From Onchidella celtica (taxonomy: Eukaryota > Mollusca > Gastropoda > Systellommatophora > Onchidiidae), in the NCBI GenBank assembly GCA_963931925.1, contig OZ007579.1, forward strand, positions 25,266,269 to 25,330,268: a stretch of 64,000 nucleotides of DNA, written 5' to 3'. The position numbers were made by a program, and so were the translations under genes. The notes under the pieces were generated by a model. The model saw only the letters and a list, made by a program, of their open reading frames with translations, was not told where the DNA came from and searched no databases. Below are positions 1-64,000 of the stretch, one piece after another. Within the stretch, counting starts at the first letter, position 1, and each line of letters begins with the position of its first letter.

Positions 1-3000
1 CTCACCATGGCAAAAATTCACTGAGATGCATGTAAATGTAATGAAAGGTGAAAATATGAAGACATGGAAAATGAAATTTGTTTTGATTTTCAACTTTTCA
101 ATTTGACAATAAACAAAAGTTAAAACTGCAAACTTCAACACTCACCATGTGGCATCTGATCCATCCATCTGAATTAAAAACTGCACCACGGCTGACAGAT
201 CAACTCCTCCATCTTTTTGACTGTCTTCATTGGCCCTCACTATCTTCCTCTTCTTCTTGCGTGGGCTGTAAAAGACAAGAAATTTCAGATCATCAAAGTC
301 GCTAAATAACCCTCTAAAACCATCTTTATCTTCCAACTTCATGACTGGAAAGGTATTGCTCATGGTACTGATGTATAAATGATAATTGGGCATTAATCTA
401 GTCCTTGTGGATGAGAAGCCAGTTTGCTTCTATCTGAGTGACTGATCAAACTTTCTGATGCTTCTAATGAGAACACATGGTCACATTTCAACCATAGTAC
501 ACAGCATGGGATCTATTCTAATGATCTTAAAATAAAAATTACTCTTGATATGTGAGTACACAGACTGAAGCAGACAAAAACAAAATTTAGACTTTGATAA
601 TAATTTGATAATAGTCATAATTTTATTAACAGTGACTGTGTTAGATATTTAAAACATTTCACAAACATGATTAAATTTATGTTTTCCCAAAATCAATGTC
701 ATAACTTTATTTGATTTGAAACATGTGTTTTTGGTTCGACTGGGAGATTGGAAATTAGAGAACATTACACAACCCCAATATAAAACACAGTCACAACCTA
801 CAAAGGTGTCCATGTCCAATTGCAGAAACAGATCAAGTAGGGAATGAGTTAAACAAAAAAGGTATCTGATTACACAAATATGAGTTTCACACATCTTTCA
901 TGATACAGAATTAATTCTGCAGGAGCTAAAAGCTTCGAGTGACAAAGGCTGACCTGTGTGTGGTGTCTGTCAAATCCTGAAGTAAAACCTTCCATATCCT
1001 GGCAGACAGTTTCTCCTGGAGTAGCTCAACTTCTCGTACAGCCGGGTGTGCCAGGAACTGCTGGACTTCAGTAAACAAATTAGACTCTACAGTAGATCTG
1101 TGAACACATTAAATGGACATGGTGAGGAGAGAAAAAAAAAACAACTGTAATTGCTGTTTGTTTTTGAACACGTACATGTGTATTGTATGTTCCCAGACCT
1201 GTATGGTTGTGCTATCAGTATACTTAGCAACTGGGATTTTTCAAGACTTTTATTTAACTCTGTATATTTTTTTTTTTTTTTCATGACACGTTTGTGTTTA
1301 TTTGAAAAAAAAACATGGGATAACATAAAAATAGAATGTAGACTATGTACCAAATGAAACAGTCAAATAACAGTTAATATAAAGCTCAATGATTTAAATA
1401 ATTCAAAGCATTATGTGACAGTTTGAAGGATCGAATGTCAGTCAAATTATTGATAAAGTTGAACTTGGCGCTAAAAAGTAAAAATTCTAGCTACATTTAT
1501 TTGTCAAAGTCACATAAAAATAGACTGGGGTTTGTATTTCAAACACTTTCATAATAAAAGGTAAAAGGCGGAAATACTCCATTTTCCTCCATTTAAACAA
1601 AAAGAAGATTTCTTATTTTCCCTTTCATAAAAGTCCAATCACCTTATAAAACTAGCCACAATGGAAAGTGTTACTTTACGTTTGCACCAAATAGCTCTGA
1701 CTGTTCACGCAATCTTCAAATTAAATGTGACACCTCTGAATCGAAACTACGAGATTCAGTACGAAACTAGTGACGCCTCATGATGTTGATCTTATTCATT
1801 ACTAGCATCTGGTATAGTCAGCTTAAGTTCAGACATCCTCTTTAGATCTCTCACCTCTTTAGGTCTTCCAGAGATGCCAGTGACAGGACACTGACCACAA
1901 GATCCACACAGGTGTCAATCACAGACTCGGAAAGGCATTGGCCAATCAGGGGAAATAACTGAGAAAACTGTTGAAACTTCTGCAAGGGCAGGTCTGATGC
2001 AGACAAATGCGCAGTCTGAGAAAGAAGGATATATGCTCTCAAACACTTCTGTAAGTCCTATTTTACTTCCTCACATTATAAATCAATTTTTTTTTAACTT
2101 CCTGAATGTTAAAGGCTCATGAAGATAGGTATACAGTGCAAAGTATGTAAATGTGACACTTGACTAATCTCATCTAATTTCATCTTGTTAACTCTTTTGG
2201 GACATATCCCCGATTTATCAGCGCCAGAGAAAAACGCGTTTGGACGTATCGCCCATTTATACCGTATTCTACATTCAATTCTCTTTCATTTAATGTGTAA
2301 CATTTTACTTTACTATCAATACTTTTTTTTTTTGTAAGCGTTTTTCTGAACCATGCTGTTTTTCCCAAAGTAGGAAAAAATTACTTACGTCCAGACTTGA
2401 CCAAAGCCCCTAACACTGACGTGCTGAACGAGCTAAACAGCCCTCTAAAACACCATTATCTGTCAGATACACAATTATTTAAAAGACAGTTTCACTGACC
2501 TCAAACACCTGTAAATTTCATCCAACACAATGCACAACATCACTGTGTGGCTGCAGCAGTATTCTGAACCTGCCACTATCAATTTCACATCGCTTTTGAC
2601 TGAGACACGAATCAATGCCATATAGGAGGGAGATCAAAACACTAAATCTATAAACGAGTCATTGGCACCAGGTACTCATTCACGACAAGTGAATATAGTG
2701 CTAATATTTACTGTGCAAGGAGTGGAGAAAGTTTAAGTAATTTCAGCCTGTTTGCGTTCCATTCATCTACTGACCTGCCCATCCCAAACTTTGAATACAG
2801 TGTCTCTTGTCAAGGCTGGTAACTCCAGAAGATCTGCTGCAATAGCTTCTAGAGTTGTCTGTCCTAGTTCTACTTCATCATCTGATTTCTCTATTGCCAC
2901 CAGATTTCGTCTCTGCACTGCCAACCAGGCCCTGCTGACTGGATCTGCCCCCTAACAGAATTATAAATGTTAAAATCTATCATTTCCATTTTTGTCCAGT

Positions 3001-6000
3001 TTGCCTTTTCTGAATTGATCCTCACTAATTTTGCAAAATGCGCAGATCAATACCATAAACTTACTTTCCCGCCAAATTCAAGCCAAATTTGTTCGAAAAT
3101 CTCACAAACTTGAATACTAAAACAATAATCTATATTTCACTGATGCAAAATGAAAAAAAGAAAAAGTCAAAAAAGACAGAGAGAACAACTCTTTGAACAA
3201 GGTCACTACAGTCATGTGTCTTCAGCATCAAGGATGGATTCTCATTCAGCAGCTGAAGGCTTCAGAACAACAATTTTTTTAACATCTGAGTGAAAACACA
3301 AAAATCTAAAATGCTGTGTAACTCTGCGAGGCAGATGTCATAAATACTGGCATGTCAAAGTTAATCACTTGCTCAAATATAATATTTACAAACTTCTTGT
3401 TCTCAATTTAGTATTGTTTTGCTTGCAATTTTCACCACATCCCAAACACAACAATGAGAAATTATATTGTCATTGTTCCATTAGAACGTGGTAACTCAAA
3501 AATAAAAAAAACTGATTTTCATACGTTTTAAAACATTCAACAATATTCAAAGCTGATCTCTTGATCTTGGTTATAGATTCCTAAGCCAAAAAAAAACAAT
3601 CAAATTATTGCTTCTCCTGAAAAGTAGCCAAAACCGATTACTGCAATTCTAGGGAAAGGTGACAATGTGTAGTTCTGCCTTACCTTGAAAAGTTTCTGAC
3701 AGTCTTGCACTTCCCTAACTTCATCAGTTTTATTTTCATCTCTAACGCCATCAGAACTTTCTCTCCATTTTGGAAACAACAGCATCTTCACCATTGTCCA
3801 GGCACTCAGCAGCTCACTCCAAGCTGGGCAACACTTCCCTATCTGGAACATCAATAAAAACTCATACTGTCAGTGCTTTATCATTATGGCAGTAATGCAT
3901 TATTGTGACGAAGGGCTCGTGCATCAGTTTTCTGTTCATAAGACAGTGTTGAGCACAAGAAGATTATGAAGTGTCAACTATAATTTGGCTTAAGTCTGAC
4001 TTATGCCATTATATTGGCACAGTGATGACATATTTCTTTCCTTCACAATAAAATGATGGTATTTTCAAAGCTGAAATGAAGAGTCATATTGTCACTGCTA
4101 TACGCTAATGGCATAAGTCATTTTTGACACTTTTAAGATATTAAGAAAAAACTGTTTCTTTTCCTGTCATTTGGTGATTTACACCATTGCGATTCTATTG
4201 GATTATTACATTTTCCTATTGGTGCTTTTCTTTTTCTTTAATATTATCTGATAACCCTTCTCAGGAATGCAATAAATCATCAGCAGCATTTTGGCGTAAG
4301 TCTGACATATGCCATTATCATAGAGCAGTGACAAAATTGTGCCACAGAAAAACATGAATAGCCAACAAACTGCACAAATAGGTGCCTCAAGTGATTAAAG
4401 TACAGTCTTAAAAAACTCTATTTTAAATTCCCATGGATAACTATTATAAACCTACCCAGTGTCAACTTAAAGGCTGATTTCTAACACTTTCTCACTTTCA
4501 ACATACAGTTTTCTATCTTAACTCCTTTTCAGGAGGGTAATGTCTCTTTAAAATCTAATAGAGAATCTACAATTTTTCTAGTACATACTTCCTTCTTTTT
4601 GTAAAGCTGAAGTAAAACTTCTCCCTCCAGCTGTTCTACCAGTAGAAGTACTTTCTGATGCAGCACACTGGCCACTCTATGATCAAATAGACAGGTATGA
4701 TTCAGTAGCACTGCATAAATACTCAGAGTCCACTGCAGGCCGGGGAACATGGACGATGAATCTGAGTGAAAGATACATAGTACATTCAACATTCTCTTTT
4801 CAATTACCATCACCAGTTTATCAGACTTTGGCTTGGTTAACTATTGTCTCACACTTTATGAAACAAAATACAAATATTTAGGGTGACATAAAGAATATAT
4901 CATATTACCTGATTCTTGTAATATTTTACCTCCTTTCCTCCCATGTACTCGATTCACACACTTGGCTTCAACAATCCCCCCCCCCCCCCCCCCCCCAGTT
5001 ATAATTCCAAACTTTAAAGACTATATGAAAAGCTTTCAATACAAACAATTCTTAAAAATCACAAGAATGCAGATTTTCTTCATGCTCCAACAGATTTTAA
5101 ATGCTTTCTTAGACTGGTTATAGAATTTGATATGTATCGTACAGCACTGAGATCGCTGTATGTTTTTACACAAGCAGAAGTATCTGTACATGTTGCACAT
5201 CACCAACAATACCTGATTTTTTCACTTGACCAGTTAGTTTGACAGCCACAGATTGAAGCCCCTCCCACATCTCCAGCAAGGATGCTGGTGGAGCATCTCT
5301 GAACATACAACATAGTCTGAAATTTTTTGGTAACATTTTTATTTTAAATTACAAAAAAAAAGTAATGTATGTAAAATAACTTGTGTTGAAAATACTGGCA
5401 TACATTTTATCAGTCATTTTTCACCCACAACATTGCTTACCTGTACAATAACCTCTATCAACAAAGTAATACCAGAACTGTTGGTCAAATTAAGGGGAAA
5501 AACAGACCAAGGCTGGTGTAGTCACCAAGCAGGTGGCTTGCCGCCCATAAATTTTGCTACATACTAGCACAATAGGCACTGTCGAGCAGAGCAGTGCCTA
5601 TTGTGCTAGTGTTACCAGAATTTATGGGCTGTGAGCCACCGGCCTGGCGCCTACACCAGCCTCGGTGCGCTTCACCCCTAAACATGGGAAAATAGGGCAA
5701 ACTCTTGGTATCTCTGTTTCTGTAAGACAAAGGCTATTTGTAAGTTCTTCTGCCATAAAAACACAAACCTGACTGGTGAAGTTAAGTTTTTTTTTTTTTT
5801 TTTTCCAACTTAAAAATATTTTTTAAAAAACAATAAACACTTGAGTCCTGGTAAAATAGTGAAATTAGGATAACAAAAGAGCATGTCTTCATTACAAAAA
5901 ACAATTCAGATAACAATATATGCAACTTTCAGTGACCCCTACTTATTGTAAAATTGCGGCAGGTGTCCAAATACATCTATGCCACAAGCTGATTCCTCCA

Positions 6001-9000
6001 CAGAAGACAAGATAGCTGTCAGTAATTCTGGACTCCTTCGTAACTTCATGTATGTGGAAACCAGGTTAGTCAAGAAAAGATCCTGTTCAGGAAAACTTTC
6101 ATCAGGAATCTGCAACAAAATACAAAAGAAAGTTTCATATAAAGATTATCTAGCCAAAAAATCCTTTTATCTGACAATTTTTTCAATCTTCACTGGGTTA
6201 TTCCCATATCTGAACAAAAATAACCCTACCAAACATCCAAATGACCACATTATCACTTTCCCTGAACTTAATGCATTTTAATAATTTTGATTTGCACTGT
6301 TTGACTGCTTTTGACATTTTTTGTAAACTTGAAAATTTAATTCAAAGCCCAGCCTGATTTATTGATCAAATTGAATTTTAACATCCCTAATCTGAAAAAA
6401 AAAAAATCAATGGCGAGGATATTTCTATAGCACAATAAAAACAAAACTAAGTCATAATCTCATATGTAAGGATAAAATCTACTGATCTCAGTACTTACCT
6501 TGTCAGCGGATGTGAAACCCAGCTGCAGAATTCTGTCCCAGTATTTCTCGATCACCAAATGATTGAAACCAAGAACTGCTCGCAAATACCTGAACCATGC
6601 AGGACTCCTGTTAATAATAAACACTGTCAATGCCAAACCTTAGGAACAATTTAGACCTTGAGATTTGCTGAGTAAAGCTGGATTTAGAACAGTGGCTAAG
6701 GCCTGGAAACTGTACATTTTCTTTAAAACAATGTAAAGAGAAAAATTCTTTTAAAAGTATTGATTGGTGTTCCCATAATCACAAATAACATGTTCAGTAA
6801 CCTCAAGGGTTCATACCAGAATAGAACATCTTTAATAATCATTTCTTTCATAATGAAACTTTCACTTTGCCTGTCTCCACACCACCATCCACTCAGGTTA
6901 CAAAGAGGTTCACGAAAAATTTGTTAATTTGTCATGTAAGGGATCTAATCCTAGAAAAGACAATGGTAAACATGCTTCTATCCCTTCTCTCTTGATGCTT
7001 TCTGCCACTCTTTCCTCCTTCCTATTATATTTAATTCTATGTTCAACTTAATAGCTCTGTATACATAACATAAATAAAGAAAGTGTACCCAAAAAGACTA
7101 TGAAGGGCGCAAGGTGGCCATTATCATGCCGAAGCACCATAAAACCGAACTCCTCCTTCTGTATCTCTTTCAGCGCCTGCCACCACTAAAGATAATACAG
7201 ACGACAAGAAAAAGACAATGAGGCCCCCAAGAAGCCAAAGAACTGATCCTGGTTCATGAAAAACAGACTAGGGGTGCGGATATAGGAAAAAGTGCAAGCT
7301 GACCTGTGTTTCTGGAGCATCATTTCTGTCAGTTGGAAAAACCATTTCAGGATGTCATTGCTCTCTGTCCCAGCACTGGTAAAGTCACAGTCCTGACATG
7401 CCACCACACACTCTGCAACTGTTCTAATCCACAATCTCTCTTCAACATCTTGACTACTGTTTGGACTGTCCCCTTCAGAAGGGGTTATGGTCTTTATGAG
7501 ATGCTTCAGAAGGAGAAAACACAGTCGCGGTTCTGATCTGTTGATGCAGAAGACAATAATCTTGCATAACATTCACGTTTGTCATTTGCACGCAACTGAA
7601 TCAAAGAAGCTGGGGGTGGAACCAAGACAGGAAAGACATGTTAATAATTTTCTCATGGTCAGCTCACACATTGTAGCTGCCTTTCACTACCTGGAAAACA
7701 GCTGGGCGGAATTTTCCTGTGTCTTTCCCAAAAACCTAAAACTCTGAAATTTCATTAAAAATATTAAATTCACCCTGTTATGTTAATGTTTAGCTTTATT
7801 TCATTTAGTTCTGACAAGTTTTCTTAACCCTCTGGGTCCTACAAGAACAAAAGAAACAACTGTATAATGTGTCTAAAATGCAACTCTAACTGCAGTTCAA
7901 TGCCACATTGGTCTTTCAAGTTCTTAAATGCTCACAGAAATCCACTGACATAGTTCAGCAAAGCTTGTGGCCTTACAAGGTAATGATTTTGGATATAACA
8001 TTTTGAGCTCCAGAGGGTTACCACATTGTTCAGTAAAATCTCCCTTTAACAATGTTCTTATAATTTAGATTCCTCCACCTCCCCTTGATAGCTCTTACTT
8101 GTTCTGGTGAACAAATGCCTTGATGAATGCTGGCAGAAAGCTGAGACTTTCAGAGGATTCTTCCTGCAAAAGACAAGAAAGCAGAAAGGGGTGAAGATTG
8201 CAAAGGTTTTCAATAAATAATAAAACAAAGGTGATTTTATTAACACCTACATTCCACATCATATGATTTTCAAAGCTGGAAAGAGCTGTATTTTATAATT
8301 ACACAAATAATGTGCACATTTTCTCATACATGGAACAAAACTTAGAATTTGTTATAAAATATATATAATATGAAGATGTTATCCACAACTTCTTATCAAG
8401 CTGACAGGTCATAAACTCAAAAGTTACCAACTAATGCAAACTTCTAAAATGGGCACAATTCAGCTGTGTGCATCTAGTCCATTTCTTAAGCTCCTCTTTT
8501 TCTGCATATTTCTTACACATTATGGTTTCTTTCAAAACAATGTACAGGATTTCCTGCACTGGTTTTTACACTTTTCCCAAAATACTACAGAAGCATTGTT
8601 TTTGCTACCGCATGTTCATTATGAGATACTTCCAATACACATGGCATTTAGTTAAGTTTACCGCATATAAAGGCCATCATAAAAAAATGTTTAACACAGA
8701 TGGAAATCTTGTTAATCTTACTGTAGACTGTGGGCTAAAATAATGTGTTTGTCAACAAGTAATATAAAATTCGGGGGGGAAGAAGAAGATATGTTGACCA
8801 AACTGAAACTGAGAAAAAAAAAACTGAAACAAAATACTGGAGAACAACAACCAATCTGTCGAAACAGTGTGTATGGCTGGCTGTGCCATGCAGTTACTCA
8901 CCAACTTCATCAATGATGAGATGAGGACAGTAAATACATTCGCAATTGCCTTAGGAGCTTGTTTGATATGGCCTTGTCCTTGTTCCCCTGTTGTGTACTT

Positions 9001-12000
9001 GAGATATGTGGCATACAATTCCATGTGATCACTGAGGAATGAGTCATCAGATTTGTGATGGTCACAGGCATAAACTGCCTCAACGATGAAAATGTGTGCA
9101 ACTTGATTTCTTTATATTGTCACTGCTCTACGCTAATGGCATAAGTCATTTTTGACACTTTTGAGATATTAAGAAAAAAACTGTTTCTTCTCTTGTCATT
9201 TGGTGACTTATGCCATTATGTTCTATTGGAGTATTACATTTTCGCATTGGTGCAAGCAATTCTTTTTCTGTACATTATCTGATAGCCCTCATGCTCAGAA
9301 ATGCAATGATCAGTCAGCTGCCTTTTGGCATAAGTCTGACATATGCCATTATCATAGAGCAGTGACGATACGGAGATTTTGTTTTCTCCTTTGCAATGAA
9401 ATATTCAGTGAGGATCAAATCAATACTATTTATTGTTTCAGCAGTTATAAATCTGGAGCTAACAGAAATAAGGATTTTCAAGTTTTTCAGCTAAAATTTC
9501 AATGTAAGCAGTCCATTATTCACACCTTCTTGACAAGTGCATAAAAGTTACAGGTGTCTGTGAGTGAATGTCCAGGCGCTGAGACGCAGGTCATTGCATG
9601 AGCTGAGTTAGAGTTCAAGTTGAAAGGCATGTCAGCATGGTAACGGCCGCTTGCGCTTTTCAGTTTTTGCTTTATCTCACTTTAGGCTAAATTTCAACCC
9701 ATAGATTCCTATTATAAATAAGATCAAATAAAATGTTAAAAATCTAATGGGAAAAGGACTGCATAGTAAAGTATCTCTACATGAACACAAAAAGATCAAA
9801 TCTGTTAGATCAACCTGTAGATTTCGGCCTCCTTCAGAAACAACAAAGATGCACTGCAGGTTCACGTCAGAAAATAATTCTTTCATGAATGCGCAGACTA
9901 CATGAGCTGAAGTGCACCCCACAGAACAATTATATACGCAAACCTGTGTAAAAGACATCCCAGCAAAAAGTTCTGTAAAGCCTGACAAGGCTTCTCATCT
10001 AGAAGCTTCAGAGAAACTCCCAACAACTTTTCTGTAACTGTGTGCAGCACCTGTGGAAAATATCAGTTCAAAAGCTTGAATGACACATATGCCAGACAAG
10101 AACATTGAGAAAGTTTTTGTGTGAGTCTCAGTTAACAATCTTTTCTTTGCCCCACTGCTAATATAAATGTCTTTGCTGCCTGCTAAATGCCTGTTTATTC
10201 TATCTGATATTTTAAAAAAAAGGGGGGGGGGGGGGGGTGCTGTTTGGGAATATGGAGTAATAAAGAGAGAGGGTTGTAGTATGGATCAAGTTATGAAAGC
10301 TTGCTTATTTGGAGGAAGACGGATGGTGGGCCCCATATTCATGTAGGCAATGGGTGGAGAAAGGAATGTTTGCATTTTTCCTTGTTGACAGGTCACAGGT
10401 GGGGACTGGAGAATCTTCATGGGGCTGACAATGGACTAAAACCACTCGACAAGTCTGAACCTAGCTGTCAAATTGCGTGGTTTGTATTTTTGTTGTTGTT
10501 GTTGTTGAATACACGATGATAGATGAAATATTAGAAAAACCACAGAAAAACTGTCACTTTGAGCTTCCATACATTGGCAGATGTGCTTCTGTGCCACTGA
10601 CCAAGCAAGAACTCGCAGATGAGTAAACATATTCTGTTTAGATTCTATACATTTCTTATTGAAATCTTTTACTGTTCGACTGTTTTATCTGTTCCATTTT
10701 TCTTTTTTTCCCTTGATAAAGGCGCTAGCCAAAATATCAAACATTTTCTGTCCTCTCTTTTAGTTTGCATTGTATCATTTGGGTATTATTTCTTACGCGA
10801 GACTTTGCTACATACCTTTTCTTTTTGCCCAATTTTCATGATGATAGATAAATAAACACAATTAGGGCTGGAGTAAGCCCTAAAAAGGACAGTTCCCATC
10901 TAGGCAAGTGAAATGAACAAAATTAAGATGAAGAAGTTGGTGACCATGAAATAGTATAAGGCTATAAGGAGAGGAGGGTGTAAAACAAGAACTATGTAAT
11001 TTTTCTTCCCCTTCACTTTTGCTTCTCCTTCTGTATCCAACATATTCTGATCTTGAAGGCAGACAATACTTCACTTCTTTATAATTTAAATGAACCTTAT
11101 CTGCAACACAAGACCATTATCAGTGACACAGTCCAAATTCTCAACAGATGCCGTCAAAACCAAGCAAATCTAGTAAAGACTTGCCAATCATTTACCTGTG
11201 ACTGGTTAAGATGTAGCCTCTGACTCCTCTCTAATACAGCTGTCAGTGATTCTAGCAAATTCTGCACTTGTGTAAGCGCAAGTTTTGACTTGAGACTCCC
11301 ATCAAATGATAAGTTACATACTGCAGGAAAAAGGTGACTCTGCAAGACATACAAAAGACAAACTTTTAAGGATAATGTGAGATAGCCAAACTTGTAAACT
11401 GCTTACTGATTTCATAACATAAGACATTAGTGGAAAATTTATGTTCAATTTCCAAGTGGTTGTGTAACTGTCAGGTCAGAAAAATCTGCTACTGGTAACA
11501 TGTAATCCAGTACAACCTGTTTCATGAACTGGTACGCTAGCATGGTATCAGTGGGCGTGCACCTGTCGGTGCAAACGGCCAGGGCGGAGGAGGTTTCATC
11601 TAACCCAACGGCCACATGCTAGGGCACAATGTGACCCTCAGTACTTGAGTCCTTCATATTGGCCCCCGGTAGCGGTGTGGTCATAGGCTTGTTTGCCTAA
11701 ATCACAGACGAAGAATTGAGCAAACTTCCCGGACGCAGCTTCGAAGCTGGCGGCAGCAGGCCAGTGGTTGATTGATAGGGCAGATGGCAATATACCGTCA
11801 CTCTGGCCTGGATATCGTGACACAGAGCATCCACCAGTATTGGTGTTCTTTGGTTTGGGTCTTTCACCCTAGTCAGTTGGGACTGCGAGGCTGTGGAGTA
11901 GCCTACAGGCAGCCGGTCAGGCAATATGACTGTCCCTCTGGCATCCTCCTGCACCTGGATACATTTCCAGTCGTCTTGACCCTGTCTTGCCACTTGGATA

Positions 12001-15000
12001 AGTTGTGTCCAGGCGAGAGAGTGAGTCTGATGTTTGCGCAGCTCTTTCTCACTAAAAACAAATTCTTTGCGCCAGTCTTAACGCTCACCTCGTCTTCTTT
12101 CATCTTTGTCTCGTCTTCTTTCCTCTCAAAATTCCAACGGCGATGGGCGAGTGCGGTGGCAGCAGGTTTGGATAGACTGGAAGCTGTTAGCACAGACCTA
12201 CACGTTGGTGGCTGTGGGCTATGGTCGCTTCATCGTCGATTGAAGTGGAGGCGTGGGGAGGCAGCACCCACAGTAGCTGAGCAGCCTTATTTAAGGATAG
12301 CACTGCTCACCTCAACTGAGGAAGGGGCTAGAAAAGGTGCCCTAAAGAAAGCCCACTTCACATCACCCTGACTGGTATACCGCGACCAGTGGGGATCCCT
12401 TTTTGCGGTCGAAACAAAAAGAAATTCAGCTTACTCAGGCTAGGAGCCTGGAATATACGCACACTACAGGACAACTCAAACAACCCGGAAAGACGCACTG
12501 CACTTATTGCCATTGAGCTCAGCAGGTACAACCTGGACATAGTGGCACTCAGTGAGACCAGACTCCCTGATAGTGGCCAACTCAAAGAGCTCAGTGGTGG
12601 ATACACCTTCTTCTGGAAAGGCAAGGGTGCAGTCGAACCGAGACAGCATGGTGTTGGGTTTGCAATTAAAAATGACCTTGTCAGAAACTTGCAGTCCATG
12701 CCAATTGAAATAAATGACAGGCTAATGACACTCAGGATCCCAGTTGGGAAAAGCCAGTCAGCCACCCTCATTAGCGCATATGCGCCCACCATGACAAACC
12801 CAGATGAAGCCAAAGACAAGTTCTATTCTGATCTAGAATCTGTCATATGCTCTGTCCCAGCAGCTGATAAGCTGATTCTCTTGGGGGACTTCAATGCTAG
12901 GGTTGGCTCCGAAATCTCAGCGTGGCCAAGTGTTTTGGGCCCTCATGGAGTTGGTTCATGCAATAACAATGGGTTGCGCTTACTTACTTTGTGCGCTGAA
13001 TTTGGCCTGTTCATTACCAACACAAATTTTAGTCTCCCCGTGAGAAACAGAACGTCATGGATGCATCCCCGCTCAAAGCATTGGCATCTCATAGACTATG
13101 TCATTGTGAGGAAGACTGACAGAAAAGGATGTCCTTGTAACAAAGGCGATGTGTGGTGCCGAATGTGGAACTGACCACAGACTCATTGTTTGCAAGCTCA
13201 GACTAACATTGAGGCGCAATAGACGCCCTCAAGGGAAAGCGCCACCTAAACGCCTAAATGTTTCAAAACTCTGCTCAGCTGAGAAACAGAGCGAGCTCTC
13301 ATCAGAACTCTCCTCAAAATTGGATTGCGTGACTTTTGACCCTGAGAACATTGAACAGAGCTGGACTGACCTAAATACGACTGTACACTCTTGCGCCAGC
13401 AGCACAGTTGGTTTTCCTGTCCGCAAGCACCAGGACTGGTTCAATGATAATGATAATGAAATCAAAGTGCTCATCAAAGAAAAAAATAGTCTCATCCAAG
13501 CTCACTGCAGTGACCCCTCTTCCACAGCAAAAGCTGATGCACTGCGTGCATGTAAGGGTGTACTCCAGAAGAAGCTGAGGAAAATGAAAAATGACTGGCT
13601 TGAAGAGCGAGTAAGAGAAACTCAGAAATATGCCGACACAAACAACACTAGAAAGTTCTTTGAGAGCCTCCGAGCTGTGTTTGGACCATCCCGCTCGGGC
13701 ACTACGCCACTTCTTGCGTCAGATGGTTCAACACGCATTGTTGAATTGAATGCCATAATTCAGCGTTGGGCAGAACATTTCGGAGGTGTGCTAAATCGGC
13801 CATCAAATATAAATACTGAGTCCATTGACCGCCTCCCTCAGACTCCTATTAATGCAGCTCTTGCCAAGCCATTCACAGCAAATGAGACCCGAACTGCCAC
13901 AAATCAGATGTCCTTTAACAAATCACCAAGCGTGGATTCAATTCCTGCTGAGGTGTATGCCTTCGGTGGAGAAAAGCTTATTGAAAGGTTGACCGAGTTG
14001 TTCAATCATATGTTGAAAGCAGGGAAGCTGCCACAGGACTTCAAAGATGCTTCAATCATCCATCTGTACAAAAACAAAGGGGACAGCCAAGTCTGTGACA
14101 ACCATCGGGGAATCTCTCTACTTTCAATTGCTGGCAAAATATTGGCAAGAATGCTTCTGAATCGCCTTCTTGATCACCTCTCGTCAAATGAATTGCTTCC
14201 CGAGAGCCAATGTGGCTTTCGTAAAGAGAGGGGAACGGCGGATATGATTTTTGCTGCCAGACAGATTCAGGAAAAATGCATGGAACAAAATAAAGCGCTG
14301 TATATCACATTTGTTGACCTCACAAAAGCATTTGACACAGTGTGTCGTGAAGGCCTCTGGAAAATCTTGGCGAAGTTTGGGTGTCCACCCGAATTCATCA
14401 CAATAGTGCGCCAGTTTCATGATGGCATGCAAGCTGCAGTCAAAAGCAACGGCAGTGTTTCAGAGCCCTTTGCTGTCACAAATGGGGTAAAACAGGGTTG
14501 TGTCTTAGCCCCAACTCTGTTCAGCATCATGTTCTCTGCAATGCTACAAGAAGCCTTTAGCTCTCCTCCTCAGGGGGTAAGCATCAAGTACCGAACTGAT
14601 GGCAGTCTATTCAACCTCAGGAGACTTCAGGCAAAAACTAAAACCAAAAGTACTCAAGTCTGTGACCTACTATTTGCTGATGATTGTGCACTTCTGGCAC
14701 ACGATGAGGATAGCATGCAAAACTGTGTTGATAAGTTCTCTAGTGCCTGTGACAACTTTGGCCTCACAATAAGCACAAAGAAGACGGAAGTGCTCCATCA
14801 GCCTACTCCAGACGACAAGTATCCTGTGACCCCAAATATCAAAGTCCATGACAGTCTTCTGACGGTGTCGGAGAACTTCACCTATCTTGGCAGTACACTG
14901 TCTTCCGCAGCTCGTGTTGATACTGAAATTCTCTCAAGAATCAGCAAAGCCAGCTCTGCATTTGGCAGGCTTCGAAAGAGAGTATGGGATGTCGCCGGCA

Positions 15001-18000
15001 TTCGCACAGACACTAAGCTGAAAGTGTACAATGCTGTGGTCCTTCCCACCCTACTCTATGGGGCTGAAACCTGGACAGTGTACCAATCGCATGCCAGAAA
15101 GCTAAATCACTTTCATCTGGCCTGCCTTAGAAAGATCCTAAGGATCAAATGGCAGGATAAAATTCCAGACGCTGAGGTCCTCAATCGTGCCAAGGAATTG
15201 AGCATCTTCTGCCACCTGAAAAAAATTCAGCTACGTTGGGCAGGACATGTTGTCAGAATGCCCGACTCCAGACTCCCTAAGCAAATCTTCTTCTCTGAGC
15301 TCTCCAATGGAACGAGGAATGTTGGGGCCCCAAAGAGACGTTACAAAGACACTCTCAAGCAATCACTGAAGGCCTTTGCCATTGATGTGAGTGAGTGGGA
15401 AAAGCTCTCGCTTGATCGTGCAAATTGGAGGGTGGCCCTTACCAGAGGCAGCAAAGCATGGGAAGCTGACAGAGTCCAGCAGGCTATCAAAAAAAGAGAA
15501 CGGCGCAAGAAAAGGCCCAGTGGTACTGAACCAACGGAGCACTCTTGTCATTTATGCGGAAGGGTCTGCAGGGCAAAAATAGGACTTATCAGTCACATGA
15601 GAAGCCATAAGTCATGAAAGAACAGTCTTTCCATTCTGTCCTCTGTGTCCTTTAGTTCTCTTTATTGTCCATGTGTTGAAATTCTCAACAATTTCTGTTC
15701 TTTATTCCTCTGGTGTTGTTAAGGTCATCATCATACCTGATGGACGAACTATTATTATTATTATTATGTGTAACCCAATCTAGAACACATAGCATGTATT
15801 CTCTTGTCTTATATGGAATGAATTCGGAGTATTTCTCAGTCTTATGCACTCTGGCTGTTGGATATCAGTCAATCTCTCACATCATCAAGAGGTCCATGAC
15901 AGCATCACTTGGGAACCTCTCACAATGATTATGGACAATCCCCACCTATTCCCTTTCTGTTTATCTTTACCTCAAATAATGACATATGCAGCCATCTCTG
16001 CAATTATACTAACCAAACTTTTTGTGCAAGTTCCTCTCAGTATGAAGTCATGCCATGAAACAGTTCATGAATAATGAATACACTTGGAAAGCATTTTTGG
16101 GAGTTTTGTTTGACTCACAATTTTCAAGTGAAGTGTTCACCTCAGCATCTGGCGGCTGCTTGTCAAGCCACTAACAAAAAATGAGTATACTTGCAAAACA
16201 TTAAAATCTGTGCTATACATGTACTTCAGTCCATGGAATACTGTTTGCTGACTCCTCACTGATTGTTTTTCCATTCTACGTGAACATAAATTTTGGTGTT
16301 CCACACAGTTTTATATAATCGTTTTTCTCAAAGGATGACCTAATGGGTCACAGTATAGTCTTGTTCTGCTTTTAAGCTGTAAGGGCAATTCTTGTATGAT
16401 CATTAATTTGTTTGCTAAAGACAATAAGTATTCTTATTTCAAAGCCCGTCAGGGGAAAGAGCAGCTTGGAAAAGATAAAGAAATCTTTGTCATGTTGTCT
16501 GATTCCGATGAGGTCATATCAATTGCATTTACTTACCAAGTTTTCAAACTGAGCTGTTGTTATGGATGAAAAACTAAACAGCTGTTGGGTACATCTAATT
16601 ACACACAAAACAAACTCTTGTAATTTCTTTTTATGTGACTTGTCTTGTTGTGTGAACCAGCAAAGATCCTCTGTGACAACCTTTGATACAAAGCAAAATG
16701 AAAGATATTATCATATATTTTATCATCCATTAGCCGGCTTATTGATTACACTGATGAGTGCAACCTGTGAGCAAATTCTTTTAGAGCTATAGCAAACAAA
16801 ATTATGAAATAATTTGAGACACTAATTTCTTTCACTCTTTCAAGACGTATCGCTGATTTATCGGTGCCAGTGAAAAACGTGTCTACATTCAATTCTACTT
16901 GACTATCAAAACTTTTTTTCTGTAAGCGTTTTTCTGAACCATGCTGTTTTTTCCCAAAGTGGGAAAAAATTAATTATGTTCAGACTTGACCGAAGCCCCT
17001 AACACTGACATCCTGAAAGAGTTAAATATTGAAAACTTTTATACCTTCTGGCCCTCACTGGGTATACCAAGTAAACAGTCTGTAAATTTCAATTCCTCTC
17101 CCGGACAATAATGCTTTATTTTTGTTCATTTCTGAATGGCAAATAATTTTTTTTTCTCAAAAATCCTTGATAAGTTGACAAAATCATCCACTATTCGCAA
17201 AACTTGCAGAAATTTCAAAACGTAATTTGAACTTGAACTATGTGAGTCCACTCAGCAGAAAGTTAAAACTCATATGCCACAGATGAAATTTGGAGGATAT
17301 ATACTTCAATCAATTTCTCTATCCCTAGCTATTTGAACTATGATAATTATATAGGCATTTCTGAGACGAGCCATTGTCACTGCCCTCTTAGCATGAAAAT
17401 GAAATATTTCAAATAAAAAAATAAAAAAAACACTTGATTATAAATTGAATATTTCCCGGATTCACTCCGATCTCATAGTTAGGAACGACTCCACATGGAT
17501 CAATCTTTCAGGTTGTAAAGAAATGAGTATGTAATTAGTAGGGAAATTTTACAATATTTAATACACAACAACTCCTATTCTCAAATTAATTAACATGTTT
17601 AAATATAAACACCCAGCAACAATAGTAGTACAGACCTGCAAAATGGAGGGTTTAACAGTAGCAGATGACCCACTGAGGTTGAGAAATTTTTCCAAGGTCT
17701 GCCATATCAAAGCAATGTCCTTTCTATCCAACTGGTGCCTTCAAATTAAAAAAAAGAATGACAGCTTTGCCTCAGTCCGTACAGTGATGCATCTTTTAAA
17801 GCAGAACAGTTTAGTGCATTTTCCAAATCAAGTAATAGTAATAGTAATTATATTTACAGAGTGGTATTTCAATTTTTAAATTGAATCATGAAAGAACATG
17901 GCACATGTGAAAATGAAATTTTCATGGAAGAAGATAGCAAACTTTTGTAGATGTTAGTAATTTTTTTTTTTTCAATTATAATTCTTTTGTGGTGCTAAAC

Positions 18001-21000
18001 ATACCATGCACAGAAAGTTTCTTAGTGACCAGCCTTTTTCTCATTCTTGTATAATAAAATAATTACATTCAACCATGAATAACTGTGCCAAAAAAAAGTG
18101 TACTCACTTTTTCCTATTTACAAGTAATCCACAAATAAAGTCCAAAATGTATTGATGTTTGTTTGGAATGTGGACATTTTCAGTGGCCCAAGCAAATTTG
18201 GCCAGCTTGAGTTTATCTGGTACACTTGTGTTCTTGTCCTTCAACTTGAGTGACAAACCTGTAAATTTAAGTAAAGATTGTTTTTACTAAATTAACCATG
18301 CTCTTCATATAACAATAGAAAAAAATTAATTCAAAATGCTCTTAAAAATACAGAAAGTTTTGGCAACCAATAAGACGTTTTTGTTGTTTTTTTTTTGCTC
18401 AAACATTTGCTATAGTGGCTACTGGAATTAAAAATAGCTGTAATGGATAACGAGATTTGAATCTGTCCTTCTTGAAACCATAGTAGAAGGGTTTAAAAGT
18501 TTGTCCCAAAGCCCTTTACAGTGAAAGCAATTGTCTTGATCGTCCACAAAGCATTTAAACTAAGAGAACAGTAAATACTATACTATAATGATGCCATATC
18601 ATTTTTTTTTTCTTTTCTAGTTCACATGTCACATAGATCTATCATATCACTCAGTATAGATCTGCACCACATGCCAAGCACAAGTTAGAAAACAAACAGG
18701 TCTAATATCACCATTACTCATAGAATAACAAAAATAAAAAGACTTTTTACTAATTTTAGACATGAAGTATTTAGATAATCCACCGATACTGGCAAACAAA
18801 ATTTCCCCTAGCATTTTCTTTAGTCGCCAGTATAATATATTTTGTGCTAGTGATCTTCCCTGATCCGTCCCCTTTTCTGTCTTCCTCCCTTGTTCCGATC
18901 ATCCCATATGCTGCGCATGTGTGGAAATCGATGGCATGATTTGAAATTGGAGAGACTTTTCTGAATAAAAATGGAATTTCATAGATTAAATGGATAGGAA
19001 GTATTTATTCGCAGACATAGCCTGTGAATAGTAGCTTCTGGTCTTATCCAGACATATGAGTTTATTGGTTTAGTGATATTTATTTTGGAAGAATTTCCTC
19101 AAAATCAAATGGTCTGCAGTAGCGCATTGATTAGCAACTTGGCATATCCATCGGGAGACCGTGGTTCAATTCTCAGCTGTGCAGGCTTTATTTCTTCTTT
19201 TCTTATAAAGGTCTTATTATCAGGAATCAATGTGTTTAATTTGGAATTGAATTGTTTGATTTCAATTTTTTAAAATTTATTTATTACAAATTTATTATTA
19301 TATAATAAATACTACGTAAAATGGAATAGTGTGTAACTAAACGGATATTCAGCAAAAGCCAGTGGAGGTAAAAATTTACATACAATTATGGAACAAACAC
19401 CAAATGAGAATTAATGATGGACCATTAAAAAGAAAGAAAACTGGCACAATACATCTCTAATACTAATAACAATAAGGGTATAATAATTATTACATTGCAT
19501 TATAAAGGGGGGGCCAAAAGTAGGGTTACAGTTTTAGATAAAAATTATAGTGTTCACTGTAACCCTACTTTTGGCCCACCCCGTATACATGTATACTACT
19601 TCTCTATGAGGAAAATGTGAAATGATAAACGTGGACGGAATTGAAAATTAGCAGTTTGGAATAAGTAACAGTTTGCAAACGGGCTTTGTACCTCGCATTA
19701 TAAAGTTTAATTTTATTCTCTTTTTAATCCAACAACAACAGGGTGGATTTCCAGATTCCAAAACAATCCAGGCTTTTTTATTATTTTTTAAATTATTAGT
19801 CAGCATCATTACTGCTGGATAAACCCGGACTTTAGCTAATATTGTTGGCGTATAAACCTGTGTAATAATAGTAATATCCCCCTCTAGGCCTAATGTTGGC
19901 GAACCATGGCGGCCTTCTAGAAAATTATAGGCTAAGCGTTGTGGAAACTGTTAATTGCATCCCCAAAATTGAGTAACAGAGCCATGATCCGTAGACCTCT
20001 AATCAACTTTCCAAATGATTTGCGGTAGAATTATATCGAGATCTAGATCTGGAGTTACTAATTAACATTGGACCCATAATAGTGAATAAACGACCCACTA
20101 AAGGCCTACTACTAGTACTAGATCTAGTAAGGCCGCCCTTATCCGTCAACATTATGGACGGATACTGCCCAGGTTTATCCGTCAACATTATCGGCGGATA
20201 CTTGGGTTTATCCGGCAAAACTATCAGCACTATTGACTAATGACAAACAACAACAACAAACAAACAAGCAAACTGGATTTATTCCTAATGTTATTGGATT
20301 AAAAAAAAATTACCAAACACATTGATTACTGATAAAAAGACGTTTAGTTTTATAAGAAAAGGAAAAATAAAACCCCTACCCTGCTGAGAATCGAACCACT
20401 GTACCCCCGATTGACAGAAACAAAAAAACTGGATTTCTTCCGTTATTGTTCTTGGATTAAAAAAAAAAAAAGATTGAATTGATGCCTAATAAAAAAAACT
20501 TGTGAAAAAAAAAAATCTGCCGTGCTGAGAATCGAACCACTGCCATTTGACTGACGGGGTGAGATGCTAACAACTACACTACTGAGGACCCTCACTACTT
20601 ATGAGAAGTCTTACTAAATAAGCATGACCAAACTGTCCAAACCAAGAAACCCATCAACGGATTAGACCTGAACATTCGTGTATCCATTAAATCAATAAAA
20701 TTCCAAGTCTCTCCAATTTCAATACAGTTTTCGGTACTAGAGAATCTAGCAGATAAATGCGGTCCCGGCCCCCCGTTTGGCATTTGAGCTGCGTGTGGGC
20801 GGAATCGATTCCGTGTATCAGTGTAGGCCTATTCATCGCTGCGTATCGATTCGGAATACAGTATTCGAATCCGCCCAGACGCAGGGACCGCATTTCACTT
20901 CTTGAGCCCAGTTTTCAACACTCGCCCAATATGAACGTTGATCGCGTCAGGATATACGCTCGTATGGTCATGGAACAAGGGACGAAGACGGAGAAAGGGG

Positions 21001-21352
21001 TTCAAATCAGGCGAGATGACTCGCAAATACAGAATTTATGCTGACGGATTAAAAAAATACTAGGGAAAATTTTATCCGTCAGTATCGACGGATAAACACT
21101 TCGGTCTAGACTAATACGGACTCTAGTCTCTTCGGTCAACTCTATATCTAGTAATGCCTGCCTCGCCAGGACTCTGAACTAAAATAGATCTACTTCATTC
21201 ACTTCAAATTGGTGGAATTTTCCCATAACCCATTTACACATCTACCCCATCCCTCTACATAAAATGTACTTTGCAGTACGGAATATCACAAGTAACTAAG
21301 TATTTTCTTTGGGCACATTGAAGCTGCCGCACATGCCTGTGTAAGTCGCCAT
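1..21352 (-). CDS. URB2: URB2-like ribosome biogenesis protein (5' half; gene continues beyond the left edge)
   Basis: URB2/NPA2 is a nucleolar HEAT-like scaffold that acts in early 60S ribosomal subunit assembly. Nineteen minus-strand exons (listed separately) join in phase: 21352-21337, 18258-18108, 17738-17636, 16638-16537, 11339-11196, 10050-9944, 9109-8902, 8163-8099, 7537-7304, 6607-6499, 6109-5943, 5316-5231, 4761-4589, 3842-3684, 3252-3190, 2951-2775, 2015-1855, 1097-954 and 265-146. They total about 2489 nt, or 829 residues. Recall of human URB2 (about 1524 residues) supports the call: the N-terminal GxSLKLK...DKLKLAxFAW segment, a PAWFRxL...NHLxxE block and a YxKLRxxPxL block all match in order. 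The conserved C-terminal domain lies outside the window. A phase-0 exon may still be missing between 11339 and 16537, where about 45 residues of the human protein have no counterpart. Introns are packed with mobile elements, including an antisense LINE. Confidence 0.85.
146..265 (-). CDS. URB2: URB2 exon 19 (last full exon in the window)
   Basis: Acceptor TCTTTTACAG|CCCACG and donor ACATG|GTGAGTG. It encodes SPRKKKRKIVRANEDSQKDG...SAVVQFLIQMDGSDAT. The KKKRK run is a plausible nuclear or nucleolar localisation signal. Confidence 0.75.
954..1097 (-). CDS. URB2: URB2 exon 18
   Basis: Acceptor TTCACAG|ATCTACTG and donor CACAG|GTCAGCC. It encodes STVESNLFTEVQQFLAHPAV...LLQEKLSARIWKVLLQDLTD. Confidence 0.8.
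1855..2015 (-). CDS. URB2: URB2 exon 17
   Basis: Acceptor TTTCTCAG|ACTGCG and donor AAGAG|GTGAGAG. It encodes TAHLSASDLPLQKFQQFSQL, then FPLIGQCLSESVIDTCVDLV. Confidence 0.8.
2188..2436. mobile_element. TTAA-type MITE, family 1, copy 1 (URB2 intron)
   Basis: It begins TTAACTCTTTTGGGAC and ends CTGAACGAGCTAA, which are imperfect inverted ends. It is homologous to 16831-17025 along its length (shared GTAAGCGTTTTTCTGAACC and AGCCCCTAACACTGAC). No coding capacity. TTAA at the boundary suggests mobilisation by a piggyBac-type transposase. Confidence 0.6.
2775..2951 (-). CDS. URB2: URB2 exon 16
   Basis: Acceptor CTGTTAG|GGGGCAG and donor GGGCAG|GTCAGTAG, 59 codons. It encodes GADPVSRAWLAVQRRNLVAI...LGQTTLEAIAADLLELPALT and ends DTVFKVWDGQ. 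Confidence 0.8.
3190..3252 (-). CDS. URB2: URB2 exon 15 (probable)
   Basis: Acceptor GCCTTCAG|CTGCTG; the donor AAAGA|GTTGTT is weak. It encodes LLNENPSLMLKTHDCSDLVQ. Phase 0 at both ends suits the neighbours, but the neighbours would also join without it. Confidence 0.5.
3464..3670. mobile_element. MITE family B, copy 1 (URB2 intron, next to an exon)
   Basis: The ends are TATATTGTCATTGTTCC and GGGAAAGGTGACAATGT, inverted relative to each other. The same element occurs at 38400-38650, sharing the interior TTGCTTCTCCTGAAAAGTAG. Its end lies about 8 nt from the splice donor of URB2 exon 14. Confidence 0.65.
3684..3842 (-). CDS. URB2: URB2 exon 14
   Basis: Acceptor ATGTTCCAG|ATAGGG and donor TTCAAG|GTAAGGC, 53 codons. 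It encodes IGKCCPAWSELLSAWTMVKM, then LLFPKWRESSD. A MITE ends about 8 nt beyond the donor hexamer. Confidence 0.75.
4087..4336. mobile_element. MITE family A, copy 1 (URB2 intron)
   Basis: The inverted ends are of the form GTCACTGCTNTACGCTAATG and CATTATCATAGAGCAGTGAC. It is closely related to 9115-9370 over about 250 bp. Short and non-coding, with TA-like flanks suggesting a Tc1/mariner-type source. A more decayed relative may occupy about 3895-4030. Confidence 0.65.
4589..4761 (-). CDS. URB2: URB2 exon 13
   Basis: Acceptor TTTCACTCAG|ATTCATCG and donor AAGGAA|GTATGTA. It encodes FPGLQWTLSIYAVLLNHTCL, then VASVLHQKVLLLVEQLEGEV. Leu-rich helices fit the HEAT-like fold. Confidence 0.8.
4976..4996. 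repeat. Poly(C) tract of about 20 nt
   Basis: Uninterrupted cytosine run in a URB2 intron, one of about a dozen long G/C homopolymers in the window. Confidence 0.9.
5231..5316 (-). CDS. URB2: URB2 exon 12
   Basis: Donor CTAACTG|GTCAAG. Acceptors at AATTTCAG|ACTATG (used) or TGTTCAG|AGATGC both keep phase. It encodes DAPPASLLEMWEGLQSVAVK. Confidence 0.7.
5490..5682. mobile_element. Fold-back (snap-back) MITE in a URB2 intron
   Basis: Nearly the whole element is one imperfect palindrome. The outer arms are GGCTGGTGTAG and CTACACCAGCC. The core arms are a perfect 19-bp inverted repeat (5563-5581 and 5592-5610) around a 10-nt loop. The boundaries read TTAAGGGG and CCCCTAA. The transcript could form a long hairpin. 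Confidence 0.7.
5943..6109 (-). CDS. URB2: URB2 exon 11
   Basis: Acceptor TTGTTGCAG|ATTCC and donor AATAA|GTAGGG, chosen for phase. It encodes IPDESFPEQDLFLTNLVSTY, MKLRRSPELLTAIL and GIDVFGHLPQFYN. It aligns with the YAKLRQVPRL block of human URB2. The 3' boundary is less certain than the 5' one. Confidence 0.75.
6499..6607 (-). CDS. URB2: URB2 exon 10
   Basis: Acceptor TTAACAG|GAGTCC and donor GACAAG|GTAAGTA. It encodes SPAWFRYLRAVLGFNHLVIE, then KYWDRILQLGFTSADK. This closely matches the PAWFR...LNHLILE block of human URB2. Confidence 0.9.
7304..7537 (-). CDS. URB2: URB2 exon 9
   Basis: Acceptor ATCAACAG|ATCAG and donor CACAG|GTCAGC. It encodes SEPRLCFLLLKHLIKTI...VEERLWIRTVAECVVA and ends FFQLTEMMLQKH. 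The split arginine codon joins directly to exon 10, giving the LLxxH-SPAWFRxL order seen in URB2. Confidence 0.8.
7824..8021. mobile_element. TTAA-type MITE, family 3 (URB2 intron)
   Basis: Starts TTAACCCTCTGGGTCC and ends GAGCTCCAGAGGGTTA, a terminal inverted repeat of about 12 bp. The right flank is TTAC, so the target duplication has decayed or the boundary is off by one. Confidence 0.55.
8099..8163 (-). CDS. URB2: URB2 exon 8
   Basis: Acceptor TTTTGCAG|GAAGAATCC and donor GAACAA|GTAAGAG. It encodes EESSESLSFLPAFIKAFVHQ plus N and a split lysine codon. Phases match both neighbours. Confidence 0.8.
8902..9109 (-). CDS. URB2: URB2 exon 7
   Basis: Donor AAGTTG|GTGAGT. The acceptor ATAAAG|AAATCAAG is the only one that restores the phase left by exon 6. 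It encodes NQVAHIFIVEAVYACDHHKS and ends VFTVLISSLMKL. The acceptor has a poor polypyrimidine tract because a MITE terminal repeat begins about 5 nt upstream of it (in gene orientation). Confidence 0.7.
9115..9370. mobile_element. MITE family A, copy 2 (abuts a URB2 splice acceptor)
   Basis: The terminal inverted repeats are about 30 bp (TATTGTCACTGCTCTACG at the left, TAGAGCAGTGACGATA at the right). Internal sequence matches copy 1 (GCATAAGTCATTTTTGACAC). The left end lies 5 nt from the acceptor of URB2 exon 7. Confidence 0.7.
9944..10050 (-). CDS. URB2: URB2 exon 6
   Basis: Acceptor TTCCACAG|GTGCTG and donor CACAG|GTTTGCG. It encodes VLHTVTEKLLGVSLKLLDEK, then CQALQNFLLGCLLH. Confidence 0.8.
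10222..10238. repeat. Poly(G) tract
   Basis: About 17 guanines in a URB2 intron, preceded by an adenine run. Confidence 0.9.
10390..10500 (+). repeat. Unclassified dispersed repeat R1, copy 1
   Basis: Similar to 44465-44565 on the same strand: both contain GGTGGGRAYTGGARAATCTTC followed by a CTYGACAAGTSTGAACYTAGCT-like stretch. No family recognised. Confidence 0.5.
10555..10855 (+). mobile_element. Penelope-like element 3' end fragment
   Basis: Matches the 3' untranslated tail that follows the Penelope-like coding region at 52530-52870: ATTGGCAGAYGTGCTTCT, CAAGCAAGAACTCGCAG, the CTTGATAAAGGC block and TCRTTTGGGTATTATTTCTT. No coding part remains. Confidence 0.6.
11196..11339 (-). CDS. URB2: URB2 exon 5
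   Basis: Acceptor GTCTTGCAG|AGTCACC and donor TCACAG|GTAAATG, 48 codons in phase 0. It encodes SHLFPAVCNLSFDG...ALTQVQNLLESLTAVLERSQ. A downstream acceptor (TTCCTGCAG at 11321) is also possible but would need phase 1. The preceding intron holds the LINE. Confidence 0.75.
12389..13174 (+). pseudogene. LINE apurinic-like endonuclease domain (frame closed by a 1-nt shift)
   Basis: This is an EEP-fold endonuclease that would nick target DNA for target-primed reverse transcription. Visible motifs in order: LGAWNIRTL near residue 20, LSETRLPDS with the metal-binding Glu, LISAYAPT, LLGDFNARVG and DYVIV. The catalytic TDHR motif falls in the next frame, at the start of the 13149-15617 reading frame. 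One extra A in the A-run near 13122-13126 accounts for the shift, so the copy originally had a single polyprotein frame. It may be a young inactivating mutation or a sequencing error. Confidence 0.85.
13149..15617 (+). pseudogene. LINE reverse transcriptase with C-terminal C2H2 zinc finger
   Basis: This frame is open for 822 codons but probably lacks its own start, because it continues the endonuclease frame upstream. It opens with the endonuclease TDHRLIV motif. Reverse transcriptase blocks follow in order: IIHLYKNKGD, NHRGISLLS, ESQCGFRKERGT, the palm motif VDLTKAFDT, GVKQGCVLAPTLF and LLFADDCALLA (FADD instead of YADD). The thumb-like region contains YLGSTLS and PTLLYGAETW. The C-terminus has a C-x2-C-x12-H-x3-H finger (CHLCGRVC...HMRSH), likely for nucleic-acid binding. 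No internal stop. Confidence 0.9.
16537..16638 (-). CDS. URB2: URB2 exon 4
   Basis: Donor AACTTG|GTAAGT. The acceptor AAGACAAG|TCACAT is chosen because it keeps phase 0. It encodes SHKKKLQEFVLCVIRCTQQL and ends TTAQFENL, aligning with the corresponding hydrophobic segment of human URB2. Confidence 0.8.
16831..17025. mobile_element. TTAA-type MITE, family 1, copy 2 (URB2 intron)
   Basis: The left end is CACTCTTTCAAGACG and the right end CCTGAAAGAGTTAA, with TTAA kept only on the right. It is homologous to 2188-2436 but about 55 bp shorter, mainly from loss of an interior stretch. Confidence 0.6.
17636..17738 (-). CDS. URB2: URB2 exon 3
   Basis: Acceptor TTTGAAG|GCACC and donor TTGCAG|GTCTGT. 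It encodes HQLDRKDIALIWQTLEKFLN and continues to PSILQ. The split lysine codon with exon 2 is in phase. Confidence 0.85.
18108..18258 (-). CDS. URB2: URB2 exon 2
   Basis: Acceptor TTTACAG|GTTTGTC and donor AAAAA|GTGAGTA. It encodes GLSLKLKDKN...DKLKLAKFAWATE...IPNKHQYILDF, the strongest URB2 signature in the window. Confidence 0.9.
19110..19278 (+). mobile_element. tRNA-derived SINE, family S2, copy 1
   Basis: A tRNA-like head with a B-box-like GTGGTTCAATTCTCAG is followed by an AT-rich body containing TTTCTTATAAAGGTCTT and AATCAATGTGTTTAATTTGG. It has two inverted relatives at 20270-20412 and 20430-20600. Confidence 0.55.
19501..19587. mobile_element. Mariner-like mini-hairpin element
   Basis: Two perfect 21-bp inverted arms (19511-19531 and 19557-19577) have the core GGGCCAAAAGTAGGG and a 25-nt spacer. 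Outer ends read TATAAAGGGG and CCCCGTATA. GGGTGGGCCAAAAGTA-type ends are typical of Tc1/mariner-type elements; here only the ends remain. Confidence 0.65.
20139..20202. repeat. Short palindromic repeats with TTATCCGTC / GACGGATAA cores
   Basis: Two tandem units (about 20139-20165 and 20174-20200) each read TTATCCGTCAACATTAT followed by GGCGGATA or GACGGATA. A related palindrome is at 21071-21097 (TTTATCCGTCAGTATCGACG). Family unknown. Confidence 0.5.
20270..20412 (-). mobile_element. tRNA-derived SINE, family S2, copy 2
   Basis: On the minus strand: GTGGTTCGATTCTCAGCAGG (B-box-like), then a body with TTTTCTTATAAAACTAAACG and AATCAATGTGTTTGG, ending AATAAATCCAGTTTG. Homologous to 19110-19278. 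Confidence 0.55.
20430..20600 (-). mobile_element. tRNA-derived SINE, family S2, copy 3
   Basis: The minus-strand head has an A-box-like TAGTGTAGTTGTTAGCATCT and a B-box GTGGTTCGATTCTCAGC. The body and the AAATCCAGTTTT tail match copy 2. It lies head to tail directly beside copy 2. Confidence 0.6.
21337..21352 (-). CDS. URB2: URB2 exon 1 (start codon, 16 coding nt)
   Basis: ATG GCG ACT TAC ACA G encodes MATYT plus the first base of a glycine codon. Joined to exon 2 it gives MATYTGLSLKLK, which parallels the vertebrate URB2 start. The donor reads CAG|GCATGT, so this would be a GC-AG intron. The only nearby GT would break the phase. The exon is short, so the call rests on the match and the phase. 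Confidence 0.6.
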
Positions 21353-21860
21353 GTTTACATGAAGAAATTGTAAGAGTGATGTCCCCTAACTATTACAGTT
21401 CCTAACGATAAATTAATACGCTATCAATATTATTAAATATAATTTAAAATATAATTACATCATCATTTAAATAGATAAAATAGGACATTAAGTACATTTT
21501 TTGATAATTTGTTAATTTATTTGAAAGACATGAATATTTATTTAGATTTCCTTTTCTTAGGTACTAGACATTTCCGTGAATTGGGGATGTGACAAGGCTT
21601 ACACATAAACAAAAGGTTTTTGAGCAACCTAATTTCGAGTAAGTCGGAAGAGGTCTGGAACATGAATAAATTTTGGTCTCGTAAACGATCAGATCGCTTG
21701 AATTGATACTTGTGATTCTGTAATGTAATCTGAATTCCTTTGTGATATGGATCACTTATTTTTGTGACACTCTGAAAGTCACAGTGTGAATGAACACTGT
21801 TACTCAACTCTGGATTTCTTGCAGGATAGTTTCTCATCACTTACGCCTTTGTGATGTAGA

Positions 21861-21912
21861 TCTAGATATATCTAGATCTAGATCTTGACTCTAGATCTAG
21901 ATCTAGATCTAG
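21861..21912. repeat. (AGATCT)n palindromic simple repeat
   Basis: Interrupted array of CTAGAT units. A shorter relative lies at 50370-50412. Confidence 0.85.
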
Positions 21913-22737
21913 TTGAATGAATTGAAAGCAGTTTGGGGTAGCACGGTCTGGGAGCAGACCGTTAAACACTGCGTATATATATATATACGTGGTTTTTCTA
22001 GTTTGTTCAGAAATCTGCCTTTGAAGATAAACCCTTCCAGCCTTGTTCTCTTGATGACCTGTAGGCTATGTTAATTATTTAGGCCTATTATTATTGTTAC
22101 TAGATGATAGATATATTAGATCTATGTAGGCCCTAGGCAATTTGCATTTGAAATTTCCTTCTAATCTGCTGTACTAGACACATTAATAAAAATTATAATC
22201 CTGAATTACTATTACTTTTCCATGAGAACATTGCCATGAAGAATTTAAACAAGTTTATTCGATTTGGAAGGAGTACCAAATGAATTACACAACTTTAGGC
22301 GTGCACATATTTCATGTTCCGAGTGTTGATTGCTGAGCTGGGCATTTTGCCACAAAATCATCCATTCAGAGCATCTACTCACTAGGGACCCAGAGGCCTG
22401 TGCTCATGGATGCTCTGAAACTTGTGTCTTTGTAGAATCCCAATCGTATTTTAACCCAAATGGAACTTGTCTAATTTATTCATCATTCCAGATGCACAAT
22501 TTTGACCAAAAAACAAACAAAAAAAACAACAGTTAACAGTGCCTCTCCTGCAGTAAATTCTCATGGATGTAGGCCCTAGTTAATGGGACTTTAAGTTTTG
22601 TCTAAAAAAAGAATGCAGGTATGAACTACATTGTTTTAGTTTTAAAGTAAAAGATCAACATCTTGGATGAGATACAGGATGGGTTTGAACACATTGTGTG
22701 ACAAAGACAGCTCAACATCTGAGACTTTCTAAACTAC

Positions 22738-24195
22738 TTAACCCTCGTCCCGCATTGCATGAACTCATCCACGTAACGCCTTGTGCTGGGAGAGCCAGAA
22801 GCAAGTCAGTCAAGCGTTCGCGTGTTGCCAAAAACATCGGTGGCCGGCTCAGTCGGGCCCTTATGAACACATGTATCATGTTTACTTAGGATGCAATACA
22901 ACAATAATGGTGGATAAATCGTAAGTGACCCCTATGATATATTTGGATAAAGTACATGTGATGAAATGCAATAAATTTTATTGTTAAATAGAAGGCCCAT
23001 AATCAAGAATATTCTGCATTTACATGCCGTTTAATACACATGTTAACCTTTTCCCCGGAGCTCTGCACTTTTTTTTTTCCCCCAAAGTCAGGCCATACAG
23101 GTGAACAAATTATTACGCCTTGTGCTGGGAGAGCCAGAAGCAAGACAGTCAAGCGTTCGCGTGTTGCCAAAAACATCGGTGGCCGGGTCAGTCGGGCCCT
23201 TATGAACACGTGTATCATGTTTACTTAGGATGCAATACAACAATAATGGTGGATAAATCGTAAGTGACCCCTATGATATATTTGGATAAAGTACATGTGA
23301 TGAAATGCAATAAATTTTATAGTTAAATAGAAGGCCCATAATCAAGAATATTCTGCATTTACATGCCGTTTAATACACATGTTAACCTTTTCCCCGGAGC
23401 TCTGCACTTTTTTTTTTTTCCCCCAAAGTCAGGCCATACAGGTGAACAAATTATTTTTTACGCCAGGCACTTAATTTACTAACCACATGTATCATGGTAT
23501 TGCCTTCTCCCTCCTCCTCTATGTAAAGCTTCCATACACAATGGTGTTAGTTTTCTTAGCACGCCTTTAGCAAGAGATTTGATTTCCAGCTGGTAGAGTA
23601 CATCTACTGAAAAGCAGTTTGTCCAGAGCAACACAATATCTCTCTAATTACCACATCAAATAAAAACAATGACCAACAACAAAGTTGGTCATTTTCTCCC
23701 AGTTTTCCCTGATGGAAAACCTACCGACAGATGCCCTTATGCAGCATGCCCTTGTATTACATCGGAATTCATTATTACAGACATAGAACGGCTTCTCAAA
23801 TACGCAGTTGGCCCCTTTCTTCTCATTTCACACGTAGACGATAACCAGCATCAAAGTCAGAAGTTTCCCTAAGATTCCACAGTTCGAGCTTCAGACCATC
23901 AATACTATTACATGAGTGTGACGAACAGTTACAAAAGTTGCATTGTAACAAACGTAATCAGACGATACCACTTTCTTAGACATAGTAGGGATGACAGGGT
24001 GGATAAACAAGCGAAACTAGTGTGGAAAAAATAGTCACAGCAACCAAATAAACAAAACATGGGGAGCATTGTTGCTATACAATACATTGGCCTCCCGCAG
24101 GACTCGGTTTACAAAAAGTAGACCACAATATTGGCCGCGCGTTTTGCGCGAGGAGGCCATGATAGTGGCATGGCCTCCCGCAGGACGAGGGTTAA
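22738..24195. mobile_element. TTAA-type non-autonomous element, family 4, copy 1 (1.46 kb, internal duplication)
   Basis: Flanked by TTAA on both sides. The inverted ends are TTAACCCTCGTCCCGCA and CCGCAGGACGAGGGTTAA. It contains an about 339-bp direct tandem duplication (22776-23114 and 23115-23455). A second copy without the duplication is at 46632-47772. No transposase frame is visible. TTAA target choice fits piggyBac. It lies in the spacer between the divergent URB2 and KLHL genes. Confidence 0.8.
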
Positions 24196-24771
24196 AATAG
24201 TCAAAGCAATGTGTCTGAGCATTGTACTTTTCAGTTTTCACTGCTTGCTGTGTTTTATGTCAAATGTGAAAGTCTGAAAGGAGTGAAACTGAAATTAAGA
24301 ATTTAATGATGACGACATTATATCTTGTTTTAGATTTCTTTAATAAAAATCAATCTGAAATACCTTGGTGCTTTTATGAAACTATCCAAAAAAAGCAGGT
24401 TTTGTTTCCCTCATTTCTTCAGCAATTCACTCAGTGCGGGAACATTGTTTTGTATGTGAACAGGAGAAAACTATTTCACTCGTCAACATGGGTTTGTGTC
24501 ATATTAGATCTGTGCTTTGCATAAAAGTATTTCATGTGCTGAAATAGAAAATGATATTACCTTATTTGTTTCTTTAAATTTTATATACCTTTCTCACATT
24601 TTTTAGTGTATGTGGGAATGATTTGGAAGAGGGAAGAGATGTCTATGTCATTTATTTATATGGATCTTTAATTGCAAATGCAAGTATATTAATATTATTA
24701 AGTGAATGAGAAATTCATTCTTTATGTTATTTTTATTAACCTGGAGTGTATTCTTTTATATGAACAGGAAG

Positions 24772-24906
24772 ATGATTGAATCTCGAGTATTTCACATACA
24801 AACACAGGCTAACACTGCATTCAGTGTCATGCAAGAGCTGAGAATAAACCAACAACTATGTGATATTGTTCTCTGTGTAGGAGGGGCCAAATTCTCAGCT
24901 CATCGT
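24772..24906 (+). CDS. KLHL exon with start codon (BTB N-terminus)
   Basis: Acceptor TATGAACAG|GAAG precedes ATG by 4 nt; donor CATCGT|GTAAGT. It encodes MIESRVFHIQTQANTAFSVM and the BTB opening. An in-frame upstream ATG at 24706 lies in intron-like sequence and would add a hydrophobic leader atypical of the family. Confidence 0.75.
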
Positions 24907-27900
24907 GTAAGTTGACCACATTTAAAACTTCGCTATAAATTTGCATACTTCTGTTTTATATGGAGGTGTTTTTTTTTGTTGTTTTCTTTTGTTTAAGAAA
25001 GTATACAAGTTATATTGATCCAATCGTTTTGTATTCTGATGTTTTTTTGTCATGTGAAGATCATTAAATTAATTAATGGGAAGTCACTGTTGAGTGGGGA
25101 AGATTAATAGGACATAAACAGTTCAATCAAATTCTGGTTCTGATTGTAACACTAAGCTATATTAATAATAGTTAGTCAGTACAAAACTTACAGCATCTCT
25201 ATACTGTTCCTGCTGGTGTCAACCTGTCAATGTTGATTTAACTAATTTAAGGAAAACATTTACCTTTTTATTTACACTTAACATTTAACTCTTTCCCTAC
25301 GGTACAACGCACAGTGCGTTGCATGCTTCCCTAGCGGCAGCTGGTACAACACAGCCTGCATTGTGATGTTGTAAAGGTATTCCTTGACCACTGTGTTGAA
25401 AATTAACATCCCGTGATGTTTAACCTTAAAAATAGAATTCTTTGTAAAGTTTCCTTTGTCCTAGCGTGTCCAGTGATAAGTGTATAGTTCGGACAGCTGT
25501 TGTGTAGTAAGATGATCTTTGTTTACAAATGCACAGTACAGTATGGCATGTAAACCCAGGCGGAGCTCCATCCAGACGTGGAATGCTGGCCTGTAGGGGA
25601 AGAGTTAAACCAGGGGAATAATTTAATTTTTTTAATAATTATTTTTAAAGATCATTCACCCGCAGTAGTGCATGTTTGCATATTTACCTAATGGACCAAA
25701 GTGTAAATGTATTATTTCATTATAATTTCTCAGGTGGTGTTAGCAGGCTGCAGTCCATATCTTCGTGCCATGTTTACCAATGGAATGCTGGAGTCAGAAC
25801 AAGAGTTTGTAGAGTTGCATGGAATTGAGGCTTCCACCATGGGCCTTCTCTTAGACTTTATGTATACTTGCTGTATTGAAGTGACAGTAGATAATGTCCA
25901 GGCAGTTCTTCAGGGGGCTAGCATGCTAGGCTTGCAGGCACTCCGCACAATGTGTTCACATTTCTTACAGAATCAGTTGACAGCTTCCAATTGTTTGGGT
26001 AAGCGATTGAGGAAATCAATTTCATGTTTGGGATAGCAAAATTCCTGTCTTCTAGTACCGTACAGTCATAAATTTCTTTCAGTGTGCAATATTCACTTGA
26101 TACAAATTATAAGGATACAAAATTACTAGAGGGATTATTTACATGATTTCTAGGTCTGAAAAAAAGGTATGTTCAAAATGTAAACTATAAGTCAGTTTTT
26201 ATGAAATGCATATTTCTCACTGTATCAATGGTTTGATACATAGTGCAAATATCACCTGCCTTATATCTGTCTTATACTTGTCTTATGTATTTTGGAAACA
26301 ACTTTTCTTCTTGACAAGTATAATTCAGTTTGCTTCATTCTGTCTTTACTTTTATTTTTTTCCAGGTATTCATTACTTTGCAGACATTTATTCATGTACT
26401 GAATTGGAAGCTGTTGCCCGACAGTTTATTTACCAAAATTTCTTAGATGTGATAAGGATGGAAGAGTTCTTTGAGCTGCCAGAGGAAAGGGTGATCAGCT
26501 TATTAAAAAGTGACAAACTGCAGGTATGTATTTGTTTTTCTGTAGAATTCTGTATTCCATTCACTGCCAGGCAAAGTGAGTTCATGTTTATTAATATTTT
26601 GCTATGGATATCTGTGACAACTCTCACTCTCAGAATGTCCAAGTACGTAGCTAAAATGGTAAAGCTCTGTGTTTCTTTCTGTCACTATCTGCCAATAGTC
26701 TATGAGGCAGAGCTATTCTTCATGTTTTTGACCACAGAAATTGTGCTTAATTTTTGTCTTGCAATATAGCAGAAATGAAGCAATTTAAGTTTTGTTCTGT
26801 ATACAGTCATGGTTTTTTACAATATATAATTCCATTGTTAACAGAGCTTTAGCCTTCGTGATTAATGCAGTCACAGTTGTCGATTTCATATCCTGTGGTT
26901 TTACATCTTGTTGCTATGATCATTACAAACATATTTATCCCCTCTTCTTTGAAAAAAAAATCTGCATTAGAAATAAATAACTTGAGAGGGGCCACCCAAG
27001 AAATATTACGTAGGCTTGATTTTGGCGATTTTTTACTTCTCATTTCCCAAGTACACTTTTTATACACTACCTCCCTCCTCTGGAGTATTTTTTAAAATAT
27101 ATATATCAACAACTGATTGCGCTGAAAAAAGATCAATAAAATCACCAAACTTTTCACTTTTTACCGTAATTCAAAAGCACAAGCACACAACCAAGGAAAT
27201 CCTGCTTCCTCCCCCATGTACACTTGTCATATGCTGGGCCAACCCGCCCCCTAGTATATTTGCACTATGGATGGCCACAGATTGTTTTTCTTTGTAAAAT
27301 TTCATCCCAGGCGTAGTTCAGTGAATTCTAATTCAAGAGATTTAAATCACTAGATCTTGGGTTTGTCGCCTTGAAAACAACACCTTTTTTTTAACATGGG
27401 AATGGTGAATATTGTTTCACTTTAGGTCATGAGTGAGGGCCAGGTATTTGAAGCTGCCTGTTCTTGGCTCCAGTATGATCCAGGAAAACGGTTAGATAGG
27501 GCCTGCGTCATTCTCCAGAACATTCGCCTTGCACTGTTGGAACGACCCTTCTTGGAAAATGTTGTGCTCAAATCAGAATACTTCCGCACTTGCCCAAAAT
27601 GCCAGCTTCTCATAAGTAAAGCTATACGAATGAAACAGGACAATAGTGAGCTGGAAAATGTGATTCCTCGGGCCCAGCCTCCCTGTATTTATGTCATGGG
27701 TGGTCGCAACAGTACAGACAGTCAGCTTAAGAGTACAGAAAGATACGATTTCTTATCAGATGAGTGGATACAAATGGTGAGTTTGATATTATCAAAGCTG
27801 AAGACAAACTCGGGTATTTCAATAACAGATTTAAAAATGAAAATGTTTAAAATAATAGTGCTACTGCTGCAATAAATCATAAATCGTGTTAAAATAAAAT

Positions 27901-30900
27901 TTTGGATATCAATGTGTTTGCTTTTCCAAGAAAGTCAATTTAGCCTACGTTGCATAGTTGTTTTATCGTTGTTTTTTGACATGAGTGATATTCAGCACTT
28001 ACTGTTTATGACATGAATGAATCTTTAATACCTGGAATCGTTCTGAAGTATTGTGACCTAAAGATATGGTCATTATGAAGAAAAAGGTATGTCACCCTTT
28101 ATTGAGATATATTTAGTCATATGTGGCATACTTGAGATGGCTTTTTATTTTCAGTTTGTGTTCTCAATTCCTTGTTGTACATCACTTGCTAAAGATTTCT
28201 CTGTCTGCTCCCTACAGGATCATTTTGTAAAACTCTATTAATACACAAGTATATTAATACTCAGGTGAAATAACAAATTACATTATTAGTAAAGATGATA
28301 TAGATGGGTGGAACTGAATTATCTAAGTTAATAGAGGTTCTTTATAAATCAAATTGCAATATGTAAGAATACACCTGTTTCCCTAGCCTCCCATGAACAT
28401 AGCACGGACGGCAGTGGGTTCTGCCAGCCTAGATGGTGTGTTATACACAGTAGGGGGAGAGTGTGCTTTGGCAGACACACAGGATGACACACTTTACCTC
28501 CGCTGTGTGGAGATGTACGACCCTGTCAGAAAGCGCTGGGAGCACAAACCTGATATGAAACTGGCCCGCTCTTTTGTTGCTGTGGCTGCTGTAGGCGGGT
28601 ATTTGTATGCCATTGGTAAGTCGGCTGTGAAAGAGGAGAAGTGGGTCCACTTTTTATCGAGACATGGACAAATGAACAGAAATATCATGTTTCAGTGCCA
28701 AGTGCACTAAATGAAATTTTCATTATAAGTGAGAGAAACGGGGTTCAGAATTGAAAAACAAATTATAATTGAGTCAAATTTTATCAGACATGTGGTAAAT
28801 CATAACAGGCTACACATTCATATGGTATATGATGAAATGTTTCATAGTTAAAAATAACATTTTCTGTTTGTTGACATATTTGAGAATTACATTTTATCCT
28901 AAAAAGAATTCATCAGCATCGGAAGTATTTGTCCACATGGTGCACCTTTATCTTACCCCCTCCCAGTTTATGACCAACCAATATATCAAATATGACTAAT
29001 CCGCATGTAGCTCCCCTGAGTGGCGTATCACCGAGCACATAGTTTCCTTGCATGACAAAATCAAGTATAGGAGGGTTGTCACAAGGCGCACCCTGTGCAG
29101 GCAAAAGCATGCACGTACGGCTTGCAACCTTAAGTTGTTTCAGACTATGTGAGGCTATAACAACCCAACGGAACAAGGTGTCAAACAGTTACACATACAA
29201 CACAGTTTTATTGGGACTCGTGGGATGGGGTTCCAAGTGCGTTAGTGATACGCATTACTCTTAAGTAGATCAAAATTAACAATCCTAAAACAATTCGTGA
29301 ATCAAGATAATGATGGAATGATATTCATACAAACATAACAGTAATGTTCTAACTAACTATCCTGAAATGAAGATTTTGATTAACATGCAAAGGTCAGGCT
29401 ACAGACATAGATGATACACATTCCACAGTCTTTCCACTTAAAGGTACTGTTGTAAAATTCATTCTAATGTCCACAGTGATCAATTACTAACTAAAATATT
29501 GTTCTTATCTTGGAATGACGATCTTGGCTTGAAGATAATAAGTCTAAACAGTTAATCAGTCCACGAAAGTCTTGTTTCTTGGATACACTGGAATATCAGC
29601 ACTATTGTTCTTTGAAAATCTCCACAAACTATGGTCTAGTAAATCAACTGTCCTGGTCCCTCGTACAAATACACTACGTGTACAGTTCTCCGGTCACAAC
29701 TACAAAGCACAAACTCTTAACTTGACTAAACGTTTACGATACAAAGGTTCTGTCCTAAGTACACACACAGGATACGATGTACTGGTATGATTAGAATGTA
29801 GGTGGTCACTTGATGTCTTGGGCACTGGTTCCCTCAATTCTGTATTCTCTGGGTTACTGCTACCACAACCCTACGCTATACTCTGATGCGCGGTTGCCTA
29901 GAAACAGTCCCCGACAGAAGCCTGCCTCGTCGCTCACAGGGGACTTACAGGTCTTACACTGTTCCGGAAGTTCCGTTAGAACGTTATACACGTGCACTAA
30001 ACTTGGTGCATCACTCGTCACGAGCTGTCTCCGATTATAGACTTACTCGCCCTTCTTCAGTTCTTCCTGCCCTCATGGAGCAAGAGAGTCTACGTCATTC
30101 GAGAACTGGTGAATCCAGTAAACTTCGATTCCGCTCTACGTGAACTAACTTAGTACAGGCCGCCGCGCTGCACTAACTTTAATCTTGAACAAGCTCTACA
30201 CGAGCTAACTCTGGTACAGGCCCCACAGGCACTGTCCATCTGAGTTCTACACGAACTCCAAATAGGCGCACTGTTCTACACAAACAGGCCCTCACAAAAG
30301 AGTCTCTCGCAGGGCAAATCTACTTAGGCGCTCTGCCGTACATGTACTCGGGCAAGCCCTGTTGGTTGAGTCTACCTTTTGCGGACTCTAGGTGTTCTGC
30401 TCTACCCGAGCAGGCCCTCACAGCTGAGTCTATCGCTCGCGGACTGACGACTCCAGATTTGTTCTGGAATATATACAGATGAGTGAACTACGCCACAGAA
30501 TTTGGGAAACGGATTTCAACCTATGCCATAAAAATTTAAACAATGGATTGCGGCTACGCATACAAACTCAAACAATGGTTGACCTCGCCCGTGGGGGTGT
30601 CTGAGGGACAGGTCGGTAATAGATGCTCATACTACGCTGTACCTGCGACGCACATCCGGAGGGGAACTCCAGAAGGAGTGCAGAAAGTCATTATTATGGC
30701 GCTTCCGTTACCTCCGGCATTCCCGGGTCTGTAACCTATTGTCATACCCATCGGTACCTAAGCTTACGACGCAAAATCGGATGACAATTTCAAAAAGGAG
30801 TGTGGGCCGTCACTATTGCGGCATTTCCTTACAAGGGTATGCCATTATCTCCAAAACAGGTTTTTGGCAATTAGGTGGCTCGTCATAAAGACAAAAAATT

Positions 30901-33369
30901 GTAGATGTCAGTTTCTGGTGGAGAATCCAAGAATTTTGTAGCTCTGTTGACAAGGATTAAAATTGGCATTTGCTTCTATTCAGGAGGAGAAGACAAAAGT
31001 GGAAGTTTCAACATTGTGGAGAGGTTTGATCCAAAGACTGAAAGCTGGTCATTTGTGAACTGTATGAAGAGAAGGCGAGCTGGTGCAGGTGTTACAGTCT
31101 GTGATGGAAAGATCTTTGTTGCAGGTAAATCTGTGATTAGATCACTCTAGAAAACAAAAAATTGTTGCAGCATTTATGAAGAAAGATTTCATTCCAGTCA
31201 CCTGACTCTGAATTAGGAATTTTTATGGGATGCACAAAAATTTGTATTTGTATTTGTATACCTCTTTAATCCCATTTGGGAAATTTGCTTTTGTCCAGTT
31301 GCAACTCAAGCTGGCACGTCGTCGCCTCAGTGCAGCGCCAGTCGGCGGATTTTTTTTGGGGGCAGGGGGAGATGAGGGAGGGAGGGAATGGTAGGGATGA
31401 ATTTTATTTAATTTTGCCCGGGCAGCAGCCTGTTTAGCCTGCTCTTTACGATTCCCAACTGCCAAGCTATCTTTAACGTGCATACGGGCCCTCCGAATTT
31501 TTTCGTCCTTATCCGAGAAGACTAGGTACTCAATCCTACCCCCCAATAGGATCAGGGACACGAAAATATGAGAAAAATCCCAAACTTCCAACATGCCTGC
31601 ACCTGCCGGGTTTTGAACCCGGGACCCTTGGCATGAGAGGCGAGCACCTTGGCTCCAGACCACCTTGTCCTCAAATGGTGGTGCAAGTTTGGCTCACAAA
31701 TATTTAAATTCCAGGAAATGGAATTTCCTGACTGAAATGCAACAGTTCAAATGTCTGATAACATTTAAAATACAGTATGGCTGTGGTAGTGTACAAAATC
31801 AGAGTGATAGAAGCATCCACTCCAGTAACGATTTGTTTTGGTCAGTGATGAAATATTCTTGTAGCAATATAAGATGGGATGGGAAATTCTTTGTGGAGAA
31901 TAGATATCTGTTCTGGTATGGTAAGTATTGGAAAGATCCTTGTAGCATTTGAATAAATATTTGGTGAGATTTTTGTGAGGGGCCAAGTAATGATCTTTCC
32001 TTTCACAATGATATTTCATGTTTTGTTTTCTTTTTTCTGAAAGGCAAGAGGAGAAGTGTTGTACAGGCACTGTGAGCTGGTTTTTGTTATGTGGCTCTGA
32101 TTGATCTTAGAGACGCATCCATCAAATATTTCATATAAATGTGTTTTGTTGTTGAACTTTTTAATGAACTGCTAGTGTGCATTGATGCTGGAGTTCGTTA
32201 GATGAATTTTTGTGCTGCTTTAGGAATAGTGAAATGACATGAGCAAGACTATAACTCTTGTCTTTGGTTGGTTTTTCTCCCATCCAGGTGGCTATGACAA
32301 GGGACCCCATATGGACCGAGCAAGCATGGAGGTCTATGACCCAGATACTGGTGACTGGACCTTTGCTCCTGAAATGGAGAAGGCTTGCTCAGGCCTTTCA
32401 ATGGTCACTCTTGACCATTTTATATATGCCTTTGGAGGTCGTTACCGCCACATTGACCAGTATTTTGATCTAGTAGAAAGGTAAGTAACAACAGCATATG
32501 AAATTGCTTAAACTGTTTAGATTACTTTGAATCAATCCCATACATTTTCTGACATCCCTTCTCGTCTTGCAGTAGTAAGTAGTGTCCACTCCTTGTTTTT
32601 CACGCTGCTTGGAGTCCACAGATATTTAGTTCATGCCTTCAAACTTATCTGACATTATTACTGGAAGCTCACCTTGGTATTGATAAAGCTAGGGAGTAAT
32701 AGAATATGATAACTTATCATCTCAACAGTGCACAATCAGAACAGCCTAACTTAGCTTGTTTTGATGAAATTGCTTCTTAGGGTCTGACTTTTAACCATGG
32801 TAAAAGAAATTCGCATCGATTTCAATGTTTATTTGTAGAAATGTGATAGATTTGGCTTTTGTGCTTCCTCCTAAGAAAGCCCATCCATTATAGAATTTTT
32901 CAAAATTGTGAGTAACTAAATTTTTGTACAAAATGGTGTCAAATCATTTGGCTGTGGTCAGATCATCTGTGTCACATTCATGCTTTGGTATTGCAGTGCC
33001 TAATATTGAAAGTCATAGTTGGCTGATTTTTTTGAGCTGCACATTTTTCTTGTTCAGTGGGTTGAGAAAGGCCCAGGAATCGTATATTCATGGCAGTTTA
33101 TCCACAATTGTTAACCGAGTTGTTTTTTTGTGTTTTTCAAATACAGATATAACACAGTCACCAGACAGTGGAACACTATTACTCCTATGACAACACCTAG
33201 AGCCTGGTTTGGTATTGCTGTTTTTGATAATCGGATATACGTGTGCGGTGGCTTTGATGGCAACTCAAGGCTACGTCACTGTGAAATGTACGACCCAGAA
33301 TTTGACACTTGGACTGTGATAAGTGGTATGAAAATTGGCCGAGCTGGCTGCGGCGCTACTGTTGTGTAA
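24772..33369 (+). CDS. Kelch-like (BTB-BACK-Kelch) cullin-3 adaptor, complete
   Basis: KLHL proteins recruit substrates to CUL3-RING ubiquitin ligases: the BTB domain binds CUL3 and the Kelch propeller binds substrate. Exons 24772-24906, 25734-25998, 26366-26523, 27426-27776, 28387-28615, 30984-31124, 32288-32480 and 33147-33369 sum to 1695 nt, exactly 565 codons including TAA. This confirms every splice phase. BTB spans about residues 8-125 (LCDIVLCVGGAKFSAHR, LAGCSPYLRAMF), BACK about 126-240 (NCLGIHYFAD, EGQVFEAACSWL), and six Kelch blades about 265-564 (GG doublets; ERYDFLSDEW, EMYDPVRKRW, ERFDPKTESW, EVYDPDTGDW, ERYNTVTRQW, EMYDPEFDTW). The C-terminal AGCGATVV strand closes the propeller. 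I could not assign a paralogue number. An untranslated upstream exon is likely, because a good acceptor lies at 24766-24767. Confidence 0.9.
25285..25608. mobile_element. TTAA-type MITE, family 2 (KLHL intron 1)
   Basis: Flanked by TTAA. The inverted ends are TTAACTCTTTCCCTACGG and CTGTAGGGGAAGAGTTAA, about 18 bp with few mismatches. It is 324 bp, non-coding, with a small internal palindrome (CAACGCACAGTGCGTTG). Confidence 0.8.
25734..25998 (+). CDS. KLHL exon 2 (BTB)
   Basis: Acceptor TTTCTCAG|GTGGTG and donor TTTGG|GTAAGC. It encodes VVLAGCSPYLRAMFTNGMLE through SNCLG, including the 3-box region used by CUL3 adaptors. Confidence 0.9.
26366..26523 (+). CDS. KLHL exon 3 (BACK)
   Basis: Acceptor TTTTCCAG|GTATTC and donor CTGCAG|GTATGT. 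It encodes IHYFADIYSCTELEAVARQF through ISLLKSDKLQ. Confidence 0.9.
27426..27776 (+). CDS. KLHL exon 4 (BACK end, first Kelch strands)
   Basis: Acceptor CACTTTAG|GTCATG and donor AAATG|GTGAGT. It encodes VMSEGQVFEAACSWLQYDPG through CIYVMGGRNS and ERYDFLSDEWIQM. Confidence 0.9.
28387..28615 (+). CDS. KLHL exon 5 (Kelch)
   Basis: Acceptor TTCCCTAG|CCTCCC and donor GCCATTG|GTAAGT. It encodes PPMNIARTAVGSASLDGVLY, EMYDPVRKRWEHKPDM and GGYLYAIG. Confidence 0.9.
28905..30980. other. Unexplained 2-kb block in KLHL intron 5
   Basis: More CG-rich than the surrounding intron, especially 29880-30750. It carries degenerate internal repeats of a motif like CTACRYGARCTAACTYWGTACAGGCC (around 30137-30165 and 30195-30222) and related CAGGCCCTCACA...GAGTCT units (30286, 30411). 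Open frames are short and match nothing I know. Probably a decayed or non-autonomous transposon. Confidence 0.45.
30984..31124 (+). CDS. KLHL exon 6 (Kelch)
   Basis: Acceptor CTATTCAG|GAGGAG and donor GTTGCAG|GTAAAT. It encodes GEDKSGSFNIVERFDPKTES, then RRRAGAGVTVCDGKIFVAG. Confidence 0.9.
31237..31672 (-). mobile_element. tRNA-derived SINE, family S1, copy 1 (KLHL intron 6)
   Basis: On the minus strand it starts with a tRNA-like head (GGTCTGGAGCCAAGGTGCTC and B-box GGGTTCAAAACCCG), followed by a long body and a 3' domain TTTCCCAAATGGGATTAAAG with an (AAATAC)n tail. It is about 435 bp, long for a SINE. Copy 2 is at 49723-50190. Confidence 0.8.
32288..32480 (+). CDS. KLHL exon 7 (Kelch)
   Basis: Acceptor CCATCCAG|GTGGC and donor GAAAG|GTAAGT. 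It encodes GYDKGPHMDRASMEVYDPDT, then HFIYAFGGRYRHIDQ. Confidence 0.9.
33147..33369 (+). CDS. KLHL exon 8 (last Kelch blade, stop)
   Basis: Acceptor AATACAG|ATATAAC. It encodes YNTVTRQWNTITPMTTPRAW, IYVCGGFDGNSRLRH and MKIGRAGCGATVV, then TAA at 33367-33369. Confidence 0.9.
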
Positions 33370-34261
33370 TTTTATGCAATATCCATTGGTTAATCTCAGC
33401 TTCGTGAATCCCTGTGCTCCTCAGTCTGTGACATATTGTCCAGCAAAGGGCTTCACTCTTCCTTCTCGGGCATTCTACACACCAAATAGGAGACACATGA
33501 AGTGTATTATGACATATAATTAAACATGGTTGAATTTGTTTCTGATTTCCATACTCTTGGAACCAAGTGAATCATTCGTGCATCAAAACAGCATCCCTGG
33601 GTGTCACACAAGTGCTTTACTTTACAGGTATTCAGCGACAAATGAAGTCCTAAGTGTCAACAGTGTGAATTTTTATCCTTTTGTTTTTATGTTCTCCTAT
33701 TGGTGTATCAGTGAAAATGCTTGAATTAAGCAGACTGTACTGCTTCTGGAAAAATAGTGGCTCGGTATTTTCTTCAGGCTTGAAATGTTCAGTCACATCT
33801 TTTACCATGTTCAAACCTCATTGGCAGCGGGGAGAAAATCACAGCATGTACAGGATGTCCCAGAAGTCTGGATCCATTGGCAAGAATGTATCTAAAAGTT
33901 TTATTATTGTGAATACTTAAATTGATGGCATTAGACTTTGCAAAACATGAGAAAAAGTTTAATGCAGTCTGTTATTGGCAGTTTCAAAGCTATTATAGAT
34001 CTGAAATAAAAAGAAAAATTTCAATTTTCATATTAGAAGGAAAAATGCCTTTGGGTGCAGACACCCTCTATATCAGCAGAAATTGAAAATTTTGATGTGA
34101 AGAAATGAAAAGTATGTTGTGATGTCATTGTAAAACATTTGGGGTAGAACTTGCACCATTTTCTTTCATAGATGTTCACTTTGGTTTCTGCTTGAAGGAG
34201 TATGAAGTTAGCAGAGGTGGAGTTATATCATATGTGGTGCTAGTGATGGAGCATACGTTTC

Positions 34262-35109
34262 TTAACCCTTTGTTTACTATTATGATTAACTGACATAATT
34301 ATGTGACTGCTTAGAAGAACCTTTCCCTGAGATACTGCCCCAATTTTTAGATGTGCATGCCTGCCAACCATCATCTATTTCACAAGACAGTCCCATATTT
34401 AGGGTGTAACTGTGCAGACTTCTTGGATAATCTTACCATTTTTTTTTTTTTTGGTATGCGCCTAATGGCAAGAAAAGGTTATGTGAGAATTCATTTATTG
34501 TCCAGAAAGTGGGCAGTCATGCCAATGTATGACTTCATATTACTCAATACCTTTAGATCTGTAGTTTTTGCCAAAATGGCGGCATCATTCAGTTATGCTG
34601 GTGCTTGAGTTTTTCTTTTGCAGTTAGCTCGTTTGGAGATTGTCTGTCTTGAAGGATCTGCAACTTATTGTTATGAATGACCTTTGTAATTGTATACTTA
34701 TGAAAACGGGTGTCCTTAATTTAACAATAAAAAAAAAAGTTGTAAGTCTACTGTCATTGTCATTAGTTTCTCTCCATCAGCAACCTCATAAATGGAAAGT
34801 CAAGACCATATTTTTTCTCGTCTAGTAAAAACATTTCTTGGCAACTAAGCTTTCACTTAGCATTAGCTGCTGGTGCTAGTGGGTTTTCACAGCAACATGC
34901 CTGCTGGATGCGCCCAGTGTATCCCATTCTTCTTTATGCTTTGATTGTGCCAGCATTTTCATACGTGAGTCATGCGCAAGTTCCCTTTACATGTTGATAG
35001 CATTCTTTCACTTACAATGGTAATAACCAAAATACTGGTGGTGTCTGGGAATCATGTTTTAGACAACTCGAATGACCGCTGAAGTATTCCATGGTAAACA
35101 AAGGGTTAA
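34262..35109. mobile_element. TTAA-type MITE, family 6, perfect terminal repeats
   Basis: Starts TTAACCCTTTGTTTAC and ends GTAAACAAAGGGTTAA, a perfect 16-bp inverted repeat including the TTAA target. It is 848 bp with no transposase frame. Intact ends suggest recent insertion. Confidence 0.85.
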
Positions 35110-38100
35110 GCTGTGGCAGAACTGCAGGTGTGAACCAAATCTTCAGTGCAGCTTGGAAATTGTCACCGATTCAATTTTATGCACATACATTGAGTGAAAA
35201 AAACTTGCTTTGTCTTTCGTGTTGTTTTTTTTTTCTCTTTTCTGTTAATTTTTTTTTCTCCCCTGATGTAGATGGTACATTGTGCGCACTATGTTATTCT
35301 TTTTATTTCATTTTGTATGTTTGTTTTTTTGCATGTGTATGTTTTTTTAATGTTTTCAGCTGCCATTGGCACAGTTGTGACTGCACTTACTCAGCATTCA
35401 TGAACAATATTCAGTCGTTGCCATCTTCAGTGGTCCTCTACATTGAGCAAAAGGTTGTACTTTTGAAGCAGCTTCTGAAGAAAACGTTAGGTTTTAACCA
35501 AGCTAATGAAATTAAATCAAGGCAGTGTCCATACATTTTAGTCTTGGTCAACCAGGAAATTGACTCAGTGTGTGATTAATTGTCTGCAGTGAAATATCTA
35601 TACAAGGTGACTCAGAACAGTGTATACACACTTTTTTTGTTAATACAGTGTCAATTACGATACACCCATAATTTATTATTCATATGAAAGAGGACAAATA
35701 ATGTGTAATTATTTGAGTTTTTGTATGTGTCCAAACTGATGGCCTTTCTGGGCCGGGAACTGATGACAGCACAGTTCAAACAGTTATTAACAGCATTAAT
35801 ATATACATGTACACAAATACACTAATCCCGGAGGGGCTCGGAAGAATTTTTTTTTAATGAGTGAAATTTGGATGTTGCCCTATTGCTATTAGTTGTGAAG
35901 GGACGCCACATCAGTTCGAGCTTCTATGTCCCAAAATATAGGTCCTCGACTGCACCAGATACATTTTTCAAAGATTTGTCATCCTGCAATAGAACAAGCC
36001 AAACTTCCTATTAACTCACATGTGGTGACATTTCCAAGAACAGTTTGTGTCTGTATTCGGTCATATTATATCACAGTTGTCATACAGTTTTAATGCTTAA
36101 GAAATTTCTAGATGGTCTAGATTTCACAAAGTGGTCGTAATTTTCATTTGCTGACAAGAGATCTTCATGCATTCTCTCCAGGTGAGATAAGTGCAGTTTA
36201 CTTTTTATTGTATTGTTTTTTTTTTAGGTTTGTTGACTTTTTAGGTTGCTGCTGCCAGAGGTGGTTTGTTAGTAATTGGAACGGGAATTGACACGCAAAC
36301 TCCTACCAAGCATTTATTTCTAGAAAACCAATTTCATTGGCTCTGGCAGCATGAAATTGAAACAATCAGCGGATTTAATTGGCTAAAAGCTAAATAATCC
36401 CAATCAATTTACTGGACAGAAAACTTAAATAGGGCTTAAAATTAAATGCCACAGTTCACAATCTAGATCTAAGCTATACTACTGAGTTATATGAGATATA
36501 CTTGAACATATTTTTAGTGCATATTCTGGCCTTGTTTAATCTCCCTTTTTGTGGTGTTTGTTCATAATCCCATCATTCAAAACAATCCAAATAATTGAGT
36601 GGTGCAGGTAGTGAGTGATATGGAGTCAAAAGTCAATCAACTCAAAAAATTTTGCAAGTTGACACATCACTAGTCAAGGATTCCCATATCAGGAGGGTGA
36701 AAATACATTTATAGGATACAACTGTTGAGTAGCACCTCTATTGAAGTTTTTTTCTTTGTTGAGGAATCAAAAAAATGATTGAACTGTGTGCAGAAAATTC
36801 AAAAAGGAGAGTCCTCCAACATTAACTTGGCAAACAATTGTTTTTTTTGTTAGAGCTTTGTTAATCAGCCTTGTAAATATTCTCATGCCTGTTTGAATTT
36901 TAGGATCCACCACCATTTGACTCACATGTGTTCAACTTAAGGTGATATGTAGCTTTAATCGTTGAGAACATTGAATGCAAAGTTGTAGTCAGAGGTAGAA
37001 AATGGTTCTATAGAAATAGACTGTTTCCCTGTTAACGTCGTTTATGAAAATTGATGTGCTCCGCTATCAAATCCTCATATATTCTATTCTATGCATCACT
37101 GCAATTACTGAATTGTTGTTCAAGAATCTGTTTGCATTCCTAATTTTCAGATAAGTGATGTCTTGCCTAAGGTTTTATTTAATTGTATTAAACAGATAAA
37201 CTGTTTGCTATATCGTCAAAAGTGACTAGTCAAGACTGGCTGTGAATAGAGCTGTTTGTGATGCATGATGTTTTGTATTTGATTGGTGTTCACACACAGT
37301 GAAGGTGACACCTACAAGCTTACAACCAGCATGTTACTGTGGACCAGTGACTTTTCATTCTAGAATCCAATGTAACGATCTTCATATACACATATATGTG
37401 GAAATGGGTCATTCACATGTTCACATGATGTCATAAACTGGTTTATGCCCTGATTACTTGTTACTTGTAATTTAGAGCTGGGGCAATTGACTTGGAGATA
37501 CAGTCTGTTTTTCTTACACATACTTATTTGCCAGTTCAATAATGTTTCATGATATAGTAATAATAGTATAATTTTTCAGCCACCGACTGTACAATTACTC
37601 TTGCCACTACATGTAAATAAGCTGTCACATTTGATTTCACCACATAGTTAAGAAAAATGCAGTCACTTTGAGTGGGGTGATGGGATGTACTTTGGAATAA
37701 ATGTAGGTAGTTTGGTTGTTTGGTTTGTTTTTTTTTACTTCTAAAATGTTTGAACCATTTGGGAAGAAATTTATGTACATTGTATGTAGATTCATTTTCT
37801 CATATCTCTGCACCCGTTTAAAAACTATAACAAATTGTATTTTATTCAGTAGTGACTGCAGTTTTTCAGATTATGACACTTTTGCTATTATCTGACATAC
37901 TCTGAATGTTATTTTATTAAGTATAAAAACTGAAAGAATAGAAGTTGCAGAAATATCAATTCAAAGTCTGAGTGTAGAGAATGGAGCCTGTTTGGTTTTT
38001 TCATGGAAAAGCATTGTTTTCATTTACAAATTGGAATCCATGTACTTATAAATTTCTGTAGCTTTAACTGCATCTCTGAACCTTTGTGGTGATTCACAAC

Positions 38101-38399
38101 TTTCTCTGTTTGCATGCAGCAGAGTGTGCATCAGACCAGGTGGTCCTTATTTATCTCTTGAGGTGGCCTTAAATTTTCTCCATCTGTAGGATGTCTGCTT
38201 TAACTTTATGATGTCACCCCATCAGTTACATCAACGTCAGCGACGGACAATTGAAAATGTGCCACATCGGAAAATCAGCATTCGCGGTTGAGATTTCATC
38301 ATCCATTTCATGTATTGGCGAATTAAAGATTTTGGTGGTTTTTAAGTACGGCTACCTTTCTGCTGTTGAGGAATTCTCTTTACCGTAAAATGATGTATC

Positions 38400-38650
38400 A
38401 TATTGTCACTGTTCCCTAAGACTGTCGTAACTCAAAAATTTTAAAAATTGATTTTTATAGATATTCAATTACATTGAAAGCTGCATCGAATGATTTTAGT
38501 TATAAACTCCTAAGCTGAAAAGTAATCGAATAGCAAACTTTCAAAGCGTCATCATAACTTGACCAGTTGTGCTAAAATAAAAGTTTTTTGCTTCTCCTGA
38601 AAAGTAGCCAAAACTGATTACTACAGTTTTAGGGAACGGTGACAATATAT
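38400..38650. mobile_element. MITE family B, copy 2
   Basis: The ends are ATATTGTCACTGTTCCCTAA and TTAGGGAACGGTGACAATAT, about 20 bp inverted with one mismatch. The interior matches 3464-3670. Confidence 0.75.
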
Positions 38651-40237
38651 CTTTTAATGGCTTTGGAATTCTAAGTAGAAATGTTTTTGCCACATGTTTG
38701 TCTGTAGATAAGAAATCTCAATCTCACCAAAACTTTGAAATACTCCACTATAAAATTGCATACTTGTTGATAGGCCGATATGTGAGATGGACGACCGTTT
38801 TAGTCTGTCATACTTATTTTTATCAAGATTAGTGCAACTGGGCTGGACGAATTATGTAAGTGACATAAAGTACTAAATATTCATTTTCTCTGAGGATGTT
38901 CCCTTTCAATTTTAAAATCATAAGAGAATTTTTGACTAGCAAGTATGCATTGTAATGAGGGGAATCACTATTGGTCAGTTTGCACTGCAATTAATTGGAG
39001 GCTTTGCAAAACCAACATGCACAGAAAAGTGGGTCATGGCGATTAACAGTGAGAAAGAGTTTACTTTACAGACTGCTTTGAACAGTTTCAATCAACTCAA
39101 AAATATGAACAAGCCACAGTAAGTAGATCTGCACACTCTCTGTGGTACAGAAGGCCCCTTTCAATTCTTGTTACTGCAGTAATCTAGTTTGCCTGGATTG
39201 ATTGTTCATTTACATACACTCTCTGATCATACTGAAAAACCAGAACTCAGCTTTCTACAATGGTCAATTTTGTTGGGAAAATGTTAACTGTATGAATATA
39301 TATGTGATAAAAGTTACATTAATGCTTGGGCAGCTGTTTTCTTTCAATGTGAGTGTTCAGGAGACCACCAGATGAATATAATAAAAGTAATCTAAAAAGA
39401 ACCTGATACGTCGTAATATTAAATCTTACAGAAAATGAGGTTTCTCTTACAGTTGGAAATTTGCCCTCCCAATACTTATACACATATTTGGAACTTTGTA
39501 ATCTGAATATGACCGAAAAAAATGTGACAATTTCCTGCAAATAATTTGGGAGAATAGCACTACAGTGTAACATTATGCAGTCACATTGTGAAATAAATGC
39601 ATATATAATAGATGTTTGATCTTATGTGGGAAAAACGTTCTCACTGAACTGAAAATTTTGCAGTTGACAAATAGCAACTGAATTGCAGACATTTGTGCGC
39701 TGATGTTTCTCATTTCTGGATGGTGATTGCAAATGACTGAACTTCATCACATCCTCTTAACTGCCATGAGAAATCACAGACAACTCGCAAGTGTTGACCA
39801 GTTATGGCAAGACTTTGTATCACATAGTGAAAGAGCAAGTGTTGCCCAGTGAAAGAATGAGGAATTCATTAGGTTTCCATATACAGCCATTATAATATCA
39901 TTATTTGCCTTCACTTTGTAAAATTTACAGTGTACATAATGTTGCCAGTATGCTTCAATTTTAATGCAATTTTGCTTATTGCCGTGTTGTCTTTTTTTTT
40001 TTTCTTGGGGGCATTCTTATGTTTACCCCTGTTTTCTGTTTGTTTGGTTTTGTTTTTTTGTTGTTTTTTTTGTTGTTATTATTTTTGTTCATTCTTGTTA
40101 CCTGTATATTGCTGCAATATGGAATGAAACTTTTTTTAACCAAATGAGCCATGTCTGACTTCCTTACTTTCAAATTATATGTTCGGATTCAAGAGAACTT
40201 GGAAATGAGAATGGAACTGGCATATAGAGAGCATCTC

Positions 40238-40243
40238 AATAAA
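40238..40243 (+). terminator. Poly(A) signal AATAAA on the plus strand
   Basis: Canonical hexamer facing the opposite-strand signal at 40277-40272, at the likely meeting point of the KLHL and NUBP1 transcripts. Placement is inference without transcript data. Confidence 0.35.
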
Positions 40244-40271
40244 ATTAATACACATGTACATTCTTCAAATA

Positions 40272-40277
40272 TTTATT
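40272..40277 (-). terminator. Poly(A) signal AATAAA on the minus strand
   Basis: TTTATT on the plus strand, 28 nt from the opposing signal. It would end a NUBP1 transcript with a 3' UTR of about 3.3 kb. Confidence 0.35.
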
Positions 40278-40279
40278 AA

Positions 40280-43200
40280 CCTTTGCCATAAAAAAAAGCT
40301 AAAAACTATGCATGGCTTATGCCGCCACTTACAAAGTATGGTGTCTGTCAGACCCCAAAACATACGAGTAGGGATATAACAATAGAATCGTCTTTACAGG
40401 TTTGATGTATCTTAGACCCCAGAGCGTATGACTATGGGTATGACAATAAAATCCTCTTTAAAAGTATGGAATCTGAAACCCCAGGACGTATGAGTGGGAA
40501 TAGTAAAAATGCATGTGCTGGTGTGCATGCCTGTGCATATTTTAAATTTTTAAAAACCTGTGGGAAGATGGGCAATGGCACCATTGAGGAATACCTGGAA
40601 TTTGAAGAAAAAAATTCCCAGAAATAAGATAATTACAAACGTTTTTAATTGCTTCTGGGTCCATTAGACCCACGACGCACGGCGACAGTTAATACAGTGT
40701 CAGGTAAGACACATCCAAGATTTATAATTCAAATTAATGAGGACAACATAGATCAACAGAGTTGCAAACAACACTGGGCAGTTCAGTTGTGGATACCTTT
40801 CTCGGCACTCCAAATGTCAGTGCCCTTGTACATCACTGACACTGCCAAATCTGAACACTGATAAAGAAACACCAACGAAAGAAGTGGCACAAATTATTTT
40901 TAAAATCTCAGTCTTTTGTCAGCCAGGCCAGTATTCAGTTTAATGGAATTTCACAGACTGACATCGTTTTACACTGTAGGGAAATAACAACAAATACAAC
41001 TCTGCACAACAACTTCAATACTCTATAACATCATCATTATGCTAGTTTTGGATTACACGTATAAACAAAAACAAAAAAACATGAACTCAACTACATGTAG
41101 TACATGTATGTCCCTGCAGTCTTCCAGTCCATCATATCTATGCACTCCGTAAATACCAGTACTAAAAAAAATCAGAATGGACAATCCCATACACATATCT
41201 GGTCAAAGATCTACCTAATGATCCTTACCTGTAGGTCAGTAAAGCAAGTGTCTTTGGACCTTCCAAGTATATGGCCAGTTACATATGGCACAAATCTAAC
41301 TTCCTTACATTAAATACAAGCCTGGAACATACCGTACACCCACTCGCAACAGAGAGATTACTCCACTGAAGCACAATTTAACAATGTCAACTCTTACATG
41401 AGATCACTGTAATCAGTCATACCAAGCCACTTATGTAGTCATAACCAAAACAACATTAACCTTCAATTGATCTCTCGCAACAAAGAGATCATAACGTATG
41501 GGACAATAACAACATGCAGAGACTCATTCTCTCAGTGATCAAATGCGTACAATCATGTCTGTGTTGCTCTAGTTTGGTATAAAGTTCTGTGCAGCATGTT
41601 TGAAGTAAAGTTTTACTGGGGGAAAAAATAATGGATTTGCAGAGCCCCAGGGGCGTTAAACAGGTATGGTACATCTGTACACTACATAAAGACCATAAAT
41701 ATGTGTGGCGCTCTAGGGAAATGGTCCACATTGCCAATTTTATCAAAATTGAGTTTCTGTGAAAGTACAGACTGTCCTGTGAAGAATGCACTTTATTTCA
41801 TGTAAAAATGTTGAAAATTGACCAAGTTATGGCTATTTCAATGTGGCAAGGTCACTCTTGAGAAAAACGCATTTAAAGTCTATTGTAATGTAGGATGACC
41901 ATTCGATAAGGTCAGAAAAAATGAAAAAAAAAAATATTTATAGGCGGCATTCATTCAAAGAAATGATTGAGGAATCTATTTATGCCAAAAACTGATTTAT
42001 TACCGGGAAGTCCCTATCCACCTACTTTTGGCTCTATCTCGAAAGTGCTGATCATGAAATGTGGACTTTTTCCCTAGAACACCTCACACATAAATCTTGC
42101 ACTTCACCCTGCCAATTATTCTCCCACCTATCTGTGTCCAGTCTTTAGTCACAGATACATACATTTATCCATTTTTTTCTTTTCATTTTGATAGCAGATT
42201 CATTGCAAACTTTATACTTTAATAATCTTATACCGTACTAAGAACCAAACACTGAAGTACATGGTACTCAACACAACTGTTACGGAGCTGACATGCTATT
42301 TCAACAAACTGCAGACTGCACAACCTGTATTTACCCACAATCAGTAGATGAAAGGCGGATTGTGCACTTGACCATGCTATACTCATCTTCACCATCAAAA
42401 TGGTTGGTGTCTCATCTTTGCAGACATGGAATCAGGACTGTGAGCAGAACTAATAAAGACCCCCCCTGCTGTTTTTAAAGGTAGTTGGCACTTTAGAGTT
42501 TCACCTCGCCACTATAATAAATAAACTTCCTTTGGTAATTGCACTATCCTATTTTTCATATCACAGAATAATGATGGCATGGTGGAAGAGAAGCCTGAAG
42601 TAACATATTAACATTTCAAAAGTCTGGAAAAACATTTTGATTGCAAAATAGACCACTCAACAAAATTTATACTCCTCCATTACAAAAAGAAACAATAAAA
42701 CAACATAACCAACATAAACATTTTCTTTCTTCTAATATTCTGTGAACAGAGGTTTTGTTATCCATGTAATAACATTCATGATTCGGATCAGATATGGTTG
42801 TGGTTACACAAAGAATTATATTTCACACAATTGAAAAACAGAAAACAACTAAGCCATGAAATGACTGTAAATTAATGTAACATATGTTAAAGGATTGATT
42901 TTGTATATTGGCACTGCTTGTGGACAATCAAATGACAAAATAATACATTTTCACAATTTACAACAACAACAACAAAAAATCATCACTTATCCAATCCAGG
43001 TATCAGAACAACAAAAATTAACTGCATTATCCTGACATCGTGCCTCTATGGCAATCCACCCAAGATAGGCCTATTATGTCTGAACACCCAAACTTCAATA
43101 ACATTATCGCATCACATCTAATCAACAGTCACGAATAAAAGTTTGCTTGCCCTTTCAATTTTCTTTCATAAACCCCAGTCTCTGAGACGTTACTGTCTTA

Positions 43201-43617
43201 ACTCATTGCCTACGCAGCCTTCAGACCCAGCCAGCTCCTTTACATAAAACCATTTCTAACACCTTTGCCGTAAATGTAAGTTGTAAACATTCAAGATTCA
43301 TCTCTCCAACATTTTGATGGCTCTCTTCACTCAAAACATTATGTGAGAATCACATGAAAAACAGAGCTATAACTAAATTTTCTCTATTGTGATCATAGGT
43401 AAATAATATAAAAATGGTTGAGAAATATGCCAACGCCAAGTCCATTCCATTTCTCTGCCGTAATAAGGCATTTGAAATTGGAAAATCTCAGCGCCATCAT
43501 GATGGCTGCATATAGGCTCCGCTGACCTCTCTGTCGCTATCATGATTGCAACACATAGGTAATGAGTTAACAAAGAATCCCTACCACGCAAACTTCAGAC
43601 ACACAAGGGCAACCAAT
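40280..43617 (-). other. Probable NUBP1 3' UTR and spacer, nothing coding seen
   Basis: All reading frames here are short and unrelated to known domains. No repeat family was recognised. Confidence 0.3.
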
Positions 43618-44192
43618 CTATGAAACATCCATAGTTACTTCCCCTGTTTCTCCTTCTCTTTTCTTTCTCGCCTCCACACAATAATCTTCTATCTTTTCCA
43701 CCATGGACTTTAGAGCTGCCACAGCTGGGGAATCGGGAAACTCCTCCAAAAATGATTTCCCTTCATCACAACATTGTGCTATCCGAGGATCAAGTGGCAA
43801 GCTTCCCAAAAACTTCTCTCCTAAAGTTTCTGCCATTTTGGGAGCACCTCCAGTTGTCGGAGGGAATATGGTAGATGACTTATGACATTTTGGACAAAGA
43901 AAATCTCCCATGTTTTCTACTATACCAATTATGGGCAAAGATGTCTTCCGACAAAAACTAATCTCTTTGCGAACATCACAAAGGGCAACTTCTTGTGGTG
44001 TAGTGATGATCACAGCTCCGTCAATAACAGCACCAGACAGAAATTGAATCAGTGACAGGTGTTCGTCTGATGTGCCTGGAGGGGTATCAATCACCAAATA
44101 GTCCAGTTCTTCCCAGTCCACATCTCGTAAAAACTGTTTGATCATGCCAGATTTTTTGGGTCCCCTCCATATGACAGCCTCATCAAGGGATC
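43618..44192 (-). CDS. NUBP1: NUBP1 exon 4 (CPxC motif, stop)
   Basis: Acceptor CTTCACAG|GATCC. It encodes [56 protein letters not shown] and a charged tail with MVEKIEDYC. Confidence 0.95.
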
Positions 44193-47100
44193 CTGTGAAG
44201 TAACGGTAAGTGGAAACACAAAGATTATTCGACGTTGGCATAGGCAAAATATCCTAAGTTGGTGTGGGTTTAGCTTTCAGCATACAGCAAAGCACCTGTG
44301 TTGAAGTTAAAATGCTGAAAATCTCGTGCTGCTGCAATGTGCTAAAATGTAATGATTATTACACTTGTGCCTGGAGCTATTCTCGAACACAAAAAAGTAA
44401 AATTTTATAGGTACACATAAATGATTTACATGTATATATTCAATTGAAAGTGTCAGTGCATAAAATACAAAGGTGGGAATTGGAAAATCTTCATAGGGGT
44501 GAAAAAGGGCCAAAATTACTTGACAAGTGTGAACTTAGCTATGTTTTGCATGGTATTTTTATGAAAATGTAATCTTACAAACAAATCTGAGGCAGATGAA
44601 AATCTCTATAGGGCTGATGTCAGCTTTGAGGAGAACAATTGCTACCTATGAGAAAATTAAGTTATAAATATAATCTGTCACATGACACCCATTACTTGAG
44701 TGGAGGATGTTAATCTTTCTACTGCCCAAGCTGGCCTGTGCCACGCTAATTTAATTAATTTCCTCATTTAAACTTGAACTCTCTGACCTACCTTAGTCCC
44801 ACATTCATCTTGAATTGGTGACATTCCAAAACAGCCATTACTCACCCAGTAAGAAGCCAATGGACATCATTGCCAGGTTGTCACGTACAAAAACAGGAGA
44901 CCAGCCTGATCCACTCTGGTGCACTGTCTCTCCTTCTGTCCCCAGGATTCTGGGCATTGACGGGCCGCAAATATCCACATCAAGAACTCCAATCTGCAAG
45001 GAAAATGGAAAACAAACAGCACTTAACTTTTTAACCTGACAAACACTAGAGCCTCAACATGTCATTTCTAATGTCTTCTCCTTTAAAGTGCACAATTTTT
45101 TTTTCCAAGGACCCAATAAATACATATCTTTTGATCCTCACTAATTGAAAATTTTAAAATGGCAAAAAATAGCGTCAGGGAAAGTAGTGGCAGACTGTAG
45201 CACAACAAAAACCTGTAGGTAAAGATGGATGTATTGCATCTTTTACACTCATCTACTATAATATCAATAGAACAGCTAGAACATTATCACCATTTAATGA
45301 AGGACAATTGGGTCAGCAGAAAGGCCATTGTATAAAACACTGAATGGATGATGGATGTTGATTGTATCAGCAGTGAAGCAATATTGTAACTTAAAGGAAA
45401 TACATACAAATATGCTTCTTTTTGTTCATGCATTATTTTTTTATGACTCCTGTTAATCACAAAGTTAGACAATGTCATATTAAATAGACTTACTTGTTTT
45501 GTTTCATCAGCTGCCAATGCATGAGCCAGGTGAGCTGTAAACGTACTCTTGCCTACTCCACCTTTCCCAGATAGCACAAGGATCTGTGCATGATAATAAA
45601 TGAATTATGAGAGACTATTTTGATGAGGTTGATAAGATAAGATAAAATAAGATGAAACTTTATTTAGAGACTGGAAATTTGATTTATCTTGGATATCCTG
45701 ACTGAATGGTCGGACACAGAGAACTCTTTCTCTACTTCACATCTCCATTTCACACCAGTTCCAAGAACTACTGTTGTTTCCTTTTTACTAATCCAAGATG
45801 TCATTTCACCACTGATATAGACCATTTACTGGCTGTCATCGATATAAAATAAATAAAAAGTGTTGGATCACTGTCACCTCCTTCTCTCCACATATTTTCC
45901 TCATACCAATTTAATGAAAAGACTTCCCAATTAACGCGTTTCATGCCAGTTTTTCCTAATCACACCTTTATTGTATTCAGCAGTTGATTGCCAAGCTGAG
46001 CATTAACCACCCTGGGCATGATGCGGACGATTTCATCCTCAATGTAATGTGCGAATATATGGCTTCACTGAAGTTGCTACGAAACCTGGCAAAGTACCGC
46101 TAAACAACTGCTAGCAGTAGCAACTGCCATACATTGGAAACTGAGTGACATTTTTAAACCGATTTAGGTTGATTTTGCCGATGCTGTTGCGAAAATGAGT
46201 GATTCAGTGATACAAGTGAGGAGGAAATTTCTCCCTCAAATGCAGATAGTGAGGAAGGTAACTTATCCCTTTTAGTGGGCATTTTTGTGAAATTTGTTTG
46301 CACTGTATGGGCTTGTATGTGGAGTGTAAAGTGGCATGAAAAACATACAATACTGGCTGCTTGTGTGTGAAATATAGGTGGAAAATAGTGTTTCATGGTA
46401 ACGGAAATATTTTTTTTTTCATTCTGTCCCCTGAGATATCCCATAATTTCAAACACAAATGCTCAATTTCAACATTAAAATGTAGCCAGTGGTCTCTAGT
46501 TTCAGAAAATGTACAACTTTATGACTTTTTATCCAATAGTTTTCAAAATACAACTATTTCTGTGACAATGTATCAAATAATAGGCTGAGAATCCTCAATT
46601 TTATCTACCATTCTTAATACCACTCTTGATTTTAACCTTCGTCCCACGCTGAGTGAACTCGTCCACGTAACGCTCCGTGGGGGGATAGCCAGTGGCCAGG
46701 CAGCCGATCGTTCGCGTGTTGCCGATAACCTCGGCGGTCACGTCAATCAGGTCCATGTGAACACGTGTATTGTGTTTACTTTAGGACGCAATAACAACAA
46801 TAGTGGTGGATAAATCGTAAGTGACCCCTACGATATTTGGATAAAGTACTTGTGATGATATGCAGTAAGTTTTATTGTTAAATGGGAGGCCCAAAATCAA
46901 GAATTTGCTGTTTACATGCCGTTTAACATACGTTCTATCATTTTCCCTAGACCTCTGCGCTTTTTCTGGCCCTGAGTCAGGCCATTCAGGTGAACAAATT
47001 ATTTTTTAAGTCAGGCGCTTAATTTACTAACCACATGTATCGTGGCATTGCCTTCTCCCTCCTGTACTATGTAAAGCTTCCACGTACTATGTTGTTAGTT

Positions 47101-50100
47101 TTAAAGAGAGATGTGATTTCCAGATCGTAGAGCAAATGTATACTGAAAAGTTGTTTAATCAAAGCAACACAGTATCTCTCTAATTACCACATCAAATAAA
47201 GACAACGACCAACAACAAAGTCCGTCATTTTCTCCCAGTTTTCCCTGAAGAAAAACCTACCGGGGGAGACGCCCTTATATATAAATGCAGCATGCCCTAG
47301 TATTACATCGGAATTCATATTCATAATTACAGACATAGAACGGCGTCTCAAATACACACATGGCCCCTTTCTTCTTATTTCACATGTAGACGACAACCAG
47401 CATCAAAGTAAAAGTTTCCCCAAGATTTTCCCCAGTTTGAACTTCAGACCATCGGAACTATTACATGAGTATGACAAACAGTTACGAATAGTTGCATCGT
47501 AATAAACGTAATCAGACGATACCATTTTGTTGGATATAGTACTTAGTAGGGGTGACAGGATAGATAAACACACGAAAATAATGTGGGAAAAGAAACGTGA
47601 AAAAAACGACAGTCGCAGCAACCGAATTTATAAACAAAACACAAGGGGCAGCGCTGCCCTACAATATATTGGCCTCCCGCTGGACCCGGTTTGCAGTGCG
47701 TAGGCCACAATATTGGCCTCGTGTGTTGCGTGGGGAGGCCAACATAGTGGCCTCCCGCAGGACGACGGTTAAGTCAGCGCTCAAGTGGTTAACTATAAAA
47801 ACATTGGGAGGACTTCCGAATGCGTTCCATAGCTCAACAAGTGCATACAGGCATTGTCAGATTGATATGTGACGACGTGAGGGTCTAGTCAGTTTCTTTC
47901 ATCGAGGCCGTAGGCCGATGTTCGTCTGGGCAGTAGTCAGATTGACATATCAGGGAAACCGCCGGGGTAGCTATGTATTGTTTTCACTCGGGCTATGGAA
48001 CGCATTCGGAAGTCCTTCGAAAACATTTCTATAGAGGGCTAACTTGCCAGGAGGGCAGAGCCCCCCTTCAACCCTGTGAACAAGGCCACTACTTGACACA
48101 CCCCCCCCCCCCTTCCTTTTGGAACATTTCATTACTGTGAGAAAATCTGGCCATGAGACCCATTCAGAAGTCCTCTCAACATTAACATGACAAAGGAGAG
48201 ATAAGGTAGCCATGATTTGGCCAAATTTTCGGGGGCTGCCCAGTTTGTCACAGGCCCACCCCACCCCGACTGTGCCCTGCATGATGGAAGTTATCACTGA
48301 CACTCTCAAAAAGAGTAAATGAATGATTGATTGATTGTATGAATTGAATTTTATTTTTCAATTGTTTTTAACGAAAGAACATTCATTGTTGAAATTTTAC
48401 AGAGTAATTTGCTTTGATTTGCATACAAAAAGGAAGAAATATTGAACAACACAAGCTGAATTGACATTTTAGAGGGACTATCTCTACACCACCAATTTGA
48501 AGATGGAGAATAAAAAACTTAGGTTACAACTACAGTGTTAAAGTGCTGTAATTATGACTGTCATCAATACTCAAATACTTAAATGAAATAACAAAGCGAT
48601 CTTCTTCATGAGTCTTCTTTCAAGACACAATTATGCTTCTTTTAAGTTTGTATACAGATCAACACAGTTTGTGTGAAAAACATGTTCATTGCAACTGGAA
48701 GTAATGAGAAGAGTAAATTGAAGGGCCCAAATTAATGTAGGCATACAAAAATATTCTAGAGTAAAACAAATAAACTGGTATCTTAATTTCTTATATGCAG
48801 GACAACATAAAACTAAAGTAAATTTGTACATCATTTTGTACATCAGATTTACAGTCTAACAAAGGAAGGCAAAGAAATCATCTAAGGCCTACTTGGGCTA
48901 ATCTGGAGGGGGAACACACTTAGTCAACCACTTAACCCTCACCCTGCACGGGGCGGCAATAGTCAGTATTGACTTGCAAGCGCTCACGCCGCACGGGCGG
49001 CAAAAGTCGCCCAGGTCAAGCTGACCGCGCCACGCGCAAGCCATATTTTCACACGTCGGGTCACTGACCTTTTTGAGACGTAACCACCGTGTTATTGTTC
49101 ACTGTATCTCTTCTAAATCAAACGCATTGTGACATGGACATGTTAACCAGTGAACCACTGGTCGGAATCACAAAGACTAAGCTTTCAAAGGCTCTCCCCA
49201 CACTTTCAAAAGATGTAACATCGACATGCGAACTGTTGCTCAACAAATTTGCAATATTATCTCATTTTCTCACAAGCTGACCACCATCTGGAGTTGTCTG
49301 TATCTAAGAGTAAGAACCAATCAGAACCAAGCTCTGAAATAATCTTTGCCCCAAATGCCCACATTGGTTTATAAGTATGTGTCAATCAGGATGAAACCAT
49401 TTGTGTAGGGCTTGGGAGGGCGTGGCTTGTTATCACTCTTCGTTCTCACGAAAACTACAGCTGTCAGCTTGGAATCATAAGTCAGATCATTGGTTAGAGA
49501 CTGACAGACTAAGGTTTTGCTGGTTAATTCATTATCAAGCGTGATAAGGCATAGCAGCGAATGTTTTCATACCGATCAATAAAAACCGAACCACGTGGAC
49601 AGCGTATGTGGTCATCGTCTAGCGGCACGGGTCAGTGACCCCAGATAATAAGATTCTCCGTGAGTAAGGTCACTGACCGGGCAGCGGGCTTTACGGGTAG
49701 CGCGCAGGGTATGGGTTAATAAGGTGGTCTAGAGGCAAGGTGCTCGCCTCTCGTGCCAAGGGTCCCGGGTTCGAAACCCGGGCCGTGCAGGCATGTTGGA
49801 AGTTTGGGATTTTTCTCATATTTTCGTGTCCCTGATTTTATTGAGGGGTAGGATCGAGTACCTAGTCTTCTCGGATAAGGACGAAAAAATTCGGAGGGCC
49901 CGTGTGCACGTTGCGCACGTTAAAGATACCTTGGCAGTTGGAAATCGTAAAGAGCAGGCCGAACAGGCCGCTGCCCGGGCAAAATTAAATTAAATTCATC
50001 TCTACCAGTCCCTCCCCCTCCCCCCTTATCTCCCCCCCCCCCCAAAAAAAAAACAAAAAAAAAAAACGCCGACCGGCGCTGCACTGTGGCGACGACGTGC

Positions 50101-50634
50101 CTGCTCCAGTTATAACTGGGCTGCAATGGCACAAAGGCAAAATTTCCCAAATGGGATTAAAGAGTTATACAAATACAAATACAAATACAAAATAACAGAA
50201 ACATAAATTATGTCCATAGTTCCCCATAGTTCACAAAGCACCCTTTTAATTTAAGCCTTTGGGGGGGGGGGGGGGGCTGCCCATTTTGTCACAGGCCCAC
50301 CCCACAAACTGGGCCTGTGTCAAACTGGCATGCTTCAAAATTTTCAACACTTTTGCCCAGATCCCATGTAGGCCTAGATCTAGGCCTACATAGATATCTA
50401 GATCTAGATCCCAGTTAGAGTTAAGGGGAAATTATCATAAAGTCGATTCCTTCATACCTTGTGTTTGACACCCTGCAACTTCTGTCGTATTTCCTGTATG
50501 GCGGGATCTTGTCCTTGTGGTAATGCGGAACAAATTGACTGATTAGGGCAGCCAGCACAGGCTGAAGCTTTTCCGGCATTTTCGCTACCAGTGCCTGGAC
50601 AATGTTCAGGTGCATTTTCTGGAACGTCAGACAT
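43618..50634 (-). CDS. NUBP1: Cytosolic Fe-S cluster assembly factor NUBP1 (NBP35), complete
   Basis: NUBP1 is a Mrp/MinD-family P-loop NTPase. With NUBP2 it forms the cytosolic scaffold that assembles 4Fe-4S clusters for cytosolic and nuclear proteins. Exons 50634-50458, 45583-45494, 44993-44846 and 44192-43618 total 990 nt, or 329 residues plus stop (human 320). The N-terminal cluster motif is C12-x13-C26-x2-C29-x5-C35. The deviant Walker [10 protein letters not shown] spans 65-73, [10 protein letters not shown] about 172-181, and the dimer-bridging CPKC motif 238-241. All key residues are present and phases agree. Intron 1 (4.9 kb) carries two TTAA-type elements, a fold-back element and a SINE. 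Confidence 0.95.
44465..44565 (+). repeat. Unclassified dispersed repeat R1, copy 2 (NUBP1 intron)
   Basis: Similar to 10390-10500 in the same orientation (GGTGGGAATTGGAAAATCTT, CTTGACAAGTGTGAACTTAG). Confidence 0.5.
44846..44993 (-). CDS. NUBP1: NUBP1 exon 3
   Basis: Acceptor CTTGCAG|ATTGGA and donor TTACTGG|GTGAGT. It encodes [32 protein letters not shown] and MSIGFLL. Confidence 0.95.
45494..45583 (-). CDS. NUBP1: NUBP1 exon 2 (Walker A)
   Basis: Acceptor GCACAG|ATCCTT and donor AAACAA|GTAAGT. It encodes [20 protein letters not shown] through ETKQ. Confidence 0.95.
46632..47772. mobile_element. TTAA-type non-autonomous element, family 4, copy 2 (NUBP1 intron 1)
   Basis: Flanked by TTAA. 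The inverted ends are TTAACCTTCGTCCCACG and CCGCAGGACGACGGTTAA. It is about 1.14 kb, collinear with 22738-24195 but with a single internal unit. Shared blocks include GGTGGATAAATCGTAAGTGA and GGCATTGCCTTCTCCCTCCT. Confidence 0.8.
47801..48025. mobile_element. Fold-back element
   Basis: Inverted arms of about 33 bp with one gap: GGACTTCCGAATGCGTTCC at 47801-47833 and GGAACGCATTCGGAAGTCC at 47992-48025, spacer about 158 nt. A single decayed arm recurs near 48157-48190. Confidence 0.6.
48932..49719. mobile_element. TTAA-type non-autonomous element, family 5 (NUBP1 intron 1)
   Basis: Flanked by TTAA. The ends are TTAACCCTCACCCTGCACG and GCGCAGGGTATGGGTTAA. It is 788 bp and CG-rich at both ends, with sub-terminal GCACGGGCGGCAA repeats. 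SINE S1 copy 2 begins 4 nt after its right end. Confidence 0.75.
49723..50190 (+). mobile_element. tRNA-derived SINE, family S1, copy 2 (NUBP1 intron 1)
   Basis: The head GGTGGTCTAGAGGCAAGGTG with B-box GGGTTCGAAACCCG looks like a tRNA. The body is shared with 31237-31672, the 3' domain is TTTCCCAAATGGGATTAAAG and the tail (ATACAA)n. A variable poly(C)/poly(A) stretch lies at 50030-50066. Confidence 0.85.
50262..50276. repeat. Poly(G) tract
   Basis: About 15 guanines, followed by a 33-nt sequence also found at 48228-48262 (CTGCCCAGTTTGTCACAGGC-like). Confidence 0.85.
50458..50634 (-). CDS. NUBP1: NUBP1 exon 1
   Basis: Start ATG through CACAAG|GTATGA, 59 codons. It encodes [31 protein letters not shown] and [14 protein letters not shown], so all four N-terminal cysteines lie here. 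Confidence 0.95.
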
Positions 50635-51414
50635 CTTCCTTGATCTTGTTTCACTGTCAACGCGTTTAAAACAATGTATGTTTTCGTGGGTTTAACAACT
50701 TCTCTTACTGGTACACAATGACAATAATGACTAGGTAGAAATATTCCTGTACGTTGCCATTTTGTATAAACAACGTCTCCTCTTCCGGTTGACACTGACA
50801 GTACTGTTTGTAATTCGGTTTATTGCTCAACGACGAAAACACTTATTACAAGCAGACAAGGAAGGAAAAATAATAATCTGTAGTTGGCGTTTGATAGACG
50901 TTTGTAAAGGACAATCTCAAAAATACAAATAATATTCAGAGTTAAGCCGTTGTGGGTGTTGTCGTTGCAAGTTGCGCTGAACGAAAACTGTCCAGTTTGC
51001 TTAGATAGTGGTATAGCCACAACTTGTTTGCAAGTTTACATCCTCTACAAAATCTAGAGGTTTACTGCTCCTTTTCTAATGGGTAGTGGTAAATGATTGC
51101 TCCTTGTGTGTTTTCTGATATTAGCCTCCAAAATATTTTCAAACTGAGAGTATGATATAGATCTACACGTATGTATTATGTTTAATTCTCGAGTATGGTG
51201 AACAGCCTACTTTACAACATTGTATACGCTGTTCGCTTGTAGAAAATGTGGCGTTGTCGTCAACAAAATTATTTCCTTAATGGTTATACAGTTCAACACT
51301 ACGCTACATAGAAATGTAGCATTTTAGTAAAGCCTTCCCGAGAATTTTAACATAATCATTATATAAGACTTCATTACAATGAAGAAAGAAAAAGCTGGTG
51401 TACAAATATATACT

Positions 51415-52370
51415 CCCAGCCAGCATCTACCGACTCCATCAACTTTTTGGACATCAAGGTCTCACTGACACCCATCGGACTATCAACATCTGTCCATTAC
51501 AAGGACACGGACAGTCATACGTACTTACACTATGGTTCTTCTCACCCGCGTTCCCGCAAGGGTGCCATTCCCTTTTCACAACTGTTCATTTTGCGACGTC
51601 TGTGCCAGTCGGATGCAGACTTTGCCACTGAAGGCAAGTATATGTTAGAATTTGTCCGTCTTAGAGGTTATCCAGAACATGTCCTGGACAAAGTCTGGTC
51701 GAGGGCCTGTGATATAGAAAGACTGGATGCCCTCACTCCCCCAAAAAGGAGCGAGAATAATCGTATCAAACTCGTCTTTATATATCATCCCCAGTCTTTG
51801 CCTATTAAATACGTCCTCCTTAGAAATCGTTCTATCTTGAGGGCTGACCAGAGCCTCAATGACATGCTTGACGCAGCACCTCCTCTGCTGGTGGGTGATT
51901 CAAAAACTTGAAAGACGTTCAGGCCCGGATTAGACTTGTTCACACCGGCCGTTGCGGTACCAAACCATGTTGCAATTCTCGTTGTAAGACATGCACAGAA
52001 TGTCCTTCAGTCGACTTCCATCTAGTGCACATTTGCGATGTTCAGCGGTAAGGAAAGTTTCTCTTGCCATAATCGTAATCTTGTGTTTCCTATCCGCTGT
52101 GCCAGGTGTCGTTTGGTGTATATTGGTGAAACGGGACTACAGCGTCATACTCAGTTTCGGGAGCACCTCTGTGACATTGAGAATCAAAATGGAAAGCCTG
52201 TTTCTGTCCATTTCAATCGACCAGACCATGAGACATCCAACGACATTCAGATTCTAGGACTGAAGTCTTGTCACGCAGGCGCTGAGGTGCGCTTTGAGAC
52301 AGAGCAACGTTTAATTTTCCAGCTCGGTACTTATCACTCCCCATGGCATCAATGTCCAACACTGCCTTAG
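51415..52370 (+). pseudogene. Penelope-like retroelement: C-terminal RT region and GIY-YIG endonuclease
   Basis: A 5'-truncated Penelope-like coding region. The first part (51447-51911) reads FLDIKVSLT, HYKDTDSHTYLHYGSSHPRS and IPFSQLFILRRLC, typical of the region after the reverse transcriptase palm. A frame change near 51905 separates it from the second part: a Cys-rich CCNSRCKTCTEC stretch, CARCRLVYIGETG (GIY-YIG core), HTQFREHL and VHFNRPDH. The truncation and frame change mark it as dead. It lies just upstream of NUBP1 on the opposite strand. Confidence 0.8.
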
Positions 52371-52870
52371 ATAGTTCCATAGGTGTGAATTGTGAATATT
52401 CTTTTCTTTTTCCTAACCTTTTTCTTTTCTTTTCTTTTACTGCGACTCCCGACATTGCGCACCAACCCTGTCTTGTGTTCTGAGGCACCACGTGGCGCCT
52501 TCATCTTGGTAACTAACCTAATGCGCCACTTCGAGCCTCCACACATTGGCAGACGTGCTTCTTCTGTACTGCTGTCCAAGCAAGAACTCGCAGTTAGGTA
52601 GACATAATTATTGTTCTGTTTAGATTCCATATATTTCCCATTCAAATATTTCATTGTTCGATTGTTTTGTCTGTTCAGTTTCCAATTTTTTTTTCTGTTG
52701 TTGTTTTTTCGGTTGTTTTCTATCCTTGCCTTGAGGAAGGCTGTTCCCGAAATATCGGCCATTTTCTGTCTTCTCTTTTAATTTAGTACTAGTAGTTTTA
52801 GTAGTTTGCGTTTCTTTGTATCGTTTGGGTATTATTTCTTACGCCAGGCTCTGCTACATAGGCCTACAAC
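52371..52870 (+). mobile_element. Penelope-like element 3' UTR with hammerhead-like motif
   Basis: Contains CTTGAGGAAGGCTGTTCCCG followed by AAATATCGG at about 52731-52758. This resembles the CUGANGA...GAAA core of the hammerhead ribozymes known from Penelope-like elements, in degraded form. The sequence matches 10555-10855. Confidence 0.6.
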
Positions 52871-52999
52871 TTTTTGTTTTTGCCAAATTTTGACATTGCC
52901 TATTACAGCCTTGGCTGCGACTCCACAGTTTTTGTGTGGTTTTTATAATATCCCAACCAGCATGCAACTTTACGTCAAACAGACGTAGATTTCTGTAAG

Positions 53000-54700
53000 A
53001 TTGGTGGGAGGGGTGGGAGGGGGGATACATCAAACCGACGTCGGCACCAACGGATCTACGAAAGAATGATGTCATTCCTAAGGGCAAACTTGACGTCAGT
53101 CCTACGAGTCTTATTTCCTTGGAGATGTTGGGTGGGGCTCGTATTTATTCTTTGTCCTGATGTCCATTATGTACAAGTGGGCTCGCTGGCTCGGGGAATA
53201 TAATGGATGTGATTTTTAAAGTTGAGTTTTGATCACCAGTGAAGTGAGTAAATTGAGGCGCAGGACGAAATTTCCTGTCATAGTTTTTAATCTTACTAGA
53301 AGAAAATGGGTCTTTTTTTTTCCGGCTCAAAATGTCGGGTACACATTCCTCTATTCAGTTCTCTTGTGGCTCAAAATCAATTATGGCGAACTTCCAGAAC
53401 TCGTAAAATGTGCCCACGTACACCTTTGCGTCTTTCTATGCGTAATATGATATTTTTGTAGAATTTTGGGCTCAGCGGTTATTTTTTTTAACTTGATTTA
53501 GAGGCCTACGTTATAATGAATTGCTCAGTTGTGTGTTTTGTCACATTTGGCTTCCCTCACATAGGAAGAAGCGCCAAACCCGACATCTGAAACGCCTCGT
53601 GCGTATAAACAGAAGTAGTAATAGTAATACTAAAGATTTGAACAACAGTGTCATTACTTCCTAGGCGAGACTGTCGTTCAAATCTTTATCCCCATTTCTG
53701 TATGAATGCATGAGGTTGTGGTCCCTTTCTCTGGCATTGCCTCACTATGCTGTAACACAATACGTTATTAAATTATGCTTTCGACAGTGGCTTTATAGAA
53801 CAAGAAAAGCTGTGTTTTATTCTAACGTTGGTAGGAAATAAAATATTCTTTTACTGGCTCTCGAATGGACGTTTGAGGTTATGTAATAAGACTTAAGACG
53901 TATCTTTAAAAAGTCGATCAAAAAGTCCATACAAAATGCCACTTAAAATTTTGAAACATCAAGGCATTCAAGGCCTTGGTACGGGCATTCGCCATCAGCC
54001 TATAAGTGGTAAGCACGTACAGTAGGGGATTTCGGTGGGGGGGGGGGGGTTGAAGCCAAGAACATAACTATAAAAAATATACTAGGGAGTAAAAAAGAGG
54101 GGGGGGGGGGGAGGGAAGCGAATATTATATCCAAAATTGAGCACACGTACTCTGTGACTGCTACGCTTGGCCTTTTTGACTCTATATTTTGTGACAAAAT
54201 CTTACATACAAATAATAATATTAATAATAATATCGTTGACTTTGCTTTCGTCTTTGTTTTTTCCTGCAAAATTCGTTTATATTATACTCTGCACGCGATT
54301 CTGCAAGTCACGGGATCCCATGTCGTCTAACCCCGCGGTGACCTGAGCATGAAAATAATGTCCGTCACATGAAGAAGAGCCGTGGCTGTTTACTTGCAGC
54401 CTCGCTGCCGGTAGAGAGGTCAAAGTGGAAACGCTTTGTTTTTCAAAAAACAAGGGGGGGGGGGGGGGAGGAGAAAACTTCTGTGGCGTCTAATTTCAAG
54501 ATGCGACGACTGTGAAGTGTGATGGTAATTAACCTTCCAATTCAGACAGAATCTATTATATATTTCAGTAACTTGCAACCTTTGGCATGACTAACTGACC
54601 AGATTATACACTCTTCAGGCCTTTAATTTGGCAGGAAGGTCGCAATTGAGATAAGCAAGATGATGGCTATAATTAAAAGTTGTTTACTTCAAGCATTTAT
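53000..54700. other. Spacer between the Penelope and LINE fragments
   Basis: No gene recognised. Contains poly(G) runs at 54037-54049, 54100-54110 and 54457-54469. Confidence 0.4.
54037..54110. repeat. Two poly(G) tracts
   Basis: Runs of about 13 and 10 guanines within 75 nt. Further runs follow at 54457-54469, 55434-55445, 55711-55731 and 56098-56119. Confidence 0.85.
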
Positions 54701-54779
54701 TTTTAAAAAATAACAATGTTTATTGCTATGTAACATTTGTATTTTTGCATGTTTGTTTCGTAATATATAGTACCGTGCA

Positions 54780-55308
54780 GCTACGTTGGGCAGGACATGT
54801 TGTCAGAATGCCCGACTCCAGACTTCCTAAGCAAATCTTCTTCTCTGAGCTCTCCAATGGAACGAGGAATGTTGGGGCCCCAAAGAGACGTTACAAAGAC
54901 ACTCTCAAGCAATCACTGAAGGCCTTTGCCATTGATGTGAGTGAGTGGGAAAAGCTCTCGCTTGATCGTGCAAATTGGAGGGCGGCCCTTACCAGAGGCA
55001 GCGAAGCATGGGAAGCTGACAGAGTCCAGCAGGCTATCAAAAAAAGAGAACGGCGCAAGAAAAGGCCCAGTGGTACTGAACCAACGGAGCACTCTTGTCA
55101 TTTATGCGGAAGGGTCTGCAGGGCAAAAATAGGACTTATCAGTCACATGAGAAGCCATAAGTCATGAAAGAACAGTCTTTCCATTCTGTCCTCTGTGTCC
55201 TTTAGTTCTCTTTATTGTCCATGTGTTGAAATTCTCAACAATTTCTGTTCTTTATTCCTCTGGTGTTGTTAAGGTCATCATCATACCTGATGGACGAACT
55301 ATTATTAT
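54780..55308 (+). mobile_element. 5'-truncated LINE copy with 16-bp target duplication
   Basis: Corresponds to 15231-15760 of the long LINE, with only about three substitutions seen. It keeps the last 127 codons, the C2H2 finger, the 3' UTR and an (ATT)n tail. Direct repeats TATATAGTACCGTGCA flank it at 54764-54779 and 55309-55324. This is a textbook target-primed insertion. Confidence 0.95.
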
Positions 55309-55633
55309 TATATAGTACCGTGCATGTCATAAAAAGTAATCGTATCAAGCGTTCAGTTTTGGTGCGTAGTGTTTTGGTGCGCATGAGTTCTGAAGCAAGA
55401 CTGTAGTTTATTACTTTTATTATACTAGAGAGAGGGGGGGGGGGGATCACATGATTGTTTATTCTGGGCAATGCCCGGTAGCTCATCTAGTCCTATATAA
55501 TTCATGTTTTATTTTTGTTGTTGTTGTTTTTGCTCCTAAATGAAATCTGCTACCTGCTGCACTTTACAAATAAAGTAAAATTATCACAATTGATCTAGTA
55601 TTAATGTAAAGTTTTATGGTTAACCTCTAGGAC

Positions 55634-55950
55634 AGTGGTTCTCAAAATGGGGCGCACGCCCCGCCCATGGGACGTGGCAATATCTTGATGAAGCGTGGGA
55701 CTTCAGAATGGGGGGGGGGGGGAGAGGGGGGGGCGAGATTTTTCATAGAAATCTTAATCTCGTCTTGATTTTAACGTATATGTAGAGAGATAAACTGTTG
55801 TTTGTTTATGTCGTGTTGTTTGCAAGCTAAGAGAAATCGGCTTGATATCACCAAACGTGGTGACTTTAATTAATGCTAAAAAACTGACAAAACTGGTCCC
55901 TCGAATCAAACAAATTTGCAGCCAGCATCAAGGACAAGGCTCCCAATACT
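55634..55950. mobile_element. Possible hAT element terminus
   Basis: CAGTGGTTCTCAAAATGGGG is a typical hAT-superfamily terminal sequence. The matching inverted end was not found, so only the left end is supported; the right limit is arbitrary. Confidence 0.4.
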
Positions 55951-56880
55951 CCCATTGAAGTAAGAAACCAGTGAATAAAACTTGAAATAAAGTTTTAATA
56001 AAATCTTCATTTGAATGTATACGTACTGAACATATAATGTTTTTTAAAATCTCTTTGTATATTATATACTGTATACTAAATTTGACCGATCGCGGTTGGG
56101 GGGGGGGGGGGGAGGGGGGGGCGTTGTTGTTTTTTTGGTACCTGGCAACGGAACGATCTGAGGTCGGCACGATTGAATTCCGTTCCTATTCACATCCGCC
56201 TAACTCCGATTTTGAAATGTTTACAAAAGGTACAGAAAAAAATAATTAAAAGTTGGCTTGCAAATGTTTATTTTTTCCAGGAATTGGACTGGACCCGCAA
56301 CACTTCAAATATCGTATTATAATATTTATATTGTTTAAAAGATCGCATGGCTGTGGTGATGCACCATCTATTTAAAGGCTAAACGGTGTTCCTCCAAAAT
56401 CTGAGAGAGGTGGACAGAAACAATCAGTAATGATATAGAACTGCTCGGCAGATGAATCAGAATTGGGTAGCGTAGGCATACAACACCATGCACCCATTTG
56501 TTATTTAAATTTGGAGACATTCAGTGTGGTAAAGCAGGGGCCGAATTTACAGAGGGACAAAAGTGGTACCGTAACTGCCTCGTCCCCTCCCCCAACCCCA
56601 CCTGCTAGTGCTAGAGTGCCAGAGGAAGCTATAGAATAAAATTCTAGTGAGTTTAACTGTCTTGTCTAATTAACTATGGAAACTAAAGAAAACGTAACAG
56701 CATAGCTGTGGCCTTCGTAATTTGTCTCATCTAAAAATCATGTATTTACTTAGATATGTCATTCATTTAACTTTTCTTATTACGTATAACTCGTCGGTTG
56801 CACAATTACGTGCAATAAAATGACTTCGATGTATATAATGATGATTTACTGCATATTTTACTTCCGTGTAAGCCTACGTA

Positions 56881-57030
56881 TCCTTATGTGCGACGCGACG
56901 TCGAGTCGCTCGCGATTGTTGTCGCTCCAAAATCAATCGAGTAAGATTTGTGAGAAGCCATCTCCTTATACGCGACGCGACGTTTAGTCTCGAGCGACCA
57001 TCGCGTGAGATCAAGTCATGTCGCGATCGG
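56881..57030. repeat. Harbinger left terminal and sub-terminal repeats
   Basis: Outer TIR (56881-56930) plus a second module at 56970-57016 (CCTTATACGCGACGCGACG, CTCGAGCGACCATCGCG). These are likely binding sites for the transposase and its MADF partner. Confidence 0.75.
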
Positions 57031-57628
57031 CTAGATGATCGCGTCAGACTGTCTGGAGGTGTGTCTGATTTAAAGCATAGCCATTGGTCGAAATTACTTG
57101 AGTGTGGTGCTTCATTGTGCGTGCCATGTGTAGTACCTTTTCCTTGCACTACATACATCTTGAAAGTCTATCCCAAGACCCACAACGCCACTGTACAATA
57201 TATCACCCATTCAAATATTTAATTTAATGATTATAGCGAATAAATGAGTATAAACTGCAAACTTTGATGAAGTTCTTACATATATAAGACCATCGGGGAA
57301 CTGTACATCTTCTAATCCTATGTATCAAGGTTGTGCTAGGTCTCGCCAGCCCTTCACCTGTGCAACCATCATATTCTTTTACAGCCACTAGTGTCAAATA
57401 TCTTGATTGATAATTGTTTAGATCTGTAATAATTACAAATAAGGTGCAGGATGTTCATCAAGATCAACGCGAACGACGAACCACATGTAATGACAGCATG
57501 CCTGTGTTTATGATTGTGCGCGCCGAACTATTTTTAGAAACTCATGACTCAGTGGACGGAAGTGCATGAATTGCACCGTCCTGACGTAGTGGGTATTGGG
57601 TCTATCATCGCAAAGAAAACAGTGAAAC

Positions 57629-57788
57629 ATGGCAGGGGAGGAAAGACAAATGGTAGAGCAACTAATTGAGCTCGTTCGTACACAACCTGCAATTTATGAC
57701 CCGCAGTGCAAAGAGCACAGAGACAGGGATTTTATATGTAATTTCTGGAGGAGTGTGCAAAGGGAAATGGAACAATCTGAGTGGACAG
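57629..57788 (+). CDS. MADF/BESS exon 1
   Basis: ATG in the context AAACATGG; donor GGACAG|GTGAGC. It encodes MAGEERQMVEQLIELVRTQP through EQSEWT. Confidence 0.85.
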
Positions 57789-60700
57789 GTGAGCTTGCTT
57801 CTTTTGTAATCTTTTATTTAAGTTTTCTCTTTTGCTCTCTATCTTTTCCTCCTTTCTTGATTTCTTTCCCTGTATTCCCCCTTTCCTTACTTCCTTCCCT
57901 TCTTGTCAAAATCTACAATGTACACTGTATTATGTGTGTGAGAGGATGAACGACTTTCTATTTTTAATGTGCTTTCATGGTAACTCTGGTGCGTGAGTGA
58001 GGGACGGCCACTCATAGTAGTTTATGGACACTTGGCCGAGTACCATTAATTGGATTATTTCCCTTGTAATACTAGCGCGGGACCCGTTATTCACATCACG
58101 GTGAAAAGCGCGCATTTTGATTGGTCAGTTGGAAATGTTGACCACCGGGCTTCCAACTCTTATATCATGGCTTTAAGTTTCTTACAACTCGCTCCTTCGT
58201 TGTTATCCACCGACAGAAAGACGGGAGCCCGAATTCATTTTTGAGAGTAGACAATACCCTATCGGTACAAAATAGGTACTCATGATAACGTTTGTTATCA
58301 ATGGAGATACGTCGTATTAATGGACGAAAGTATCCCGCACAAAATTGTCGAATGTTGTTAGTCCTGACACTTTGAAAATTTACATTAAAACTATTACTGG
58401 GTTTCTGGTATAAGTAGTCAGTTAGAATTTTAGCAGCAAGTTTCTACTTTATAATGGTACTAATTTCGTTGTACTTTGATGCACATGTCCTATTGAAATA
58501 ATTAATAAGAGGATCTCGGATTTAAGGTAAACCACGAGTTAGACGCATGGTATCCCCGATAATTCCAACCTGGGTCAAATTTATTCAATTATTGCTGGAG
58601 GGGACGTTAGAGTAATTTCTGCAGTTTACTGGGATACCTAATTGACTTTTGTGTGCACCCTTTTAACCGTACTGTAAATTCGATTGTGTTAGGACCCTAA
58701 CCTGTTATGTTGTTCGGCTGGACTCAATGTCCGAGCCTTTCACTTGTCCAAAACTGGACTACGTAATAGCTCTCCCAGACGTCCGCGCTGGCTCATAAAT
58801 AAGATGCGAGTTCGAGTGGTCAGCACACTCCATCAAAGACGCAGAGACAAGAGCCGACAGCACAGTGAACCCAGACCAGCAACCCGGGCCCGTAGCAGCT
58901 CAGAGGCTTGCCGACGCTTGCCATCGCCACCCCGCCCCATAAGGCATGAAGCGGTAGCACAGGACCCGGAGAGACTTTGGGTAAGTTGGAGACTATTATA
59001 TTAGAAGTGACTTTAATTTGCGCACCCCCCCCCCCTTTCGGGGATGCCACGTAGAGAATGCTGATCTACAGAGACCATTACGAGTCCGGCTCAACGGTAA
59101 TTGCCATTGTCATTAGACGTGTAAGATGCGCGATGCAGCGCAGTGTCTTGATATTGTGACTTTATTGTCAAAGTTAACGTTTGCGGTGCTAGATGATAAT
59201 GATGGCTCGCTAACCAAGCTATCACAATTTGCTTGTGTGCATATATATAGTGTGTGTGTAGCATTGCCTTGTTGTGGTAGGCAGTGAGGATTTCCTGACA
59301 TGTTGATGTGGATGACTTATGTTATAGCGAGCGGCACTATACACTTGATGGTATTACGGGTATTTGTGTACCTTGCCAGTACCACTATGCTATAGAGAGC
59401 AGTGTGATTGTGATTGTGTGTTTAATGTTTAAGATGTGTAATTAATTACATATAGGCCTATTGGAGATGTATAATATTAGTTGGGCCTCACATGTGTGAG
59501 CCCCAGGATTGTCCTATGTGCGGCGGTGGATGAACAACGTTTCAGTGAGTCTACACATGTTGCAATGAGTCTCGCCGACATATATATATATATATCATGT
59601 GCATGTATTATAGTTAATCCAGATGTATTATGCTTCTATGAGTTTCGTAAGTGTGTGAAGGACAGTTTCATTTTAAGGAATGTACACATTACTTTATGTA
59701 TCTAGTGGTGTGTCATACGCATGTTAGCCTGGCGGCATAGCTCCGCGGCTAAGGTCAAAGGGCATGACCCTTCAGTATCGATTGGGAAGGGAAGTAACCA
59801 ATACAATAGCCCTGGGGCGGGTTAGTACTAATAATGGGAGTGGGCCTATGAGGATGGCCTGCATTGGGATGCAGCGTCTGTGTTATGGACGGTCAGTGGG
59901 CCATGTTGGCCACTGCGTTATTATTTTATGGAATGGCCACCCTGGATGTGCTGTACACCGGCTCAGTGGAGCGAAACTATTGTGTTCTTGCCCCTTCATT
60001 CGTTATGTCCTTCATACTTTGATTAGTACATTAGTTTATGTTGCCAGTGTACTAGGAAACTCCTTGTGTGTATGATATAGCCACTTGTAGTTGTTATTCA
60101 TTAACCTTAGCGCTATTTTATTCCATGCATACATATCCAGTTGGTTATTGCTTAAATTCTATATTATATTGTTGTTGTTTGATTTAATACTTAATACTAT
60201 TACTATGTATGTCCACCATTGATTGCCTGATTAATGTTGTCATTATATCCTAATCATATTTTGGTCTTTTTCTCTTGTTCCAGCTTATGGCTGGTTGGGC
60301 TTCTTTTTCTTGGCTTCTTCTTCTTTTCTGGGTTTCTTTTCTTTTTCTTGGTAGAGTTTTTCCCTATGCCTTTTGGTAGCGATACCTTTGTTAGGCTTTT
60401 GAATAAATAAGATTGCCAGCAGAACCCTGTGTTTGTTAATCCTGTGTATCCTTAAGGGAGTTACTATTGAACCCACGCAGTAACCACATTAGCCACTCGT
60501 AGTTCATCCAACATGTGCAAAACGGAAACCCCATAATATACACCATCATCATCATTCATTACCACCACCACCACCACCACCACCATCCTCATTATCATCA
60601 TCATCATCATCTTTTCTCCATGTATAGCATAGTATGCTAAACATCTCACCGAAGAGTAAGTACACACAGAGAAGTTGACACTATGTAGTAACTGATCAAT

Positions 60701-62624
60701 CTTTCCTTTCAAAGACCAAGACTGGAGGAAGAAATGGAAAAACTTAAGGGACACTTTCCGAAGAAAACTGCATTTGGCAGAAGAATCAAGGAGTGGGCAG
60801 GCAGCGACAAAGGCAACAGAATGGGTTTTCTATCAATCCATGACATTCTTGGTTCCTTATCTGGCCAATCCTGTGTGAGTTCCTACTCCTTGTCCTCCTT
60901 GTTTTATTCCACCTCATCCTCCTTTCTTGTTGCATGTGCACAAATAATTCTTTAGTTTCCACAATTAACATAGCAAGTGTTTAATGAACACATGTGATTT
61001 ATTAGATGGCATTGATCATGAACATCATGCACACACATGCACACACAAACACACTTACAAACGCACACAAATTCATTTCTCTGTGAACATATATGAATAG
61101 ATGTATGGGTGCGCAGTTTTCTTTTTGTCTGTTTTATTTTCCAGCACAGTTACAAATGTCCCCAGCGACACTCAGACGGAGGCTTCGCAGGAAGAGTTGG
61201 ACGATGATGAGTCGATGAGCACTGCTTCTGGAGACAGGTGAGTTTAATCCAGCGTTCCTCGCTGAACTATATTGAGCTGATAGTCTAAACGACCCTCATT
61301 AACGAAGTAATCCATGAAGGTATTCCTGACTGACAAAGCGTTCTCTGCCCCATGGTGTCCAGTGCGTTGCAGAGGCTGCATGGCATAAATTTCATCTTGC
61401 TCAGGTTCAGAAATGTTGGCTTCAGGCTGAATAAGATTGTGCAAAATGCAGGTGGCTTTCACAATGTCGTTAACAATTTCTGGCTGAACGCAAATTGCTG
61501 TGCGAAAGATTCTGAAGCGATTAGCAAGTATTCCAAATGTACTTTCAACCATCCTTCTTGCTCGGCTGAGGCGATAGTTAAATTCCCGCTGATTCAGAGT
61601 ACAGTTGCGTCCAGAAAATGGGCGTAGTAAATGCCTCTGCAGAGGAAACGCCTCGTCCGCAACCATGACATATGGAACAGGTTCGTTTCTTCCAGGCAGT
61701 GGCTCATCCGGTGGAAAGTTGAGCGTATTTGCACCAACAGCTCGTCCAAGATTTGATGATGAAAAGATTCCAGCATCACGGTTCCGTCCATAGGCACCGA
61801 TATCGATACATTGAAAACGGTAGTTGGCATCCACCACTGCCAGCAGCACTATGGAACTGTAACCTTTGTAATTAAAGTACAAGGACCCTGAGTTATTTGG
61901 GGCCTGTATTCTGATATGCTTCCCGTCAAGGGACCCCAAACAATTAGGAAATTGCCATTTTTGTTCAAAGTCTTTAGAGCTATTAGTCTCCATTCTTCAG
62001 GTGTTGATGGCACCCTAAGGTACACATTCGCCATGTTCGCCCAAATGGCTCTACTGACTTCTCTGACAATTTTGCAGACCGTCATAACGCCTACCCGGTA
62101 CTGGAATGCCAAAGAATGATATGATTCTCCGGTGGCTAAAAATCTGTGAAAATGAACAGAAATTTATATAAAATTTGTTGTAAGGAACATAGGAAGAAAA
62201 ACATGCAGTAAGCATATAAATTATAAGTTTGTAATATACTGTTCATGATTAAATTTTATATTATTATGTTGTATCCAAATCCAGATCTCTGCCATCGACC
62301 TCAACAGCATCAATGGCAAAGAGGGCCAGAAAGAAGGATGTGGCATGGGAGTCTATGCTCGAGGATCACAGGCGGGCAACACAGCTCTTCACTGAGCACA
62401 TTCAGAGGCCCACCAAGAGTGATTCACTTGTGTTTTTGGAGAGTTTTGCTGCCCGCATGGATGCGCTGCCACAACATGTTCAGAGTGTGGTGCGCATTCA
62501 AATAGCGCAGGTGTTCCATAACGCCGAAAATGTGGGCAACAGCCCTCCCATTCCTATCACTCCATTCCAGGCTGTGTATACTGACTTCAGCTGTACACAG
62601 TATCGTCAGTATACACAGAATTAA
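57629..62624 (+). CDS. Harbinger MADF/BESS DNA-binding partner protein, intact
   Basis: Exons 57629-57788, 60715-60874, 61145-61237 and 62285-62624 join to 753 nt, 250 residues plus stop, with consistent phases. The MADF domain (Myb/SANT-like) covers about residues 7-95: LIELVRTQPAIYDPQ, FICNFWRSVQREM, DWRKKWKNLRDTFRRKL and EWVFYQSMTFLVPYL. An acidic Ser-rich linker (QEELDDDESMSTASGD) precedes a basic KRARKKD stretch and a BESS-like motif at about 184-216 (FLESFAARMDALPQHVQSVV). In Harbinger transposons such a partner binds the ends and helps nuclear import of the transposase; that role here is inferred. Its third intron contains the main transposase exon on the other strand. Confidence 0.85.
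58260..60700. other. Unexplained first intron of the MADF/BESS gene
   Basis: 2.9 kb, much longer than the other introns. It contains an Arg-rich open frame (58744-59004), poly(C) at 59026-59035, (TA)n at 59580-59596, AATAAA near 60402 and a (CAC)n/(CAT)n array at 60541-60612. A nested LTR-type insertion was considered, but no paired ends or target duplication could be shown. Confidence 0.3.
60541..60612. repeat. (CAC)n / (CAT)n microsatellite
   Basis: Nine CAC-type triplets flanked by CAT triplets, within the Harbinger element. Confidence 0.9.
60715..60874 (+). CDS. MADF/BESS exon 2
   Basis: Acceptor TTTCAAAG|ACCAAG and donor CCTGT|GTGAGT. It encodes DQDWRKKWKNLRDTFRRKLH and the EWVFYQSMTFLVPYLANP end of the domain. 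The donor could also be 2 nt earlier, but this choice keeps phase. Confidence 0.85.
61145..61237 (+). CDS. MADF/BESS exon 3
   Basis: Acceptor TTTTCCAG|CACAGT and donor GACAG|GTGAGT. It encodes TVTNVPSDTQTEASQEELDD and continues acidic. It ends 6 nt before the antisense transposase stop codon (61244-61246). Confidence 0.85.
61244..62143 (-). pseudogene. Transposase exon 2 (DDE nuclease)
   Basis: Frame 1 from 62143 encodes FLATGESYHSLAFQYRV and VYLRVPSTPEEWRLIA; frame 2 from about 61977 encodes KDFEQKWQFPNCLGSLDGKH onward to the stop. It lies inside MADF/BESS intron 3 (61238-62284). Confidence 0.88.
62285..62624 (+). CDS. MADF/BESS exon 4
   Basis: Acceptor AATCCAG|ATCTCT. It encodes KRARKKDVAWESMLEDHRRA, the BESS-like segment and a tail ending YRQYTQN, then TAA. 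It lies entirely inside the transposase intron. Confidence 0.85.
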
Positions 62625-62689
62625 ATTCTTCATGACTTTGTTTACAATAAAAATCAGAATGTTAATATCTGTGTATTTGTGTTGATCGT

Positions 62690-63395
62690 ATTTTAGTTTG
62701 TGTTTGTTGGTTTGTTTGTTTGATGTTGTTGCTCCTATTTGATTTTTTATTTCTTTTGTGTGTGTTTGTCTTCTCTTTCAGTTTGATAGTTCACTTTTTA
62801 CAGTTTTTACAGACCTTTGTTTCATAATTATGTTGATGCTGTTAGAAAATTACTCATCGTTGTTATTATGAAATTGTTTTTAAAAACGCATAATGCATGG
62901 CACATGTGGAAGAGTGCCAAGACTGTCTGGGCCTGTGTCAGGACAATATTAGTGACAGAATCACTGCAACCCCATTCTTATTTTGGGTTTTGGGTGGTTT
63001 TCTGTAGTTACATTGTTGGACATTGGTCGAGGTACCCCCTTTTTGAATTAAATTATGTAGCATTTTGGGCGCAGACATTAAAATTGAACCCCCAACAAAA
63101 CAAGAGCAAAACAAACGAACAAACAATCAATAAAAACAACCAAAAAAATCAGCAACAGGAATAAAAAAAATATCAAGCATGATTTAAAAAAACAACACAC
63201 ACACACAAAATAAAACAAAAACCCAGCAGCACAAAACGAACGACAATGACGATAACAAGGATGATGATAATAGCAGTTTCCCAAATTATGGTCATGGTAA
63301 TGACGGTGTTGATGATATTGGTGTTGTTGCTATTGGTGGTGGTGAAATTGGTCTTGATGGCGGTTGGGGTTATGTATGAAACTTAATAAAACTAC
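62690..63395. other. Remainder of the transposase intron
   Basis: Low-complexity G/T-rich and A/C-rich stretches (for example 63060-63240); no further coding signal seen. Confidence 0.5.
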
Positions 63396-63399
63396 TCAC

Positions 63400-63707
63400 C
63401 TCAAACATATGGCTAGTCTTTGTTTAGCACAAATAACTGCTCGACAAGGAGAATATTTTGTCATCTCCGCTTCAATATGGGATAGAACAATTCCGAACTG
63501 ATGCTTGTTGAGCCTGAAATACTCTTTGAAGATTGCATCATCCATTTCCAGTTCCATTACAAGATGATGGAATACTCCATGTTCTTGTCTTCTTCGATAC
63601 ATATCCCGTACGCAATATCTGTGACGTCTTTTCTTTTTTTTGTAGGCAGCAAGTATATTAAAACTTTTGGACAAGAACATGAAACCAGCGATATCTGTGG
63701 CGTCCAT
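63400..63707 (-). CDS. Transposase exon 1 (N-terminal region)
   Basis: Starts MDATDIAGF and contains KKKKRRHRYCVRDMYRRRQE, HHLVMELEMDDAIFKEYFRL and CAKQRLAICLR. The basic run fits a nuclear localisation or DNA-binding role. The upstream in-frame start at 63818 falls in the CG-rich terminal region and is less likely. Confidence 0.8.
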
Positions 63708-63754
63708 ATTGGATGACCTTCTCACCTTTCCGTGGATTGTTGTCGCCTTGATTT

Positions 63755-63928
63755 GATACGCGACGCGACGTCGCTCGCGCATAAGGATACACTTTTGACT
63801 CGCGCGATCGAGCGACATCGCTTGACCCCGGATTTTCGCTAGCGAATCTTAGCGCATAAGGATACACTTCGCGCGACTGGTCTCGAGCGACGATCGCGAG
63901 CGACTCGACGTCGCGTCGCGCATAAGGA
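63755..63928. repeat. Harbinger right terminal and sub-terminal repeats
   Basis: Three CG-rich modules each contain GCGCATAAGGATA or its relative (63778-63792, 63851-63865, 63916-63928). The outermost forms the TIR. Confidence 0.75.
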
Positions 63929-64000
63929 TATGTACACTAAAAGACAGAAAGACTTGGTAGATGGATGACACTGTTCTTTTGGCGCAGACAGCGGTTTACA

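Follow-up and report, generated by a model that had tools for sequence, protein, structure and literature searches.

Can two genes on opposite strands of one transposon each hold an exon within an intron of the other, and is such an arrangement an accident of one copy or a feature of its lineage? The question is raised by a locus in the window, the stretch of 64,000 nucleotides analysed here. In a direct reading of 57300-64000 in all frames, exons and GT-AG splice sites bear out the reciprocal interleaving on opposite strands proposed in the initial annotation: transposase exon 2, on the minus strand, lies in intron 3 of a plus-strand MADF gene, and MADF exon 4 lies in the transposase intron (Table 1). 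The 6 nt seen there between the end of MADF exon 3 and the antisense transposase stop are the MADF splice donor, GTGAGT. As regards anatomy, membership and age of the arrangement, the locus is very probably a decayed PIF/Harbinger copy in which the convergent transposase and MADF-BESS genes cross each other at the 3' ends, the interlock being old and kept.

The element and its two genes

The extent first given, 57629-63707, is that of the coding sequence; the whole element is larger, with inverted ends and a 3-bp TAA target-site duplication on both sides. The ends were set by comparing the window with two other copies, L040 (TAA/TAA) and L041 (TTA/TTA), and the outermost bases of the right end in the window are unlike those in either. 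As found, the element is 7066 bp long, and ~4.49 kb without a later insertion of 2576 bp that starts with TG and has a 5-bp duplication, the empty site being read in four further long copies (L039-L042). Judged by its duplication this insertion appears to be an LTR element or a solo LTR, and because it sits inside MADF intron 1 that intron is enlarged in the window.

The identification as a Harbinger element with two genes is supported by the domain matches, the inverted ends and the duplication. The features used here to recognise PIF/Harbinger elements (TWA duplication, ends, size, DDE transposase, HTH motif and partner gene) were taken from the accessible part of PMC4482050. A TWA duplication is present in all three copies with both ends clear (the window, L040 and L041); L042 has TGA at its one clear end, and L039 has TAA on the left and TTA beyond its right end, which belongs to a composite. 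The element starts with GCCTAC and its ends are 93% identical over 45 nt, PIF/Harbinger ends starting with A/G and being mostly <60 bp, and the element measures 4471-4475 bp in L041 and L040, the average for the group being ~4.1 kb. The transposase matches DDE_Tnp_4 with E 1.2e-33 in the window (61244-61996) and E 6.6e-34 in L042. The match to an HTH motif (HTH_Tnp_4) is below its cut-off, with E 0.11 and 12.5 bits where 27 are required. The Myb/SANT-like DNA-binding partner is the MADF protein.

The MADF gene has four exons with GT-AG at each intron and is open over 753 nt, encoding 250 aa; its intron 1 is in phase 1. The spliced protein matches MADF_DNA_bdg (PF10545) with E 5.5e-18 and Myb_DNA-bind_4 with E 0.0012, below the cut-off of the latter. 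Of the MADF/BESS label given earlier, the first half is upheld by this match, while BESS (PF02944) is not matched by Pfam in exon 4 of the window with the threshold relaxed to E 1. BESS is supported there by homology to a relative, L073, in which the C-half of the MADF domain and BESS share an exon whose alignment spans exons 2-4 of the window (25% identity, E 2.7e-15). Pfam finds BESS in L073 (E 1.1e-8), in L071 (E 5.4e-12) and, below the cut-off, in L077 (E 0.0049), and does not find it in the pieces from L048, L060, L050 and L075.

The transposase gene is broken in the window. A single frame break in exon 2, near 61990, leaves the two halves in two different frames, and the exon lengths (308 + 900 = 1208 nt) do not add up to a multiple of three. 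The splice phases, said initially to agree for both genes, do so at the introns; it is the reading frame that fails, within this exon. Viral contigs scanned with the transposase gave one pattern match and no confirmed match, and a sequence search of the PDB gave none up to E 0.1.

Bounded by coding sequence, the two units overlap by 1381 nt. The first AATAAA past the transposase stop, found at the same place in L042, lies in the acceptor tract of MADF exon 3, so that in the mature mRNA the 3' UTR predicted for the transposase would extend over this exon (93 nt). In a relative, L074, the candidate poly(A) signals are instead just short of the partner's exons.

Relatives without the splits, which encode the same protein stretches, support the exon joins: in L073 and L071 a single exon holds the C-half of MADF together with the BESS region, and in L075 the transposase junction at residue 103 is read through in one frame. 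It is therefore very improbable that the models are mis-joined, with MADF exon 4 a separate antisense gene, or transposase exons 1 and 2 unrelated, and nothing interleaved; the joins in both genes rest on homology and splice-site fit, but these unsplit relatives, the recurrence of the phases and the open joins of 250 aa (MADF) and 401 aa (transposase, L042) all argue against it.

Table 1. Features of the element in the window (positions are those of the window)
Feature	Position	Strand	Evidence
PIF/Harbinger element	56872-63937		inverted ends, target-site duplication, four other long copies
Left target-site duplication TAA	56869-56871		matches 63938-63940
Right target-site duplication TAA	63938-63940		matches 56869-56871
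Left terminal inverted repeat region	56872-56919	+	45 nt at 93% to right end
Right terminal inverted repeat region	63890-63937	-	45 nt at 93% to left end
MADF exon 1	57629-57788	+	ATG, donor GTGAGC; MADF PF10545 N-half
Later LTR-type insertion in MADF intron 1	57937-60512		ATGTG flanks; absent from L039-L042
MADF exon 2 (MADF C-half)	60715-60874	+	AG/GT, phases fit; PF10545
MADF exon 3	61145-61237	+	AG/GT
MADF exon 4 (BESS-like C-terminal part), within transposase intron	62285-62624	+	AG acceptor, stop; relatives L073/L071
Candidate MADF poly(A) signal AATAAA	62646-62651	+	pattern only
Transposase exon 1	63400-63707	-	ATG, donor GTGAGT; in L042, open through the join to exon 2
Transposase intron	62144-63399	-	GT-AG, phase 2; same place and phase fit in 8/8 families read on both sides
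Transposase exon 2 (DDE domain), within MADF intron 3	61244-62143	-	DDE_Tnp_4 E 1.2e-33
Candidate transposase poly(A) signal AATAAA, in MADF exon 3 acceptor tract	61133-61138	-	pattern only
Stretch of 141 bp holding both 3' splice sites, one per strand	62144-62284

Recurrence of the interlock within the genome

Copies were sought in one genome, that of the window itself (1.14 Gb, 43 contigs). Besides fragments, the family of the window has four further long copies, at C9:21.15 Mb (L039), C16:41.8 Mb (L040), C15:21.0 Mb (L041) and C9:18.8 Mb (L042), all with the exon order of the window. Their right block is 98-99% identical to the window and their left block 99% (L040 and L041), 96% (L039) or 91% (L042); MADF exon 1 of L039 is interrupted by ~1.1 kb. 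L042 has the same interlock with an open transposase of 401 aa, the transposase being broken in the window and the other three. MADF is open in the window and L040, has one stop in L042 and is out of frame in L041, and both genes are open together in none of the five long copies. The window copy was rejected as an active element on this ground and on the frame break in its transposase. Comparison of exon with intron divergence among the close copies gave no clear contrast, and differences within the family were too few for an estimate of dN/dS.

More distant relatives were found by searching with the MADF last exon, the DDE part and transposase exon 1, that is, by likeness to the window's own proteins. 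Clustering of the DDE part at 80% identity, done without nine near-copies belonging to the window family, gave 11 transposase families that are 37-70% identical to one another; the tree has one row per family, with stops shown as X. The order transposase exon 1, MADF last exon (antisense), transposase exon 2, MADF first exon(s) was read in nine of the 11 (L042; L048/L049; L050 with L078; L058 with L019; L060 with L028 and L061 with L020; L066/L073; L071 with L079; L072/L074; L077 with L080). For L058 with L019 the far side shows MADF exon 2 without exon 1, and transposase exon 1 has a stop in the copy representing L077 with L080. L076 fits the interlock over the stretch read, which excludes transposase exon 1. 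In L075 both transposase parts are present and no MADF exon was found; an antisense ORF (1585-2028) in its transposase intron is BESS-like by eye only, with no Pfam match. Copies in which the two genes stand side by side, which the initial annotation had named as grounds for giving up the interleaving, were found in none of the 11 families sampled in this genome.

Neighbours were also counted around the individual exons. A listed transposase exon lies within 4 kb of 25 of the 37 MADF exon 4 matches. All 25 have it in antisense orientation, exon 1 being downstream and/or exon 2 upstream (both in 15, exon 1 only in nine, exon 2 only in one); the remaining 12 have no transposase exon nearby among the matches listed. 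The count used 147 of the 150 listed exon 1 rows, the three dropped being second fragments of listed places, 150 of the 151 transposase exon 2 matches and all 37 matches to MADF exon 4 (35 places, two of them listed in two pieces). Of the 150 listed DDE places, 55 have a transposase exon 1 match on the same strand no more than 8 kb upstream, at a spacing of 942-6357 bp (median 1467); as the DDE match begins ~55 codons into exon 2, the introns are ~170 nt shorter than this spacing. A Pfam search for MADF in the same genome gave, among the 150 matches listed, 94 unsplit domains (>=240 nt); for two of these, a transposase exon 2 among the listed matches lies within 8 kb, at a distance of 6-7 kb. 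The unsplit domains may be host genes or the partners of transposases beyond those listed, and the interlock is claimed for the sampled families with a split MADF domain, not for every MADF gene or Harbinger of the genome.

The transposase tree splits the families with a support of 97/93. On one side (L066, L070, L072, L076, L077) the host of transposase exon 2 is MADF intron 1, with a length of 1176-2053 nt in the four families with a fitted junction (L073, L074, L071, L076). On the other (L042, L048, L050, L058, L060) the host is a later intron of MADF, and intron 1 of that gene is short (roughly 280-560 nt in the cases read); L075, in which MADF is unseen, falls on this side. Since the host intron differs between the two sides, either exon 2 changed intron with the interlock surviving or the interlock formed twice. 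MADF intron 1 is in phase 1 in L050, L073, L074, L071 and L076 and ambiguous in L061, with no junction fit listed for L042, L049 or L077. The transposase junction fits at the same place and in phase 2 in all eight families read on both sides, although other in-frame junctions are also listed in four of the eight fits (L042, L050, L028, L074). The transposase introns, at 779-1744 nt, are long enough for the partner's exon. The intron at residue 103 is missing from L075, where a different one lies near residue 147.

Between families both genes show constraint, synonymous sites being near saturation and non-synonymous change lower (pS 0.66-0.89 and pN 0.17-0.43 for transposase exon 2; pS 0.72-0.96 and pN 0.41-0.51 for MADF exon 4). 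Chance antisense frames were considered and rejected, as both genes match families and show this constraint. Distances for MADF and transposase correlate (Mantel r 0.64, p 0.00055, n=9), as expected if the genes travel together. For this comparison MADF rows were stitched from near copies within a family; the row labelled L042 is the window's MADF, and L058 and L075 are without a row. The MADF tree, from a short alignment, does not recover the two family sets as single groups, two changes being needed; one change suffices in 29% of bootstrap trees, and 77 and 82 of 500 shuffles are as low. In fish, the transposase and Myb-like trees are congruent according to the accessible part of PMC9179366. 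The interlock thus recurs in distantly related elements of the genome and looks like an old, kept design; an oddity of one copy was rejected on the five long copies and 11 families.

Relation to described elements and gene pairs

The element resembles PIF/Harbinger of the PHIS superfamily in its DDE transposase, its Myb/SANT-like (MADF) partner, its TWA duplication, its inverted ends of <60 bp and its size of ~4-4.5 kb. It differs from two-gene PIF/Harbinger elements in that the exons of its genes interleave reciprocally on opposite strands. NuwaI, NuwaII and Pangu, described with CWG, C|TNA|G and ANT duplications in the accessible part of PMC4482050, were rejected, as the duplication here is TAA or TTA and has no C/G flanks in the window, L040 or L041. 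ISL2EU, with a YqaJ exonuclease partner and an AT duplication, was rejected because the partner here is MADF and the duplication TWA. ISL2EU elements belong to the same superfamily and likewise have two genes, but at three loci of this type in the same genome (L002, L007, L008; DDE with YqaJ) these are tail to tail and not interleaved.

The literature compared, some of it available in part, includes PMC9179366, PMC9710019, PMC4482050, PMC2213677, PMC2330155, PMC2335118, PMC11893794 and PMC10027918. Insect PIF elements and co-domesticated transposase/MADF pairs likewise combine a transposase and a MADF partner from one insertion; in the passages of PMC9710019 consulted their genes adjoin, in directions not always shared, whereas here they are interleaved. 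The gap between APLG2 and APM2 of A. gambiae is 179 bp, and one insect pair is read as a single dicistronic transcript (PMC9710019, same passages). PIF/Harbinger elements of Medicago also have a transposase with introns and an orf1, which is listed upstream of the transposase in five elements and downstream in six (PMC2213677, part available). Nested or embedded antisense pairs of host genes likewise share intron space, but the classes named in the sections available of PMC2330155 and PMC2335118 are nested, embedded, convergent and divergent, with no reciprocal class. In PMC4482050, which surveys 380 families, the main text as far as accessible contains no word starting with intron, orientation, opposite, overlap or strand. 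In the open literature, as far as these partly available sources reach, no account of a transposon with reciprocally interleaved genes was found; one may exist in subscription papers, Repbase or bioRxiv, and the exon coordinates in Repbase may already imply the interlock. Within the reach of that search, the early suspicion that the arrangement is undescribed is supported: the element group is already known, and the reciprocal interleaving of its genes is the part not found in print.

Persistence of the interlock

If both genes are transcribed in full, each primary transcript would carry the partner's exon antisense, as intron, and with this placement both proteins would need splicing. The two proteins presumably play the parts described for zebrafish Harbinger3_DR, whose Myb-like protein binds to subterminal DNA and is required for nuclear entry of the transposase; both proteins are needed for transposition, from work in zebrafish and rice (PMC9710019, in the part available). 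With the genes interlocked, neither can be carried off whole by an internal deletion or crossover unless its partner is broken, and the two required proteins would thereby stay together. This physical linkage is tentatively preferred as the reason why the interlock persists, ahead of a frozen accident in second place and antisense limitation in third. With similar reserve, reciprocal antisense interleaving could be a standing architecture of an animal Harbinger lineage, kept because it makes one indivisible unit of two genes that must act together, and carried across or re-formed after a rearrangement in which transposase exon 2 moved between MADF intron 1 and a later one. Such a move might have occurred by tandem duplication of a block holding transposase exon 2 and the 3' part of MADF, followed by complementary loss, in which case neither gene would ever have been broken.

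A frozen accident is possible, at somewhat lower probability. Here the 3' ends of convergent genes in a compact element would have come to overlap once, and the overlap would persist without benefit because undoing it breaks a gene. The elements are indeed compact, at the 4471-4475 bp of L041 and L040 and with ~2.9 kb between candidate ends in L074, and convergence may be ancestral given the convergent, non-interleaved genes of the ISL2EU-type loci. Against a single event, the MADF intron hosting exon 2 differs across the transposase tree, which would mean, judging from the end states, that the arrangement was either rebuilt or arose twice and is interlocked all the same.

It seems unlikely that the interlock is kept for antisense self-limitation, akin to the coupling of expression suggested in the initial annotation, in which convergent pre-mRNAs, complementary across coding exons, would form dsRNA or collide, high expression of one gene lowering that of the other and capping transposition. 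The coding-bounded overlap and the predicted transposase 3' UTR across MADF exon 3 would favour such an effect, but the candidate poly(A) signals of L074, placed just before the partner's exon, would keep the mature mRNAs apart, so that overlap between exons is not general.

A transposon with two genes depends on both proteins, and a gene pair that cannot be taken apart without destroying both would, if true, be a simple physical answer to how the loss of one is avoided. The interlocked elements, in many families and copies, are a replicated natural system for the splicing of antisense genes that use the partner's coding exons as intron. Gene finders that forbid the interleaving of antisense exons would mis-annotate such elements and the host genes derived from them.

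Related sequences in the genome

Among the 150 MADF matches listed from the window's own genome, 94 are unsplit domains, many of them with equal scores, as in a repeat, and for most of the 94 no transposase exon 2, the DDE part, was seen within 8 kb among the matches listed. An inverted piece of a related element adjoins the long copy at C9:21.15 Mb (L039); with 79% at the DNA level and a transposase exon 1 about 70% identical, it represents another family, close to that of the element in the window. Three ISL2EU-type loci (L002, L007 and L008) carry a YqaJ exonuclease and have their genes convergent, tail to tail; a PHD finger is also present in the L002 partner protein.

Coordinates of the motif, insertion and repeats (window positions unless prefixed)
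Feature	Coordinates	Details
Subterminal motif	56881-56997; 63746-63925	GC-rich
LTR-type insertion	57937-60512	TG at start; 5-bp duplication ATGTG
534-bp direct repeat	15228-15761; 54778-55311	99.4% identity; spacing ~39 kb
Diverged direct repeats	22738-24195; 46632-47772	79-80%
Local tandem copy	22776-23114; 23115-23455	98%; within 22738-24195
Inverted related piece	L039:1114-1721	
Unsplit MADF domain (example)	G000:C15:26785425-26785703	

Element ends, insertion and neighbouring repeats

The motif, around CGACGCGACGTCG, recurs close to both ends of the element, where the MADF partner may bind to it. The insertion within MADF intron 1 is missing from all four other long copies (L039-L042) and is therefore probably younger than the element. 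Elsewhere in the window, the near-identical 534-bp pair appears to be a recent duplicate or mobile copy.

State of the long copies

In none of the five long copies, the window's included, are both genes open together, although each is open in some copy, so that any present-day movement would have to draw its proteins from separate copies.
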